Assembly: GCF_009649845.1 (NCBI RefSeq)
Contig: NZ_WJIE01000006.1
Location: 124,001 to 188,000 of the forward strand
Length of the DNA stretch: 64,000 bases
Origin: Polyangium spumosum
GTDB lineage: Bacteria > Myxococcota_A > Polyangia > Polyangiales > Polyangiaceae
Direction of reading: 5' to 3'
How positions within the stretch are numbered: the stretch's first letter is position 1; every line of letters begins with the position of its first letter. The notes under the pieces were generated by a model. The model saw only the letters and a program-made list of their open reading frames with translations. It ran no database searches and was not told the DNA's origin. This document shows, piece after piece, positions 1-64,000 of the stretch. Made by a program: the position numbers and the translations under genes.

Positions 1-134
1 GCAACATGCTGGAGCTCGCGATGATCCTCGAGCGCGTGGCCCTCGCCCGCGCGATCCCGCTCGAAGGCACGACGGGCATGCTCGACGAGCTGCAAGCCGC
101 CGGCGTCGACAGCAAGCGCGCGCCCGCAGCCTAG
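1..134 (+). CDS. C-terminal fragment of an unidentified protein
   Basis: This reading frame enters from before the window and ends at TAG 132-134. About 43 residues are visible. They are helical in character, with leucine and alanine heptad-like spacing (MLELAMILERVALARAIPL), and end in an Ala/Pro tail. No motif identifies the family. It runs toward the converging M20 gene with a one-base gap. The visible part is too short to name a function. Confidence 0.6.
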   Translation, partial: NMLELAMILERVALARAIPLEGTTGMLDELQAAGVDSKRAPAA

Positions 135-135
135 G

Positions 136-1329
136 TCAGCGCCCCTTCTTCGCCTCGAAATCCGAGAGCAACGCCGCCCGCAGAGGCGCGTCCGCGAGGA
201 CGTCGAGCGCCGTGAGCGCGAGCGCCTGCGCAGCCACGAGCATCGCCTCCGCGCCACGCTCACCGCCCGCATGCCGCGCGAACGGGTGCTCGTGGCACAT
301 GGTCTCGCCCTCGTCGCAGATCGCGATGAGCGGGTGGATCGAGGGGATCACGTGCGAGATGTCGCCCATGTCCGTCGAGCCCATGCTGCGCGAGGGGTCG
401 ACCTCACGCGCAGGCCGGCCGAGCGCGGCGAGGTGCTCGCCGAAGCGACGCGCGAGCGGGAAGTTCGGGCGCAGGTCCTTGTAACCACCACGCTCGTGGA
501 CCTCGACCTCGACACCACACGCGATCGCCGCGCCGCGCGCGCATCGCTCGACGAGCTCGCGCACGATCGTGAGCTCGGCGAAGGAGGACGCGCGCACGGC
601 GTAGTCGACGACCGCGCGCTCGGGGATGATGTTCACCGCCTGGCCACCCTCGACGATGATGCCGTGGAGGCGCACGCCATCACGGAGCTGCACGCGCTGC
701 ACGTCGACGAGGTGCATCGTGCCGAGCGCCGCGGCGAGCGCGCTCTTGCCCTCCCACGGGGCCATCGCTCCATGCGCAGGCACGCCCTTGAAGCGGAGCG
801 AGAGCCAGTACGCCGCGAGCGACGTCGGCGCGAGCAAGTCGCAGTCGTAGGGGTGGAACATGAGCGCAGCCGTGACGCCCTCGAACACGCCGGCATGCAG
901 GAGGCGGATCTTGCCGCCGCCGCCCTCCTCGGCAGGCGTGCCGATGATCTCGATCGTGCCCGCGAGAGGCGGGCGCGCCCGCGCGATCGCGAGGAACGCG
1001 CCAAGCGCGCCGCCCGCGATGAGGTTGTGGCCACACGCGTGGCCCATCTCGGGCAGCGCGTCGTACTCGGCGAGGATCGCCACGCGTGGGCCCGCGCCGT
1101 CGCCGAGGCGCGCGCGGAAGGCCGTCGGCAAACCACCCGCGCCGCGCTCGACGGGGACACCCTCGGCCTCGATCGCCTCGCAGAGCCAGGCCGCGGCGCG
1201 TGTCTCCTCGTAGCAGAGCTCCGGGTGGGCGAAGATGCGCGCCGCGACGTCACGGACGATCGGCGCGACGGCACGCGCGGCCGCGAGGATGGGCTCCCTG
1301 TCGGGCCTTTCGGCGGGCATCGTCTGCAT
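136..1329 (-). CDS. M20 family amidohydrolase/dipeptidase (PM20D2/AbgB-like)
   Basis: This is a zinc-dependent amidohydrolase of about 397 residues, which probably hydrolyses an N-acyl amino acid or a small dipeptide in the cytoplasm. Visible family motifs are the metal-ligand segment MGHACGHN, the catalytic Glu-Glu in GTPAEEGGGG, the dimerisation-lid segment PAHGAMAPWEGKSAL, and the late STDMGDISH and CHEHPF ligand regions. The layout matches the M20D/ACY1L2 group rather than ArgE or DapE. ATG is at 1329, with a second in-frame ATG at 1320; neither has a strong Shine-Dalgarno. The frame stays open far upstream, but that part has no family similarity and lies opposite the methyltransferase. 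The exact substrate cannot be read from the sequence. Confidence 0.85.
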   Translation of the reverse strand: MQTMPAERPDREPILAAARAVAPIVRDVAARIFAHPELCYEETRAAAWLCEAIEAEGVPVERGAGGLPTAFRARLGDGAGPRVAILAEYDALPEMGHACGHNLIAGGALGAFLAIARARPPLAGTIEIIGTPAEEGGGGKIRLLHAGVFEGVTAALMFHPYDCDLLAPTSLAAYWLSLRFKGVPAHGAMAPWEGKSALAAALGTMHLVDVQRVQLRDGVRLHGIIVEGGQAVNIIPERAVVDYAVRASSFAELTIVRELVERCARGAAIACGVEVEVHERGGYKDLRPNFPLARRFGEHLAALGRPAREVDPSRSMGSTDMGDISHVIPSIHPLIAICDEGETMCHEHPFARHAGGERGAEAMLVAAQALALTALDVLADAPLRAALLSDFEAKKGR

Positions 1330-1413
1330 GGCTTGATCGGCGCAGCATACAGCCCCCTCGCGCGGGGCGCTCGTGCGCGCGACGTGCCGCCGGGATGCGT
1401 TAAGCTGCCGCCC

Positions 1414-2460
1414 ATGCCCCGCGCCTCGATCCTGTCCGAGGTCCTCCGCCGCCGGTTCGACCCGGCGCTCGAAGCGCTGATGCGCAGGATGAGCCGCCAC
1501 GACGTGCGCGGCCCCCTGCGCGCCGCGCTCGCGCCCCACCGAAGCCGCGCGATGCGCCGCACGATCGAGCGCTTCGAGCCCCAGATCACCCCGCTCGAAG
1601 GCGCCGTGCTCCGAGGCGAGGCCGCGGCGATCGAGCGCTTCGACGCCCTCGTCGCCGAGGCCGTGGCCACGATGCGGAGCGAACGACCGAGGGATCTGGA
1701 CGGAGACGCGGCGTCCGGGCTCACGGAGCTGCTCTACACGGTGGACGCGCAGCTCTACCGGGATCGACCGGAGCTCATGGATGATCCGAGCTGCCCGGAG
1801 GACGAGCGGACCCACGCGCTCGACGTGCTCGATCGGTTCAACCACTGCACGGGGATCTACGAGACGGTGATGGCGGCGATCGAGCCGCTGGTCGCAACGG
1901 CGGAGGCGCGCGGAGAGCGGCCGATCGTGCACGACGTGGCGGCGGGGCACGGCGGGCTCGCGCTGGTCCTCGCGGAGCGGTTCGGGGATCGGGTCGCGAT
2001 CGAGGCGAGTGATCTGCGGGAGGAGTACCTCGCGCTCGGGCGCGCGCAGGCCCACGAGCGAGGGCTCTCGGTGACGTTTTCAGTCGAGGACGCGCTCGCG
2101 CTCGGAGGGCTCGAGGCGCGGGGCGTCTCCGTGATCACCTGCACCCAGGCCCTCCACCATTTCCCGCCGGGGATGATCGCGCGGATGATGGGCGAGGCTT
2201 CGCGGCGCGCGCGCGTGGGCGCGTGTTTCATCGACGGGGAGCGGAGCTTCACGACGCTCGGGCTCGTGGCGCTCGTCGGGGCCCTGTACGGTCGGACGTA
2301 CACGTTCTACTACGACGCCGTGACCTCGATCCGACGCATGTTCTACGAGGAGGAGCTCGCGCTCGTCGCCGCGCTCGCGCCGGGCATGCCCGCCGCGCGT
2401 ATCGAGACCGGCATCGCCCCGCCGTCGCACGTCTACGTGCGGATCACGCGGGAGGCGTGA
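1414..2460 (+). CDS. class I SAM-dependent methyltransferase
   Basis: This 348-residue protein has an N-terminal helical extension of about 165 residues followed by a Rossmann-type methyltransferase domain. The SAM-binding motif I reads VHDVAAGHGGLALVLAERFG, followed by an acidic strand end (IEASDLREEYL) and a motif IV-like stretch (VITCTQALHHFPPG). Substrate and partner are not evident. The stop codon overlaps the start of the downstream flavin transferase (TGATG), so the two genes are probably translated together. The window's long open frame begins much earlier, but that part is the antisense of the M20 gene. Confidence 0.8.
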   Translation: MPRASILSEVLRRRFDPALEALMRRMSRHDVRGPLRAALAPHRSRAMRRTIERFEPQITPLEGAVLRGEAAAIERFDALVAEAVATMRSERPRDLDGDAASGLTELLYTVDAQLYRDRPELMDDPSCPEDERTHALDVLDRFNHCTGIYETVMAAIEPLVATAEARGERPIVHDVAAGHGGLALVLAERFGDRVAIEASDLREEYLALGRAQAHERGLSVTFSVEDALALGGLEARGVSVITCTQALHHFPPGMIARMMGEASRRARVGACFIDGERSFTTLGLVALVGALYGRTYTFYYDAVTSIRRMFYEEELALVAALAPGMPAARIETGIAPPSHVYVRITREA

Positions 2461-3557
2461 TGCGAAGCGCTCGGCTCTTCCTCCTCGGCGCGCTCGCCCT
2501 CGCGGCGTGCAACACGTCCTCGCCGCCCGAGCCCACGCCCGAGCCGCGATCGTCGGCCGCCGCGCCGCGCCCCGCGCCCTTCGATCCGAAGAAGGTGACG
2601 CTCGACGACAAGGCGATGGGTACGCACGTGGTGATCACGACGTACACCACGCGTGAGCTCGACGAGGCGGCGATCCGCGCGAAGCTCGACAAGGCGCTCG
2701 CCGAGATCCGCAGGCTCGAGAAGCTCATGACGACCTGGCGCGACGACAGCGAGATCTCGCGGATCAACCAGGCCGCGGGCAAGCAGGCCGTCGCCGTGGG
2801 GCCCGAGACGTTCGAGGTGATCAAGAAGAGCATCGCGGTCGCGGATCGCTCGGAGGGCGTCTTCGACATCTCGTTCGAGGCGATGCGCGACCTCTGGCGC
2901 TTCGACGAGAACAAGGTCGAGGAGGTACCCAAGAAGGCCGAGATCGACAAGGCGCGCGCGCTCATCGACTACCGCAAGATCAAGCTCGACCACGAGGCGC
3001 GCAGCGTGATGCTGATGAAGCCGGGCATGCGCCTGAGCCTCGGCGGCATCGCCAAGGGTTACGCCGTCGACGCGGCGGCGAAGGTGCTCTCGGCCGAGGG
3101 GCTCGCGTCGTTTTACGTGCAGGCGGGCGGCGACCTCTACGTGCGAGGAAAAAAACCCGACGGCTCGGCCTACCGCGTCGGCGTGCGGGATCCACGCGGG
3201 AAGGGGCCGAACGACTACTTCGCGATGATCGACGTCACCGATCACGCGTTCTCGACGGCCGGCGACTACGAGCGCGCGTTCGTGAAGGACGGCAAGCGCT
3301 GGCACCACATCATCGATCCGCGCACGGGTTACCCCGCGCGCAAGAGCCGCAGCGTGACCGTGTGGGCCAAGGACGCCTTCACCGCCGACGGGATCGACGA
3401 CGCGATCTTCATCCTCGGACCGGAGAAGGGCCTGTCGATCTGCGAGGAGCAGGAGGACTGCGGCGCGGTCGTGGTGGACGAGAACAACAAGGTGTGGGTC
3501 TCGAAGCGGCTGGAAGGCAAGGTCCAGATGTTTCGAGAACCAACGGACGGGATCTAG
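2460..3557 (+). CDS. apbE: FAD:protein FMN transferase (ApbE-like lipoprotein)
   Basis: ApbE-family enzymes transfer FMN from FAD to threonines of exported flavoproteins such as Rnf or Nqr subunits. The protein has 365 residues with a lipoprotein signal (LALAAC, Cys19), a Pro/Ala linker, then the ApbE core. Core motifs are KAMGTHVVITTY, RLSLGGIAKGYAVDAA, YVQAGGDLYVRG and the nucleotide/metal motif HHIIDPRTGYPA. It is expected to be anchored at the periplasmic face of the inner membrane. Its ATG overlaps the methyltransferase stop by one base. No Rnf or Nqr target is encoded in the window. A CEEQEDC segment near the C terminus might form a disulfide. Confidence 0.92.
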   Translation: MRSARLFLLGALALAACNTSSPPEPTPEPRSSAAAPRPAPFDPKKVTLDDKAMGTHVVITTYTTRELDEAAIRAKLDKALAEIRRLEKLMTTWRDDSEISRINQAAGKQAVAVGPETFEVIKKSIAVADRSEGVFDISFEAMRDLWRFDENKVEEVPKKAEIDKARALIDYRKIKLDHEARSVMLMKPGMRLSLGGIAKGYAVDAAAKVLSAEGLASFYVQAGGDLYVRGKKPDGSAYRVGVRDPRGKGPNDYFAMIDVTDHAFSTAGDYERAFVKDGKRWHHIIDPRTGYPARKSRSVTVWAKDAFTADGIDDAIFILGPEKGLSICEEQEDCGAVVVDENNKVWVSKRLEGKVQMFREPTDGI

Positions 3558-3560
3558 TCG

Positions 3561-4352
3561 CTACACGCCGCGGAAGGCGGGCTTGCGCTTCTCGGCGAAG
3601 GCGCGCAGCGCTTCGAGCCGGTCCTCGCTGCGCAGCGTCTCGTCGTAGTAGACGCGCTCGAGCTCGAGGCCGAGCTCGAGCGGCACCTCGTACGACGTGT
3701 CGATCGCCCGAAGCGCGGCGCTCTGCGCGATCGGCGCGCCGCCGGCGATGGGCTCGATCCAGGCGAGCGTGTCGTCGAGCACGCTCGCGCCCGCGGGCGA
3801 GACGCGGTTGACGAGCCCCCACGCGAGCGCCTCGGCCGCGCCGAGCTTGCGGCCGAGCAGGATCATCTCCTTCGCGCGCGCCTCGCCGACGACACGCGGC
3901 AGCCGCTGCGTCCCGCCCGCGCCGGGGATGATGCCGAGCGTGGTCTCGGGGAGCGCGAGCTCGGCATGCGGGGCCGCGACGCGCAGGTCGCAGATCAACG
4001 CGAGCTCGAGCCCGCCGCCGAAGGCGACGCCGTTGATCGCCGCGATCACGGGCTTCGTGCTGCGGTCGAGCACCCCGAGCTCGGTGCGGTAGAGGCCGAC
4101 CTGCTTGCGCACGTCGTCGGGGCTCATGCCCTGGCGCTCCTTCAGATCGGCGCCCGCGCAGAAGGCCTTGTCACCCGCGCCGGTGAGCACGATGGCGCGT
4201 ACGTCGGGGTCGCTCACGAGCTCCTTGCCGAGGCGCCCGAGGGCGTAGAGGGTGTCGCGAGAGAGCGCGTTGCGACGATCGGCTCGGTCGATCACGAGCA
4301 CGCCGACGGCGCCGCGACGCTCGACTTTCACGGGGGAGGATTGATCGGACAT
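3561..4352 (-). CDS. enoyl-CoA hydratase/isomerase family protein
   Basis: This crotonase-fold enzyme of 263 residues probably hydrates an enoyl- or methylglutaconyl-type CoA ester in fatty-acid or branched-chain catabolism. The oxyanion-hole segments are KAFCAGADLKERQG and NGVAFGGGLELAL. Both catalytic glutamates of hydratases are present, one in GGGLELALICD and one in LPETTLGIIPGAGGTQRLPR. The pattern is closer to AUH/EchA hydratases than to isomerases. The start chosen is the ATG at 4352 (MSDQSS). The upstream extension to 4430 is open but overlaps the promoter side of the next lipoprotein gene. It converges on apbE with a three-base gap. Confidence 0.9.
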   Translation of the reverse strand: MSDQSSPVKVERRGAVGVLVIDRADRRNALSRDTLYALGRLGKELVSDPDVRAIVLTGAGDKAFCAGADLKERQGMSPDDVRKQVGLYRTELGVLDRSTKPVIAAINGVAFGGGLELALICDLRVAAPHAELALPETTLGIIPGAGGTQRLPRVVGEARAKEMILLGRKLGAAEALAWGLVNRVSPAGASVLDDTLAWIEPIAGGAPIAQSAALRAIDTSYEVPLELGLELERVYYDETLRSEDRLEALRAFAEKRKPAFRGV

Positions 4353-4421
4353 ACGCCGTGCGTAGCGAAGGCGAGGGCGCGCGCAAAGGGGCTCGTCGTC
4401 GTGCGATGCTCGCGTGGTGAC

Positions 4422-5323
4422 ATGAAGCAAAAAGCGCTCGGGCTCCTGGGCCTCTGGATGGCTTGCGTGGCGGCGTGCTCCCCCGACGGCCCCGCCGTGA
4501 CGAGCAGCGCGGGCGGCGCAGGTGGCGCAGGCGCGGCTGACGCTGGTGGTACGCGCACGTGCTCTCGCGGAGGTACGGCGGATGGGGCTTCGACGATCTC
4601 GGCGGGCTCACGGTGGATGACGCGGGCTCGATCTTCCTCACGGGCGCCTTCGAGAGCACGATCGACTTCGGCCCCGTCACCGGCAGCCCGCTCGCGAGCC
4701 TCGGCGGCGTCGACCTCTTCATCACCAAGCTCTCCGCGAACGGCACCGGCCTCTGGGCAAGGCGCGCAGGCAACACCACGAACCAGCGCGGGCTCGCGAT
4801 CGCGGCCGCGCCGAACGGCGATGTGCTCGTCGCCGGCGACGCTTCGGGCACCTTGCACATCGACGGGCCCCTGCTCTTCCCGAAAGGCGAGCGAGGGCTC
4901 TTCCTCACGCGGATGTCGACCGAGGGCGCGGTGCTCTGGGCCCAGATCTTCGGCGGCCCGCAGTCGGTGTCCTTCGGCGTCTCGCTCGCCGTGGATCCGG
5001 CCTCGGACAGCGTCGTCGCCGCGGGCTTCTTCGACGACGTCGTCGACTTCGGCGGCGGAGCCCTGCCCTCGGCGGGCAACGTCGACGCCTTCGTCGCGCG
5101 CTTCGCGAAGGACGGCTCGCACCTCGGCGCGCGCGTGTTCGGTGGGCCGGGCCCGGACGGCGTGCTCGCGCTGGATCTCGGGCCGAGCGGAGAGCTCTTG
5201 CTCGGCGGCGCCCATACGAGCCCGATCGACTTCGGCGGGGGCGTGTTCACGACCTCGAGCCTCCTCGACGCGAACGGGTTTCTGGTGCGCCTCTCGCCCC
5301 CGAGTGAAGCGTCACGCCGCTGA
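4422..5323 (+). pseudogene. SBBP-repeat lipoprotein, frameshifted or deleted copy
   Basis: Positions 4422-4535 encode a lipoprotein signal (LWMACVAAC) and a Gly/Ala linker in one frame. The SBBP beta-propeller repeats continue from about 4544 to 5323 in another frame. The second frame has a TGA at 4538, so the two parts cannot be read through together. Compared with the two paralogues downstream, the Cys-rich module with CYTGPPGTEDVG is missing. This suggests a deletion that fused linker to repeats out of frame, although an assembly indel cannot be excluded. The repeat part keeps the usual pattern (VLSRRYGG, DDAGSIFLTG). The N-terminal frame stays open only as a low-complexity shadow. Confidence 0.65.
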
Positions 5324-5346
5324 TCCGAGGAGCGAAGATCCGTGGC

Positions 5347-7035
5347 ATGCTCGGATCGATGAATCGCAGGATCCACAGGGGATTGGCTTGGTCTTTCCGG
5401 CACCTCGGCGCGCTGGTCTCCGCCGCGTCGATCACCACGATGGCGCTCGTCGCGTGCACGCCCGAGGAGCGCGATTTCGGCACCACGACGAGCTCGAGCG
5501 GCGCGGGCGGCGCCGGCGGCGGCGAGGGCTGCGTGCCGGATGAAGAGAGGGCTTGCTACACCGGGCCTCCCGGCACCGAGGACGTCGGCCTCTGCAAGCG
5601 GGGCATCCAGGTTTGTCTGCCGAACGGCTCGGGCTTCGGCGAGTGCGGCGGCGAGGTCCTGCCGCAGCCCGAGAACTGCGCGACGCCCGAGGACGAGGCG
5701 TGCAACGGCGACGAACCAACCGACTGCCCGCCGCTCGATCACGCGTGGAGCAAGGGGTTTTCCATCGCCAGCGAGGTCTTCGTGCGCAGCGTCGCCGTCG
5801 ACCCGAACACGCACGACATCGTGATCACCGGCGAGCTGCGCGGCACCGTCGATCTCGGCGGCGGGCCGCTCGCGAGCACGGGCAGCTCCGACATCCTGCT
5901 CGCCAAGTTCGGCGCCGACGGCACGCACAAGTGGAGCAAGCGCTTCGGCGACGCGTCGTCGCAGGACGGCAACGGCGTCGCGATCGACGCCGCGGGGATG
6001 ATCTACCTCGCGGGCATGGTCATCGGGGCGATCGATCTCGGCGGCGGCGCGCTCACGAGCGAGGGCAGCTCCGACGCGCTCGTGGCCAAGTTCGATCCGG
6101 AGGGCAACCTCGTCTGGGCGAAGCTCTTCGGGGACACGAGCTCACAAAGCGCGACGAGCGTCGCGCTGACGCAGGCAGGCCAGGTCGTCGTGGCCGGCAA
6201 ATTCTCGGGCACGATCAACCTGGGCGGCGCCGCGCTCACTGCTCCGACGGACGGTGACCTCTTCGTGGCCAGGCTCGACAGCTCGGGCTTTCACTCGATG
6301 TCGCGCCGCTTCGGCGGGACGGGCGACGAAGACCTCATCGGCGTCGTCGTCGACAGCCAAGGCAACATCACGATCACGGGCCACTTCAGCGGCGCGCTCG
6401 ACTTCGGCAACGCGGGCAGCTTCACCAGCGCCGGCAGCGACGACGCGTTCGTCGCCAAGCTCAACACGAGCGGCGTTCCGGTCTGGGCGAAGCGCTTCGG
6501 CGACGTCGCCGATCAGGAGGCGCTCGGCATCGCGGTCACGCCGGGCGACGAGGTCGTCGTCTCGGGGCGGCTCGCGGGCGCCATCGATTTCGAGGACGGC
6601 TCGAAGATCGAAGCACCACCAAACGCGACGAACACGTACCTCGTGAAGCTCGCGCCGGACGGCGTCCTCGCCTGGAGCAAGCTCCTCGGCGGGCCGATGT
6701 CCATCTCCGACTGGGGCATGGGGGTCGGCGTGGCCAACGATCGCATCGTGACCGCAGGCTGGTTCAGCGATCAGATCGACTTCGGCGGGGGCGCGCTGGC
6801 CTCGAAGACGCAGGTCAGCCCCTTCGTCGCGCAGCTCGAGCTCGACGGCGCACACAGGAGCTCTCGCACGTACGACACGATCATGCCGGCCGGGGTCCTC
6901 GCGCTCGGCGTGATGCCGACCGGCGACGCCATCCTCGCGGGCATCAGCTACGCGCCCATCGATCTCGGTGGTGGCCCGCTGCAAGCGAACAGCGAACAGG
7001 AGGCCGTCCTGTTTCTCGCGCGCCTCCTGCCCTGA
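5347..7035 (+). CDS. SBBP beta-propeller repeat lipoprotein
   Basis: This is a 562-residue predicted surface or periplasmic lipoprotein. An N-terminal signal with lipobox LVAC is followed by a short Gly-rich linker. Next comes a Cys-rich module (CYTGPPGTEDVGLCKRG, then NGSGFGECGGE and EACNGDE), and then about eight repeats of 50-55 residues typical of SBBP propellers (WSKRFGD, VAIDAAGMIYLAG, SSDALVAKF). In-frame ATGs lie at 5347 and 5359, and the paralogue downstream has the same pair. Function is unknown; such proteins are abundant in myxobacteria and are thought to be secreted or surface-exposed. It is the middle of three tandem paralogues. Confidence 0.85.
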   Translation: MLGSMNRRIHRGLAWSFRHLGALVSAASITTMALVACTPEERDFGTTTSSSGAGGAGGGEGCVPDEERACYTGPPGTEDVGLCKRGIQVCLPNGSGFGECGGEVLPQPENCATPEDEACNGDEPTDCPPLDHAWSKGFSIASEVFVRSVAVDPNTHDIVITGELRGTVDLGGGPLASTGSSDILLAKFGADGTHKWSKRFGDASSQDGNGVAIDAAGMIYLAGMVIGAIDLGGGALTSEGSSDALVAKFDPEGNLVWAKLFGDTSSQSATSVALTQAGQVVVAGKFSGTINLGGAALTAPTDGDLFVARLDSSGFHSMSRRFGGTGDEDLIGVVVDSQGNITITGHFSGALDFGNAGSFTSAGSDDAFVAKLNTSGVPVWAKRFGDVADQEALGIAVTPGDEVVVSGRLAGAIDFEDGSKIEAPPNATNTYLVKLAPDGVLAWSKLLGGPMSISDWGMGVGVANDRIVTAGWFSDQIDFGGGALASKTQVSPFVAQLELDGAHRSSRTYDTIMPAGVLALGVMPTGDAILAGISYAPIDLGGGPLQANSEQEAVLFLARLLP

Positions 7036-7042
7036 GCGTGGC

Positions 7043-8755
7043 ATGCTCGAAGCGATGAAGCGCTGGATCCAGAGCAACTTGGCTTTTTCGTTTCGACGCT
7101 TCGGCGTCGCCTCTCTCGCGGCGATGACCTTCGCGGCGTGCTCGCCGGTGGAACGTCAGTTCGAGCCGACGGGCGCGGGAGGTAGCGGCGGGGGCGGCGG
7201 CGCGGGCGGCGGGGGCGGCGGCATGGTGTGCACGCCCGACGAACAGAGGTCCTGCTACACCGGGCCTCCCGGCACCGAGGACGTGGGCCTCTGCAAGAAG
7301 GGCACGCAGGTTTGTCTGCCGAACGGCTCGGGCTTCGGCGAGTGCGGCGGCGAGACGCTGCCGCAGCCCGAGAACTGCCTCACGCCCGAGGACGAGGCGT
7401 GCAACGGCGACGACGGGGACCAGTGCCTCGCGCTCGACATCGGCTGGCTGAAGTCGTACGGCGAGACGCTCACCGCGCAGCTCATCAACGACGTCGTGAT
7501 CGCGCCCGACGGCAACATCGTGATCGCGGGCTCGTTCGCCGGGATGATCGACCTCGGCGCGGGCCCCCTCGCGAGCACGGGCGGCTACGACGTCCTGCTC
7601 GCGAAGATCACGCCGCTCGGCGAGGTCGTCTGGGCCAAGCGCTTCGGCGACGCGGACACGCAACAAGCGTACGCCGTCGCCAGCGACGCGATGGGCAACA
7701 TCTACGTCGGCGGCCGCGTGTTCGGCTCCGTGGACTTCGGCAACGGCGTGCTGACGAGCGCGGGCTCGGATGACGCGTTCGTCGCGAAGTTCGACACGAA
7801 CGGCGACCCGATGTGGAGCAAGCTCTTCGGCGACGCGTCAACGCAACAGGTGCGGGCGATCGAGGTGACCAAGGCAAACCAGGTCATCCTGGCGGGCACC
7901 TTCACGGGGACCGTGAACTTCGGAGGGACGACGTTCACGAGCGCCGGCGGCACCGACAGCTTCGTGGCGAAGCTCGACGAGACGGGCTTTCACGCGGGCT
8001 CACGCCGCTTCGGCGGGCAGGGGTTCGACGAGGTCCGCGCGATCGCGCTCGGCGAGATGGGGCAGGTCTACATGACCGGCATCTTCGACAGCACCCTCGA
8101 CATCATCGCCAACCAGCCGCTCGCCTCGAAGGGGCTCCGCGACGTCTTCGCCGCGCAGCTCTCGCCCACGCTCTCGCCGGTCTGGGCCAACGCCTGGGGC
8201 GACTCATCGGCGCAGGAGGCCTTCGACATAGACTTGTCCCCGACGGGCGAGCTCCTCCTCGCGGGCGCGTTCGAGGGCAAGGTCGACTTCGGCGGTCAGG
8301 TCGTCGCGACCGCCGACGCCTCCACGCGCGCGCTCTACGTGGTGCGCCTCGCGAGCAGCGGCGACGTCGTCCTCTCGGCGAAATCTTTCGGCGACGCGAC
8401 GGCGTTCGTCACGCAGGCGCACCTCGCCGTCGACGCGTCCGATCAGCTCGTCGTCGTCGGCACCTACACCGGCGGAATCGACTTCGGCGGAGGGCTGCTC
8501 ACGAACGTCGAATCCGCGGACCTGTACTTCGCCAAGTTCGCCGCCGACGGCGGGCACGTCGCGTCCCGCGTCCTGCAGAGCGAAGCTGGCAAAGGCATCG
8601 ACGCCACGAACACGATGCTCGCGCTCGCGCTCTTGCCGACGGGTGATGTGATCGTCGCCGGCCAGCACCGCGCGCCGTTCCTCATCGACGACGCGCTGCT
8701 CGGCGCGTTCGACGCGAAGCACGGCAACGCCTTCCTCGGCCGCTTCTTGCCCTGA
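7043..8755 (+). CDS. SBBP beta-propeller repeat lipoprotein, third tandem copy
   Basis: This 570-residue paralogue of the gene ending at 7035 begins only seven bases after its stop. The signal peptide ends in FAAC, followed by a Gly-rich linker, the same CYTGPPGTEDVGLC module and about eight SBBP repeats (WAKRFGDADTQQ, VASDAMGNIYVGG). The start is ATG 7043 (MLEAMKRW), with an alternative at 7055. The earlier in-frame start at 6968 lies inside the upstream gene and is unlikely. The repeated module and head-to-tail layout show recent tandem duplication. Its ligand or role is unknown. Confidence 0.85.
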   Translation: MLEAMKRWIQSNLAFSFRRFGVASLAAMTFAACSPVERQFEPTGAGGSGGGGGAGGGGGGMVCTPDEQRSCYTGPPGTEDVGLCKKGTQVCLPNGSGFGECGGETLPQPENCLTPEDEACNGDDGDQCLALDIGWLKSYGETLTAQLINDVVIAPDGNIVIAGSFAGMIDLGAGPLASTGGYDVLLAKITPLGEVVWAKRFGDADTQQAYAVASDAMGNIYVGGRVFGSVDFGNGVLTSAGSDDAFVAKFDTNGDPMWSKLFGDASTQQVRAIEVTKANQVILAGTFTGTVNFGGTTFTSAGGTDSFVAKLDETGFHAGSRRFGGQGFDEVRAIALGEMGQVYMTGIFDSTLDIIANQPLASKGLRDVFAAQLSPTLSPVWANAWGDSSAQEAFDIDLSPTGELLLAGAFEGKVDFGGQVVATADASTRALYVVRLASSGDVVLSAKSFGDATAFVTQAHLAVDASDQLVVVGTYTGGIDFGGGLLTNVESADLYFAKFAADGGHVASRVLQSEAGKGIDATNTMLALALLPTGDVIVAGQHRAPFLIDDALLGAFDAKHGNAFLGRFLP

Positions 8756-8756
8756 G

Positions 8757-9566
8757 CTACCGGCTGCCGCCCCGCGCCTTCTTCCCCATCCGCGACAGGA
8801 ACGGCCGCACCATCATCTTCGGCAGCGCGTCCACGGTCATCGCCATCGCCCGCGGCACGACGCCCGGGATCACCCGCGCCTGACCACGCCGAAGCCCCGC
8901 GACCGCCTCCTCCGCGCACGTCACCACGTCCACGTACATCGCCTTCGGCAACTCGGGCCGCACGTCGCTGCCCGCGACGTCCTGGAACTCCGTCGGCACC
9001 GGGCCCGGACAAACCACCGTCACCGACACGCCCGTGCCCGCGAGCTCCGCGCGCAGGCCCTCGCTCAGGTGGTTCACGTACGCCTTGCTCGCCGCGTACG
9101 CGCTCATCGCGGGTGAAGGCAAGATCCCCGCGATCGACCCCACGTTCAGGATCGCCCCCGATCCCCGCGCGACCATCGACGGCACGAGGCGCGCGAGCAG
9201 CATCGTCGTGCTCACGACGTTGAGCTCGAGCATCCGCTCGATCTTCTCCCAGTCGCGGTTCTCCAGGAGACCGTAGTCCCCGAAGCCCGCGTTGTTCACG
9301 AGCACGTCGACGACCTCGCCTGCCTGCACGAGGTCGTCGAGCATCGCGCCGAGCGCCTTCCTGTCGAGCAGGTCGACCGCGCGCACGAGCACCCGCAGAC
9401 CGGGCCTTGCGGCCACGAGCTCACGCGCGAGCTCGTCGAGCCGCTCGCGCCTCCGCGCCACGAGCACGAGCGCACCCACTTCGCGCCCGAGGATCCGAGC
9501 GATCTCGCGCCCGATCCCCGCCGACGCGCCGGTGACGAGCGCCGTTTTACCGCGAAGCTCGTTCAT
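8757..9566 (-). CDS. short-chain dehydrogenase/reductase (SDR)
   Basis: This classical NAD(P)-dependent SDR has 269 residues. The cofactor motif is TGASAGIGREIA near the N terminus, with basic residues RRRER after beta-2 suggesting NADP preference. The NNAGF motif, the catalytic Ser in LNVGSIAG, and the YAASK catalytic Tyr/Lys pair follow. The C terminus is basic. The gene overlaps the aminopeptidase by 20 bases (its ATG at 9566 lies inside the end of that gene), so both are probably on one transcript. The substrate is not evident; similar proteins reduce lipid-like ketones. Confidence 0.88.
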   Translation of the reverse strand: MNELRGKTALVTGASAGIGREIARILGREVGALVLVARRRERLDELARELVAARPGLRVLVRAVDLLDRKALGAMLDDLVQAGEVVDVLVNNAGFGDYGLLENRDWEKIERMLELNVVSTTMLLARLVPSMVARGSGAILNVGSIAGILPSPAMSAYAASKAYVNHLSEGLRAELAGTGVSVTVVCPGPVPTEFQDVAGSDVRPELPKAMYVDVVTCAEEAVAGLRRGQARVIPGVVPRAMAMTVDALPKMMVRPFLSRMGKKARGGSR

Positions 9567-12246
9567 CCTTCTTCCTCTTCTTGCCCTTCTCGACGGCCTC
9601 CTTCTCCGCCTCGGGTTTGTCCCCGTCGCGGTGGATGCCGTTCGCCTGGCCGTTCGTCTCTTTCGGCGCGAGCAGCGCTTCGATCTTGCCGAGGCGCGCC
9701 TTGAGCTCCGCGTGCTCGGAGCGCAGCGAGTCGAGCTCCTCGCGCAGCCGCTCGGCCTCGCGTTTGCCCGCGCCGCCGAGGTCCCGCAGCGCCTCGCGGA
9801 TCCGGCGGCGCACGCGGCCGTCGAGCTCACGCTCGAGCTGGCGCGCGAGCGGCCCGCGCGACTTCGTGTCGCCGACGTCGACGAGCGCGCGCACCACGTC
9901 CACCTTGAGGTACGGATCCGACTGATCGAGCAGCTCCTCCAGCGCCTCGCGCACCTTCCGGTCCGTGCCGAGCTTCGGCAGGGCCATGATCGCGGCGCGC
10001 CGGCCGCGCGTGGGGATCCCGTAGCGGGTCCGCGTGAGCACGTGCGCCTGCGCGCGCTCGTCGCGCAGGGCCGCGAGCCCGTCGAGCGCGCCGGCGCGCA
10101 CGATGTCGGCCCACGAGGCACGATCGAGGACCTCGATCAGCGTGTCGAACGCCGCGCTCTGCCGGGTCGCGCCGAGCGCGCGCGCGGCCTCTGCCTCGAC
10201 GAGGTAACTCTCGTCCCGCAGGGTCAGGCCCTTCAGCGCATCGGCCGCCTTCGCCGAGCGGAACTTGCCGAGCGCCGCCGCGACCGCGCGCCGCACCTTC
10301 GCGTGCGCCGTCCGCGCGTGGGCGAGCAGGTGCTCGAGCGCGTCGTCGCTCCGGATCTGCCCGAGCGCCGACGCGGCCTCCGCGCGCACGCCCCAGAACT
10401 CGTCCTCCTTCGCGAGCGCCGCGCCGAGCGCGCGTGTCGTCGCCGGATCGTCGAGCTTGCCCATCAGGCTCGCCGCGAGCAGCCGGCCGCGCGCCGTGGA
10501 CGCCCCCGCGAGCTGCGCGCGCAGCAGGTCGGCCGGGCACTCGACCCGCACGTCGCCCACGATCCGGAGCTCCGGATCCACCACCACGAACGCGGGCCGC
10601 TTGGGCACGCGGATCGTGAACGTCGCGGCCTGCGACTCCACGCGCCGCACCTCGCGCCGCACCTCGCCGTCGATCACGATGTCGAGCTCGAGGTCGAGGG
10701 CGAAGACGTGCGTCCCGGTGTCGTCCTTGTCCTTCTCCTTGCCGTCCTTCGCCTGCGCCTGCTTGACCGTCACGATCAGGGCCTCGCCCTCGTGATCGAT
10801 CTTCACCTCGAGCTCGGGGTGCCCTGCTCGGAAGACCCACTGCTCGAAGAAGCGCTCCAGGCTCCTGCCGCTCGCCTCTTCGAGCGCGCGCATCAGGTCA
10901 CGCGTCTCCACGATGCCGCGCGCGTGCCGCGTGAGGTACACGTTGACGCCGCGCCAGAACGCCTCGTCGCCGAGCTCGAGCCGCAGCATGTGCAAGACGC
11001 ACGCGCCCTTCTCGTAGAGGTGGCGATCGAAGATGTCGATCGGCGCCTCGTAGTCCTGGCACACGATCGGCCGCCGATAGCGCCCTTGCGCCTCGCCGAT
11101 GTACGACGCCACGTCGCCGCGCACGCCGTGCTCGTACTCGTCGCGGCCGAGGTGCCCCTCGCGATCGACGTGCTCCATGTACGTGGCGAACCCCTCGTTC
11201 AGCCACGCGTGCGACCAGTCGCGGCACGTCACGAGATCGCCGAACCAGTGGTGCGCGAGCTCGTGCGCGATGAGGTCGTCGGCCGTCACGTCGATCGCGG
11301 CGCGCTCGTCGAGCAGGATGTGCTCGTACATCGTCGTCGCCGTGGTGTTCTCCATCCCGCCGAAGATGAAGTCGCTCACCACGATCTGCGAGTAGCTCTT
11401 CCACGGATACGCGACGCCCGTGAGCTCGCCGAAGCGGCGCACCATCTCCGGCGTACGCTTGAACGTGCGTTTGCCCTCGTCGGTTTTTCCTTTGGGCACA
11501 AAGTAATGCAGGCGGACGCCCTCCGACTCGTCGTCGATCCGCTCGAACTCGCCCGCGACGAGCGTGAACAGGTAGCTCGGGTGCGGGTCGTCGAGCCGGT
11601 AGCGGTAGACGCCGCCCTGCTCCTCGTCCTCGTCGCTCTCGCGCGCGCCGTTCGACAGGGCGAACCAGCCCTCGGGCACCTCGACGCGCAGCGAGGTCGA
11701 CTGCTTGTTGTGCGGCTTGTCGATGCACGGGAAGAAGTGCCGCGCGTCCTCGTCCTGGCACTGCGACCAGACCTGCGCGGGCCGGTCCCGCACGTGCTCG
11801 TCCGGCGCGAGGAAGTAGAGCCCGCGCCGCGGGGTCGCGCTGTACCGCACGCGCACCGTCACGCGAGCGGCCGCCTCCGGGATCGACACGCGCAGCGTCT
11901 GCCCGTCGTAGACGTGTTCCGCCGCGACGAACCCGCCCTCGTCCCCCGCGCGGAGCTCGACCGCCGCGAGGTCGAAGCCCACGGCGTCGAGCGCGAGCTC
12001 CTTCGCCCGCGCGTCGACCCGCGACACGTCGAGCAGCGCCTCGCCCGAGACCGACTTCTTCGGCACGTCGAGGCGAAGGTCGAGCGCGATGTGCGTGACC
12101 GTGAATGGCCGAGGCCGTTCGTAGACGCGTTGCACGCCGGCGAGCGCGAACGGGCGCCCGGAGGCAGCGGAGGCGGACGATTGGGCGTAGGACGAAAGGC
12201 TTGATCCGCACGCGCAGCGGTCGTGGAGGCGGTGCTCGAGGCTCAT
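9547..12246 (-). CDS. M1 family aminopeptidase with C-terminal HEAT repeats
   Basis: This 899-residue zinc aminopeptidase removes N-terminal residues from peptides. The substrate-recognition motif GGMEN lies at 296-300. The zinc site HELAHH is at 328-333, with the third ligand Glu at 351 in WLNEGFATYME. After the catalytic domain, residues from about 550 to 830 form HEAT-like helical repeats (RAEAASALGQIRSDDALEHLL and similar). A coiled-coil and a Lys/Glu-rich tail follow. The N terminus (MSLEHRLHDRCACG) shows no signal peptide, so it is probably cytoplasmic. ATG 12246 is preferred because the frame further upstream has no family similarity and lies opposite the helicase gene. Confidence 0.92.
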   Translation of the reverse strand: MSLEHRLHDRCACGSSLSSYAQSSASAASGRPFALAGVQRVYERPRPFTVTHIALDLRLDVPKKSVSGEALLDVSRVDARAKELALDAVGFDLAAVELRAGDEGGFVAAEHVYDGQTLRVSIPEAAARVTVRVRYSATPRRGLYFLAPDEHVRDRPAQVWSQCQDEDARHFFPCIDKPHNKQSTSLRVEVPEGWFALSNGARESDEDEEQGGVYRYRLDDPHPSYLFTLVAGEFERIDDESEGVRLHYFVPKGKTDEGKRTFKRTPEMVRRFGELTGVAYPWKSYSQIVVSDFIFGGMENTTATTMYEHILLDERAAIDVTADDLIAHELAHHWFGDLVTCRDWSHAWLNEGFATYMEHVDREGHLGRDEYEHGVRGDVASYIGEAQGRYRRPIVCQDYEAPIDIFDRHLYEKGACVLHMLRLELGDEAFWRGVNVYLTRHARGIVETRDLMRALEEASGRSLERFFEQWVFRAGHPELEVKIDHEGEALIVTVKQAQAKDGKEKDKDDTGTHVFALDLELDIVIDGEVRREVRRVESQAATFTIRVPKRPAFVVVDPELRIVGDVRVECPADLLRAQLAGASTARGRLLAASLMGKLDDPATTRALGAALAKEDEFWGVRAEAASALGQIRSDDALEHLLAHARTAHAKVRRAVAAALGKFRSAKAADALKGLTLRDESYLVEAEAARALGATRQSAAFDTLIEVLDRASWADIVRAGALDGLAALRDERAQAHVLTRTRYGIPTRGRRAAIMALPKLGTDRKVREALEELLDQSDPYLKVDVVRALVDVGDTKSRGPLARQLERELDGRVRRRIREALRDLGGAGKREAERLREELDSLRSEHAELKARLGKIEALLAPKETNGQANGIHRDGDKPEAEKEAVEKGKKRKKDERASR

Positions 12247-12328
12247 CGATCGGCGAGTCTTACCCAACAAACCCGCCGAGCAAAGCCCCTCGCCGCGGGA
12301 AAACCGCGCTAGCCTCGCCCCCCTCGTC

Positions 12329-14653
12329 ATGAACCGCCGCGGACGCAAGCCTCTGCTCGCCGGGGCCCCGGGCCAAAAAGGCCCGGACGACGCCCCGCCG
12401 CGCCCGCGATCCGGCCCCTCGGGGCCCGCGCAGCACACACTCTTTGCAGCTCAAAAGGCCTCGCCCTCGAAGGACGGCACCGTGACCCTCGAAGGCGAGG
12501 TCGTGCGCGTCACCTACGAGAACGACCAGACCGGCTTCCGGGTCGTGAAGGTCGCGATCGACGGCCACGAGGCGCCCCTGCCCTGGGTCGGGCGCTTCCA
12601 GCCCGTCGCCCCCGGCACCCGCGTCCGCGCCACGGGCAAGTACGAGCGTGATGGTCGCCACGGCGACCAGCTCCGTGTGGAGACGCTGCTGGAGATCGCG
12701 CCCTCGACCTTGCAAGGCCTCGAAAAATATCTCGGCTCGGGCATGGTCCCCGGCGTCGGGCCCGTCTTCGCCAAGCGCATCGTCGAGACGCTCGGCGAGG
12801 ACGCGCTGCGCGTGCTCGACGAAGCGCCCGAGCGCCTCGCCGAGGTGCCGGGCCTCGGCTCACGCCGCGCCGAGGCCGTCGCCAAGGCCTGGGCCTCGCA
12901 ACGCGTCATCCGCGACATCATGATCTTCCTGCAGCAACACGGCGCCTCGGCCGCGCTCGCGACGCGCATCTACAAGCGCTTCGGCGCCTCCGCGATCGAC
13001 ATCGTCAAGCGCTCGCCCTACCGCCTCGCGCTCGAGGTCTGGGGCGTCGGGTTCAAGACGGCCGACCAGATCGCGCGCGCCGTCGGCGTCTCGCCGGACG
13101 CGCCCGAGCGCGCGCAGGCCGGCGTCCTGCAGGTGCTCAACGACCTCGCGGGCAAGGGGCACGTCTACGCCGAACGAGAGGCCCTCGTCAGCGCCGCCGC
13201 GCTCATGCTCGAGCGCGAAGAAGAAGGCGTGGATCAGGCCATCGACATGCTCGCGTTGTCTGGCCGCGCGCACGTCGAGACGCTGCCCACGGGCGAGGTC
13301 GCCGTCTACGAATCGTCGCTCCACGAGGCCGAATCGCGCCTCGCCGAGCGCCTGCTCGCGCTCCTCCGCGCGCCCGGCCGTCCGCTCTCGGGCCGCCGGG
13401 GCGAGCCGCCGGAGGCCGCGGCCAGCGCCGCGATCGAGGCCTTCGAGGCCCGCACGCGGGTCGCCCTCGCGCCCGCGCAACGCGACGCGATCGAGCAGGC
13501 CGCGCGGAACAAGATCCTCGTCATCACGGGCGGTCCCGGCGTCGGAAAGACCACGATCGTCCGGGCGATCCTCTCGCTCTTCGACCTCACGGGCCAGGTG
13601 GTGCGCCTCGCGGCGCCCACGGGACGCGCCGCCAAGCGCATGAGCGAGGCGACGGGGCGCGAGGCCATGACGCTGCACCGCATGCTCGAGTTCGACCCGA
13701 AGGCGCGTGGCTTCCTCCGCAAGAAGGGCCGCGCGATCGAGGCCGACGTGCTCATCGTCGACGAGGCCTCGATGATCGACCTGCCGCTCTGCGACGCGCT
13801 CACGCAGGCCATCGCGGACGAGGCGCGGCTCGTGCTCGTCGGCGACGTCGATCAGCTCCCGTCCGTGGGCCCTGGCGCGGTCCTGCGCGACGTCATCGGC
13901 TCGGGCGTGATCCCCACGGTGCGCCTCTCGCAGATCTTCCGGCAGGCCGAGGGCAGCCTCATCGTGCAGAACGCCCACCGCATCCACGACGGCGAGAAGC
14001 CCGAGGGCGCGACCGACAAGCGCGGCGAATTCTTTGTGTTCCAACGAAATGACCCCGACGAGGCCGCGGCCACGATCCACGACCTCGTCACCGAGCGCAT
14101 CCCGCGCGGCTTCGGCCTGCATCCGGTGCGCGACGTGCAGGTCCTCTCCCCGATGAACAAGGGCCCCGTCGGCACGATCGCGCTGAACGAGACCCTCCAG
14201 CGGTCGCTCAACCCCGACGGTCCTTCGGTCACCCGCGGCGGCAAGCTCTTCCGCCTCGGCGACAAGGTCATGCAGCTCAAGAACGACTACGAGCGCGAGG
14301 TCTACAACGGCGACGTCGGGATCGTCCGCGCGATCGACGCCGAGGCCGGCACGCTCACGGTCACGTTCGACGGCCGGGACGTCGCCTACGAGGAGAGCGA
14401 CCTCGACGACCTCGTGCTCGCCTACGCGACGAGCATCCACAAGAGCCAGGGCAGCGAGTATCCCGCCGTGGTGATCACGCTGCTCTCGCAGCACTTCGTG
14501 ATGCTCTCGCGGAACCTGCTCTACACGGCCGTCACGCGCGGAAAGAAGCTCGTCGTGCTCGTCACGGACGGGCGAGCTCTCGGCCTCGCGCTCTCCGAGA
14601 CGCGGCGCGAGGAGCGGCAGACCGGCCTCGCCCACAGGCTCCGTCGAGGTTGA
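12329..14653 (+). CDS. recD2: ATP-dependent RecD2-like DNA helicase
   Basis: This superfamily 1B 5'-3' DNA helicase of the RecD2/YrrC type acts in DNA repair without RecBC. It has 774 residues. A disordered N terminus is followed by an OB-like domain (VTLEGEVVRVTYENDQTGF, near 52-70), tandem helix-hairpin-helix segments (GMVPGVGPVFAKRI and EVPGLGSRRAEAVA), Walker A GGPGVGKTT at 401-409 and Walker B DEAS at 478-481. The C-terminal UvrD-like module ends with SIHKSQGSEYPAVV and a VTRGKK segment. Length fits the family. The gene diverges from the aminopeptidase gene, with 82 bases between starts. Confidence 0.93.
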   Translation: MNRRGRKPLLAGAPGQKGPDDAPPRPRSGPSGPAQHTLFAAQKASPSKDGTVTLEGEVVRVTYENDQTGFRVVKVAIDGHEAPLPWVGRFQPVAPGTRVRATGKYERDGRHGDQLRVETLLEIAPSTLQGLEKYLGSGMVPGVGPVFAKRIVETLGEDALRVLDEAPERLAEVPGLGSRRAEAVAKAWASQRVIRDIMIFLQQHGASAALATRIYKRFGASAIDIVKRSPYRLALEVWGVGFKTADQIARAVGVSPDAPERAQAGVLQVLNDLAGKGHVYAEREALVSAAALMLEREEEGVDQAIDMLALSGRAHVETLPTGEVAVYESSLHEAESRLAERLLALLRAPGRPLSGRRGEPPEAAASAAIEAFEARTRVALAPAQRDAIEQAARNKILVITGGPGVGKTTIVRAILSLFDLTGQVVRLAAPTGRAAKRMSEATGREAMTLHRMLEFDPKARGFLRKKGRAIEADVLIVDEASMIDLPLCDALTQAIADEARLVLVGDVDQLPSVGPGAVLRDVIGSGVIPTVRLSQIFRQAEGSLIVQNAHRIHDGEKPEGATDKRGEFFVFQRNDPDEAAATIHDLVTERIPRGFGLHPVRDVQVLSPMNKGPVGTIALNETLQRSLNPDGPSVTRGGKLFRLGDKVMQLKNDYEREVYNGDVGIVRAIDAEAGTLTVTFDGRDVAYEESDLDDLVLAYATSIHKSQGSEYPAVVITLLSQHFVMLSRNLLYTAVTRGKKLVVLVTDGRALGLALSETRREERQTGLAHRLRRG

Positions 14654-14847
14654 CGCGTCGGTTCGAGGTGAACCACGAAGAGCCGCGGATCCGCGGCGGC
14701 CGTTGCTCTGCCTGAGGCATCCTGCTAGCCTGCCCGCCCCTCTCAAACAACGGCATTTTCTTTCCCGTCCGACGCGCGCCACAGCGCTCGTCGAGCGGCG
14801 ACCGCGGGCGCACGAAGCGCCCCGCGCGATCCTCGGGTGGAGCGACC

Positions 14848-15978
14848 ATGGCGCAGAACGGACAGCAGGGTGGAGTGGCGGCGGGACTTCAGATCACGGG
14901 CGGCGCGGCCATCATGGCGCCCGTCAGCGCATTCCCCAACGGAGTGCCTGGCAACGCTCTCATCGTGATCCCGCTGTCGAAGGTCGACGACGAGACCAAG
15001 GAAATGCTCGACAAGGGCCCGTCGCTCGTGACGCCCGAGCAGATGTGGAAGCTGCTCGGCTTCAACGGCCCCGCGGTGCAGGTGCAGGACGAGCAGGGCC
15101 GCCCGATCGCGATCGGCCTCGAGGACCTGCTCTCCGGCCTGGAGAAGCACTGGCAGGAGCAGCCCGACGACCTCAACCGCGCGCGCATCTACGCGCAGGA
15201 GCTGCTCAAGTACAACCGCCTGCAGCGCGCCGAGCAGGTCCTCTCGAAGGTCGTGGCGAAGGGCGGCACGGGCGACGACTGGCTCGCGCTCGGCATCGCG
15301 CAGCTCCAGCAGGAGAAGCTCGACAAGGCCGAGGGCACGCTGAAGGGCGCGCAGAACCTCCTCAAGGACAACCCCTACCCCTCGCTCCACCTCGCCAAGG
15401 TCTTCCAGCTCAAGAAGGAGGCCGACAAGGAGCGCGAGTTCGTCGACAAGGCGATCGGCATCAGCATCGGCTGCATCGACGCGTGGGCCTACCTCTTCCA
15501 GCACCTCAAGCAGAACGAGGGCGAGGACAAGGCGATCGCCGAGATCGAGAAGATGGCGACCGACAAGAAGAGCGCCGCGCCGTACATCGCGCTGCAGGGC
15601 TTCTTCGCCAACGACGACAGCACGCGCGACCGCGCCGTCACGTACGCCAAGAAGGGCGTCGAGATCGCGCCCGACGATCCGCTCGCGCTCCTCTGCCTCT
15701 CGGCGCTCTACGGCCAGAAGGGCGACCTCGAGGCCGTCATCCGGCTCCTCCAGCCGCACGAGGCGAAGATGAGCCGCGACGTGCGCATCGCGAACAACTA
15801 CTTCGAGGCCCTCTTCCAGTCGCGCCAGATCGAGAAGGTCACGAAGCTGCTCAACGCCCTCGCGGGTTCGCCCAACAAGGAAGTCAAGCAGTTCGCCATC
15901 GAGCGCTCGCGCCTCGTCGCGCAGTTCCTGCAGCAGCAGCAGCAGCAGCTCGCCGCGGCCCAGCAGCCGCGCAAGTAA
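14848..15978 (+). CDS. TPR-repeat protein
   Basis: This 376-residue protein has no clear signal peptide. After an N-terminal segment of about 90 residues it carries TPR-like helical pairs (LNRARIYAQELLKYNRLQRAEQVL, WLALGIAQLQQEKLDKAEGTL, and later IRLLQPHEAK). It ends in a glutamine tract of five followed by LAAAQQPRK. Such proteins act as scaffolds. The start is supported by GGTGGAGCGACC just before ATG 14848. It stands alone in the plus direction; the 194 bases upstream hold a 16-bp GC palindrome at 14682-14697 and otherwise nothing recognisable. No partner can be named. Confidence 0.75.
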   Translation: MAQNGQQGGVAAGLQITGGAAIMAPVSAFPNGVPGNALIVIPLSKVDDETKEMLDKGPSLVTPEQMWKLLGFNGPAVQVQDEQGRPIAIGLEDLLSGLEKHWQEQPDDLNRARIYAQELLKYNRLQRAEQVLSKVVAKGGTGDDWLALGIAQLQQEKLDKAEGTLKGAQNLLKDNPYPSLHLAKVFQLKKEADKEREFVDKAIGISIGCIDAWAYLFQHLKQNEGEDKAIAEIEKMATDKKSAAPYIALQGFFANDDSTRDRAVTYAKKGVEIAPDDPLALLCLSALYGQKGDLEAVIRLLQPHEAKMSRDVRIANNYFEALFQSRQIEKVTKLLNALAGSPNKEVKQFAIERSRLVAQFLQQQQQQLAAAQQPRK

Positions 15979-16007
15979 ACCCGCGCCTCCCCTTCTCCCC
16001 TTCGCAC

Positions 16008-16036
16008 GGGGGCTCCGCTCGACGCGTCGAGCCCCC
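16008..16036 (+). terminator. hairpin after TPR gene
   Basis: An inverted repeat GGGGGCTC (16008-16015) / GAGCCCCC (16029-16036) with a 13-base loop lies 30 bases past the TPR stop codon. There is no T tract after it, so intrinsic termination is plausible but unproven. Confidence 0.35.
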
Positions 16037-16142
16037 GGCAGACCTCTCCCCCACATCTCCTCTCGGTCGCCGCAGACGCAGCGATCCGTCCCACGCTCAT
16101 TTTCGCGCCCGTCGTCTTTCACATTTGGAAGCGGGCAGAAAC

Positions 16143-16601
16143 ATGGGTAATCTCCGGATCGTGCGCACGTGGCGACCGCGTCCCCCCGTCGTGCTCGTGG
16201 TCGATGACGACCCCGACATCTTGAGGCTCCTGGGCATGTGCCTGGAAGCCGAGGGGTGCGAGGTGCGCGAGACGATGTCCCCGTCGGCAGCGCTCGAGCG
16301 GCTCGACCGCGTTGATGTCGTCGTCGTCGACCAGCGCATGCCCGAGATGAGCGGCACCGACTTCATCGAGGCCGCGCGCTCACGCGGCTACGGCTGTCGT
16401 TTCCTCGTGATCTCGGGCAAACGCGGCGCGCGCGCCGAGGCCGCGCAGGCCGGCGCCGAGGGCTTCCTCGCCAAGCCCATCGGCATGAGGGACCTCATCG
16501 GCGAGGTCGAGCGGCTCTTCTACCGCGGCTTCGCGCCCCCCTCGCATCGCGCGTGCGCGGCTGCGGCGCCTACGTCCGGCGCGCCGAAGAGCTCGTCCTA
16601 G
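16143..16601 (+). CDS. single-domain response regulator
   Basis: This 152-residue receiver-only regulator shows the acidic pocket VVDDDPD at 20-24, the phospho-acceptor Asp63 in VVVDQRMPEMSG, the Ser switch in VISGKRG, and Lys111 in FLAKPIG. There is no output domain, only a short Ala/Ser-rich tail. It may relay phosphate in a phosphorelay or act by protein binding, like CheY or Spo0F proteins. No histidine kinase is adjacent, so its kinase is unknown. Start ATG 16143; the longer open frame upstream is shadow sequence through the TPR gene. It converges on the HAD gene with a seven-base gap. Confidence 0.88.
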   Translation: MGNLRIVRTWRPRPPVVLVVDDDPDILRLLGMCLEAEGCEVRETMSPSAALERLDRVDVVVVDQRMPEMSGTDFIEAARSRGYGCRFLVISGKRGARAEAAQAGAEGFLAKPIGMRDLIGEVERLFYRGFAPPSHRACAAAAPTSGAPKSSS

Positions 16602-16608
16602 CAGGACG

Positions 16609-17445
16609 TCAGAGCGTCCCCCAGGCTCGCTCGATCGCCTCGGAGACGCCCGCGTCTTCGGCGCTCCACGCGTCGAGCTGCTCGGTCGCGCGCTCCTTCA
16701 CCATCGAAGGCGCGCTGCCCATCGCGAACGATCGCCCCGCGACCTCGAACATCGGCACGTCGTTGAGCCAGTCGCCCACCGCGACGACCTCGTTCACCTT
16801 GCAGCCGTGATACTCCGCGAGCCACGCGATCGCCGTGCCCTTCGTGGGCCCCGCGGCGCGCACCACCATCGCGTGCGTGTCGGCCGCGCGCGTCACCGCG
16901 AACCGGATCACGAACGCCGCGCCGCCGAGCTCGCCCTCGAGCTCCTCCGCGGCCGCGTGCACGTTCTCCTTCGACCCGATCGCCACCACCGCGAGCAGCC
17001 CCCGCTCGTGCTCCCAGTACGGGTGCGACGTCACGCGCTCGACGACCGTCACGCGCGGCGACCACGTGCGCACGTAGCTGCTCCACGGCTCGCCTGCGGC
17101 GTCGTGCACGATGCTGTCGTGCGCGAACACGAAGCTCGCGGTCCGATGCCGCTCGAGCACGCGCCGGAGCTGCGCGGCGTGATCGCCTGCGAGCGAGGCG
17201 TGGTAGTGCTCGTGATCGTCACGCGCGTCGACGATGTGGCTGCCGTCGACGCAGGCGATCGGCCCCTGGATCCGCGCCGCCACGGCGGCCTCGCGTGAGC
17301 CCGAGTAGAGCCTGCCCGTGCAGATCGTCACGGCGACGCCGCCGCTCTGCAGCCGCTCGATCGCCCAGCGGTCTCGCTCGTGCAAGGTGCCGTCGTGGCG
17401 GAGCAGGGTGCCGTCGAGGTCGAGGGCCAGGAGCTTGTACGTCAT
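16609..17445 (-). CDS. Cof-type HAD-IIB hydrolase
   Basis: This 278-residue phosphatase belongs to the Cof/YbiV subfamily, whose members dephosphorylate sugar phosphates and flavin intermediates. The catalytic motif DLDGTLLR is at the N terminus (nucleophile Asp in LALDLDGT). Motif II is CTGRLY. The C-terminal motif III Lys and motif IV acidic residues are in GPTKGTAIAWL and VAVGDWLNDVPMF. The usual GD-xxN-D motif appears as GDWLNDVPM. ATG 17445 gives the standard start. It lies downstream of rpmA in the same direction but is separated from it by a hairpin. Confidence 0.88.
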   Translation of the reverse strand: MTYKLLALDLDGTLLRHDGTLHERDRWAIERLQSGGVAVTICTGRLYSGSREAAVAARIQGPIACVDGSHIVDARDDHEHYHASLAGDHAAQLRRVLERHRTASFVFAHDSIVHDAAGEPWSSYVRTWSPRVTVVERVTSHPYWEHERGLLAVVAIGSKENVHAAAEELEGELGGAAFVIRFAVTRAADTHAMVVRAAGPTKGTAIAWLAEYHGCKVNEVVAVGDWLNDVPMFEVAGRSFAMGSAPSMVKERATEQLDAWSAEDAGVSEAIERAWGTL

Positions 17446-17531
17446 CGCCGCGGTTCGTCCTCGTCGCTCGCCACGCCTGGATGGTTCGACGTCAGCGTGG
17501 GTTCGGCGTCGAAGGGCCTGAAATGGACGAA

Positions 17532-17565
17532 GGGCGATAGGCGGGGGTTTCCCGCCGCATCGCCC
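17532..17565 (-). terminator. candidate terminator hairpin after rpmA
   Basis: The arms GGGCGAT (17532-17538) and ATCGCCC (17559-17565) bracket a further GGCGGG/CCCGCC pairing, giving a long GC-rich stem about 30 bases past the rpmA stop on the minus strand. No T tract follows. Confidence 0.4.
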
Positions 17566-17594
17566 GACTCGTCTCGATCACGAACGCTGCAGGT

Positions 17595-17852
17595 TCAGGA
17601 GGCCGGATAAACCGAGACCTGCTTCTTCGTGTTCGTCTTCCACTCGTACTTCACGACGCCGTCCACGAGGGCGAAGAGCGTGAAGTCCTTGCCGGTGCCG
17701 ACGTTCTTGCCGGCGTGGAGCGACGAACCCACCTGCCGCACGAGGATGCTGCCCGCCGAGACCGCGGTCCCCGCGTACACCTTCACGCCGCGCTTTTGTG
17801 CGTTCGAATCGCGCCCGTTACGAGACGAGCCGCCGCCTTTTTTATGAGCCAT
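17595..17852 (-). CDS. rpmA: 50S ribosomal protein L27
   Basis: L27 lies at the peptidyl-transferase centre of the large subunit. The 85 residues match the family from the N-terminal [20 protein letters not shown] through the core [19 protein letters not shown]. There is no N-terminal cleavage extension of the Firmicutes type. A strong ribosome-binding site (AGGAGA) overlaps the rplU stop codon 11 bases upstream, so L21 and L27 are translated from one message. Confidence 0.98.
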
Positions 17853-17863
17853 GCCGGATTCTC

Positions 17864-18172
17864 CTAGGCGCTGATGCCGGTGATCTTGAGCTCGGTGTAC
17901 GGCTGCCGGTGGCCGGTCTTGCGGCGGTAGTTCTTCCGGCGCCGGAACTTGAAGATCACGACCTTCTTGCCGCGATCCTGCGCCTTGATCTGCGCCTCGA
18001 CCTTTGCACCCGCAACGTGCGGCTGGCCGATCTTGGTGGCCTCGCCGCCGACGAGCAGGACTTCGTTGAACGTAACCGTGTCGCCGGCGTTTCCGCTCAG
18101 CTTCTCGACGCGCAGCACCTGGCCTTCCGAGACCCTGTACTGCTTGCCGCCCGTCTTGATGACCGCGTACAT
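17864..18172 (-). CDS. rplU: 50S ribosomal protein L21
   Basis: This 102-residue ribosomal protein binds 23S rRNA. It shows the family signature [18 protein letters not shown] at the N terminus and the basic C-terminal stretch [20 protein letters not shown]. The start is ATG 18172; the longer open frame upstream is a shadow of the 5' region. It is the first gene of an rplU-rpmA pair. The pair sits 266 bases downstream of the GSH-repeat peptide gene on the same strand. A probable promoter and a 12-bp palindrome lie in that gap, so it is probably transcribed independently. Confidence 0.98.
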
Positions 18173-18239
18173 GTTCGTGCCCTCGAGCCCTACGACAGTT
18201 GCTTCACCGGCGCACTCCGCCGGGAAACAAGGGAGCGGA

Positions 18240-18267
18240 AGTATACGGACGCGCGTCCGTTCCGCAA
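18240..18267 (-). promoter_or_regulatory. probable sigma70-type promoter for rplU-rpmA
   Basis: On the minus strand, TTGCGG (18262-18267) and TATACT (18240-18245) are 16 bases apart and about 70 bases upstream of the rplU start. The palindrome GGACGCGCGTCC (18247-18258) occupies the spacer and could be an operator. Another near-perfect hairpin (18303-18319) lies further upstream. No experiment supports this; it rests on consensus matching. Confidence 0.4.
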
Positions 18268-18438
18268 GCTGATCAAATGTGTCTCCGTCCCTTTGGATCC
18301 AGCGGCTCTTGAAGAGCCGGTCCGGGGAGGCCGGAAACACGCGTGAACGGTTGGGTGGGTAGCGCGGACGAACGGGGCCGTTTCGCCCGCCAGGCGAGAA
18401 AAAAAGAGATGTGCTTCCGGGCGCGCAGGGAGGTCGGT

Positions 18439-18735
18439 CTACCAGCTGCCGTGGCTGCCGTGGCTGCCGTGGCTGCCGTGCGAGCCGTGTGACCCGTGTG
18501 AACCATGGCTGCCGTGCGAGCCGTGCGAGCCGTGCGAGCCGTGCGAGCCGTGCGAACCGTGGCTGCCGTGCGAGCAATGCTGCGCCGGGATCACGCCGCC
18601 CGCGTCGTCACCGATCACGCCCGCGCGATCTGCCTCTTCGCTCGCCTTCGCGCCGACCTCGCTCTCCGTCTTGGAGAGCATGCCGCCCGGCTTGCGGGAG
18701 AAGCTCGGCAGCCCACCTGTTCCGTTGTTCGCCAT
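18439..18735 (-). CDS. hxsA: HxsA-like precursor with 14 His in Gly-Ser-His repeats
   Basis: This 98-residue peptide has a leader of about 53 residues ([15 protein letters not shown] to GGVIPAQ) and then Cys54. A core of SH, thirteen GSH units and a terminal GSW follows. The repeat fits the His-Xaa-Ser rule of HxsA proteins with Gly as Xaa. Codons in the repeat vary synonymously (Ser AGC/TCG/TCA, Gly GGC/GGG/GGT, His CAC/CAT), which argues for selection on the peptide. The Shine-Dalgarno AGGGAGG lies five bases before ATG 18735. The HxsB-type radical SAM gene lies 51 bases upstream. It is probably a ribosomally made peptide substrate for that enzyme; the product is unknown. Confidence 0.85.
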
Positions 18736-18786
18736 CGTGGCCTCCCTGATCCCAAGTCCCGTTGCGCCCGCGTCGTTCGGTTGCCC

Positions 18787-20298
18787 TCAAGATGCCGAGG
18801 ACGCGTGGATGAAGTGCGTTCGCGCCCGGACCGTGGTCCAGCGCCGGAGGATCTCGACCGTCGTCGGGTCGTTCTCGCGCAGTTTGTCGAAGAGAAAATC
18901 CTGGATGCCCTTGTGGACGGCGCACAAGGTGCTCTCACGCATCCTACCGAAGATCGTGCCCTGCGTCCGGTAGCTGTGCTCGGGCTGGACCCCGCAGTAG
19001 GGCGTGTACGTGCAGTTCACGCAGTCGGGCTGCGCCTCGCGGATCGACGCCATCACGAGCGCGCGCACCGTCTCGTGTTTCATCAGCGAGCGGTACGTCG
19101 AGCTGAACACGTCGCCGATCTGGAAGGCAGGATCGCCGGTCTCGTACATCATCCGGCCCTCGTCGCTCGAGAAGATCTTGCCGTCGTAGTTGTAGGCGAG
19201 GGCGCCGATCCCCGAGCCGCTCGGGTTGCGGATGTCGAGGAAGTTCGGGTCGTCGTCGGCCACGATCTTCGTGAGGAAGATCGACGCGTACCGCTCGAGC
19301 ACCTGCTCGCCGCGACGGTTCAGATCGAGGATGTGCTCGACCGCGGCGCGGTAGAACTCGTGGTACGCGGCGCGATCGTACTCGACGATCTGCGCGGTCT
19401 TGCCCGCGAAGCCGAAGGGATCGATCGGGCGGAGGAAGATCGCGCGGCAGCCGAGCGAGACGTAGGTGTCGACGATCTCCTTCGGGTACTTGAGCGCCTC
19501 GCGTGTCGTCGTGAGCAGCGCCTCGACGTGGTAGAGCGTCGGGTCGAGGCCGATGTCGATGTAGGCCTTGTTGATGCGCTCGATCCACTTCACGGCCTCG
19601 CGGTGCGCGTTGCCGCCGGCGAGGATGCGCTGCTTCGTGTGCAGGTGCTCCGGGCCGTCGATGCTGGTGCAGACCTGGACCTTGCGATCGACGAGATACG
19701 CGAGCTTCTCCTCGTCCATCAGCGCCAGGTTCGAGACCATGGTGAACTCGAGCCCCTTGCCGTAGGCGCGGTTCCGCGCGAGCGCGTACTCGATGACGTG
19801 CTTCATCACCGAGAAGTTCGCGAGCGGCTCGCCGCCCTGGAACTCCAGCGTCACCGAGGGCGACGTCGACTGGAGCATCAGGTCCACGACCTTCTCGCCG
19901 ATCTCCGGCGTCATGTCGGTGTGGACCGCGTCCATGTTCGCGCGGCTCGCGTGGCAGTAGACGCACGTCTCGTTGCAGCGGAGCGTGACCACCGCGATGT
20001 GCAGGTTCGGCCCCCAGTTGAGGAACCGCTTCTTGTACGCGATGCGCTCGGCCGCCTGCGCTTGATCGAGCCCGTCGCGGAGGAAGTTCTTCGAGGCGAG
20101 TTTGTCGTGGAGCTTCGTTCCGGGATCGAGCTCGCCGCGCGCGAGCGAGCGGAACTCGTCCTTCGTGACGAAGACCCAGTCGCCGAGAAAGTTGGTGAGC
20201 AAAATATCTCCGCCCACCTCGCGGAACCGGAAAGGCACGAGGCCCGTCGGCGTCTTCGCCGCGGAGCCGAGCTCGGTGAAGAGCGTCGAGAGGCTCAC
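18787..20298 (-). CDS. hxsB: HxsB-type radical SAM/SPASM peptide maturase
   Basis: This 503-residue protein has an N-terminal domain (FRFREVGGDILLTNFLGDW) as in HxsB proteins. The radical SAM core carries the 4Fe-4S motif C108-x3-C112-x2-C115 (RCNETCVYCHASR) and the SAM-binding GGEP at 155-158 (LEFQGGEPLANF). A SPASM-like C terminus has Cys426, 429, 435 and 459 and the segment YNYDGKIFSSDEGRMM. SPASM proteins hold auxiliary clusters and modify peptides by C-S, C-C or C-O bond formation. Start GTG 20298 overlaps the preceding stop in a GTGA. The adjacent GSH-repeat peptide is the obvious substrate. Which bond it makes is unknown. Confidence 0.88.
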   Translation of the reverse strand: MSLSTLFTELGSAAKTPTGLVPFRFREVGGDILLTNFLGDWVFVTKDEFRSLARGELDPGTKLHDKLASKNFLRDGLDQAQAAERIAYKKRFLNWGPNLHIAVVTLRCNETCVYCHASRANMDAVHTDMTPEIGEKVVDLMLQSTSPSVTLEFQGGEPLANFSVMKHVIEYALARNRAYGKGLEFTMVSNLALMDEEKLAYLVDRKVQVCTSIDGPEHLHTKQRILAGGNAHREAVKWIERINKAYIDIGLDPTLYHVEALLTTTREALKYPKEIVDTYVSLGCRAIFLRPIDPFGFAGKTAQIVEYDRAAYHEFYRAAVEHILDLNRRGEQVLERYASIFLTKIVADDDPNFLDIRNPSGSGIGALAYNYDGKIFSSDEGRMMYETGDPAFQIGDVFSSTYRSLMKHETVRALVMASIREAQPDCVNCTYTPYCGVQPEHSYRTQGTIFGRMRESTLCAVHKGIQDFLFDKLRENDPTTVEILRRWTTVRARTHFIHASSAS

Positions 20299-20540
20299 GC
20301 GGCACCTCCGGCGGCGCGCGCCTTTTCAACCGTCAAGCCGAGCGCGTAGTTCGCGAGCTCCGCCGAGAGCACGCGCTCGTCGACGCCCTGGCTCGTCGCC
20401 TCGGGCTTCGCCGTCACCTTCACGACGTACGCGCCTCCCTCTCGCGAGAGCTCCGTCGTCGCGAACGGCGCGTACGTCTTCACGGCCTCGTCGATGGCGA
20501 AGCCGTCGTAGAGCTCCTCGTGGAACCTGAGCTCGATCAC
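20295..20540 (-). CDS. short HxsD-like protein
   Basis: These 81 residues begin at GTG 20540, which shares a GTGA with the stop of the preceding hxsD-like gene; the gene's own stop shares a GTGA with the hxsB start. The sequence resembles a trimmed HxsD: FHEELYDGFAIDEAVKTYAP aligns with the FDEGLYPKDAIYGAAYVF segment of its neighbour, and the end SAELANYALGLTVEKAR parallels the NELL segment. It is probably a small partner or chaperone that delivers the precursor to HxsB, by analogy with other radical SAM peptide systems. The reading depends on accepting a GTG start. Confidence 0.72.
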   Translation of the reverse strand: MIELRFHEELYDGFAIDEAVKTYAPFATTELSREGGAYVVKVTAKPEATSQGVDERVLSAELANYALGLTVEKARAAGGAA

Positions 20541-21022
20541 GCCTTCTCGCCCCCGGACACGTCGGCCGACGCGTCGCCCTCGGCCTTCGCCGCTTCGCCC
20601 TTGCCCTTCTTCTTGTACTTCTCCTCCCAGCTCATCGCGATGCCGAGCGGATCCTCGAAGGCCGTCTCCTCGCCGATGTCCATCGCGAGCAGCTCGTCGA
20701 GCCCAGGCGGCCCCGCCGCGCCGCCGAGCGCGCGCGCCGTGATCGCCTCGACGAGCTTCTTGTTCTCCTCGACGATCCGGAGGCGCCACGCCTGGCCGAG
20801 CAGCTCGTTCTGGAACTCGCCCGCGAAGGCCTGCGTGTCGGCGCCCGGCTTCTTCGCCTTCAGCGTCACCTGAATGCGCCGATCCCCCGCGCGATCGAGG
20901 TGCACCCAGCACCGATCGATGAACACGTACGCGGCCCCGTAGATCGCATCCTTGGGGTACAGGCCCTCGTCGAACTCGATCCGAACAGAACCCTCTCCCA
21001 AGTGAAACGACATGTCGCTCAT
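20537..21022 (-). CDS. hxsD: HxsD-like His-Xaa-Ser system protein
   Basis: This 161-residue protein carries the HxsD hallmark: EFDEGLYPKDAIYGAAYVFID near the N terminus, strands with VTLKAKKPG, then FQNELLGQAWRLRIVEENKKL. The last segment corresponds to the LLNDYxLRE-type motif after which the family was first catalogued. A C-terminal Lys/Glu/Ala-rich tail of about 45 residues after EEKYKKK is additional and looks disordered. HxsD proteins occur beside HxsB radical SAM enzymes; their biochemical role is unproven. It starts at ATG 21022, 48 bases after the MopE-like gene, and is translationally coupled to the next gene. Confidence 0.82.
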   Translation of the reverse strand: MSDMSFHLGEGSVRIEFDEGLYPKDAIYGAAYVFIDRCWVHLDRAGDRRIQVTLKAKKPGADTQAFAGEFQNELLGQAWRLRIVEENKKLVEAITARALGGAAGPPGLDELLAMDIGEETAFEDPLGIAMSWEEKYKKKGKGEAAKAEGDASADVSGGEKA

Positions 21023-21070
21023 TCGTGCTTCGCTCCCGATGACGTACCGTAAGGTGCGTCCCGCCTCTCC

Positions 21071-23119
21071 TCACGGGTTCGTGGCGGTCACGGTATACTG
21101 ATCGCAGGTCGGAGGCGTACCGTTCTTGCGGTAGACGCGCACCTTCACGCTCACGATCTTCGGGGTGTTGTCGGTCTTCGTGCCTGTGGGATTGCCGGCG
21201 CTGTTGTACTGATAATTCATCTCCCAGACCGTCGCGCCCGAGCCCGTTCCCCCGTCGTTGCAGGTCGCGACGGTGTTGCAGTCGTGCAGCACGTCCATCC
21301 CGTACTGCCCGCCCGCGTCGTTCACGAGCTGGACCTTCGGCGTGTACGCCACGCCGATCGTGCCCGGCGCGACGAAGTTGAACGTGAGCCAGTCGCTGCC
21401 GCTCGCGGTCTCGACCTTGCCGATCATGTTGACCGTGCCGCCCTTCGGCACGCTCACCGCGCCCGCGCTGGTGCACTGGTTCGAATACGCGTCGGTCGAG
21501 CACTCACAGCCGTTGCCCGGCGCGCCGTCGATGTCGGCATAACCGACGTTGCACTGCACGATCTGGCACTGGCCCGCGGTGCAACCCCAGCTCGAGACGA
21601 ACTGCGCCTGCGGGTTCTGCGTGGTGCACGCGGGGCCCGGCATCATCTCGTCCGTCTGCCCGTTGCAGTTGTTGTCCTTGGAGTCGCAGATCTCCGTCTG
21701 CGTTCCAGGCGAGACCACCGGGTTACACGTGGAGCTGCCGCTCACGCAGACCGTGGTGCCCGACGAGCACACGCCGGGGAACCCGGTCGAGCAAGGCTGG
21801 CCGTTGACGAGGGTCGGATCGTCGATCGTGCCGTTGCAGTCGTCGTCCTTGCCGTTGCACGTCTCCTGGACCGTGCCGGGCAGCGGCGCGTTGCAGACGA
21901 GCTGCGGCGAGCCGGCAGGACACTCGTAGGTGCCGAACTGGCAGACGCCGAGCTGGCCAGGCTTCGTGCACGGCATGCCGACCTGCGGGATGCTGTCGTC
22001 CACGAGGCCGTCGCAGTCGTCGTCGAGGTTGTTGCACGCCTCGGAGAGCTGACCGGGCACGACGTTCGGCTTGCAGATGACGCCGTTCGCCCCGTCGCAC
22101 ATGGTCAAACCCGTGCTGCACAGGCCCATGAAGCCCGTCATGCACTGCAGGCCGCCGCCGGGGTTGCCCTCGTCGGTGTTGCCGTCGCAGTTGTTGTCGA
22201 GGCCGTCGCACGCCTCGGGCTGCACGGGCGCGGGCGAGCACTTCACCGAGCCGTTGATGCAGTTCAGCGTGCCCTTCTTGCACTCGCCGAGGCCCGGCGC
22301 GACACACGCGCCGCCGCCGCCCGGGTTGCCATCGTCGATCGTCCCATCGCAGTCGTCGTCGAGGCCGTTGCACGCCTCGGGCTGCGGCGTCGCGTCCCCC
22401 ATGCACGGGCCCCAGTTGCCCGTCTCGTCACAGGTCTGCGTGCCAGGCGCGCAGAGGCCGACGTTCACCGTGCCGTCGGGGCCCGTGTAGCAGCCCTGCT
22501 GCTCGCCCGTGACGCACGTACACCCCTCGTCGACGTTGCCTTCGCAGGTGTCGTCGAGGCCGTTGCAAGCCTCGGTCGCGGCCGGGACGACCTCGTTTTC
22601 GCAGGGGCCCCACTGGCCGCTCGCGTCACACGTCTGCTCGCCGTCCTTGCACGCGCCGACGCCGCTCGTGCCTTCGGGGCCCGTGTAACAGGCCTGCTTC
22701 ACGCCCGTCACGCAGTCGCAGCCCTCGTCGGCGATGCCGTCGCAGTTGTTGTCGACGCCGTCGCAGACCTCGGCCTCGGGCACGCACATCTGGCCGCCCA
22801 TGCCGCCGGCGCCGCCCATACCACCCGCGCCGCCCATGCCACCCGCGCCGCCCATGCCACCGGCGCCGCCCATGCCGCCGAGGCCACCCGCGCCGCCCAT
22901 GCCGCCATCGCCGCCCCGGCCGCCGTCGCCGCCCCGGCCGCCGTCGCCGCCCGTGCCCGAGCTGGTCGAGATGCCGCCCGAGGAGGTCACGCTCCCGCCT
23001 TCGGCGCAGGACGACGCGGCGGCCCCACCGACCACCAAGAGAAGCGCCGCGATGGCGACCCGTCGCACCTGCTTGCCCTGCTGCTCGTCACTGGCTTTGA
23101 CGTTGCTCGCCATTGTCAC
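21071..23119 (-). CDS. MopE-like lipoprotein with seven Cys/Asp metal-binding motifs
   Basis: This 682-residue exported lipoprotein has a signal with lipobox AASSC and a long Gly-rich linker of MGGAGG and RGGDGG units. Seven DNNCDG/DDDCDG-type motifs follow (CDGVDNNCDG, CNGLDDDCDG, CNGKDDDCNG and relatives). Motifs of this class occur in the copper-binding protein MopE. Between them are modules of the form CYTGPxGTxxVGxC, which also occur in the SBBP lipoproteins at 5.3 and 7.0 kb. The C-terminal domain (about 150 residues) ends CDQYTVTATNP. GTG 23119 directly follows the upstream stop, with GGAG six bases before it; ATG 23113 is an alternative. Metal binding is inferred from motif type only. 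Confidence 0.85.
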   Translation of the reverse strand: MTMASNVKASDEQQGKQVRRVAIAALLLVVGGAAASSCAEGGSVTSSGGISTSSGTGGDGGRGGDGGRGGDGGMGGAGGLGGMGGAGGMGGAGGMGGAGGMGGAGGMGGQMCVPEAEVCDGVDNNCDGIADEGCDCVTGVKQACYTGPEGTSGVGACKDGEQTCDASGQWGPCENEVVPAATEACNGLDDTCEGNVDEGCTCVTGEQQGCYTGPDGTVNVGLCAPGTQTCDETGNWGPCMGDATPQPEACNGLDDDCDGTIDDGNPGGGGACVAPGLGECKKGTLNCINGSVKCSPAPVQPEACDGLDNNCDGNTDEGNPGGGLQCMTGFMGLCSTGLTMCDGANGVICKPNVVPGQLSEACNNLDDDCDGLVDDSIPQVGMPCTKPGQLGVCQFGTYECPAGSPQLVCNAPLPGTVQETCNGKDDDCNGTIDDPTLVNGQPCSTGFPGVCSSGTTVCVSGSSTCNPVVSPGTQTEICDSKDNNCNGQTDEMMPGPACTTQNPQAQFVSSWGCTAGQCQIVQCNVGYADIDGAPGNGCECSTDAYSNQCTSAGAVSVPKGGTVNMIGKVETASGSDWLTFNFVAPGTIGVAYTPKVQLVNDAGGQYGMDVLHDCNTVATCNDGGTGSGATVWEMNYQYNSAGNPTGTKTDNTPKIVSVKVRVYRKNGTPPTCDQYTVTATNP

Positions 23120-23974
23120 TCACCGCTCCCAAGCAATGCTCCGGTTGACGATCGGTGGTTTCGCTCGGACGAGCCGAGACGCTTCCACGAAGTTCCTGTC
23201 CGAGGCCGCGACCTCGTCGCCGGGCGTGTTCGTACGCGACGAACCCGGGACCGCCGCCCTCGTGATCTCCACCTCGCCGAGGCCCGCGAAGCCCTCGCGC
23301 ACCTCGGCGCTGCTCGCCTTCTCGCCCGCGAGCCAGCCCATCCCGAACCGCGACGCCACCGCGATCGCCCGCGCGAGCTGCGGCCGCACGAGCTCCTCCG
23401 GCGCGAGGATCCGATCCGCGGCCCGCGCCGCGCGGCCGAGGCGCTCGGCCTTCACGAAGTGCACCGCGCGCACCCCGAGCGCCATCCCGAGGTGCACGAT
23501 CTCCGCGAGGTGACGGTAGTTCGACCGCGTGATCACCGTGGTCACGGAGACCTCGATCCCCTCGGCCCGCGCGTGCCGCACGCCGGACGCGGTCTGCTTG
23601 AAGCTGCCCGGCGTCTGCGTGTGGTAGTCGTGCATCACCTCGGTCGAGCCGTGCAACGAGACGTCGAGCGAGAGTTTGTCCGAGGCCTCGCGCAAGGCGC
23701 GCGTGTACGTGCGATACGCGAGCCTCCGGCCGTTCGTCTGGACGACGATGCGTCGCGCGCCCCGCTCGTCGAGGGAACGGATCACCGCGGGCAAGTCGGC
23801 CGCGATCGTCGGCTCGCCCCCCTGCACGTAGACGACGTCTCCCCTCTCGACACGCACACGCGCCGCGAGCCCGAGCCCCTCGACCGCGTGTTCCACCGGG
23901 ACGAACCTCTCCCCTTGCGCGCAGAAGACGCACGCATTGTTGCAGGTCGTTCCGAGGGAGAGGACGAACGCCAT
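23120..23974 (-). CDS. second radical SAM protein of the Hxs-like cluster
   Basis: This 284-residue radical SAM enzyme has its 4Fe-4S motif almost at the N terminus: Cys11, Cys15, Cys18 in TTCNNACVFCAQGE. It carries the GGEP motif in VYVQGGEPTIAADL and later core strands RRIVVQTNGRRL and SLDVSLHGSTEVMHDYH. No SPASM Cys cluster is visible. It does not show the long N-terminal domain typical of HxsC, so I do not call it HxsC, although it fills the second-radical-SAM slot of such loci. It lies four bases after the Tat-protein gene and ends directly at the start of the MopE-like gene, so all three are on one message. Its substrate may be the GSH peptide or another product. Confidence 0.85.
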   Translation of the reverse strand: MAFVLSLGTTCNNACVFCAQGERFVPVEHAVEGLGLAARVRVERGDVVYVQGGEPTIAADLPAVIRSLDERGARRIVVQTNGRRLAYRTYTRALREASDKLSLDVSLHGSTEVMHDYHTQTPGSFKQTASGVRHARAEGIEVSVTTVITRSNYRHLAEIVHLGMALGVRAVHFVKAERLGRAARAADRILAPEELVRPQLARAIAVASRFGMGWLAGEKASSAEVREGFAGLGEVEITRAAVPGSSRTNTPGDEVAASDRNFVEASRLVRAKPPIVNRSIAWER

Positions 23975-23978
23975 GGAT

Positions 23979-24524
23979 TCAGCCCGGGCCCTCGGCCGGC
24001 ACGAGCAACGCGTGGCCGTGCTTCTGGATCCGCTCGGCGTGCGTGAGCAGCCCCGACAAGCGCACCGCGCGCTCGTTCTTCGCGACGACCTGCGCGAGCG
24101 TCATCGCCGCGAGCCCTTGCTCCTCCTGCGTGGGCGCCCAGCCGTCGCCGCCGTTGACAACGAAGATCGCGTGCGCCTCCGTCTCCGCGGGCGGCCGCTG
24201 CGCGAGCGGGCCGTGATCACGCGCCAAAAGCTCGAGGTCGAACGTGTGCCCATCGTCCGTCCGGACCTTCACGCTCACGCATCCATGCACGACGGGATCG
24301 ATCTGGACGATCGTCCATCGCGCCAGGCGGCCACCCGCGACGAGCGGATGCAGCAGCTTGGCGACGTTCTCCCGCGTCGGCTGATCGAGCGGCTTCTCGC
24401 TTTCCGAACCGCTGTTTGCAGCGGCCGTGGTCTCCGGGCGCGCGGAGGCGATCACCGGTGCGGCGAGCACACCGCCCCCCATCACTCCCACGAACAAGCG
24501 CCGCGATACGTTCCTGCCAGGCAT
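23979..24524 (-). CDS. Tat-exported protein of unknown function
   Basis: This 181-residue protein starts with a twin-arginine signal (SRRLFVGVMGGGVLAAP), so it is probably folded, or loaded with a cofactor, before export. The mature part has a two-part beta-rich body (RWTIVQIDPVVHGCVSVKVRTDD, HAIFVVNGGDGWAP) and a C-terminal helix. His residues are frequent and one Cys is present (HGCVSV). No family is recognised. It begins the seven-gene minus-strand run that continues with a radical SAM enzyme, the MopE-like lipoprotein, the HxsD-like pair, HxsB and the GSH peptide. It is unlikely to be a soluble cytoplasmic enzyme. Confidence 0.75.
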   Translation of the reverse strand: MPGRNVSRRLFVGVMGGGVLAAPVIASARPETTAAANSGSESEKPLDQPTRENVAKLLHPLVAGGRLARWTIVQIDPVVHGCVSVKVRTDDGHTFDLELLARDHGPLAQRPPAETEAHAIFVVNGGDGWAPTQEEQGLAAMTLAQVVAKNERAVRLSGLLTHAERIQKHGHALLVPAEGPG

Positions 24525-24634
24525 GCCGGAGCCTCCTCCGCTCGCAGGATCTCCGGTCGTCTTGGCGGCGTCAATGTTTGCGCGGAGTCCAGGTCTCCCC
24601 TCCCCCGGAGGACCCAGGAGGGCGACGCGGCGCG

Positions 24635-27259
24635 TCAGGCCTTCGTGAAGGAGAACGAGCCGTCCGAGCCGCGGACGTGGACGATCTGTCCGGGGGCATA
24701 TCCGCCGGCGAGGATCGCCTCGGCGAGCGGGTTTTGCAGCTCCTTCAGGATGGCGCGCTTCAGCGGACGCGCGCCGAGCGAGGGCTCGTAGCCGATGTCG
24801 ACGAGCAGGTCCTTCGCCGCGTCATCGAGCTGCACCTTGATCTCGCGATCCGCGAGCAGCCGCTCGAGGCGCCGGAGCTGGATGTCCACGACGCCGCGCA
24901 GGTCCTTCTTGGTGAGGGCCTTGAAGACGACGATGTCGTCGATCCGGTTCAAGAACTCCGGCCGGAAGAAGGCCTTCAGCTCCTCGAAGAGGACGTCTCG
25001 GATCGCGTCGCGCCCGTCCTCGCTCTCGAAGAGCTTCATGTCGGTCTCCAGGATCCGCTTCGAACCGATGTTCGAGGTCATGATCACGACCGTGTTGGAG
25101 AAGTCCGCGGTCCTGCCGCGCCCGTCGGTCAAGCGGCCGTCGTCGAGGATCTGGAGCAGCAGGTTGAACACGTCCGCGTGCGCCTTCTCGACCTCGTCGA
25201 AGAGCAGGACGCTGTAGGGCCTGCGGCGCGCGGCCTCGGTCAAGAAGCCGCCCTGCTCGCTGTCGGCGTAACCGGGCGGGGCGCCGATGAGGCGCTGCGC
25301 CATGTGCCGCTCCATGAACTCGCTCATGTCGAGCCGCGTGAGCGCTTGCTCGTCGTCGAACAGGAACTCGGCGAGGGCCTTCGCGAGCTCGGTCTTGCCG
25401 ACGCCGCTCGGGCCGAGGAAGAGGAACGAGCCGATGGGCTTGCCCGGATCTCGCAGGCCCACGCGGCCGCGGCGCACGGCGCGGGCGATGGCGCGCACGG
25501 CCTCGTCCTGGCCGACCACGCGCTGCGCGAGGCGCTCCTCCATCTTGAGCAGCTTGTCCGACTCGCCTTCGAGCATCTTCGCGACCGGGATGCCCGTCCA
25601 CTCGGCGAGCGTGCCGGCCACGTCGTTCTCGGTGACCATGTTCGAACCGGGCTCGGCGCCCTGCCCCTTCGCCGCTTGCTCCGCCGCCTCCAGGCGCTTC
25701 TTGATCTCGGGCAAGGTCACGTGCTCGATCTCGCCGATCTTCGCGTAGTTCTTGTCGCGCTGCGCGGCCGCGAGTTGCTCGTTCGCCGCGGAGAGCTCCT
25801 TGCGGATCGCCTGCACCGCGGCGACGACGCCCCTGCGCGCCGCGACGGCCGTGCGCTTCTCCTTCGCGCGTGGCTCGACCTCGGCGAGCTCCTTCTCGAG
25901 CCGCTGCCGCGTCTGCACGCTCATCCGATCCTCGTCGTCCGCGAGCGCCGCGATCTGCGCCTTCAGCGCGTCGACGCGCCGGCTCATCGCGTCGACCTCC
26001 GCGGGCACGCCGTCGACCTCGACGCGCTTGCGCGCGCTCGTCTCGTCGAGCAGGTCCACCGCCGTGTCCGGCAGCGCGCGGTCGGAGAGGTAACGCTTGG
26101 CGAGGCTCACGGCCGCGACGATCGCGCTCTCGCCGATCCGCACGCGGTGGTGCGCCTCGTACTTCGTGGCCACGCCGCGCACGATCTCGGTCGCCTGCTC
26201 GATCGACGGCGCATCCATGTTCACCACCGCGAAGCGCCGCTGGATCGAGGGATCCCGCTCGTTCAGCTTGCGCGTGCCCTCGGGGGTGGTCGTGGCGAGG
26301 ATGCGGATCTCGCTCCGCGCGAGCAGCGGCTTCAGCAGATCACCGACGCCCGAGCCCTGCACGCCTTGCCCGAAGAGCGCGTCGATGTCCTCGACGACGA
26401 GGATGGTCTCGGCGTCCTGCACGCTGCGCAGCTTGTCGACGAGGGCCTTGAGGCGCTGCTCGATCTCGCCGCGCAGCTTGGCGCCTGCGACGAGCGCGCC
26501 CGTGTCGAGCTCGACGAGGCGCGCGCCCGCGAGGTTACTCGGCACGTCGCCGCGCGCGATCCTGTCGGCGAGGCCGCGGATCAGCGCCGACTTGCCGACG
26601 CCCGGCTCGCCCACGACGAGCGGGTGGTTCTTGAAGCGCCGCTCGAGGATCTGCAAAAGCCGCCGCGCCTCGCCATCGCGCCCGATCACCGGATCGAAGA
26701 GCCCCTTGCGCGCGTCGGCCACGAGGTCGCGCGTGTAGCCGTTCCCGTCCGCGCTGCCGCCCGCGCTCGTGACGAGGTTCGGGGCCGCGGCTGGGGCCTT
26801 CGCTTCGGCCTCGGCGAGCACGGCGAGGTGCGGGCGGAAGGCGCCGGGGCTGACGCCGAACGACGAGAGGATCTCGCCTGCCGGGCCGCGGATCTCCTGC
26901 GCCAGCGCGTGCAGGAGGTGCTCGATGCCGACGCTCGGCGCCTTGTCCCGCGTGGCCTCTCGTTCGGCCCGCCCGAGCAGATCGAGCAGCCGAGCGTCCA
27001 CGTACGCGACGCCGCCCGTCGACTTCGGCTGACGCCGCAGCGCCGCCTCCGCGAGGTTCATCGTCTCGTTCGGATCGGCGCCGGCGCGTCGGAAGACCTC
27101 GAGGACCCCGCGATCCCGTTCGAGCAAGCGCACGAGCAGGTGCAGCGGCGAGACCTCGGCGTGCTTCCGGTCATCGGCGAGCGCCTGCGCGCCCGCGACG
27201 ATCTGCCGAGCGTCGTTCGTGAAGCGTTCGAGGTGAATCGTGCCCTCGGTGTCGGCCAT
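24635..27259 (-). CDS. ClpB-like AAA+ disaggregase, divergent
   Basis: This 874-residue protein has the ClpB layout: N domain to about residue 150, NBD1 with Walker A GEPGVGKS (217-224), a coiled-coil middle domain (about 410-540), and NBD2 with Walker A GPSGVGKT (616-623) and Walker B LLFDEV (685-690). ClpB extracts proteins from aggregates with DnaK. Three positions differ from typical ClpB: NBD1 Walker B reads VVEDID instead of a DE pair, the NBD1 pore loop is AKLRG (Tyr replaced by Leu), and NBD2 pore loop 2 is GYADS instead of GYVGY. There is no ClpP-binding tripeptide. GTG 27274 is an alternative to ATG 27259. Confidence 0.85.
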   Translation of the reverse strand: MADTEGTIHLERFTNDARQIVAGAQALADDRKHAEVSPLHLLVRLLERDRGVLEVFRRAGADPNETMNLAEAALRRQPKSTGGVAYVDARLLDLLGRAEREATRDKAPSVGIEHLLHALAQEIRGPAGEILSSFGVSPGAFRPHLAVLAEAEAKAPAAAPNLVTSAGGSADGNGYTRDLVADARKGLFDPVIGRDGEARRLLQILERRFKNHPLVVGEPGVGKSALIRGLADRIARGDVPSNLAGARLVELDTGALVAGAKLRGEIEQRLKALVDKLRSVQDAETILVVEDIDALFGQGVQGSGVGDLLKPLLARSEIRILATTTPEGTRKLNERDPSIQRRFAVVNMDAPSIEQATEIVRGVATKYEAHHRVRIGESAIVAAVSLAKRYLSDRALPDTAVDLLDETSARKRVEVDGVPAEVDAMSRRVDALKAQIAALADDEDRMSVQTRQRLEKELAEVEPRAKEKRTAVAARRGVVAAVQAIRKELSAANEQLAAAQRDKNYAKIGEIEHVTLPEIKKRLEAAEQAAKGQGAEPGSNMVTENDVAGTLAEWTGIPVAKMLEGESDKLLKMEERLAQRVVGQDEAVRAIARAVRRGRVGLRDPGKPIGSFLFLGPSGVGKTELAKALAEFLFDDEQALTRLDMSEFMERHMAQRLIGAPPGYADSEQGGFLTEAARRRPYSVLLFDEVEKAHADVFNLLLQILDDGRLTDGRGRTADFSNTVVIMTSNIGSKRILETDMKLFESEDGRDAIRDVLFEELKAFFRPEFLNRIDDIVVFKALTKKDLRGVVDIQLRRLERLLADREIKVQLDDAAKDLLVDIGYEPSLGARPLKRAILKELQNPLAEAILAGGYAPGQIVHVRGSDGSFSFTKA

Positions 27260-27390
27260 GGGTCTTTTTCTCACCAGGTGCGTGGCGCGCGCAAGGACGG
27301 CGCGTCGGGCTTCTAGGTCGAGTCAGGGGAGCGCGCCACCGGCGGCGACGGCGCGGAGCTCGTGGATGAAGGGGGAAAGCCCCTCGATCC

Positions 27391-27778
27391 CCTTGGCGCT
27401 TCGCCAAGCGACGTCGGGAGCCGCTCGCGGCTCGTTGGCGCTTCGCCGAGCGCCGCTCGACGCCGTTCGACTCCTCCTTGGCGCTTCGCCGAGCCGTGCG
27501 CCGGGTCCTCCCCCCTCTCCTTGGCGCTTCGCCGAGCGCCGCTCGACGTCGTCGGACCTCCCCTTGGCGCTTCGCCAAGCCGTGCCCCGGTCCCTCCGAC
27601 CTCTCCTTGGCGCTTCGCCGAGCACCACCCTGGCGCACCGGGAACGTCCTTGGCGCTTCGCCGAGCACCTGCCTGGCTCCGCCTACCTGTGCTTGGCGCT
27701 TCGCCGCGCCTCACCTGACCTCGTCCGACCTCTGCTTGGCGCCTCGTTGAGCCCTTGCGCACAACGTTGCCCTTGCGC
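27391..27778 (+). repeat. nine-unit palindromic tandem array, 43-bp period
   Basis: A core of about 19 bases, CCTTGGCGCTTCGCCGAGC (a hairpin in the CCAAG variants), recurs with TTGGCG at 27393, 27435, 27478, 27521, 27564, 27607, 27650, 27693 and 27736. That is one 42-base and seven 43-base steps. The 24-26 bases between cores vary, though units 2/4 and 3/5 resemble each other. The period is not a multiple of three, which explains the matching low-complexity frames in all six phases. It fills most of the 539-base gap between the divergent ClpB-like and glutaredoxin genes; the 130 bases nearest the clp gene hold nothing recognisable. Confidence 0.9.
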
Positions 27779-27798
27779 TCGCCGCTGACACAACCGAA

Positions 27799-28098
27799 AT
27801 GTCCAGCATGCCGGCCGACGTCGCCATCTACACGACCCCCTGGTGCCCCTACTGCCAGCGCGCGAAGGCCTTGCTTTCGCGGAAGAACGTCCCCTTCGCG
27901 GAGATCGACGTCGACACGCGGCCCGACCTGCGGCGGTGGCTCTCCGAGGCGTCCGGGCAGCGCACGGTGCCGCAGGTCTTCATCAACAATCGCCCCGTGG
28001 GCGGATTTACGGACCTCTCGTCCCTCGATCAACGAGGCGAGCTCGACGCGTTGCTCCGCGAGGCCCCCGCGCCGGATCTGCCCCCGCTGCCGCGCTGA
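27799..28098 (+). CDS. grxC: glutaredoxin
   Basis: This 99-residue dithiol glutaredoxin reduces disulfides and glutathionylated proteins. The active site is Cys16-Pro-Tyr-Cys19 (YTTPWCPYCQRAK). The cis-proline segment is TVPQVFINNRPVGG, which also binds glutathione. A short Pro-rich tail ends the protein. ATG 27799 lies directly downstream of the 43-bp repeat array, with a second ATG at 27808. A Ser/Thr kinase gene follows 66 bases later. Confidence 0.93.
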   Translation: MSSMPADVAIYTTPWCPYCQRAKALLSRKNVPFAEIDVDTRPDLRRWLSEASGQRTVPQVFINNRPVGGFTDLSSLDQRGELDALLREAPAPDLPPLPR

Positions 28099-28164
28099 CG
28101 CGGATCCGTCAGGATCGTGCCCGCCGTGTCAATACGGTGGTACGCTCGCTCGTCTCGGAAACAC

Positions 28165-29639
<1,475 letters not shown>

Positions 29640-29643
<4 letters not shown>

Positions 29644-30995
29644 ACAAGCCTTTCGTTCGACGCATGGCGCTCGTCCTCGCGCTCGCGCTCGCCGCGCGCG
29701 AGAGCGCGGCCCTCGCGGCCGGCGAGCCGGCGGCCGAGAGCGCGCCGCTCTCCGCGTCCTACAAGCGGCACATGGCGAACGGCGTGAAGCTCTACAACGA
29801 CGGCAACTTCGCCGCCGCCATCGTCGAGTTCGAGGCCGCGTACGCCGAGAGCCCACGCGCGAGCCCGCTCGTCAACATCGCGCTCTGCCACAAGAGCCTC
29901 TTCCACTACCCGAAGGCCATCGCCGCCCTCGAGCTCGCGCTCGGCAAACACGCGAGCACGATGGAGCCCGAGGACAAAGCCGCCGCCGAGCACGCCATCG
30001 CCGAGATGCGCGCGCTGCTCGGGACCGTGAAGGTCGAGCTCTCGCCCTCCCACGCGGTGCTGCTCATCGACGACGAGCCGCTCCCGCCCGGCGCCTCGGA
30101 CAAACCCATCCCGCTCGGCCCGGGGAGACACCGCATCGGCGCGCGCGCCGAGGGGTACGAGGACGCCGAGCAGACGATCACGGTCACGAGCAGGGACCGC
30201 GACAAGATCGTCAAGCTCGCGCTCGAGCCGAACAAGGGATGGGTCGTCGTGAAGACGGACGATCCCGAGATGGCCATCGCCATCGACGGACAGCCGCTCG
30301 CGCTCGGGCAGTGGGCCGGCCTCGTCGAGCCAGGCACGCACCTCGTGCAGATGTACAAGCAAGGCGGCCCCGAGTACGCGTTCCAGGTGCTCGTCGTGGC
30401 GGGCAAAGCGCAGGAGGTCCGCCCCGACGTCGGCGGCGTGCCCATCGCCGTGCCGCGCTCGCTCCCGACGCCACCTCCACCGCCGCCGAAGATCGCGAAG
30501 CCGCCGGATCCACCTCTCCGCGGCGCGTACGCGCTCGCGACGGGCGGCGTGTTCTTGATGCTCGGTGAAGAGGGCGCGGGGGGTATGGTCGGCGCGCGGC
30601 TCGGCTACCGGATCAACACGCCGATCGGGCTCGAGTTCATGTTCGACTACGCGAACAACCCCATCGCGACGCGCAGCGGCGACAGCAAGGTCCGCCTGAG
30701 CTCGGCGCGCTTCGGCGGCAGCGTGCGGCTCATGAGCCCCGGCAGGAAGGTGCGGTTCGTCGCGTCGATCGGCGGCGGGCTCGCGTACAACTGGCTCGGC
30801 AAAGGCGAGAGCCCCGGCGGCGTGGCCTTCATCAACCTCGACACGGGCTTCGAGCTCGACTGGAGCGGCGTCCTGGTCGGACTCGCCGCGCAGCAGACGC
30901 TCCTGCTCGGCGGGACCGACACGGCCGACGTCGAGCTCGCCGATCCACGCGTGACCCTGGGCCTCGGCGCGCGGATCGGCTTCGGCGCCTGGTGA
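29640..30995 (+). CDS. exported TPR/PEGA protein with C-terminal beta-barrel-like domain
   Basis: This 451-residue protein has an N-terminal signal (MALVLALALAARESAALAAG). TPR-like helices follow (YKRHMANGVKLYNDGNFAAAIVEF). Two PEGA-like beta modules come next (VKVELSPSHAVLLIDDEPLPP and GWVVVKTDDPEMAIAIDGQ), then a Pro-rich linker. A C-terminal domain of about 150 residues has alternating hydrophobic strands ending in a compact barrel-like pattern (VTLGLGARIGFGAW). It may be anchored in the outer membrane. It overlaps the upstream kinase gene by four bases (ATGA), a common arrangement for kinase/partner pairs. The partner relationship is inferred. Confidence 0.7.
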
Positions 30996-31043
30996 CGGTG
31001 TTCGCCCGCGGCGGTATCCTCCGCGTCCGCCTCGGGAGGGCCC

Positions 31044-33011
31044 ATGTCGAACGAAGCCATCACCAGCTTGATGAAGGAAACGCGACGGTTCGAGCCGCCG
31101 GCCGAGTTCGCCGCGCGCGCGCGTATCGGATCGCGTGAAGCCTACGACGCGCTCTACCGCGAGAGCCTCGACGATCCGGACACGTTCTGGCGCCGCGAGG
31201 CGAAGGACCTCGTGTTGCGCACGCCGTGGACCAAGACGGTCGAGGGCGACTTCCCGCACGTAAAATGGTTCCTCGGGGCGACGCTCAACGTCTCGGAGAG
31301 CTGCCTCGATCGGCACATGTCGACGCCGACGCGGAACAAGGCGGCGATCGTCTGGGAGGGCGAACACGGAGAGACGCGCACGCTCACGTACGCGCAGCTC
31401 TACCGCGAGACGGTGCTCTTCGCCGACGCGCTGGCGAAGCTCGGCGTGGAGAAGGGCGACCGCGTGGCGATCTACATGGGCATGGTGCCCGAGGTCGTCG
31501 TGGCGATGCTCGCGTGCGCGCGGCTCGGCGCGGTGCACACCGTGATCTTCGGCGGCTTCGCGGCGGACGCGATCCGCGATCGGGTGCAGGACTGCCAGGC
31601 GAAGTTCGTCATCACGCAGGACGGCGGCTACCGGCGCGGACACGTGCTCGAGCTGAAGGCGACCGTCGACAAGGCGCTCGCGCAGCCGCAAGCGGCGAGC
31701 GTGCAGAAGGTCGTCGTGTTCTGCCACCTCGGCCGCGAGAAGTGCCCCGTGACCATGCACGAGGGGCGCGACGTGTGGTGGCACCACGTCGTCGATCCGA
31801 ACGGCCACGCGAGGCGCGAGGCCACGATCGTCGACGCCGAGCACCCGCTCTTCATCCTCTATACGTCGGGCTCGACGGGCAAACCGAAGGGCGTCTTGCA
31901 CACGACCGCCGGCTACCTCGTCGGCACGCACGTCACCACGAAGTACGGCTTCGACCTGCGCGACGACGACGTCTACTGGTGCACGGCCGACGTCGGTTGG
32001 GTGACCGGGCACAGCTACATCGTGTACGGGCCGCTCTCGAACGGCGCGACGTGCCTGCTCTACGAAGGCGCGCCGAACTTCCCCGACTGGGGCCGCTTCT
32101 GGCGCCTCATCGAGAAGCACGGCGTGACCATCCTCTACACCGCGCCGACGGCGATCCGCGCCTTCATGCGCCAGGGCGACGAGTGGCCGAAGAAGAGTGA
32201 TCTCTCGAGCCTGCGCCTGCTCGGCTCGGTCGGCGAGCCGATCAACCCCGAGGCCTGGATCTGGTACCACAAGAACATCGGCGGCGAGCGTTGCCCCATC
32301 GTCGACACGTGGTGGCAGACGGAGACGGGGTCGATCCTCATGACGACGTTGCCCGGCGCGGCCTCGTCGAAGCCCGGCTCGACGGGCCTGCCTATGTTCG
32401 GCGTGGTGGCCGACGTCGTGACCAAGGACGGCGCGTCGGTGGGCGCGAACAGGGGCGGCATGCTCGTGCTGCGGCGCCCGTGGCCCTCGATGTTGCGCAC
32501 CGTGTGGGGCGACGACGAGCGCTTCCGCAAGCAGTACTTCAGCGACGTCGAGGGTTGTTACTTCACCGGCGACGGCGCGCGGCGCGACGAGGACGGCTAC
32601 TTCTGGGTGGTCGGCCGCATCGACGACGTCCTGAACGTGGCGGGGCACCGCATCGGCACGGCGGAGATCGAGAGCACGCTCGTCTCGCACCCGTCGGTGG
32701 CCGAGGCGGCCGCGGTCGGCCGGCCGGACGACCTCAAGGGCCAGGCGCTCGTGGTCTTCGTCTCGCTCCGCCCCGGCGCTTCGGCCGGCCCCGAGCTCGC
32801 GACCACGCTGGCGAACCACGTCGGCCAGGAGATCGGCAAGTTCGCCCGGCCCGATCAGATCCGGTTCGCCGACGCGCTGCCGAAGACGAGGAGCGGCAAG
32901 ATCATGCGCCGGCTCCTGAAGGACGTGGCCGCCGGACGCGAGACCACAGGCGACACCTCGACCCTCGAGGATCTCAGCGTGCTCGCCAAGCTCCGCTCGG
33001 ACGAGGAGTAA
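31044..33011 (+). CDS. acs: acetyl-CoA synthetase
   Basis: This 655-residue AMP-forming acetyl-CoA ligase makes acetyl-CoA from acetate via acetyl-AMP. The P-loop [12 protein letters not shown] lies near residue 275. The motif DTWWQTETG carries the acetate-pocket Trp, and [20 protein letters not shown] is the hinge region. The C-terminal acetylation site is SGKIMRRLL (TRSGKIMRR), whose Lys is the target of Pat-type regulation. Length matches the family. It is a stand-alone gene flanked by kinase modules. Confidence 0.95.
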
Positions 33012-33080
33012 GACGCCCTCCCTCCTTCATGGCCGCCGTTCTCTTTCCGATCCAGCGCGACCCGCGGTAGCCTTTCACCT

Positions 33081-34169
33081 ATGCGGTCCGCGCTCACGCG
33101 TACGTTCTCCGCGATCACGGCTCTCGCCATGCTCGCCGCCGCGTGCCCGGCCCTCGCGCAGGGCAAAGGCGCCGGCAAGAAGCCTGCGGCCGAGCCCGCG
33201 GCGCCCGAGGATCCGAAGCTCGTCGAAGCCAAGAAGCACATGGAGGCGGGCGCCGCCTTCTACAACGATCCCTCCGGGCACAAGTGCGAGGAGGCGTATC
33301 GCGAGTTCAAGAAGGCGTTCGAACTCTCGGGCTCGCTCAACGCGGTGAAGGGCATGGGCCTCTGCGCGATGGAGCTCGAGCGTGACGGCGAGGCGATCTC
33401 GCTGCTCGCGCAGTTCCTCGAGGCGAAGGGCGACGAGATCGACCCCGCGGACAAGCAGCAGATCGAGACGGACCTCAAGGCGCTCCGCTCGGTCGTCGCG
33501 TGGGTGACGCTGAAATCGGATCGCCCCGGCGTGACGATCACGGACGTCCGCACGCCGGCCCGCGGCTACCCGATCACGAACCGCTACACGATCGGCATCA
33601 CGGACCAGAAGTTCGGCATCCACCCCGGCGCGCACGAGTTCAAGGCGAGCGCCGAGGGCGCGCCCGACCAGGTGTGGAAGGTCGACATCACGAACGGCGG
33701 CACGTACGACCGCTTGTTCGAGTTCGACAAGGGCAAACCCGTCACGGCCGAGGGTTTCACCGAGGAGGACCTCCTGGGAGGGAAGGACAAACCCGCCGAG
33801 AGACCTTCGCGTCCCGTGCCGATGACGGTGTTCATCGTGGGCGGCGCGGCGATCGCCGCGGGCATCGCGGGCGCGGTGGTCGGCGGCGTGCTCGCGACGG
33901 GCGCGAAGGCGGACTTCGACGCGTCGAACGGCAAGGCGAACACGAAGGCAGAGCTCCAGACCCTCGAGGACATGCGCTCGAAGGTCGTCACGTTGAACAC
34001 GGTCGCGGACGTGTGCTTCGGCGTGGCCGCGGCGGGCGCGGTGGCGGCGACGGTGCTCTTCGTCCTGCGGCCCGAGAAGAAGCCGGACGAGCCGCCGAAG
34101 GAGTCGTTCGCCTTCGCTCCATGGGCCACACCGCAGGGCGGCGGCTTGATGGCCACAGGGACGTTCTAG
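33081..34169 (+). CDS. exported TPR-like protein with two membrane segments
   Basis: This 362-residue protein has a signal peptide (ITALAMLAAACPALAQ), then helical TPR-like units (KHMEAGAAFYNDPSGHKCEEAYREF). A beta-rich PEGA-like module follows (VTLKSDRPGVTITDVRTP), then two predicted membrane helices (MTVFIVGGAAIAAGIAGAVVG and FGVAAAGAVAATVLFVL) before the tail. It lies 22 bases before a Ser/Thr kinase gene and resembles the TPR/PEGA protein after the kinase at 28.2 kb in design. A role as accessory or substrate of that kinase is inferred. No catalytic motif is visible. Confidence 0.7.
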   Translation: MRSALTRTFSAITALAMLAAACPALAQGKGAGKKPAAEPAAPEDPKLVEAKKHMEAGAAFYNDPSGHKCEEAYREFKKAFELSGSLNAVKGMGLCAMELERDGEAISLLAQFLEAKGDEIDPADKQQIETDLKALRSVVAWVTLKSDRPGVTITDVRTPARGYPITNRYTIGITDQKFGIHPGAHEFKASAEGAPDQVWKVDITNGGTYDRLFEFDKGKPVTAEGFTEEDLLGGKDKPAERPSRPVPMTVFIVGGAAIAAGIAGAVVGGVLATGAKADFDASNGKANTKAELQTLEDMRSKVVTLNTVADVCFGVAAAGAVAATVLFVLRPEKKPDEPPKESFAFAPWATPQGGGLMATGTF

Positions 34170-34191
34170 TCCGGAAGGACGAGGCGAGCGT

Positions 34192-35709
34192 TTGGAGATC
34201 GAAGCCGGCACCATCGTCGCGAATCGTTACCGCGTGACCCGTCTGCTCGGGCGCGGCGGGATGGGCGAGGTGTTCGCCGCGGAGAACACGCGCACCGGTC
34301 GCATGGTCGCGATCAAGGTGCTGCACGCCGACGCGAAGGCGAAGGCCTCGGCCGTCGAGCGCTTCCGGCGCGAGGCGCGCGCGGCGGGCGTCATCAACAG
34401 CGACTACGTCACGCAGGTCCTCGACGTCGAGGAGGACACGAACTTCGGCATCGTGCTCGTCTTCGAGCTGCTCGAAGGCGAGAGCCTCATCGATCGGCTG
34501 AAGCGCACGGGCCCGATCTCCTTCGACGAGCTCTACGTCATCATCGAGCAGGTCTGGATGGGCCTCGCGGACGCGCACCGCGTGAAGATCATCCACCGCG
34601 ACCTGAAGCCCTCGAACGTGTTCCTCGAGCGCCGTCCGGATGGCTCCGCGCGGGTAAAGATCCTCGACTTCGGCATCTCGAAGCTGCCGAAGGAGATGGA
34701 GGGCGAGACGCTGACGGAGATGGGGCAGAGCCTCGGGACGTTCTCGTTCATGCCGCCCGAGCAGATCGGCAAGGCGAGGTTGGTCGACGAGCGCGCCGAC
34801 ATCTACGCGTGCACGACGATGATCTATCAGTCGCTCACGGGGCAGCTCCCCTACCTCGCGAAGAACGTGCTCGTGATGGTGGAGATGAAGGCGAAGGCGC
34901 CGCCGCGCAGGGTCGGCGACGCCATGGACGGCCCCATCGATCCGCGGCTCGAAGCGTTCGTCGCGAAGGGCCTCGCGCGGGACCCCGAGCAGAGGTTCCA
35001 GACCGCGCAGGAGGCGCTCGCGGCGTGGCGCGAGCTCTCCCCGCGTTCGTCAGGACCGTACATGCAACCAAACGCGCTCGGCACGGCGCACACGATGCCC
35101 GCGCCCTCGCACGCGCCCTCGCACGCGCCCTCGATGTCGAGCGGGCCACGCGGGACGATCCCCTTCGACGTGACGCGCCAGGAGCCACACGTCCGTCGGC
35201 CCGAGCCGCCGCCGATCGAGGCGGAGAACACGACCGACGACGCGGCCGCGACGCTCGCGATGCCGATCGCGCGGCTCATGCCAAACAAGGGCGCGGGAGG
35301 CCCGCAGTGGCCGCCGCTGCCGCAACCCTCGGGCTCGAGCGCGGCGCGACCGAGCCCCTCGGGATACGGCACGAACACGAACAGCTACGCGGGCGCCACG
35401 AGCTCGGGGACGTACGGCGTGGCGCAGGCGCCCGCGCCCTCGCCGCAGGGTTATGGCTCGCAGATGCAGATGCCGAGCACGCCGCCCGGCGCTTACCCCG
35501 AGCACGCGCAGCCCTACGGGCAGCGGCCGATGAGCGTGCCGCCGCAGCAGGCCGCGTGGCCGCAACAGACGGGCGCGCAGCCGCTTCCGACCGACCTCGT
35601 CCCGCAGCCCGCGCCGCGCCGCGTCTGGCCCTTCCTGCTCGGCGGCGTGCTCTTCGCGCTCATCGGCTTCGCCATCGTCGCGGCGATCATGCTCTCGACG
35701 GGCAAGTGA
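34192..35709 (+). CDS. Ser/Thr protein kinase with C-terminal membrane helix
   Basis: This 505-residue Hanks-type kinase has the Gly loop GRGGMGEVF, Lys42 (VAIKV), HRDLKPSN (135-142), DFG (159-161) and the activation end GTFSFMPPEQIG. Compared with the other kinase, this APE-like motif reads MPPEQ. A long Pro/Ser/Ala-rich linker leads to a membrane helix near the C terminus (FLLGGVLFALIGFAIVAAIML) with five residues beyond it. The start is TTG at 34192, preceded by GAGGCGAGC at good spacing; there is no ATG before the kinase domain. It neighbours a PP2C phosphatase gene on the opposite strand, probably its counterpart. Confidence 0.9.
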   Translation: MEIEAGTIVANRYRVTRLLGRGGMGEVFAAENTRTGRMVAIKVLHADAKAKASAVERFRREARAAGVINSDYVTQVLDVEEDTNFGIVLVFELLEGESLIDRLKRTGPISFDELYVIIEQVWMGLADAHRVKIIHRDLKPSNVFLERRPDGSARVKILDFGISKLPKEMEGETLTEMGQSLGTFSFMPPEQIGKARLVDERADIYACTTMIYQSLTGQLPYLAKNVLVMVEMKAKAPPRRVGDAMDGPIDPRLEAFVAKGLARDPEQRFQTAQEALAAWRELSPRSSGPYMQPNALGTAHTMPAPSHAPSHAPSMSSGPRGTIPFDVTRQEPHVRRPEPPPIEAENTTDDAAATLAMPIARLMPNKGAGGPQWPPLPQPSGSSAARPSPSGYGTNTNSYAGATSSGTYGVAQAPAPSPQGYGSQMQMPSTPPGAYPEHAQPYGQRPMSVPPQQAAWPQQTGAQPLPTDLVPQPAPRRVWPFLLGGVLFALIGFAIVAAIMLSTGK

Positions 35710-35713
35710 TCAC

Positions 35714-35746
35714 CACGCGCCGCGCGCGGAGGGCGAGCGGCGCGTG
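35714..35746. terminator. bidirectional hairpin between convergent genes
   Basis: A perfect 10-bp inverted repeat CACGCGCCGC (35714-35723) / GCGGCGCGTG (35737-35746) lies between the kinase stop at 35709 and the phosphatase stop at 35773. It could terminate both genes; no T tract is present. Confidence 0.45.
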
Positions 35747-35772
35747 ATGCGAGCGTCAGGGTTTGTCTTGGG

Positions 35773-36546
35773 TCAGAGCGTCCAGCGGACGAGGACACAC
35801 GTGACGTTGTCCGGTCCGCCGTTCTCGTTCGCGCGCTCGATGAGCTTCGCCGTCGCGGTCTTGATGTCGCCGTGACGCGAGAGGATGTCGGCGATCTCGG
35901 GGTCGGTCACGGGGCCGGAGAGGCCGTCGGAGCAGAGCAGGTAGGTGTCGTTGACGGCAGGCACCTCGAAGCGCGTGTCGACCTTGACGGTCTCCTTCAT
36001 CCCGAGGGCGCGAACGATGACGTTCTTGTGCGGGAAGTTCGCGATCTCCTCGGGCGTGAGGCGCTTCATCTTGATGTAGTCGTTGAGCAGCGAGTGGTCC
36101 TCGGTGAGGCACTCGAGCTTGCCGTCGCGATGCCGGTAGACGCGGCTGTCACCGACGTGGGCGATGTACACGCCGTCGTTCGCCGTGAAGATGCCGACGA
36201 ACGTCGTCCCCATGCCGCGCTTCTTCGACTCGCGTTGCGCCGTCTCGTAGATGCGCAGGTTCGCGAGCTTGATGCCCGTGATGAGGCGGTTCTCTTCGTA
36301 GCCCTTGGTGCGATCCATCTTGTAGGGCCACGTGCGCTCGGGATCTTCCTGCGTCTGCGCGAAGAACTCTTGCATCGCATCGACGGCCATCTTCGAGGCG
36401 ACCTCGCCCGATGCATGACCACCCATGCCGTCGGCCACGATGAAGAGGCCGTACTCCGCCATGATCGCGAAGTTGTCTTCGTTGTGATTACGCTTGCGGC
36501 CGACGTTCGTCTCGCCGGCTACCTCGATGCGGAGCTGTTGAGCCAC
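35773..36546 (-). CDS. PP2C-family Ser/Thr protein phosphatase
   Basis: This 257-residue metal-dependent phosphatase is of the Stp/PrpC type. Motifs in order are RKRNHNEDNF, VADGMGGHASG (metal ligand Asp), IAHVGDSRVYR, LLCSDGLSGPVTD, and GGPDNVTCV at the end (ligand Asp). No membrane segment is visible. The start is GTG 36546, with GGTGAACC just upstream. Convergent to the Ser/Thr kinase, it probably reverses phosphorylation by that or other kinases here. Confidence 0.93.
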   Translation of the reverse strand: MAQQLRIEVAGETNVGRKRNHNEDNFAIMAEYGLFIVADGMGGHASGEVASKMAVDAMQEFFAQTQEDPERTWPYKMDRTKGYEENRLITGIKLANLRIYETAQRESKKRGMGTTFVGIFTANDGVYIAHVGDSRVYRHRDGKLECLTEDHSLLNDYIKMKRLTPEEIANFPHKNVIVRALGMKETVKVDTRFEVPAVNDTYLLCSDGLSGPVTDPEIADILSRHGDIKTATAKLIERANENGGPDNVTCVLVRWTL

Positions 36547-36710
36547 GGTTCACCGAATGTGGGGGACGTGCGGCTCGCTGTTTCTCGTTCCCGGAGAGGG
36601 AGCCGAGAGCCGCGCTCGTCATGGTCGGGATCGTTCGGCGGGGTGTCAACGAGATCCCGCGAGACGACCGTCCGCGGGCTCGTTTCCGGTGGAAGTCAGT
36701 GGGATCGACC

Positions 36711-37967
36711 TCACCTCCTGCGCTCGAGCACGTCCGCTCTGGGACGGCCATGCGTGGGCGGCGCTGCATCGCCGAGGGTCGGCAGCTCGGACGGGTGCGC
36801 CGGCGGCGCCTTGGGCGCGGCGCGCGGATCGGGCGCCTGACGAAGCACGACCGTCACCTGACGATACTTGCCCTGGCCAAACACCACGAGCGGCACCTTC
36901 TCGCCGACCGCGTGCGTCCGGATGACCTCCGCGAGCTGCTCGGGGCTCGTCACGGGCACGCCATCGACGGCGACGATCATGTCGCTGACCGAAGGGTCGC
37001 CGCCCTTGAGCTTGGCCTCGGCCGCGGGGCTGTCCGGGTGGATGCTCTGCACACGGACGCCCTTGGCGAACGAGCCGATCTCGGAGGAGCCCTGGATGCC
37101 GAGCCAAGCCGCGGGCGCGACCGCGGTCGCAGGGACGGTGCGCAAGAAGGAGCGGACCGCGTTGATGGGGATGCCGAACGCGACAGGGGTGCAAGGGCGA
37201 CCCTCGTTCGGCGCGCAGCCGCGGCCGAGGAGGGCGACGACGCGGCCATCCTCGTCGATGATGGGCGCGCCGAGATCGAGCGGGGAGATACGCGAGCCGA
37301 GCTCGAGGGCGTTGGCGAGCGTGGCGTCGTCGGCGCCGAGCAGGTTGCGGCGGCCGCGGATCACCATCTGCGAGGCGTGGGGTTTGCCCTTGGGGCCCAT
37401 CGCGAAGCTGCGGATGGTGGCGTCGTTGCGGAGCGGGTCACGCGTCGAGGCGACGAGGCCCTCGGTCCAGCGCCCCGACTGCGGGACGAGCAACGCGAGG
37501 TCCCAGGTGCGATCGTGATGGCCGAGCTTGACGCGGGCGACGGAGCCGTCGGCGAAGCGCGCCTCGAGGTCGTTGCCCGAGCCGAGCGGCGAGAGGGCGG
37601 CGAGGATGCGGCCGTCGCCGGCGAGCGCGACGCCGAGCGAGACGGGCTGGCCGCCGCGCTCGATCGCGACGATGCCGCGGAGCGCCTTCTCCTCGACGGA
37701 GGGTTCTTTTTTCGTGTTGGGATCGGCGGGCGCGTTCGGGTCCGCGGCGGGCGTGGCACGAGGCGCAGGCAACGTCGGCGGCGCGAGGCGCGACGGGGGC
37801 GCGTTCGGCAGAGGCCGGCCGGCAGGCGCCTGGGCGAAGACGGCCGCGGGGGCCATGAGCGCGAGGACGGCGAGCGTGCCCGCCAAGGACCAGCGTTGAC
37901 GATTCTTCACGCGGTAGGTGTGACCGGAAGCGGGGTGCTTTGCGGGCGAGGCGGGGAAATTCGTCAT
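36711..37967 (-). CDS. HtrA/DegP-like exported protein, catalytic triad lost
   Basis: This 418-residue protein has a signal segment (LAVLALMAPAAVFAQ), a Pro/Ala linker, a trypsin-like fold and one PDZ domain (AWLGIQGSSEIGSFAKGVRV, DMIVAVDGVPVTSPEQL). In the serine-protease part the region normally holding GNSGGP reads DLGAPIIDEDG, so the nucleophile Ser is absent. The usual His strand reads LAALSPLGSG, without a His. The Asp segment TWDLALL is present. It is therefore predicted to be a non-proteolytic binding protein or chaperone. It lies divergent to an ECF sigma/anti-sigma pair 236 bases away, possibly part of an envelope-stress circuit. ATG 37967 is the start chosen; a GTG (VKNRQRW) is an alternative. 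Confidence 0.75.
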   Translation of the reverse strand: MTNFPASPAKHPASGHTYRVKNRQRWSLAGTLAVLALMAPAAVFAQAPAGRPLPNAPPSRLAPPTLPAPRATPAADPNAPADPNTKKEPSVEEKALRGIVAIERGGQPVSLGVALAGDGRILAALSPLGSGNDLEARFADGSVARVKLGHHDRTWDLALLVPQSGRWTEGLVASTRDPLRNDATIRSFAMGPKGKPHASQMVIRGRRNLLGADDATLANALELGSRISPLDLGAPIIDEDGRVVALLGRGCAPNEGRPCTPVAFGIPINAVRSFLRTVPATAVAPAAWLGIQGSSEIGSFAKGVRVQSIHPDSPAAEAKLKGGDPSVSDMIVAVDGVPVTSPEQLAEVIRTHAVGEKVPLVVFGQGKYRQVTVVLRQAPDPRAAPKAPPAHPSELPTLGDAAPPTHGRPRADVLERRR

Positions 37968-38203
37968 GGGAGGCGCTCCTCGAGGCTCGTCGGCGAGATC
38001 GGCGCTCGCGCGATGATGTAGCGTGGACGGGGGCGCTGCAAAGGTCGCGCCGTGGGCGGCCGGACCGCCGGCGAGGGGCCGGCGATCTCGATCGATCCTA
38101 CCACGGCGCGGGGCGGGGCGCCTCGGATCCACGCGACGCTGCTTTCGGGGAGTTCGCGGGGGATCGCTCCGGTCGTGGTCACAAAAGAGGAGCTCCGAGC
38201 AAC

Positions 38204-38809
38204 ATGGCAGGCGAAGAGGCAACCATGGCCCCGGGTCTGGCACGTGCAGAGATGAAAGAAGGCCGATCGCACGCCGAGGAGGCGCGCGACATCGAGGAGC
38301 TCCTCGCGGCGGGCAACCATCGCGAGGCGCTCGCGCGGTGCGCCCGGGTCTACGCAGCGCCGATCGGTCGGCTTTGCATGGCCTTCACGGGCTCGCAAGC
38401 GGACAGCGAGGAGCTCGTGCAAGAGACCTTGCTGGCCGCGTACGACGCGTTCCCGACGTACCGGGCGGAAGGCAGCGTGCGTGCGTTCCTGTTCGGGATC
38501 GCGCGTCGCATCTGCGGTCGGTTCTCCGAGACGCAGGCGCGGCAGAAGGCGCGGCTCCGGCTGGTGCACGACACGTCGTCGGGCCGCGCGGACGCAGGGG
38601 AGCTCGCGCTGGAGAAGGAGCGGGCGAGCCGCGCGCGCGAGGCGCTCGCGAAGCTCAAGCCGAGCGAGCGGGAGGCCTTGGTGCTTCGGTACGACGCGGG
38701 GCTCAGCTTCCGCGAGGTGGCCCAGGCGTGCGGGATCGACGAGGCCGCGGCGCGCAAACGCGTGAGCCGCGCGCTCGGGAAGATGCGGGCGGAGATCGGC
38801 GAGGAGTGA
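38204..38809 (+). CDS. ECF-type RNA polymerase sigma factor
   Basis: This 201-residue ECF sigma factor has an N-terminal extension of about 40 residues, a sigma2 region (43-112: FTGSQADSEELVQETLLAAYDAF, SVRAFLFGIARR) and a sigma4 region (145-197: LKPSEREALVLRYDAGLSFREVA and IDEAAARKRVSRAL). Two in-frame ATGs lie at 38204 and 38225. The first is preceded by GAGGAGCT. The gene ends four bases before the anti-sigma fusion. The pair is probably autoregulated, but no promoter repeats were identified. Confidence 0.9.
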   Translation: MAGEEATMAPGLARAEMKEGRSHAEEARDIEELLAAGNHREALARCARVYAAPIGRLCMAFTGSQADSEELVQETLLAAYDAFPTYRAEGSVRAFLFGIARRICGRFSETQARQKARLRLVHDTSSGRADAGELALEKERASRAREALAKLKPSEREALVLRYDAGLSFREVAQACGIDEAAARKRVSRALGKMRAEIGEE

Positions 38810-38813
38810 AGCG

Positions 38814-41800
38814 ATGAGCACGAGCGAGACGAACGTGGGTGGGCTCTGCCGCGAGGTCGAGGAGCGAATCGCCGAGGTGCTGGATGGTTCGGCGCCGAAG
38901 GAGCTCTTCGATCACATCGCCGACTGCGACGCGTGCCGGGACCTGCGGTACGACGCGGAGCGCGCAGCGGAGTTCGTGGGCCACGCAGGCGGAGATTTTC
39001 GCGTCGACGCGGCCTTCGCCGACAAGGTGCTCGCGCGGCTCGACGTGGAGAATTTGAAGCCGCCGGCAGGCGTGGCGCCGAAGAGCGTGGAGGCCGCGAC
39101 GTCGGCGCCGCGGACGGCGAAGAGCGTGGTCGCCGAGCCTTCGGTCGGGGTCACGGACTTCGCCACGGCGAAGACGGAGATCGCGAGCGCGACGAACGAG
39201 CCGGAGGTCGGGGAGACGGAGCCTCCGCGGCCGCGGACGAACACGTTGGTGTCCAAAGTTTCGTCGACGCAGCCTTCGCCGACGCTGAACGACGAGGCCG
39301 CGCCCGCGCCCGCGCAGGCGATCACGGACCGGGACGTGCCGCGCTCGCGCGAGCCCGAGGCGAAGAGCGGATCGAGGGCGGGCGCCGCGCGCACGGCGCC
39401 GCCGCGGACGACGAAGCCGAGCGAGGGTGGCAAGGTCGTCTCGCTCTTTCGCCGCCCGAAGTTCGTCGCGGGTGTGCTCGGCGCGATGGCCGCGGCGGCC
39501 GCCGTCGGGTTCTACGTGAAGAGCCCGAAGCAAGGGCCGGAGGAGCCGAAGCTCGAGGCCGCGTGGTCGGGCAAGATCGACTCGATCTCGCGCGCGTCGG
39601 CCGACAAGGAAGGCGGGCTCGAGGCCTGCGACGCGAGCGGCGCGTGCAAGCCGGTGAAGGCGGGCTGGGCGTTCAAGAACGACACGACGCTGCGCACGGA
39701 CGCGCGCACGCGGGCCTACGTGTCGCTCGCGGATGGCTCGCAGCTCGCGATCGATCGAGGCTCGTCGATCTCGCTCGAAGGCGGCAAGGTGCGTCAGGCG
39801 AAGCTCGCCGAGGGGACGATCGTCGCGGACGTGGCGAGCTTGAAGGGCGCGCCGCCTGCGAAGATCGGGGTCGGCGACGGCGAGGTCGAGGTGCTCGGGA
39901 CGAAGCTCGTCATGACGGCCGGCAAGGGCCGCGCGAGCGTCGAGGTCGCGCGTGGTGTCGTGCGGGTGCGGTCGTCGTCGGGCAAGGCGGTCGACGTGCG
40001 CGCGGGCGAGGAGGCGACGATCGAGAGGGGCCGCGAGCCGCTCGTCGTGAGCTCGTCGAGCGTGGCGGACTCGCTCGAGTGGAGCGACCGCTCGCCGGAG
40101 GAGCTCGACGCGCCGGTCCTGCGGGGGCTCGGCGAGCTGCGCGCGCGCAAGCCCGGACAAACCAAGGAGAAGGACCACGCGGTGCGGCTCGCGAAGCACT
40201 CGGTGAAGGTGCGCATCGTGGACGTGGTGGCGCGGACCGAGGTGGACGAGACGTTCACGAACGACACGGACGAGGAGCTCGAAGGCATCTTCCGCTTCCC
40301 GCTGCCGCCGGGCGCGCAGATCGAGAGGCTCGCGCTGGAGGTGGACGGCAAGATGATGGAGGGCGCGTTCGTCGATCGCGACAAGGGCGCGGCGATCTGG
40401 CGCGGGGTCATCCAGAACGCGGCGCCGAAGACGCCGAAGCCGCGCGAGGAGATCATCTGGGTGCCCGGGCCGTGGCGGGACCCGGCGCTGCTCGAGTGGC
40501 AACGCGGCGGGCGGTTCGAGCTCAAAATTTTCCCGATCCCGAAGCGCGGCTCGCGGCGCGTGATCCTCACGTACACGCAGACCGTGGACCAGGCCGCGGG
40601 CGTCCGGCGCTTCACGTACCCGCTCGCGCACGACCCGAGCGGGACGACGAAGATCGACGCGTTCGACCTCGACCTGCAGGTGCTCGGTCACGACAAGGAG
40701 TTCGGCGTGCAGACGCGCGGCTACGAGCTCTCGCCCGGGGGCGGCGACGCTTCGGCCGAGCGGCGCACGCTGCGCGCGACGGGGTTCGTCCCCGCGGGTG
40801 ATCTGACGGTCGAGTACGCGCTGCCCGATCGAGACCGCGAGGCGACGGCGTGGGCGTACCGCATGGATGCGGCGAGCGCGCCCTTGCCGGAGGAGCCGAA
40901 GGTCGGGCCCGCATCGGCGAAGGCGAAGACGAACGAGGAGAAGGACGCGGCCGCGGCGGCGCAAGCCATCGCGTTCGATTCGTCGCCGTACGTGGCGATC
41001 GCGCTCCGGCCGAAGCTGCCGCGGTGGCAGGAGGCGAAGGAGCGCGTGCACGCGATCGTCGTGGACGCGAGCCGGTCCATGGTGGGCGAGCGCTTCTCGC
41101 GGGCGACGCGGCTCGCGTCGACGATCGTGCGCGAGATGGATCGGCGCGACTCGTTCGTGCTGCTCGCGTGTGACACCGTGTGCAGGCCGATGACCGAGGA
41201 CGGTCGCGGCGGTTTGCCCACGCCGAGCGCGCCGGGCGCGGCGGCGGCGGGCGAGGTCGAGCGTTTCCTCGGGAGCGTCGAGCCGGACGGCGGCAGCGAC
41301 ATGGCCGCGGCCGTGAGCGCCGCGCGCAGCTCGGTGGGTTCGCTCGGCGGCAAGGAGCTCCGGATCCTCTACCTCGGCGACGGCACGCCGACCGTGGGCC
41401 CGACGCGGCCTTCGCACATCGAGGCGGCGGTGCGCGGCTCGTTGCCGAGCGGCGATGGATCGGTCGTGGCCGTGGCGATGGGCGCCGACGCGGACCTGAC
41501 CTCGCTCGCGGCGCTCGCGCGAGGCGGCGGCGGCGTCGTCGTTCCGTACGTGCCCGGGCAGAAGGTCTCCTCCGCGGCGCTCGAGGTGCTCTCGGCGGCG
41601 TACGGCGTGACCCTGCGGGAGCCCGAGATCGAGCTGCCGCCGGGGCTCACGCAGGTCACGCCCGCGCGGCTCGATCCGATCCGCGCAGGCGGCGAGACGT
41701 TCGTCGTGGCGCGCATGTCGAGCGGCGACTCGCTCGAAGGCGCGATCCGGCTGCGCGGCCGCGTCGCGAGCGAGCGGTTCGAGCAGACGTACCCGATCAA

Positions 41801-43349
41801 GATCCTCGCGACGTCGAGCGCGGGTAACGCCTTCGTGCCGCGGCTCTACGCGGCCGCGAAGATCGCCGAGCTCGAGAGCGCGGGCGGCACGGCGAGCAAA
41901 CTCGCGGCGATCGAGCTGTCGAAGCGCTTCGCGGTCGCGAGCCGCTTCACCTCGCTGCTCGTGCTCGAGAGCGAGGCGATGATGAACGCGTTTGGCCTCG
42001 AACGAACGCGCGTGGCGCCCACGTTCACGGGCGAGGAGCTCGCGCAGAGCTCGAACGCGGACGCCGAAGGCGAGGAGAAGCCCGACGAGGCGGCGAAGGA
42101 GGAGGCATCGGCGGAGCTCGACACGCAGAGCCCCGCGAAGGGGAAGGCTGCAGAAACCGCCTCCGCCGCGGAGCCGGCCGATGGGTTCGGCAATATCGGC
42201 GGCGCCTTCCCGGGCGGCGGAGCAGCCGCGCCGGCCCCGCCGCCTGCCTTGCCCGCGCCGACGGCGACGGCTTCACCCACGCCGAAGCCCGCATCGAAGG
42301 CTGGCGGGGGATGGCGAGGCGACTTCGACGACGGCGCCGACAGGAGCCGCGGATGGCGTGAGTCGCGAAGGCCGCCGCAGCGCCTCGTCCCGATGCGAAA
42401 AATCTTCGAGCGTAAAGGATCGTTCGAGGCGACGAACACGCTCGCCTCGCAGAACGCGACGAAGCTGCTCGCCGCCGAGAACGCCCTCGCGAGCACGCCC
42501 GACAGCCGCGACAGGACCGTGGAGCTCTTCGCGCTCTACGCGACGGCAGGCCGCCTCGGCGAGGCGCAGGAGCTCACGGCGAAGTGGAGCGGTCGCGACG
42601 CGCTCGACCCGGACGCGCTCCTGGCGCGCGCGGATCTCGCGGCGCGGCAGGGCGATCGCGAGCGGGCGATCCGGATCCTCGGCGGGCTCGCGGACGTGCG
42701 TCCGGGCGATCGCGCCGCGCAGACGCGCCTCGCGGAGCTGCACGAGGCCGCGGGCAACCGCGCCCTCGCCTGCGAGCACCGCATCGCGCTCGCGGACATG
42801 GCCCCCGGCGAGGCGAAGCTCGTCGCGAACGCGGTGCGCTGCGCGAACACGCTCGGCATGACCGAGCTCGCGAGCCTGCTCAAGCTCGACGCGAGCGAGA
42901 ACGTGCGCGCCTCGATCAACAAGCTGCTCGCGCAGCCCGAGGCCCCGGCCACGTCCGCGCTGCGGGGCGACATCCAGGTCTCGGCCGAGTGGACGGGCGG
43001 CGTGGACCTCGACATCGGGCTCATCGACGCGCAGGGCCGCCGCACCTCGTGGCTCGGCTCGGCCGGCAAAGCCCTCGTCAGCGCGCGGGACGTGACGAGC
43101 ACGCGGGCCGAGGCGATCGGGCTCGTCAACGCGACCTCGGGCAGCTACGTGGTCGAGATCGCCCGCGCGTCGGGCGCGGACCAGAACATCCCCGTGCGGG
43201 GCGAGCTCTTGCTCAAGCTCGCGGGCGAGACGCGGAAGGTGCCCTTCGTGCTCACCGGTCCACGCGCGGAGGTCGGCACGATGCGGGTCTTCTTCACCTC
43301 CCGCCTGGTCCCGATCACGGACAGGCCCTTCAATCCCTGGGGTCCGTGA
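38814..43349 (+). CDS. anti-sigma/FecR/VIT/vWA/TPR fusion membrane protein
   Basis: This 1511-residue multidomain protein follows the ECF sigma gene by four bases. A zinc-finger anti-sigma segment with H34-x3-C38-x2-C41 (DHIADCDACRDL) is N-terminal. One membrane helix lies at about 217-235. A FecR-like domain (about 280-405) comes next, then a VIT domain (about 455-590) and a vWA domain with MIDAS D751-x-S753-x-S755 (VVDASRSMVG). A helical TPR-like part follows, then a C-terminal beta domain. The order fits a transmembrane sigma regulator whose outer vWA/VIT/TPR part senses a ligand or protein partner. Such a whole-length fusion is unusual. Function is inferred from architecture. Confidence 0.8.
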   Translation: MSTSETNVGGLCREVEERIAEVLDGSAPKELFDHIADCDACRDLRYDAERAAEFVGHAGGDFRVDAAFADKVLARLDVENLKPPAGVAPKSVEAATSAPRTAKSVVAEPSVGVTDFATAKTEIASATNEPEVGETEPPRPRTNTLVSKVSSTQPSPTLNDEAAPAPAQAITDRDVPRSREPEAKSGSRAGAARTAPPRTTKPSEGGKVVSLFRRPKFVAGVLGAMAAAAAVGFYVKSPKQGPEEPKLEAAWSGKIDSISRASADKEGGLEACDASGACKPVKAGWAFKNDTTLRTDARTRAYVSLADGSQLAIDRGSSISLEGGKVRQAKLAEGTIVADVASLKGAPPAKIGVGDGEVEVLGTKLVMTAGKGRASVEVARGVVRVRSSSGKAVDVRAGEEATIERGREPLVVSSSSVADSLEWSDRSPEELDAPVLRGLGELRARKPGQTKEKDHAVRLAKHSVKVRIVDVVARTEVDETFTNDTDEELEGIFRFPLPPGAQIERLALEVDGKMMEGAFVDRDKGAAIWRGVIQNAAPKTPKPREEIIWVPGPWRDPALLEWQRGGRFELKIFPIPKRGSRRVILTYTQTVDQAAGVRRFTYPLAHDPSGTTKIDAFDLDLQVLGHDKEFGVQTRGYELSPGGGDASAERRTLRATGFVPAGDLTVEYALPDRDREATAWAYRMDAASAPLPEEPKVGPASAKAKTNEEKDAAAAAQAIAFDSSPYVAIALRPKLPRWQEAKERVHAIVVDASRSMVGERFSRATRLASTIVREMDRRDSFVLLACDTVCRPMTEDGRGGLPTPSAPGAAAAGEVERFLGSVEPDGGSDMAAAVSAARSSVGSLGGKELRILYLGDGTPTVGPTRPSHIEAAVRGSLPSGDGSVVAVAMGADADLTSLAALARGGGGVVVPYVPGQKVSSAALEVLSAAYGVTLREPEIELPPGLTQVTPARLDPIRAGGETFVVARMSSGDSLEGAIRLRGRVASERFEQTYPIKILATSSAGNAFVPRLYAAAKIAELESAGGTASKLAAIELSKRFAVASRFTSLLVLESEAMMNAFGLERTRVAPTFTGEELAQSSNADAEGEEKPDEAAKEEASAELDTQSPAKGKAAETASAAEPADGFGNIGGAFPGGGAAAPAPPPALPAPTATASPTPKPASKAGGGWRGDFDDGADRSRGWRESRRPPQRLVPMRKIFERKGSFEATNTLASQNATKLLAAENALASTPDSRDRTVELFALYATAGRLGEAQELTAKWSGRDALDPDALLARADLAARQGDRERAIRILGGLADVRPGDRAAQTRLAELHEAAGNRALACEHRIALADMAPGEAKLVANAVRCANTLGMTELASLLKLDASENVRASINKLLAQPEAPATSALRGDIQVSAEWTGGVDLDIGLIDAQGRRTSWLGSAGKALVSARDVTSTRAEAIGLVNATSGSYVVEIARASGADQNIPVRGELLLKLAGETRKVPFVLTGPRAEVGTMRVFFTSRLVPITDRPFNPWGP

Positions 43350-43392
43350 GCGGGCCGGCCCCCCGGCGCGCGCGTCGCCCGGGGGGCTTCCC

Positions 43393-43893
43393 ATGGACTT
43401 CGCGCCGGAAGTGGGGCATTCCCTCCCCACCATGAGCGCAGCGCACGACGCCCACGGAGCTACCGCCGCGGGCCACCACGCCTCCCACGATCACGACCAC
43501 TTCGACAACGATCCGGTGCAGGAGCTCCCGGCCGACGAGCCGCGCACGCCCACGTGGATCCCGATCGTGGGGCTCTTGCTCTTCTTCTTCGCCGGCACCG
43601 CGTGGCTCCTCGCGGCGAGCGGCGACGAGACCGACACGAAGGTCGACACCGCGCCCGCCGAGGCCGCGCCTGCCGCCGCAGCGCCGCAGCCGCGGCCGCA
43701 AGTGCAGCCCACGCGCGTGCCGCCGCAAGTGCAGGCGCGCCCGGCCCCGTCGCCGCTCGGCACCGGAGGCCTGAAGCAACTCACGCCCGAGCAGGCCAAG
43801 CAGATCCAGGAGCGGATCGAGGCGCTCCGCGCGAAGCAGCAACAGCCGGGCGGCGCGCCGCAGCCTCAGCCCGCGCAGCCGGTGGCGAAATGA
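43393..43893 (+). CDS. small His-rich membrane protein
   Basis: This protein has up to 166 residues. The N terminus is His/Asp-rich (HDAHGATAAGHHASHDHDHFD), which could bind metal. One membrane helix (PIVGLLLFFFAGTAWLLAA) is followed by a Pro/Ala-rich region and an EQAKQIQERIEALRAK coiled-coil. Starts at ATG 43393 and 43432 are both possible; the first has a GGGGGG tract upstream. The last four bases overlap the dehydrogenase start (ATGA). No family was recognised. It may be an assembly factor, but that is a guess from topology. Confidence 0.6.
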   Translation: MDFAPEVGHSLPTMSAAHDAHGATAAGHHASHDHDHFDNDPVQELPADEPRTPTWIPIVGLLLFFFAGTAWLLAASGDETDTKVDTAPAEAAPAAAAPQPRPQVQPTRVPPQVQARPAPSPLGTGGLKQLTPEQAKQIQERIEALRAKQQQPGGAPQPQPAQPVAK

Positions 43894-44795
43894 GCGTGGG
43901 CACGGAGGCCGCGGCCGTGCGGCGCGTCGTGGTGCTCGGCGCGGGCACGATGGGCCAGGGCATCGCGCAGGTGATGGCGAACGCCGGGTACGTCACGCAC
44001 CTCTACGACGTGGACGCGGCGCGGATCGGGCGCGCGATCGAGTCGATCAAGCAGGCGACGGATCGGCTCGTGCAGAAGGGCAAGATGCTGAACGAGGCGC
44101 GCAGCGAGCTCATCGGCGCGCTCGTCCCCACGCCCGATCTCGCGCAGGCCTGCGCCGACGTGGACCTCGTGATCGAGTCGGCGCCCGAGCAGATCGAGCT
44201 CAAGGTCGGCCTCTTGCGCGAGGTGAAGGCGCTCGCGCCGGAGCGCGCGATCCTCGGGACCAACACGTCGAGCTTGTCGATCACGGAGATCGGCACGCGG
44301 ATCGGCGCGGCCGCGCGCACGATCGGCCTGCACTTCTTCAACCCGCCGCCCGTGATGGAGCTGCTCGAGGTCGTGCGCGGGCTCGGCACGGACGAGGGCG
44401 TCGTCGCGACGAGCCTCGCCCTCGCCAAGCGTATCGGCAAGACGCCGATCGTCGTGAACGACATGCCCGGCTTCGCGACGAGCCGGCTCGGCGTGGTGAT
44501 CGGCGCGGAGGCGATGCGCATGCTGGAGAGCGGCGTGGCCTCGGCGGAGGACATCGATCGGGCGATGGAGCTCGGCTACCGCCACCCGATGGGGCCGCTC
44601 AAGCTGACGGACCTCGTTGGCCTCGACGTGCGGCTCATGATCCTCGAGCACCTGCACCGCGAGATCGGCGAGCAGTTCCGACCGCCGGCGATCCTGCGGC
44701 AGATGGTGCGCGCAGGCAGGCTCGGCAAGAAGACCGGCGAGGGGTTTTACCGCTGGACCGAGTCGGGCCCGGTCCCCGTCACGCACAAGCGCTGA
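43890..44795 (+). CDS. 3-hydroxyacyl-CoA dehydrogenase (hydroxybutyryl-CoA type)
   Basis: This 301-residue enzyme uses NAD(P) to interconvert 3-hydroxyacyl-CoA and 3-oxoacyl-CoA. The Rossmann motif VLGAGTMGQGIAQV is at the N terminus. Catalytic features are Ser in TNTSSLSI, His in GLHFFNPPPVMELLEVV (HFFNP), and the Asn in NDMPGFATSR (usually NRxxGF). The length fits the single-domain PaaH/FadB2 class. It may act in butanoate or PHB-related metabolism. Translation is coupled to the upstream membrane protein by an ATGA overlap. A T-tract terminator follows. Confidence 0.92.
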   Translation: MSVGTEAAAVRRVVVLGAGTMGQGIAQVMANAGYVTHLYDVDAARIGRAIESIKQATDRLVQKGKMLNEARSELIGALVPTPDLAQACADVDLVIESAPEQIELKVGLLREVKALAPERAILGTNTSSLSITEIGTRIGAAARTIGLHFFNPPPVMELLEVVRGLGTDEGVVATSLALAKRIGKTPIVVNDMPGFATSRLGVVIGAEAMRMLESGVASAEDIDRAMELGYRHPMGPLKLTDLVGLDVRLMILEHLHREIGEQFRPPAILRQMVRAGRLGKKTGEGFYRWTESGPVPVTHKR

Positions 44796-44814
44796 GGGGA
44801 TACGGACAAACACG

Positions 44815-44851
44815 AAGGCCCGCCGGCGATCACGCCCGCGGGCCTTTTCTT
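44815..44851. terminator. intrinsic terminator between convergent genes
   Basis: The arms AAGGCCCGC (44815-44823) and GCGGGCCTT (44838-44846) with a 14-base loop are followed on the plus strand by TTCTTT (TTTTCTTT overall). It fits a rho-independent terminator for the dehydrogenase gene and may serve the converging TPR gene as well. Confidence 0.75.
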
Positions 44852-44880
44852 TGGAGCACCAACGAACCGCGGCGCGCGCG

Positions 44881-45570
44881 TCAGCGGTTGAGCTTGTCCT
44901 TCTTGGCGTTGTTGGCCGCCTCTTTTTCGCGCTCGGCCTGGCGCTTGATGATGCGCTCCTTCACGGCGGCGTAGTCCTTCTCGTCCTTCAGGCGGCGCTC
45001 GATGACCTTCTGCCGCTCCTCGGGCGTGCCGGGGTAGCCCTTCGCGTCGGCGGCCTGGTCCTTGAGGAACTGGGCGTACTTGCCCCACGCCTCCTTGGCC
45101 TCGGGGAGCTTGCGTTGACGCTCGCGCAGGTCGGCCAGCACGAAGTGCACCTTCGCCTTGAGATCCGCAGGGCCGTCCTTGTTCAGCGCGACGTTCCACA
45201 CGGCCTCGGCCTCCTCGGGTTTGCCCGCGGCGAGCTGCGCCTCGCCGAGCCGGTAGAAGCCGAGCATCTTCGACGCGTCGAGCTTGATCGCGTCCTGGAA
45301 CGCCGTCACCGCGCTCGGGAAATCACGCGCGACGAACGAGTCCTCGCCCTTCTTGATCGCCTCCATGTAGGGGCTGATCCCCTTCTTGTTCTCGGGATCC
45401 TTCATCGGCCCCGCGGCAGGCGCAGGCGCCGTGGGGGCCGCCGCGCCCGCAGCGGGCTTGGCCGCGTCGGGCTTCGCAGGCGCCGCAGCACCAGCTCCCT
45501 GGCCGAACGCCGTTCCGGCGAGCGCGAGCGAAGAGGTCACGAGGGAAGCGACGAGCAGACGGCTTGCCAT
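44881..45570 (-). CDS. exported TPR-like protein
   Basis: This 229-residue protein has a signal peptide (LLVASLVTSSLALAGTAFGQ) and an Ala/Pro linker. TPR helices (YMEAIKKGEDSFVARDFPSAVTAFQDAI, KMLGFYRLGEAQLAAGKPEEAEAVW) follow, then a charged coiled-coil C terminus (LKDEKDYAAVKERIIKRQAEREKEA). It is probably periplasmic. The 56-base spacing to the upstream exported-protein gene suggests co-transcription with it and with the PEP-enzyme gene. Confidence 0.75.
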   Translation of the reverse strand: MASRLLVASLVTSSLALAGTAFGQGAGAAAPAKPDAAKPAAGAAAPTAPAPAAGPMKDPENKKGISPYMEAIKKGEDSFVARDFPSAVTAFQDAIKLDASKMLGFYRLGEAQLAAGKPEEAEAVWNVALNKDGPADLKAKVHFVLADLRERQRKLPEAKEAWGKYAQFLKDQAADAKGYPGTPEERQKVIERRLKDEKDYAAVKERIIKRQAEREKEAANNAKKDKLNR

Positions 45571-45626
45571 GGCGAGAGCAGCCTACCTCAGCCTCGGACG
45601 GCATGGAACTTCCGCGAAAAAGAACC

Positions 45627-46262
45627 CTACCGGCCGTCCGCCGCCGCGTCGCTCGGCCCCGCATCCACGGAGCCCCCGGCGTCACCCGGCGAACCCGCGT
45701 CCGCCGCAGAGGCCGGCGCACGCGAGGCCGCAGCGCCGAGCGGGGCGAGGCGGCCCTCGGCGTCGGGCGGCCAGGCGAAGCGCTGCACGTCGCCCGTGGC
45801 GCGGTCGACGAGCGCGACGAACGTGGCGCGTGGATGATCGGCCATGCGCACCGTGAGGCGCGTCGAGACGTGCGTGAAGTCGGGCCCGCGGAGCGGCCCG
45901 CGGCGGCGATCCTTGGGGTCACGATCGAGCATCGGGACGTCGAAGCGGATCCGGTCGAGCAGCTCCTTGCCGACCCAGAACTCGACCGCGAACCGGCCCA
46001 TCATGCGCACGGTGGGCGTCGGGTTGGCGACGAGGACCGACGAGGCGCGCGGGAGCGAGGCCTTGCCGTCCTTGACCGAGACGGCGAAGACCCACTGCTT
46101 CTTCGACGCGTTGCCCGGCGGATCCGGCGGAAAGCCGCCCCTCGGAGGTTCGGGCGCGGCCGGCGCGGGCGCGCGTCGCGTGGGCTCGGCGAGCGAGAGC
46201 GCAGCGGCACCGCCGAGGGCAGCGCCGAGGCCGAGCGCGAGGAAGAGGCGGCTTTGCTTCAC
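45627..46262 (-). CDS. exported or anchored protein of unknown function
   Basis: This 211-residue protein has an N-terminal hydrophobic segment (LFLALGLGAALGGAAALSL), then a Pro-rich linker. A conserved-looking central domain (KQWVFAVSVKDGKASLPRASSV, RFAVEFWVGKELLDRIRFDVPML) and a low-complexity Ala/Asp/Ser tail follow. No family is recognised. Start GTG 46262 shares a GTGA with the stop of the PEP-enzyme gene, so the two are translationally coupled. Its function may be linked to that enzyme; nothing more can be said. Confidence 0.65.
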   Translation of the reverse strand: MKQSRLFLALGLGAALGGAAALSLAEPTRRAPAPAAPEPPRGGFPPDPPGNASKKQWVFAVSVKDGKASLPRASSVLVANPTPTVRMMGRFAVEFWVGKELLDRIRFDVPMLDRDPKDRRRGPLRGPDFTHVSTRLTVRMADHPRATFVALVDRATGDVQRFAWPPDAEGRLAPLGAAASRAPASAADAGSPGDAGGSVDAGPSDAAADGR

Positions 46263-49060
46263 GTCTCCTTGGACCTGACATCACCCGCGAAGATTTCAAT
46301 CGTCCCGCGGTCCCCATCGACGCGGACGCGATCCCCGGTGCGAATCGCGACGGTGGCGCCCGGGACGTTGACGACCGCAGGGACGCCGTACTCGCGCGCG
46401 ACGATCGCCGCATGCGAGAGCGGCCCGCCGAGCTCGGTGACGACCGCGGCCGCGACGAGGAAGAGCGGCGAGAGGCCGACGTCCGTCGTACGCGTGACGA
46501 GGATCTCGCCGGCGCAAACGGCGTCGAGGCCACCCGTGCCAGGCGAGAGGACGCGGGCGCGGCCCTCGACGACGCCACTCGAAGCCGGCAGGCCCACGAG
46601 GCGGCGGCCAAACGCAGGCGGGAGCTGCACGGGCGGCGGGCGGCCGATGAAGGTGGGCGGAGGATCGGGGCGCTGGGCGTCGCGCAGGTGCTCGGCGCGG
46701 CGCAGGCGCGCGACGTGGCCGATCTCGGCGCGGCCACTTCGAAGCGCCTGGATGAGCTCCTCGTAGGTGCAGAAGAAGACGGCGCCCCTCGACAAGGTGG
46801 GGTCGATGCGGATGAGGCGCCGATCGACGTCGAGCGCGATGGTGCGCAGCATGCCGAGCACACGCGTGACCCACATGCGCATGCGCTCGCGGAGGCGGGT
46901 GAAGCGCTGCGCGCGCGTGACGAGGGCGCGGACGGCGTAGAGCGTGGCCGGGCCGAGGCGCGTCTCGAGCTGGGCCATCTCGCGATCGGCGAGGGCGCGG
47001 GCGCGGGCGAGGGCGCGGTCGGGGTCGCTGTCGGGCGCGCGCAGCGCTGCGACGAGCATGGCGAGCACCGCCGAGGGGTCCTCGCGCCAGCGCGGCGTCG
47101 AGAGCTCGGCCTCGCGGACGGCGCGGTCGCCGAAGGTGTCGAGGAACGACTCGAGCTCGCGTCGCGTCGGGCCGTCGGGCAGGTCGCTCGAGGTGCGGAC
47201 CTCGCCGGCGAGCAGGCGAGCGCGCGCCTCGGGCTCCTCGCGCGCGCGCACGGCGATGCGGGCGAGGGCGACGCCGGGGCTCGCGCTCTCGAGCTCACGC
47301 ACGCCGCCGACGAGGGCGTGCGCGAGCGACGCGCCCGACGAGAGCGTACGGGGCATGAGCGGATCCATCGCGAGCGCGTCGTCGTCATCGTCCCGCGCCG
47401 AGGAGCGGCGCGCGGCGAAGCGTTCGAGGAGGCGCGCGAGCGCGAGGTGGCTCGCGAGCGAGGCCGAGGCGCAGGAGAGCATCAAGGTGCCCGTGCGATC
47501 GAGCAGCGCGCTCGCGGTGCGCAGGGTGGTGGCGAGCGCGTCGTCGGGCAGGAGGCCGAGGTCCATCTCGGCGAGGGAGCGACGCGCGCGCTCGGCTTCG
47601 ACCTCGTAACTCGCGACGTCACGCTCGAGCCGCGCCTGGCTCGCGAGCACGCGCGGGGCCACGAGCGGCAGGCGCGCGAGGAAGCCGCGCTTCGAGACGT
47701 CCTCGGTCTGCTGTTCGAGCAACGCGATCGCCGCCTCGCCCGCGCCGCCCGAGGCCGAGAGCAGCGCGCGGGGCGAGAGCAGCGGCACCTGCGCGGCGAT
47801 CTGCATGAACGCGCTGAGGTTCAAGTAGAAGCGCCCGTGCACGTTGGTGACGAGGTGCGCGCCACGAGGGACGCGACATCCGAGCGCGGCGAACGCCTCG
47901 CGGAAGCCCTTCTCGCTGAAGGTCCGCGCGATCGACCACGTGAGCGGCGTGGCCGCGCCGGGCAAGGCCTCGCCGACGTTCGCGCGTGACCAGACCGTCT
48001 GCGCGTCGCCCCCCTCGGGGAAGCCTCCGCCGCCGATCGGGCGCACTTGCAGGAGGAGCACCTGGTCCTTGCCTTCGGGCGTCTTCTCGACGGCGAACTC
48101 CACGTCGAAGGGCCCGGCGCCGCCTCGCTCGAGCCTCGTGGCGAGCTCGCCGAGCTGCCCGATCGCCTCGAGCGAGAGCGCGGCGCGCCTCGCGTGATCC
48201 TCGGGGATCGCGACCTCCTCGACGCCATGCTCGCCCACGACGAGCGCGCGCCGCTTCTCCGCGACGACCGTCGCGACCACGCCGCCCGACTTCGAGAAGC
48301 GCACCGAGTCGGTCGGCATCGCGCCCTCGACGACGGGCGCGCCGAGCCCCAGCGTGACGTTGACGAGCCGCTCGTCCTCGCCCCAGTGCTCCCCTGCGAG
48401 CCCGGGCGGCGGCGCCGTGAAGAGCACGCCCGCGGCCTCGGCGCGAGCCATCACCTGCACGAGCACCGCCATCGCCACGTCACGCACGCCGTGGTGCGCG
48501 AGGTACTCGATCGCGCGTGGCAAGAACGCGCTCGCCCAGACCTGCTTGATCGCCGCGGCGAGCCCCTCGGGCCCGCGCACGCCGAGCAGCGTCGTCGCGA
48601 GCCCGGCAAAACTCGTCTCCTCGCCGTCCTCGCACGTCGCGCTCGAGCGCACGGCGAGGCCCCACGGAGCGCTCTCGCCGACGTCGGCCCAGAGCGCCTC
48701 GAGCGCGGCTTGCAGCGACGCTTCGAGGGGCGCCTCCTGGATGCGATCACGCGCGCGCGCGGCCCGATCGATCCCGGCGCGGCTGCCGGCGAGCTTGATG
48801 AGCGAGGGCAGATCGTGGCCACGCGGCAGCGTCGTCTCGGCGAGCGCGTCGAAGTGTTCGGCTGGCAAGACCCAGCCACGCGGCACGGGCAGGCCCTCGC
48901 GCACGAGCTTGCCGAGGCTCGTGGCCTTGCCGCCGAAGCGCCGGGCATCGCCGCGCTTCCGGCTCCAGGCGAGCGCGAGCGGACGGAGGGTGTTCTCGTA
49001 GCCGCCCGGCGTGTCCGTGCCGCCGGGCGTTCTCGCTTGCCGCGCCGAAGGGTCGACCAC
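46259..49060 (-). CDS. PEP-synthase/rifampin-phosphotransferase-like enzyme
   Basis: This 933-residue protein has an N-terminal ATP-grasp PEP/pyruvate-binding domain (FGGKATSLGKLVREGLPVPRG, VRSSATCEDGEETSFAGL). A helical middle region spans about 350-820. The C-terminal mobile domain carries the phospho-His motif GGPLSHAAIVAREYGVPAV. This order (ATP, substrate, His) matches rifampin phosphotransferases and PEP-synthase relatives. The middle region does not show the PEP-synthase C-terminal TIM barrel, so a phosphotransferase acting on another acceptor is more likely. The start is GTG 49060, and the gene is translationally coupled to the next one. The substrate cannot be named. Confidence 0.82.
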   Translation of the reverse strand: MVDPSARQARTPGGTDTPGGYENTLRPLALAWSRKRGDARRFGGKATSLGKLVREGLPVPRGWVLPAEHFDALAETTLPRGHDLPSLIKLAGSRAGIDRAARARDRIQEAPLEASLQAALEALWADVGESAPWGLAVRSSATCEDGEETSFAGLATTLLGVRGPEGLAAAIKQVWASAFLPRAIEYLAHHGVRDVAMAVLVQVMARAEAAGVLFTAPPPGLAGEHWGEDERLVNVTLGLGAPVVEGAMPTDSVRFSKSGGVVATVVAEKRRALVVGEHGVEEVAIPEDHARRAALSLEAIGQLGELATRLERGGAGPFDVEFAVEKTPEGKDQVLLLQVRPIGGGGFPEGGDAQTVWSRANVGEALPGAATPLTWSIARTFSEKGFREAFAALGCRVPRGAHLVTNVHGRFYLNLSAFMQIAAQVPLLSPRALLSASGGAGEAAIALLEQQTEDVSKRGFLARLPLVAPRVLASQARLERDVASYEVEAERARRSLAEMDLGLLPDDALATTLRTASALLDRTGTLMLSCASASLASHLALARLLERFAARRSSARDDDDDALAMDPLMPRTLSSGASLAHALVGGVRELESASPGVALARIAVRAREEPEARARLLAGEVRTSSDLPDGPTRRELESFLDTFGDRAVREAELSTPRWREDPSAVLAMLVAALRAPDSDPDRALARARALADREMAQLETRLGPATLYAVRALVTRAQRFTRLRERMRMWVTRVLGMLRTIALDVDRRLIRIDPTLSRGAVFFCTYEELIQALRSGRAEIGHVARLRRAEHLRDAQRPDPPPTFIGRPPPVQLPPAFGRRLVGLPASSGVVEGRARVLSPGTGGLDAVCAGEILVTRTTDVGLSPLFLVAAAVVTELGGPLSHAAIVAREYGVPAVVNVPGATVAIRTGDRVRVDGDRGTIEIFAGDVRSKET

Positions 49061-49095
49061 GCCGACGCCTTACCATGCTTTGTGCGCGGCTGCGC

Positions 49096-49974
49096 TCAGG
49101 GGGCGGGCAGGGCGCGCAGGACCCGCTCGTGCCAGAGCAACATCTCGGCCCCGCCGGGCCCTCGGTTCCAGGCGTAATCGTGAGGCCCCGGGGTCACGAC
49201 GAGCTGGTGCGGGACATCCACCTTTGCGAGCGCGGCCGAGAGCGCCCGCACGGCGGGGAGGAACGGATCGGCGTCGCTCGACGCGAGCCGGAGCGCGAAG
49301 GGATGCCGATCCATCGCCGCGCGCGCGAGCCCGGCGAAGTGCGGGGCCTCCTCGGGCTTCAAGGCTGGCTGGAGCGCGCCGATCGCGCCGAACACCTCGG
49401 GATGGGCGAAGCCCACGAAGAGCGCGAGCCGCCCGCCCATGCTCACGCCGTCGATGCCCGTCGCTGCGCGATCCGAGGACGCCTTCGCCTCGGCGCGCGC
49501 GCGCGCCAGGAGCGCGCTCGTGACGAACCGGCCGAAGGGCGCGGCTCCCTTCTCGGATCGATCCGCGACGACGGGCGTGTAGGGACAGGCGACGACGAGG
49601 CCCTCGTAGGCGTGCTTCGCGAGCGAGTGGTTCATCTGCGCGAGCCGATCCGGCCGGAAAAACCCTTCGAGATCGACGCCCGTGAGCGGCGGCGCGGCGA
49701 GCCTGCGATCGAGCCGGTCGAGGCCGTAATCGTCGCGCCAGGCGTACGCGCCGACCTCGAGCCCGCGGCCCGACTCGCCCCGACCATGCAGCGCGACGAG
49801 CACGGGCAGAGGGCGCGCGGACGGCGGAGCGAGCACGAGGGCGCGCTGCTCGTCTTGCGGGAAGGAGAGGTCTTTCCAGCGTGGATCCGCGACCGGCGAG
49901 GGTGCGGATTGCTTGCGGCAAGCGGAGAGGGAGAGGGCCGCGAGGGTGAGGAGGTGGTGACGTCGGGTGTGCAT
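49096..49974 (-). CDS. alpha/beta hydrolase esterase lipoprotein
   Basis: This 292-residue protein has a lipobox LSAC near residue 19. The hydrolase fold shows LVALHGRGESGRG (oxyanion strand), nucleophile elbow GVSMGGRLAL with Ser, acid region SSDADPF, and His in TPGPHDYAWNR. It resembles the esterase D/PHB-depolymerase type. It is probably anchored to a membrane facing the periplasm. The start is ATG 49974. The gene diverges from the small protein at 50.4 kb across the second 43-bp array. The substrate is unknown. Confidence 0.85.
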   Translation of the reverse strand: MHTRRHHLLTLAALSLSACRKQSAPSPVADPRWKDLSFPQDEQRALVLAPPSARPLPVLVALHGRGESGRGLEVGAYAWRDDYGLDRLDRRLAAPPLTGVDLEGFFRPDRLAQMNHSLAKHAYEGLVVACPYTPVVADRSEKGAAPFGRFVTSALLARARAEAKASSDRAATGIDGVSMGGRLALFVGFAHPEVFGAIGALQPALKPEEAPHFAGLARAAMDRHPFALRLASSDADPFLPAVRALSAALAKVDVPHQLVVTPGPHDYAWNRGPGGAEMLLWHERVLRALPAP

Positions 49975-50047
49975 GGATGGTCGCCGCCTGGAGCGGGAGG
50001 GTCATTGTCCCCGTCGCGCCGGTCGTGACCAGCCCTCGCGGTCCTCT

Positions 50048-50391
50048 CGACCCTGTCCTCCCCCGTGCGTCCTCTTCCGGAACCCTCTCTCGACCCTGTC
50101 CAAACCACGAGCGCCCCTCCCCTCCGAGCGCATCGACCCTGCTCGAACACCCTCCGCTCCCTCCTCCAGCAGGTCGCTACCCTCCTCGAAGACGCTCCGG
50201 TCGCCCGTCCAGAGGGTCGCGACCCTCTTCGAAGACGCTCCGGTCCTCCGTCGGGAGCGTTGCGACCCTCTTCGAAGACGCTCCGCTCTCCCGTCCGGGA
50301 GCGTCGCGACCCTCTTCGAAGACGCTCCGCTCGCCCGTCCAGAGGGTCGCGACCCTCTTCGAAGACCCTCCCGCCGCTTCCTTGGCGCCCG
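50048..50391 (+). repeat. eight-unit tandem array, 43-bp period (second array)
   Basis: The ACCCT mark recurs at 50050, 50093, 50136, 50179, 50222, 50265, 50309 and 50352: seven intervals of 43 bases except one of 44. The core is CGACCCTCTTCGAAGACGC, which contains CTTCGAAG. The palindrome AGAGGGTCGCGACCCTCT occurs at 50211-50228 and 50341-50358. Units decay toward 50048, while the right end is sharp. It fills most of the 458-base gap between the divergent esterase and small-protein genes. Sequence differs from the array at 27.4 kb, but the period and the divergent-gene location are shared. Confidence 0.88.
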
Positions 50392-50432
50392 TGTGAGCCC
50401 CGCGGTACCGTGCCCGCCGATGACGGTCCTGC

Positions 50433-50666
50433 GTGAAGATCGAGCGGCAGATCGAGCGGCTCGCGCAGGACTACGCGATGGCGCTTTACGGCGACGAGAT
50501 CGACGTACTGCTCCAGGTCGCGGAGACCCTGATCCAGCTGCAGCTTGGCCATCGCGTCGAAGCGCTGGACATCGCCAAGCGTGCGGTACGCCTCGCAGAG
50601 CAGGCCGAGGATCGCCGGAGCAAAGAACTCGCGACTATCCTCAAACGCCTCGCCGCCTCCAACTGA
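50433..50666 (+). CDS. small helical protein, GTG start
   Basis: This 77-residue protein starts at GTG 50433 (VKIERQIERLAQDYAMALYGDE). It reads as amphipathic helices with alternating Glu/Arg and Leu/Ala, ending in LKRLAASN. There is no Cys. A TPR-like single helical hairpin is possible (YGDEIDVLLQVAETLIQLQLGHRVEALDIAKRAV). It follows the second 43-bp array by about 40 bases. No ATG alternative keeps the same frame. The 266 bases after it hold nothing recognisable. Function unknown. Confidence 0.6.
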   Translation: MKIERQIERLAQDYAMALYGDEIDVLLQVAETLIQLQLGHRVEALDIAKRAVRLAEQAEDRRSKELATILKRLAASN

Positions 50667-50932
50667 CCCCTCCTCCAACATCCGCCCCCGACACGCCCGA
50701 GCGTACACAGCGGATCTTCGCGTCCCCCCTACACAGCCCGCCAAACCGAGCCACATCTCGACGCCCTCCGCTCCAAACTGATCGGTAGCGTTCGACGCTC
50801 GTCACGCTATGGATCCGAAGTAGTACGGCGTCGTGAGCGCAAGGACGACCGGGCCGGAGATCCAACGGTTTCCGCATCCGCCTTGGTCGAGCTCGACGGC
50901 CCGTCTGCACAGGGTGGGGGAGCCCGAAAACC

Positions 50933-52366
50933 GTGCAAGTCGTGCATCCGAGCGCGAGCGGCAGCTCGTTGGCTGAAGACGAAACGCAGACCGCCACGCA
51001 GGAAGGCTTCCGTGAGCTCCTCGAAGCGGCCCCCGATCCCATGGTGATCGTGGACGCGCAGGGCATCGTCAGGCTCGTCAACGCGCAGCTCCTGCGCATG
51101 TTCGGCTACGAGCGCGACGAGCTGCTCGGCCGGCCGATCGACGTCCTCGTCCCCGAGCGCCTGCGGGCCGATCACATCGAGCACCGCATGCGTTACGCCG
51201 CGGAGCCTCGCCCCCGGCCCATGGGCGCGGGCCTCGAGCTCCACGGCCGCCGCAAAGACGGCACCGAGTTCCCCGTCGAGATCAGCCTCTCGCCGATCCG
51301 CACGAAGAGCGGCGTCCTCGTCACCGCGGCGATCCGCGACGTCACCGAGCGCAACCGCGTGCAGGCCAAGTTCCGGGGCTTCCTCGAGGCCGCGCCCGAC
51401 GCGATCATCATCGTCAACGCCGAGGGCACGATCGTCCTCTGCAACTCGCAGACCGAACGTGTCTTTGGCTTCCCGCGCGCCGAGCTGCTCGGCCAGTCGA
51501 TCGAGACCCTCGTCCCCGAGCGCTTCCATCACCGCCACGTCCATCATCGCAGGAGCTTCTTCTCCGATCCGCGCGTGCGTCCGATGGGCTCCGGCCTCGA
51601 GCTCTACGGCCGTCGCAAGGACGGCGCCGAGTTCCCCGTCGAGATCAGCCTGAGCCCCATCGAGACCGAGGACGGCCTGCTCGTCTCGGCCGCGATCCGC
51701 GACATCACCGAGCGCAAGATCGTCGAGAAGCAGCTACGCGCCTCGCTCCTGGAGAAGGAGGTCCTGCTCAAGGAGATCCATCACCGGGTCAAGAACAACC
51801 TCCAGATCGTCTCCAGCATGCTCAACCTGCAGATGGGTCAGATCACCGACCCGCGCGCGCTCCAGCTCTTCAAGGAGAGCCAGACCCGCGTCCGCTCGAT
51901 CGCGCTCTTCCACGAGAAGCTCTATCAATCGAAGGACCTCGCGCGCGTCGAGATCGCCGAGTACCTGCGCAGCCTCGCGACGGGCTTGCTCTACACGTAC
52001 GGCGTCAACCCCGAGCATGTCTCGTTCGTCCTCGACGCCGAGGGCGTGCCGCTCGGCGTCGACGCGGCCATCACCTGCGGCCTCGTGGTGAACGAGCTCG
52101 TCTCCAACGCGATCAAGCACGCGTTTCCGCCCGGTCGTGACGGGCACGTGCGGGTCGCGCTCCGGCGGCGAGGCGACGAGGTCGTGCTCGAGGTCGGGGA
52201 CGACGGCATCGGCTTCCCGCCCGACCTCGACTTCCGCGAGGCGAGCACGCTCGGCCTCAAGCTCGTCTGCATCCTGACCGAGCAGATCCACGGGACGATC
52301 GAGCTCGTGCGGGGCTCGGGTTCGAGGTTCGTGGTCTGCTTTCCGCTCACACCGACGCAGCTATGA
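50933..52366 (+). CDS. PAS-PAS histidine kinase (HisKA_2 type)
   Basis: This 477-residue soluble sensor kinase has two PAS domains (about 25-140 and 147-262) that are near copies ([17 protein letters not shown] and [17 protein letters not shown]). A HisKA_2 domain follows with the phospho-His in [11 protein letters not shown] (His284). The HATPase_c boxes are [12 protein letters not shown] and VGDDGIGFP. No membrane segment is present, so it is a cytosolic sensor that may bind haem, flavin or a small ligand. The start is GTG 50933. The stop overlaps the next gene's ATG (ATGA), so its partner is the receiver-kinase that follows. Confidence 0.92.
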
Positions 52367-54054
52367 GCAGCTCGTTGCGCAAGAAGATCTTCATCGTCGA
52401 GGACCAGCGGATCGTCGCCGCGGACCTCGAGAACACGCTGCTCTCGCTGGGCTACGACGTCGCCGGCTCCGCGGCCTCCGGCGAGCGCGCCATCGAGAAG
52501 GTGCTCGCCTCCCGCCCCGACCTCGTGCTGATGGACATCCGCCTCGAAGGCAAGATGGACGGGATCCAGGCCGCAGAGCGGATCCGCGCCGAGCTCGACG
52601 TCCCCATCGTCTACCTCACGGCCTACGCCGACGAGGAGACCATCCTCCGCGCGAAGACCACGAGCCCCTTCGGGTACCTGGTCAAACCCTTCAACGAGCG
52701 CGAGCTGCGCGGCGCGATCGAGATCGCGCTCTACAAGCACGAGACCGATCGGATCCTGCACGAGCGCAAGCTCGCGCTCGCCGAGGAAGAAGCCCGGCGC
52801 CGCGCCTCCGAGCGCGCCGTCGAGACACAAGCGTTCCTCGACGAGACCACGCTCCTGCTCACGAGCTCGCTCGAGACCGAAGGCACGCTCCAGAAAGCCG
52901 CGGAGCTCGCGGTCCCGCGCCTCGGCGATCTCTGCTTCGTCGACCTCGCGAACGACAAGGGCATCCTCGTCGTCTGCGCCGCCGCCGGCGCGCCCGAAGA
53001 CCAGGCGATCACGGCGGAGCTCTCCCGCACGATCTCGTGCCGCCTCGGCGCCGACTACGCCTTCCAGAACGGCGGCAAGGTCCTCCACGAGGAGGTGCAG
53101 AACGTCGACTGCCTGTCCCACCTGCTCGGGACGACGGACCTCGATCACCTGCGCGCGCTCGGGCCGATCTCGTACATCTGCGTCCCGATCGAGCTCCGCG
53201 GCAAGAGGCTCGGCGTGGTCGAGCTCGTGCGCCGCACGGAGCGGGGTCGTTACGACACGACCCACCTCGGGGTGGCCCAGGAGCTCGCGCGGAGGTTCGG
53301 CATCGCGCTCGACAACGCTCGCCTCTACCGCGAGGCGCAGGAGGCGATCCGCGTCCGCGACGAGTTCTTCATGATCGCCTCGCACGAGCTCCGGACCCCG
53401 CTCACGCCGCTGCAGCTCCAGCTCGAGGCGCTCGAACGTTCCCTCAGGCGGGCGGGGCTCCTGAACGAGCACCTCACGGGGCGCGTCGAGCGCTGCTCCC
53501 GGCAGATCTTCCGGCTCACGCGGCTCGTGGAGACCCTGCTCGACGTGACACGCATCACGGCAGGTCAGCTCTTGATCGAGCCCGAGGTCACGGACCTCTG
53601 CGCCCTCGTCCGCGAGGTGGCCGATCGCTTCGCCATGGAGGCGCACGAGGCCGGCAGCACGATCGAGCTGCGCGCTTGCGAGTCTCTTCGGGGCCAGTGG
53701 GATCCGATGCGGCTCGACCAGGTGCTCTCGAACCTCCTCGAGAACGCGGTGAAGTACGGCTGTGGTCGGCCGATCGACGTCGAGGTCGTGGAGGAGGACG
53801 ACGTCGTGCGGATCGCCGTCACCGATCGTGGCCTCGGCATCGCGCCCGAGGCGTGCGCGCGGATCTTCGAGCGGTTCGAGCGCGCCGTGTCGCTCCGGCA
53901 TTACGGAGGGCTCGGCCTCGGCCTCTTCATCGCGCGGCAGATCGTCGAGGCGCACGGCGGGACGATCGAGGCGACGAGCCAGCCCGGCGCGGGCTCGACC
54001 TTCACCGTGACCCTGCCGCGCTGGGGCGTCGCGGCGGCGTCCGAGGTCGCGTGA
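52363..54054 (+). CDS. receiver-GAF-histidine kinase hybrid
   Basis: This 563-residue protein has a REC domain first (phospho-acceptor Asp58 in DLVLMDIR, Lys108). A coiled-coil and a GAF-like domain (about 155-320) follow. The HisKA site is at His341 (ASHELRTPL), with HATPase_c boxes [20 protein letters not shown] and GGLGLGLF. The order is REC-GAF-HK, with REC at the N terminus. The upstream PAS kinase probably phosphorylates Asp58, which then regulates the kinase activity of this protein. No DNA-binding output is encoded here. It overlaps the previous gene by four bases. Confidence 0.92.
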
Positions 54055-54058
54055 AGCG

Positions 54059-55027
54059 CTAGAGCCCGAGCCAGGGGCCAGGATCGAGCGGCGTGGATCC
54101 GCGGCGAATCTCGAACGACACGGCGTCGCTCCCCCCCGCGCCGGGCGCCGTGCCGACACGCGCGCCGGAGGCCACGGGATCACCAGCGCGTAGCTCCGTG
54201 CCGCCGAGGCTCGCGTACACGCTGTAGTAACGGTCGCCGTGATCGACGATCACCGTCAGGCCGTAGCTGTCGTAGCGATCGGCGAACACCACGCGACCCG
54301 CGGCGACGCTACGAACGGCCGCGCCGGGCTGCGTGACGAGCTCGATCCCGCTCACGCCGTGCTTCGAGGAGCGCCGCACCTCGGCGCGGCCGGCGACCGG
54401 GAAGAGCAGGCGCCCCTTCTGCGCCTCGAAAGCGAGGCGCGCGTCCGCGTCCCGAGGCCCGCTGTCGGCGCCGTAGATCGCCACGTAGTCCGGGCGCGAC
54501 GACGACTCGAAGGCGCGCGCGAACGCCGCCCTGCGCTCGTCCTCGGCTTCGAGCGCGCGCTTGGCGCGTTTCATGGCCTCGCGCTGCAGGTCGAGCGGCG
54601 CGCGCTCGGCGCGTAACCTCGAGATACGGTCCTCGAGCTCGACGCGGCGCTCGAGCAGCGCCTTCTCGTCGGCGATGTCGCGCTCGAGGGCGCGGCGCAC
54701 GCGCTCCACACGCGCCGCGTGATCGACGAGCGCGTCGAAGCCCTCGCCCACGGGCAAGAGGCCCGCGTGCACGTGCCGGTAGTAGGCCCGGCCGCGCGCG
54801 AGCATGCGCTTGCGAACGGTCCCGAGGCGCGGCTCGATCCCCGCGAGCTCGCCCTCGGCGGCGCGTTGCTGCTCTTCGATCCGCTTCAAGAGTCGCTCGA
54901 AGTCGGCGACCGACGAGAGCGGGCTCGCCTGCGGGGCGGGCAGCGCCTCGACGGGCGTGCCGCCCTGCGCCGCGCCGGAGGCGAGCGCCAGGAGCAACAC
55001 GGAGGCGAGCGACGTTCGGCGCTTCAT
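54059..55027 (-). CDS. EnvC-like cell-division protein with degenerate LytM domain
   Basis: This 322-residue exported protein has a signal peptide (SVLLLALASGAAQGG), a long coiled-coil (EEQQRAAEGELAGIEPRL, LERDIADEKALLERRVELEDRI) and a C-terminal LytM/M23 fold. The Zn ligands of active LytM peptidases are missing: the HxxxD site reads HGVSGIE, and the HxH site reads VSFEIRRG. The same loss is seen in EnvC, which activates amidases instead of cutting peptidoglycan. The end (DPGPWLGL) resembles the EnvC end. It follows ftsX by one base gap, which fits FtsEX-EnvC control of septal amidases. Confidence 0.85.
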   Translation of the reverse strand: MKRRTSLASVLLLALASGAAQGGTPVEALPAPQASPLSSVADFERLLKRIEEQQRAAEGELAGIEPRLGTVRKRMLARGRAYYRHVHAGLLPVGEGFDALVDHAARVERVRRALERDIADEKALLERRVELEDRISRLRAERAPLDLQREAMKRAKRALEAEDERRAAFARAFESSSRPDYVAIYGADSGPRDADARLAFEAQKGRLLFPVAGRAEVRRSSKHGVSGIELVTQPGAAVRSVAAGRVVFADRYDSYGLTVIVDHGDRYYSVYASLGGTELRAGDPVASGARVGTAPGAGGSDAVSFEIRRGSTPLDPGPWLGL

Positions 55028-55028
55028 C

Positions 55029-55919
55029 TCAGATCGCCGCCATCCGCCGCAGGCTCACGAGCGCCGTCGTCGCGCCGAGCGCGCCGCCGAGGAGCACGAG
55101 CCCGAGCGAGACGGTCCAGGGCAAGAACGAGGGCGAGAGCCCGAGCAGGTTCGCGAGCTCGTGATCGAAGCGCCCGCGCACCAGGAAAAAGAGCCCGCCG
55201 AGCAGCGCGATCGCCGCCGCCGCGCCCGCCGCGCCTTGCATCGCGCCCTCGATCACGAAGGGACGACGCACGAACTCGTTCGTCGCGCCGACGAGCTTCA
55301 GGACCTCGACCTCGGTGCGCCTGCGGCTGAGCAGGAGGCGCATCGTCGAGCTGATCACGCTGAAGACCGCGCACATCACCACGACCGCGAGCGCCGCGCT
55401 CGCCGACACGCCGCCGCCGAGCAACGACGAGAGGCGCTCGGTCCAGCGCTGGTAGGTCTCGACCGTCTCCACCGCCGGCAACGCCCGCAGCTTGAGCGCG
55501 ATCGACTGCAGATCGTTCTCGCCGATGTCGTCCGTGAAGCCGAGCTCGAGCGAGGCCGGGAACGCGGCCGGCGGCAACGACGCGAGCGCCGCGTCCGACT
55601 CGTCGACCACGATCTCGCGCCGCGCCTCCACGCTCGTCACGTGCCGCACGCGCTTGACGCCGGGTGTCTTCTCGAGCGCGCGGACGAGCTCGTTCACCTC
55701 GGGATCCGCCACGCCGTCGCGCAGGTACACCGTCGCGCGACCCGCGCGCGACCAGCGATCACGCACCGCCGAGAGGTTCGTCACCACGAGCAGCGAGGCC
55801 GCCAGGCACACGAACGCGACCGCGAGGGAGAAGATCGACTGCACGTGCACGCGCATGTCCCCTCGCCCGGGTCTCCAGGCCTTCATGGGCACTCGCACGC
55901 CGTACCGTTCGCTCGCCAT
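55029..55919 (-). CDS. ftsX: cell-division permease FtsX
   Basis: This 296-residue transmembrane subunit of the FtsEX complex couples ATP hydrolysis in FtsE to EnvC-driven amidase activation. There is a cytoplasmic N terminus, then a first membrane helix (SIFSLAVAFVCLAASLLVV). A periplasmic domain of about 110 residues follows (RWSRAGRATVYLRDGV to ERLSSLLGGG). Three more helices are near the C terminus (ALAVVVMCAVFSVISS, AAAIALLGGLFFL, LVLLGGALGATTALV). A strong Shine-Dalgarno (GGGAGGAG) precedes ATG 55919. The gap from ftsE is 11 bases. Confidence 0.93.
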   Translation of the reverse strand: MASERYGVRVPMKAWRPGRGDMRVHVQSIFSLAVAFVCLAASLLVVTNLSAVRDRWSRAGRATVYLRDGVADPEVNELVRALEKTPGVKRVRHVTSVEARREIVVDESDAALASLPPAAFPASLELGFTDDIGENDLQSIALKLRALPAVETVETYQRWTERLSSLLGGGVSASAALAVVVMCAVFSVISSTMRLLLSRRRTEVEVLKLVGATNEFVRRPFVIEGAMQGAAGAAAAIALLGGLFFLVRGRFDHELANLLGLSPSFLPWTVSLGLVLLGGALGATTALVSLRRMAAI

Positions 55920-55930
55920 GCAGCTCCTCC

Positions 55931-56719
55931 CTACGCCACGAGGTTCATCGGGACGTCATCACCTGCCATGTCGAGCCCGTTCGGCGCGTCCGTCGCCTTG
56001 CCCGCGTCGAGCACCACCACGCGCCGCGGGCGCACGTCGAGCAGCGTCCGATCGTGCGTCGCGAAGAGCACCGTGGCCCCGGTCTCGTGGATGTCCTCGA
56101 AGAGGCCGAGGATGTCGATCGCGAGCTCGGGATCGAGGTTGCCCGTCGGCTCGTCGGCGAGGATGAGCGCCGGCTCGCCCACGATCGCCCGCGCGATCGC
56201 GACCCTTTGTTGCTCGCCGCCCGAGAGGCGCTTGGCCTGCTCGTCGCCGCGCCCCGAGAGCCCGACGCGCTCGAGCGCCTCGCCCACGCGGCTGCGCACG
56301 AGCCGCGGCGGCAGGCCCACGACCTCGAGCGCCACGGCCACGTTGTCGAACACGGTCCAGCTCGGCACGAGCTTGAAGTCCTGGAAGACGTAGCCGATGT
56401 TGCGGCGCAGGGCGGGGATCGAGTCCTCGCGCAGGCGCCCCACGTCGCGGCCGAGGAAGAGGATCCGGCCCTCGTCGACGCGCTCGGTGCGGTGCACGAG
56501 CCGGAGCAGCGTGCTCTTGCCCGCGCCCGAGGGCCCCGTGATGAACACGAACTCCCCGCGCTCGATCGTGAGCGACATCCCTCGCAGGACGGGTTGGTCC
56601 GGCCGGTAGGCCTTGTGCACGTCCTCGAACACCAGGATCGGCCGCCTCGCTGCAGCCGGGTCGAACCGGTGTCCGGACCGCAGGGCCGGATGAAACGAAG
56701 GGCGCGGGGATGACGCCAT
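55931..56719 (-). CDS. ftsE: cell-division ATP-binding protein FtsE
   Basis: This 262-residue ABC ATPase shows Walker A GPSGAGKST, Q-loop VFQDFKL, signature LSGGEQQR, Walker B ALILADEPTGNLD and H-loop ATHDR. The N terminus has about 28 extra residues relative to typical FtsE. The gene starts at ATG 56719 and leads ftsX and the EnvC-like gene in one minus-strand operon (11-base and one-base gaps). It works at the septum. Confidence 0.95.
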   Translation of the reverse strand: MASSPRPSFHPALRSGHRFDPAAARRPILVFEDVHKAYRPDQPVLRGMSLTIERGEFVFITGPSGAGKSTLLRLVHRTERVDEGRILFLGRDVGRLREDSIPALRRNIGYVFQDFKLVPSWTVFDNVAVALEVVGLPPRLVRSRVGEALERVGLSGRGDEQAKRLSGGEQQRVAIARAIVGEPALILADEPTGNLDPELAIDILGLFEDIHETGATVLFATHDRTLLDVRPRRVVVLDAGKATDAPNGLDMAGDDVPMNLVA

Positions 56720-56781
56720 GGGCGCGATTGCTACCAGGGCCCTACGGAGCGGGAAAATTTTTGGGGTAAGGAGAGAGCGTC

Positions 56782-57675
56782 ATGCCGCTCCGCATCGCGT
56801 TTTTTGGCCTGCCCCTCGCGGCGCTCCTGCTCGCGAAGGACGGGCACTCGATCGAGCTCTGCGCCGTCTGCCGCAAGGACGCCCTCGGCCTCCGTCGCGC
56901 GCGGCGCGTGTTCGGTGATCGCGTGATCGTCAAGCCCAGGGTCACGGACGCCGCGCTGCTCGATCGCGTCGCGCGCCTCCAGCCCGACCTCGTCGTGAGC
57001 TGGTTCTGGACCACGCGCCTGCCCATGCGCCTCGTCGAGAGCGCGCGGCTCGGCGGCATCGGCGTCCATCCCTCGCTCCTGCCGCGCCACCGCGGCCCCG
57101 ATCCGACGACATGGGCGATCCTCGCCGGCGACGCGATCACCGGCGTCTCCGTGCACCGCATCGCCGCGGAGTACGACACCGGCGCGATCCTGGAGCAGGA
57201 GGAGCTCGTGATCGATCCTCGCTGGACCGGCTGGGACCTCGCGCGCGCCCTCGATCGTCCCTCGCTGCGCGCCTTGCGCCGCACCTGCATGCGCCTGTCG
57301 CGCGGCGAGACGATCGCCGAGATCCCGCAAGACGAGGCGCTCGTGACGCACGCGCCCGCCCTCGGCGACGACGAGCACGCGATCCGCTGGACCTGGCCCA
57401 CCGATCGCGTGCTCCGCCACGTCCGCGCCCTCGCGCCCGCGCCCGGCGCCTTCACCGAGATCGCGGGCGCGCTCGTGACCGTGCTCGAGGCCCGAGAAGC
57501 GGCGCATTTTCCCGGCGCGCTCGCGCCTGGCGAGGGCTACGCCGAGGGGGGTTTTGCCGTGATCCGCACCGGGGATGGCGCGGTGATCCTGGTGCGGGGT
57601 GAGATCGACGGCGCGCCCGCGGACGCCTCGGCCCTCGCCCGGCTCTTTCTTGCGCCAGCGCCTTTGCTAGGCTGA
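56782..57675 (+). CDS. formyltransferase-like protein (Fmt fold)
   Basis: This 297-residue protein has the formyl-transferase N-terminal fold with VHPSLLPRHRGPDPTTWAI, the VHRIAAEYDTGAIL segment carrying the Asp, and a C-terminal domain of about 70 residues resembling Fmt_C. In Fmt the catalytic Asn precedes Val-His (NVH); here the triplet reads GVH, so the Asn is replaced by Gly while His and Asp remain. Either it is a diverged formyltransferase or it has lost activity. The genuine fmt of the genome is not in this window. The ATG 56782 start has GGGGTAAGGAGAG upstream, a good Shine-Dalgarno. Confidence 0.75.
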   Translation: MPLRIAFFGLPLAALLLAKDGHSIELCAVCRKDALGLRRARRVFGDRVIVKPRVTDAALLDRVARLQPDLVVSWFWTTRLPMRLVESARLGGIGVHPSLLPRHRGPDPTTWAILAGDAITGVSVHRIAAEYDTGAILEQEELVIDPRWTGWDLARALDRPSLRALRRTCMRLSRGETIAEIPQDEALVTHAPALGDDEHAIRWTWPTDRVLRHVRALAPAPGAFTEIAGALVTVLEAREAAHFPGALAPGEGYAEGGFAVIRTGDGAVILVRGEIDGAPADASALARLFLAPAPLLG

Positions 57676-57716
57676 CGCCGCGCTCCGCGACTGGCGCGCT
57701 TTCTTGGAGGAGGACC

Positions 57717-59003
57717 GTGGAACCCGCTCAGCTCGCAAAGATCGCGCGCGCATCCCTCGCCGAGGCGCTCTCCGCCCTGCAGAGCGCCGACGACGCGCCC
57801 GATGAGCTCCTCGAGGCCGCCGAGCCCATCGCGAAGACGATGGGCATCCTGCACAAGATCGAGCGCAGCGGCGGCGCCGTGCTCGACGGCCGCGACGTCG
57901 CGCTCAAGAACGTGCGCAAGGTCCTCGCGGACGTGCAGGCGCTCGACGTGGATCACCCCGCCGTCGACACGGTGCTCGAGTCGGTCGCCGCGTCGCTCGC
58001 GAAGGTGAACGCGCTCGCGAAGCACAAGGGGACGGGCCAGCCGGCGGCGCAACCCGTTGCGGAGACGAAGCCCGCCCCCCAACCGGAACCACAACGTGTT
58101 GCGGTTCCGGACCCCCCTCCCCAACCCGAACCTCAACGTGTTGCGGTTCCGGACCCCCCTCCCCAACCCGAACCTCAACGCGTTGTGGTTCCGGACCCCC
58201 CTCCCCAACCCGAACCTCAACGCGTCGAGGTTGCGAAGCCTCCTCCCCAGCCGGAACCGCAACGCGTCGAGGTCGCGAAGCCACCTCCCGAGCCCGAACC
58301 GCAACGCGTCGAGGTCGCGAAGCCTCCTCCCGAGCCCGCCGCGCCCGAGCCCGTCGCGGAGGTGATCAAACCCGCGCCCGTCCTCCAGATCGCGCCGGAG
58401 CCCGTCGTCGAGCCGCAACGCGTCGTCGAGGTGAAGCCCGCGCCCGCGCTCGCTCCCGTCGCGGCTGCGCCCGCGCTCGCTCCCATCCCTGCGCCCGTCG
58501 CTGCGCCCACGCCTGCGCCTGCGCCCGTCGCTGCGCCGGCGCCTGCGCCTGCGCCCACGCCCGCGCCTGCGAAGGCCGAGCCGCGCAAGGATCCGCAGCC
58601 CACACCCGCGCCCGCGAAGGCCACGCCCGCGCCTGCCAAGGCCACGCCTGCGCCGGGCAAGGCGCAGGTCCCGCCCGGCGTGCGCCCCGTCGACGTCGAG
58701 CTCGGCACGCACAGCACCTCGAACTTCTACAAGGGCCTCTCCGGCAACGACGTCATCGAGCACGGCGGCATCTTCGTCTCGACCTACCGCATCCCGAAGC
58801 TCGGCGCCGAGGTCCAGCTCCGCGTCCTCATGCCCGGCGACTACGAGTTCTACGCGAAGGCCGTCGTGCAATGGACGCGCGAGGCGAGCGGCTCCTCCGA
58901 GCCCGGCTTCGGCGCGCGCTTCACCCAGATCGGGAGCGAGGGCAGGCAGCTCGTCTACCGCTACGCGCGGAACCGCGAGCCGATGTTCTACGACGACCTG
59001 TGA
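57717..59003 (+). CDS. PilZ-like protein with Pro-rich repeat linker
   Basis: This 428-residue protein starts at GTG 57717 with GGAGGAGG upstream. The N-terminal part (about 100 residues) is helical. A Pro-rich linker contains six 14-residue units of the type PQPEPQRVAVPDPP, then Pro/Ala repeats. The C-terminal 110 residues resemble a PilZ domain (THSTSNFYKGLSGNDV, IEHGGIFVSTY, VVQWTREASG, GFGARFTQI). The RxxxR c-di-GMP signature is not clear, so ligand binding is uncertain. Its stop overlaps the next gene's start in a GTGA. Confidence 0.7.
   Translation: MEPAQLAKIARASLAEALSALQSADDAPDELLEAAEPIAKTMGILHKIERSGGAVLDGRDVALKNVRKVLADVQALDVDHPAVDTVLESVAASLAKVNALAKHKGTGQPAAQPVAETKPAPQPEPQRVAVPDPPPQPEPQRVAVPDPPPQPEPQRVVVPDPPPQPEPQRVEVAKPPPQPEPQRVEVAKPPPEPEPQRVEVAKPPPEPAAPEPVAEVIKPAPVLQIAPEPVVEPQRVVEVKPAPALAPVAAAPALAPIPAPVAAPTPAPAPVAAPAPAPAPTPAPAKAEPRKDPQPTPAPAKATPAPAKATPAPGKAQVPPGVRPVDVELGTHSTSNFYKGLSGNDVIEHGGIFVSTYRIPKLGAEVQLRVLMPGDYEFYAKAVVQWTREASGSSEPGFGARFTQIGSEGRQLVYRYARNREPMFYDDL
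58077..58328 (+). repeat. six coding repeats of 42 bp
   Basis: Six in-frame units of 14 residues (PQPEPQRV plus six variable residues, mainly AVPDPP then EVAKPP) sit in the linker of the PilZ-like protein. Neighbouring units are nearly identical in DNA sequence, so the number may vary between strains. Confidence 0.85.
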
Positions 59004-62000
59004 AGCGCTCCTCCACGCGCCGCGCGGCCCTCGTAGGCGCCGCGCTCTCCTTGGCCCTCGCCGTGCCCCGCACCGCAGAGGCCGTCGGAGATCCGGATCT
59101 CGACTGGGCGACCCTCGAGACGGCGCACTTCCGCGTCCATCACCCGACCACGCTCACGCCCCTCGCCGAGCGCGTCGCGCGCCTCTCGGAGCTCATCCAC
59201 GCGCGCCTCACGGTCGCGCTCGACAACCGCCCGCGCGGCAAGACCGAGGTCGTGATCACGGACGACGTCGACTCGGCCAACGGCTCGGCCACGGCGCTGC
59301 CCTTCAACACCGTGCGCCTCTACGCGACCGCGCCCGGGGACCTCTCGCCGCTCGGCGACTACGACGACTGGCTCTACGACCTCATCGTCCACGAGCACAC
59401 GCACATCCTGCACCTCGACAACATCTCGGGGCTGCCCGCGCTCATCAACACGATCCTCGGCAAGAGCTTCGCGCCGAACCAGGTGCAGCCGCGCTGGATC
59501 ATCGAGGGCCTCGCCACCGTGTACGAGTCGCGCGAGTCGAGCGCCGGCCGCATGCGCTCGGCGCTCTTCGACATGTTCATGCGCGCCGACGTGCTCGACG
59601 ACAACATCGCCCGGCTCGATCAGATGTCGTCCGTGGCGCTGCGCTGGCCCCAGGGCAACATCTGGTACCTCTACGGCTCGCGTTTCCTCGGCTGGATCAG
59701 CGACGTCTACGGCCCGAACACGATGACGGCCGTCGCCGCGGACTACGGCAACAACGTCCTGCCCTGGGGCATCAACCGCTCGATGCGGCGCGCGACGGGC
59801 CGGACGTACGAGGAGCTCTACGACGGCTTCAAGGATCACCTGCGCCGCAAGTACGCCGCGCAGGTGCGCGCCATCGAGGCCCGCGGGATCCGCGAAGGCG
59901 TCCGCCTCACGCGCCACGGCCGCAACGTCCACTACCCGCGGTTCGTCCCCCGAAACGCCCGCGCGACCGACGCCGACGAGCTCGTCTACTACCGCGACGA
60001 CTACAACGTGCGCGAGGGCATCTACCGCGCGCGCCTGACCAAGCGCCGCGACGGCTTCGAGGCCGAATCGAAGCTCGTCGTTCGCACCCGCGGCATGTCG
60101 ACCTCGTCGTTCTCGCCCGCGGGGGATCACTTCTTCCAGAGCAACAGCCCCTTCAAGATCGTCTACCGCCGCGACGATCTCTACCGCGTCGAGAACGGCA
60201 AGACGGCGCCGCGCGGCGACGAAGCCGCGCGCCACCGCCTCACCGTCGGCCTTCGCGCCGGCGCGCCCGACGTGAGCCCCGACGGCCGTCGCGTCACGTT
60301 CACCGTCAACACGAAGGGCACGACCTTCCTCCAGATCGCCGACCTCGACCCCGAGGGACACGTCCAGAACCGGCGCGACCTCGTCCCGAGCGCGCGCTTC
60401 GAGCAGGCCTACACGCCGCGCTTCTCGCCCAACGGCCGCTCCATCGCCTACAGCGCGTGGACGAAGGGCGGCTACCGCGACATCCGCATCGTCGACGCCT
60501 CGACCGGCGCCTTCGAGAACATCACGCGCGACCGCGCCCTCGACGCGAACCCCGTCTGGTCGAGCGACGGCAAGACCCTCTACTTCTCCTCCGATCGCAG
60601 CGGCGTCCCGAACATCTACGCCTACGACGTCGCGAGCCGCGGCCTCAAGCAGGTCACGAACGTGCGCATGGGCGCGCTCCAGCCCGCGGTGAGCCCCGAC
60701 GATCGGACGCTCGTCTACGTCGGCTACACCTCGAAGGGCTTCGACCTCTACGCGATGCCGCTCGACCCGGCGCGTTTCCTCGACGCGCCACCTCCGCCCG
60801 CGGATCGCCCCGACCCGCCGCCCGAGCCCGAGCGCATCCCCATGCGCAAGCTGCCCTATCGCGCGCTCTCCACGCTCGCGCCGCGCAACTACGCCGTCTC
60901 CTTCGGCCCTGGCAACTACAGCCAGAACGCGCTCACGCTCAGCACCTTCGGCGCCGACGTCGCGGGCTTCCACGAGTTCTCGGCCGAGATGATCGCCGAC
61001 TTCGCCGCGCCCGCGCCGCGCGTGAGCCTCGACTACTCGTACCGCAGGCTCCCGGTCGACCTCGGCGTCCGCTTCTTCCACGCCGTCTCTCCGCGCTTCC
61101 AGGGCTACCGCCTCAGCGGCGTCGACGTCCCGTACGACGAGCGCGGCGTCGGCCTCTCGTCGAGCTTGACCTACCGGATCCCCGGCGAGTTCACCGACCA
61201 GACCCTGAGCCTCTCCTACTCGCTCACGAACTTCCGCGCCGAGGTCGCTGGACAAACCCCCGGGCTCGACCCCTACGCCCCGCGCACGCGCCTGCCCTTC
61301 GGCGGCATGATCGGCACCGTCCGCGCGTCCTACGGCTTCTCCAACGTCGAGGGCTCGCTCGACGCGGCCGGCTCGATCCGCGGCTACTCCGCGCGTTTCG
61401 CCGTCGAGTACGCGGGCCCGGCGACGGGCAGCGACTTCACCTTGCAGACCGCCGAGGCCTCCGCCGTGGGTTACATCCCCATGCCCTGGCGCGGCCTGCA
61501 CACGCTCGCGCTGCGCGTCGCGGGCGGCATCGCGGCGGGCACCTACCCGCGGGACGGCTTCTTCTTCGTCGGCGGCTACGACCTCGACAACGTGAGCCTC
61601 GTCGACTCGGTCACGACGGGCATCTACGACGGCTCCTTCGTGCTGCGCGGCTACGCGCCTGGCAGCGCCTCCGGCCGCGCCTACCTCCTGCAGAACGTCG
61701 AGTACCGCTTCCCGATCGCCAAGCCCGACTGGGGTTTGTCCACGCTCCCCTTCTACCTGCGCCGCCTCGACGGCAACGTCTTCGTCGACTACGGCGGCGC
61801 CTTCGACAAACTCTCGCGTGACGACGTCTCGTTCCTCTCGAACGGCGCGCTCATCGACGCGCCCAAGCTCCACACCTCGATCGGCGCCGAGCTCTGGCTC
61901 GGCCTCTCGATCGGCTACTACGTCCACACGCAGCTCCGCCTCGGCTACGCCTATGGCCTCAGCGCGAAGGCGATCCCCGGCGGTCAGGCGTACTTCGTCG

Positions 62001-62017
62001 CCTCGAGCGCGTTCTGA
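59000..62017 (+). CDS. peptidase-like/TolB propeller/outer-membrane barrel fusion
   Basis: This 1005-residue protein has a signal peptide (ALVGAALSLALAVPRTAEA). A zinc-peptidase domain carries HEHTH (LIVHEHTHILHLDN) and a downstream Glu (RWIIEGLATVYES), similar to MA-clan peptidases. WD40-like propeller repeats (SPDGRRVTFTVNTKG, WSSDGKTLYFSSDRSGVPNIY) come next. A C-terminal region of about 350 residues resembles a Bam-type outer-membrane barrel and ends in FVASSAF. It may process or present proteins at the outer membrane. GTG 59000 overlaps the previous stop (GTGA), coupling it to the PilZ-like gene. Confidence 0.8.
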   Translation: MKRSSTRRAALVGAALSLALAVPRTAEAVGDPDLDWATLETAHFRVHHPTTLTPLAERVARLSELIHARLTVALDNRPRGKTEVVITDDVDSANGSATALPFNTVRLYATAPGDLSPLGDYDDWLYDLIVHEHTHILHLDNISGLPALINTILGKSFAPNQVQPRWIIEGLATVYESRESSAGRMRSALFDMFMRADVLDDNIARLDQMSSVALRWPQGNIWYLYGSRFLGWISDVYGPNTMTAVAADYGNNVLPWGINRSMRRATGRTYEELYDGFKDHLRRKYAAQVRAIEARGIREGVRLTRHGRNVHYPRFVPRNARATDADELVYYRDDYNVREGIYRARLTKRRDGFEAESKLVVRTRGMSTSSFSPAGDHFFQSNSPFKIVYRRDDLYRVENGKTAPRGDEAARHRLTVGLRAGAPDVSPDGRRVTFTVNTKGTTFLQIADLDPEGHVQNRRDLVPSARFEQAYTPRFSPNGRSIAYSAWTKGGYRDIRIVDASTGAFENITRDRALDANPVWSSDGKTLYFSSDRSGVPNIYAYDVASRGLKQVTNVRMGALQPAVSPDDRTLVYVGYTSKGFDLYAMPLDPARFLDAPPPPADRPDPPPEPERIPMRKLPYRALSTLAPRNYAVSFGPGNYSQNALTLSTFGADVAGFHEFSAEMIADFAAPAPRVSLDYSYRRLPVDLGVRFFHAVSPRFQGYRLSGVDVPYDERGVGLSSSLTYRIPGEFTDQTLSLSYSLTNFRAEVAGQTPGLDPYAPRTRLPFGGMIGTVRASYGFSNVEGSLDAAGSIRGYSARFAVEYAGPATGSDFTLQTAEASAVGYIPMPWRGLHTLALRVAGGIAAGTYPRDGFFFVGGYDLDNVSLVDSVTTGIYDGSFVLRGYAPGSASGRAYLLQNVEYRFPIAKPDWGLSTLPFYLRRLDGNVFVDYGGAFDKLSRDDVSFLSNGALIDAPKLHTSIGAELWLGLSIGYYVHTQLRLGYAYGLSAKAIPGGQAYFVASSAF

Positions 62018-62034
62018 CGAGAAAGGCCAAGAAC

Positions 62035-62526
62035 TTGCCCGGAACCCTTCACGCGGCGTCTCGTGGGTACGTGCGCCGAACCTTCGCCCTCCTCCTCGTG
62101 GCCCTCGCCGCTTCGGGCTGCATGATGCCCCAGACGCCGACGGACAAGCTCATGGACGCCGCGTACGACCACAACACGGCCCTGCGCTTCGGCCGCATGG
62201 ACATCGCGCGTGAGCACGTCGTGGCGTCGGCGCGCGAGGCGTGGGCGCAGCGGCATGCGTCCTGGGGGGGTCGGGTGCGCGTCGTTGATCTCGAGCTCTC
62301 CGACGTCCGCATGAAGGCCCGCGACGAGGCCGAGGTCCGCGTGCGCGTCGAGTGGCAACGCATCGACGAGGCCGAGCTCCGCACGACCGAGCTCGTCCAG
62401 AAGTGGCGCAACGCGAGCGGCTGGCGCGTGCACGCCGAAGAGTGCGCCAGCGGCGACACGGCCCTTCTCGATCGTCCCGCGGACACGGCCAAACCCAAAG
62501 CCGGCAGCGCAAAGGACGATTTTTAG
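62035..62526 (+). CDS. small lipoprotein of unknown function
   Basis: This is a lipoprotein of 163 residues from the TTG start at 62035, which has AGAAAGG upstream; GTG 62071 would give 151. Lipobox is LAASGC. The mature part (KLMDAAYDHNTALRFGRMDIA, RVRVVDLELSDVRMK) is alpha/beta with charged helices and no recognised motif. It lies 18 bases after the outer-membrane fusion gene, so it is probably a partner of that protein in the same operon. Confidence 0.7.
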   Translation: MPGTLHAASRGYVRRTFALLLVALAASGCMMPQTPTDKLMDAAYDHNTALRFGRMDIAREHVVASAREAWAQRHASWGGRVRVVDLELSDVRMKARDEAEVRVRVEWQRIDEAELRTTELVQKWRNASGWRVHAEECASGDTALLDRPADTAKPKAGSAKDDF

Positions 62527-62650
62527 GTCCCCTCTCCCCCCACCCACCCCTCTCCCGCGAGCGGGGGTTTGGGGGCGTAGCTCGGCTTGTCCGAGCGTAG
62601 CCCCCAAGCGATGAATGAGGGGCGGGGGTGAGGGAGTCTTCCCGGAACGA

Positions 62651-62818
62651 TCAGCTCGCCGCAGCGGGCGCCGCAGCCGCAGCCTTCTTCGACTTCTTCG
62701 GCGCTGCGGTCTCCTGCGTGGCCAGCTCGACCTTCGGGGCCTTGGCGCGCGCCTTCTTCTTCACCTGTGCCTTGCGGCGCCTCATCTTGATCGAGTTGCG
62801 GCGATCACGGTAACCCAT
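62651..62818 (-). CDS. small basic Lys/Ala-rich protein
   Basis: This 55-residue protein has a basic N terminus (MGYRDRRNSIKMRRRKAQVKK) and a C-terminal Ala/Lys tail (PKKSKKAAAAAPAAAS). It resembles ribosomal or nucleoid small proteins only in composition. A clear Shine-Dalgarno (GAGGAG) lies nine bases before ATG 62818. It is too short for ordinary gene-finding cut-offs. Nucleic-acid binding is a reasonable inference from charge. Confidence 0.6.
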   Translation of the reverse strand: MGYRDRRNSIKMRRRKAQVKKKARAKAPKVELATQETAAPKKSKKAAAAAPAAAS

Positions 62819-63005
62819 CGCGTGTGACTCCTCGGGGGATGCTTTTGCGGGCCTCGGCGCAACGTTGGTTGCGCGAGCCCCGTCGTTCGGTCTGAAAAAC
62901 GGGCGGCAAATCTGCCCAAGAAGGGGCCCGCCCGCAAGGATTCAGGGAAGGATCGTGCCCGGCGCCGAAGCGCAGGCTCGTCAGCCTCGGCGGACCGCTC
63001 CCTCT

Positions 63006-63269
63006 TCAGCCTCCGCTGACCGCTCCGTCGAGGGCGACCTCACGGCCGCGGACCTCGAGGCGATACCGGGAGTTCACGGTCTCGATGTAGAAGACTTCCC
63101 GCCCCGCGAGCCGGAGGACCCGCTTGACCGGTGTCGTCACGTATTCGTGCATCCCGTCGGAAAACTCGATCACGACGACAGAGCCTTTCCGCGGAGCACG
63201 TACCAGTCGACCGACGACGGCGCGGGAGCCACGGCCGAGCTTGCGGAGCACAACTTGCACAGCAGCCAT
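63006..63269 (-). CDS. small protein of unknown function
   Basis: This 87-residue protein begins at ATG 63269 (MAAVQVVLRKLGRGSRAVVGRL). It has short beta segments (VVVIEFSDGMHEYVTTPVKRVL, VFYIETVNSRYRLEV) typical of a small barrel. The frame is open to 63305, but ATG 63269 is the natural start. No family is recognised. The 276 bases between it and tdk show nothing. Confidence 0.6.
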   Translation of the reverse strand: MAAVQVVLRKLGRGSRAVVGRLVRAPRKGSVVVIEFSDGMHEYVTTPVKRVLRLAGREVFYIETVNSRYRLEVRGREVALDGAVSGG

Positions 63270-63545
63270 CCTAGCATGCACTCGCGAGACGGGCACAAGC
63301 TGCACAAGGGCGGCGCCTGATTTCCGCGCGTCCGTCCAGCTTCACACGGCGAAGATCCGCCGCCGACGCGACACATACCGCGCCGCTCCAGCGTCTCGCG
63401 CCTCGACGCCGACTCCCCCAAACCTCCGAAAATACCGGAGATCCCGGCCTTTCCCGAGGAAGGGAGACGGAGCCCGGGGGGCGTCGGGGCATACGCTTGC
63501 GGTTTCCCCTTGCCTCTTTTGCCCGTCCGCGGTCTGTCTGCGCCC

Positions 63546-64000
63546 GTGCGCGGGGTACCTGCTCGTCCGACCGGGTCCGTCGAGGTGATCACGGGCTCGA
63601 TGTTCAGTGGAAAAACCGAGGAGCTCATCCGCCGCATCAAGCGCGCGATCCTCGCCCGTCAGCGCGTGCAGGCGTTCAAGCCGCGCATCGACGACCGTTA
63701 CGACGCCCATCGTATCGTCAGCCACGAGGCCGTGAGCGTCGAGGCCGTCGCCGTCGGCACGAGCGCGAGCATCGAGGAGCGCGTGCTCGACGAGACCGAC
63801 GTCGTCGCCATCGACGAGGCGCAGTTCTTCGATCGAGGCATCGTCGAGGTCTGCGACAAACTCGCGAACCGCGGCCTGCGCGTCATCGCCGCCGGCCTCG
63901 ACCAGGACTACCTCGGCCGCCCCTTCCCGCCGATGCCCGAGCTCATGGCCATCGCCGAGGAGGTCACCAAGGTGCACGCCGTCTGCGCCGTCTGCGGCGG
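63546..64000 (+). CDS. tdk: thymidine kinase, 3' end cut by the window
   Basis: About 151 codons of a type II thymidine kinase are visible; it phosphorylates thymidine to dTMP in the salvage pathway. The P-loop is [13 protein letters not shown]. Walker B is [11 protein letters not shown], the lasso region [16 protein letters not shown], and the first zinc-knuckle pair is CAVCGG. No ATG lies upstream; GTG 63546 is the best start, giving a short extension before EVITGSMF. The C terminus lies beyond the window. Confidence 0.88.

Follow-up and report, generated by a model that had tools for sequence, protein, structure and literature searches.

The intergenic gaps of the soil myxobacterium Polyangium spumosum and of a second Polyangium genome (G002) contain tandem arrays whose units recur at a step of 43 bp, and this step is much wider spread than the two arrays of the stretch in which it was first noticed (the window: 64,000 nucleotides, positions 124001-188000 of contig C6, from a genome, G000, of 10.76 Mb in 61 contigs). 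The arrays consist of roughly 3-12 repeats of 43 bp, sometimes with half steps, and lie in gaps of every orientation. Periods of 43, 86 and 129 bp together with the half steps are referred to below as the ladder. We favour a class of extragenic repeat that is constrained in length and free in sequence. As a tentative reading, somewhat less than evenly probable, these Polyangium arrays are 'bacterial satellites' in which it is the length of the unit, about four helical turns, that is maintained and not its letters.

The array at 50048-50391 and its relatives

The array spans 50048-50391, with no strand assigned. The motif ACCCT anchors its units at 50050, 50093, 50136, 50179, 50222, 50265, 50309 and 50352, giving steps of 43, 43, 43, 43, 43, 44 and 43, as the original prediction of eight units with one 44-base step had it; three more ACCCT (50082, 50149, 50365) fall out of the 43-bp register. 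Adjacent units are identical at 20, 23, 33, 35, 33, 35 and 26 of 43 positions. The central five units are strong and the two leftmost and the last are weak and worn. TRF reports the well-kept middle, 50134-50371, with period 43, 5.5 copies and 83% matches. The best ungapped lag-43 score is 73.8, against a maximum of 16.0 in 300 Markov-1 sequences (lags 30-59). The array is thus real and far above chance.

The unit carries two dyads, read directly from the letters and likewise unstranded. A 16-bp perfect palindrome, GAGGGTCGCGACCCTC, stands at 50212-50227 and again at 50342-50357; it is the best dyad of the unit consensus and is equalled by 0 of 60 shuffles. The second, the 8-bp palindrome CTTCGAAG (50227-50234), is centred 11 bp, or one helical turn, from the centre of the first and is present again in the conserved units. 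Elsewhere in the same genome, CGACCCTCTTCGAAGAGGGTCG and kindred palindromes that resemble the window core recur at L003:1480-1860 and L002:1440-1610, spaced irregularly or at 64 bp. A search of plasmid and phage collections found no similar DNA at E<=1e-5.

The array fills 344 of the 458 bp between its flanking genes (borders at 49974 and 50433), and our own gene calls (49096-49974 on the minus strand, 50433-50666 on the plus strand) bear out the divergent flanks described earlier. The left gene encodes a putative esterase (PF00756). Polyangium, Sorangium and Minicystis all have relatives of it, and the esterases of P. fumosum and three further Polyangium strains are 86% identical to it. The right one is a small ORF of 77 aa without a Pfam family at E<=0.001, whose residues 2-31 match 30-residue stretches (90%) in loci L005, L008 and L017. 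Because 50399-50441, just ahead of this ORF, resembles by eye the start of a different gene in P. fumosum (L017), the right flank of the array may be a deletion scar. Next on the plus strand is a PAS/HisKA_2 histidine kinase (50933-52366), the orthologue of which adjoins the esterase without an array in loci L016 and L019.

The first array of the window (27377-27754, unstranded, period 43, core CTTGGCG-CTT-CGCCGAG) lies between ClpB-like and glutaredoxin genes and belongs to the same genome-wide class. The two arrays have different cores and one period, as predicted: there is no mutual match at E<1e-3, and both repeat at 43 bp. A 42-bp tandem repeat at 58066-58338 (6.5 copies, 90% matches by TRF), with more short-period repeats at 58390-58663, was left out of the class because 42 is a multiple of 3 and the repeat is perhaps coding.

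Relatives of the 50048-50391 array are found at several sites. In G002, array L006 is 85.7% identical to it over a 56-bp stretch and is again found upstream of the esterase; there the gap is tandem, since the esterase and an M23 peptidase gene share one strand. Array L012 of genome G001 is 85.8% identical to L006 over 351 bp and, by eye, follows the same upstream gene end. In P. sp. 15x6, array L018 has a matching 20-bp core and stands beside the PAS kinase. In P. sp. 6x1 and y55x31 (L016 and L019, 6.9-kb loci), where esterase and kinase adjoin, no ladder-lag array was found. From these loci it follows that the array outlasts its neighbours and its orientation, yet is missing from the site in some species. 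In Minicystis rosea, L026:3946-4460 is an array directly downstream of the esterase orthologue, with units mostly of 42 bp that alternate between A and B types and a core that is the perfect palindrome GATGTCCCGGGACATC. It is the same design in another genus.

The 43-bp step across Polyangium gaps

The survey covered 2.0 Mb of the host genome (contigs C1, C2, C3 and C6) and 0.4 Mb of G002. Genes were called from codon usage as learned on long ORFs (1,569 genes in the host sample), and gaps of at least 60 bp (788 host, 153 G002) were searched for ungapped self-matches at each lag from 12 to 150. These local segments were counted because the genome-wide summed autocorrelation originally proposed as a check mixed 43 with 3-periodic lags from missed genes. 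In that plain sum over gaps, multiples of 3 from missed coding sequence were prominent and 43 was weak (z 3.0), below lags 21, 9, 42, 129 and others.

Local segments are not broadly distributed but peak at 43, 86 and 129. Among the 788 host gaps, lag 21 matches in 16, lag 42 in 25 and lag 43 in 29; lags 84, 85 and 86 match in 13, 12 and 21, and lags 126-130 in 9, 5, 10, 18 and 8, while most intervening lags match in only 0-4 gaps. The over-represented lags are 21, 42-43, 63-65, 84-86, 105-108 and 126-130, and lag-gap matches total 380 versus 1 in a Markov-1 control. In the 153 gaps of G002, lag 43 occurs in 6, lag 86 in 3 and lag 129 in 3. Lag 43 or 86 is found in 30 of the 788 host gaps and 6 of the 153 G002 gaps. 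Once multiples of 3 are excluded as coding repeats, a fundamental of 21.45-21.5 bp describes the lags best, and a value of about 21.5 bp agrees with two and four helical turns. Odd multiples of one turn are scarce (lags 32, 54 and 75 in 1, 4 and 2 host gaps), so that placement on the same face of the helix is not sufficient by itself. The original prediction is in this respect partly supported: a common 43-bp period among mostly unrelated sequences runs through the genome and is no coincidence of two arrays. The link to divergent promoters is not supported, as detailed below.

The ladder pattern persists at score cut-offs from 16 to 40. Contig C1 alone has 52 matches on 15 ladder lags and 15 on 77 other lags, and G002 has 19 on ladder lags and 8 off. 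In C2, C3 and C6 together, off-ladder matches (60 on 77 lags) exceed ladder matches (52 on 15 lags), some of the former falling in poorly called regions around C2:200-235 kb. That region (G000:C2:200000-235000) contains many repeats of 132-134 bp and other lengths, with large gaps between gene calls (e.g., 221573-229843) that are perhaps long repetitive genes missed by the gene caller. Safe evidence for the half step comes from lags 22, 64, 65, 106 and 107, seen in 12 of 68 clusters, of which 2 are doubtful (one poly-C stretch, one in the C2 repeat region); lag 21 would partly reflect 7-codon repeats in missed genes. Of the 68 clusters in all, 41 are 'clean' (a ladder lag not divisible by 3) and were used for folding and for one dyad comparison. 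Placement used 40 arrays, profile comparison 31 and per-array dyad tests 28, clusters being dropped for length, N, a missing lag 43/86 or gaps above 1,500 bp.

No gap with lag 43 turned up in the stretches sampled from Sorangium (260 kb), Minicystis (140 kb) and Cupriavidus (300 kb). In Sorangium So ceGT47 (140 kb) repeat periods are varied, with 11 matches on the 15 ladder lags and 41 on the 77 others. Sorangium So0157-2 (120 kb, a small sample) has 4 on ladder lags (20, 20, 22 and 64) and 7 off, Minicystis 1 and 1, and the Cupriavidus megaplasmid 2 and 2.

The arrays have little sequence in common. Comparison of 50 arrays (the 41 clean clusters plus 9 array loci from other searches) yielded 21 pairs matching at E<1e-3, one of them poly-C against poly-C and one formed by overlapping loci of a single array; 50 control gaps yielded 3 pairs. 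Among profiles of 31 arrays, 5 of 465 pairs score at least 12, with a null of 0. There are accordingly a few small families, and the majority of arrays have nothing in common but the step. Cores are shared by C1:128137/273548, C1:107270/580391, C1:790672/C3:393454, C2:194438/C3:252268 and C1:491752/722006, and for this reason part of the common period is descent.

Explanations for a common length

The strongest rival to a length-constrained class is neutral dispersal, in which one 43-bp repeat, perhaps a 21+22 dimer, spread through the genus and decayed neutrally, its letters drifting past recognition and its length staying because indels are much rarer than substitutions. Besides the loci with shared cores, it draws support from a mean profile-pair similarity just above that of a reversed null (5.2 vs 4.7, p=6e-6) and from Myxococcus xanthus, for which the portion of PMC11069108 consulted sets 428 substitutions against 39 indels, 12 of which lie outside microsatellites. 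It fits the observed lengths less well. Among multi-copy arrays (at least 2.6 copies) with periods of 36-50 bp, a range chosen after seeing the data, the primary period is exactly 43 in 22 of 30 and within 1 bp of it in 27 of 30, the arrays not being fully independent. In simulated drift from one ancestor, by the stage at which about 1-7% of pairs can still be detected, 29-48% of units remain at exactly 43 bp and 48-67% lie no more than 1 bp away, given non-microsatellite indels at the M. xanthus ratio (counting all indels leaves fewer), a star tree, our own indel-size weights and independent arrays. The observed 22 of 30 exceeds this prediction (0.29-0.48) with p of 0.004 or less. We consider neutral dispersal unlikely, though by no means negligible. 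Within arrays, against expectation, selection on length is not seen: 138 lag changes (about 69 excursions) stand against 2,493 mismatches (one base change being counted up to twice), and, measured by the neutral indels of M. xanthus in that portion of PMC11069108, changes of unit length are not depleted. Selection on length is therefore visible across arrays only.

A second alternative is that the arrays are operators, rows of sites at four-turn spacing for a specific transcription factor controlling divergent flanking genes. Helical spacing and the divergent gap of the 50048-50391 array agree with it, as do the dyad-symmetric cores of part of the arrays: dyads exceed shuffles by at least 0.5 in 26 of 41 arrays, and the mean is 6.2 versus 4.6 (28 arrays). 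Dyad symmetry is thus enriched on average across arrays, with p<=0.05 individually in only 9 of the 28. Placement speaks against operators and against the original prediction of a link to divergent promoters. Outside the window, in gaps of 60-1500 bp between our own gene calls, arrays occupy 8 of 251 divergent, 17 of 430 tandem and 6 of 73 convergent gaps, without the preference for divergent gaps that had been expected. Only 8 of 31 arrays lie in divergent gaps, which contain 37% of the bases (p=0.26 by bases, Fisher p=0.44), and in gaps of 200-1500 bp the tendency is towards fewer (8 of 127 divergent vs 23 of 167 others, Fisher p=0.054). Array borders (40 arrays, both genomes) have a median distance of 28 bp to 3' ends (31) and 130 bp to starts (49), a difference with p=7e-5 where start codons are our own calls; arrays do not sit where promoters would place them. 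In 19 tandem gaps the array is nearer the 3' side (p=0.029). Arrays are also strand-skewed in base composition, with a mean absolute GC skew of 0.26, compared with 0.085 in 139 tandem control gaps. The G002 relative precedes the same esterase, and its gap has a different orientation.

Most proteins encoded next to arrays are ordinary ones, among them a class I (W and Y) tRNA synthetase, a transketolase and a prolyl oligopeptidase, or lack a Pfam family. A scan of 28 proteins around 14 arrays, not all of them direct neighbours, found 9 without a Pfam family and one with a LuxR-type DNA-binding domain (L066:8461-9621), the others being enzymes, kinases, a ClpB-like ATPase, TPR, SLOG and copper-binding proteins, and two weak IS1-type transposase matches. 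An operator role is on these grounds improbable. At L070:2246-3370 and L105:7358-8530, two arrays border proteins with such a weak match (IS1-type DDE transposase).

The nearness to 3' ends raises a third alternative, that the arrays are transcribed and function as RNA, either by forming successive hairpins at the 3' ends of mRNAs (terminator or stabiliser) or by loading Rho. The sense strand in tandem gaps leans towards C (mean skew -0.10 vs -0.02 in controls, p=0.05) and towards less folding (p=0.044). Against this, fold z-scores are small and similar on both strands (medians -1.34 and -1.38), an array between divergent genes has no 3' end upstream of it, and no Rfam family reaches its gathering score in the 64-kb window. 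Summed over 28 arrays, the dyad arms have 16 compensated and 213 broken pairs, and G.T (34) is about as common as A.C (38). There is little covariation and no strand bias, with low power as many units are near-identical. Rare compensation and the lack of strand preference point, weakly, to DNA rather than RNA, and we regard the RNA alternative as no more probable than operators.

Least probable of all is a ruler that acts on the founding mutation, with an enzyme of replication or repair generating 21/43-bp tandem duplications, which would suit a sequence-independent step with half steps but not the broad periods of two-copy gap duplications, of which 5 of 20 are on the ladder (15 of 92 lags being ladder lags). 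Multi-copy arrays fall at 43, 86 and 129: the primary period is on the ladder in 28 of 31 gaps with multi-copy arrays, compared with those 5 of 20 with two copies only (Fisher 2.6e-6), when the two genomes are pooled with the window counted in and multiples of 3 are set aside. The length sense therefore seems to act on amplification or retention and not on the first duplication.

Under the length-constrained reading, arrays would arise from ordinary local duplications, and amplification or retention would be limited to units spanning four helical turns (about 10.7 bp each). Unequal exchange or slippage would then copy units whole or in pairs (A/B, 86 bp) while their letters drift. Length would be kept as a DNA architecture recognised by geometry and dyad symmetry, not by one fixed sequence; the average enrichment of dyads given above counts for this reading as well. 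A candidate reader is a hypothetical abundant nucleoid protein of low specificity, bound once per 43 bp.

Known repeat systems and the meaning of a fixed step

As head-to-tail copies outside genes by our own gene calls, the arrays are extragenic tandem repeats, or minisatellites, and a unit length common to unrelated arrays also agrees with ruler-length satellites. Bacterial VNTRs and minisatellites are tandem repeats of gaps that are gained and lost between species, with a unit length that differs by locus; most multi-copy Polyangium arrays, by contrast, are at 43 bp and its multiples. Iterons of plasmid origins are direct repeats about two helical turns apart, with one sequence, one replicon and one initiator. 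The Polyangium arrays resemble them in the helical-turn spacing of direct repeats and differ in having many sequences in many gaps. They do not fit CRISPRs, which have identical repeats and unique spacers: as judged by eye, the remainder of the unit recurs along with the core, although several arrays preserve the core better.

REP and REPIN elements, as described in part of PMC3116915, are likewise extragenic, palindromic and sometimes tandem, but have one sequence genome-wide and a Y1 transposase, RAYT. Polyangium cores mostly differ, most array pairs being unrelated with few small families, and no REPIN- or BIME-like palindrome is common to the genome. A REP/RAYT origin was rejected: PF01797 matches occur in 3 of 6 Polyangium genomes, the host included, and in none of the array-bearing G002. 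Among the matches listed from open-access literature (titles and abstract starts, subscription journals mostly lying outside), there was no description of such arrays, and the consulted portions of three papers on array loci (PMC3696898, PMC8436480, PMC10888264) hold nothing on 43-bp arrays.

A close parallel in design is with eukaryotic satellites of nucleosome-length monomers, as presented in part of PMC8122249, which are also tandem, non-coding and fast-diverging, have a unit length that fits a packaging ruler, and show dyad symmetries and higher-order units. The Polyangium arrays differ in being short (roughly 3-12 units), single between genes, bacterial and 43 bp in unit length, and a ruler protein is for them hypothetical.

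Unrelated bacterial tandem repeats are not expected to have one common unit length, and a fixed step in dozens of gaps offers a handle on the forces that shape bacterial non-coding DNA. So regular a 43-base step suggests that the cell has some means of measuring four turns of DNA. It predicts either a footprint of 43 bp (and 21 bp) or an amplification process with a sense of length. A more specific proposal, which we hold to be rather unlikely, is that a chromatin-like ruler operates in Polyangium and perhaps in Minicystis: a putative architectural protein would bind every 43 bp, with a two-turn half step and little sequence preference, and repeats in gaps would be amplified or kept only when their unit fits. 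If true, this ruler would be a bacterial counterpart of nucleosome-length satellites.
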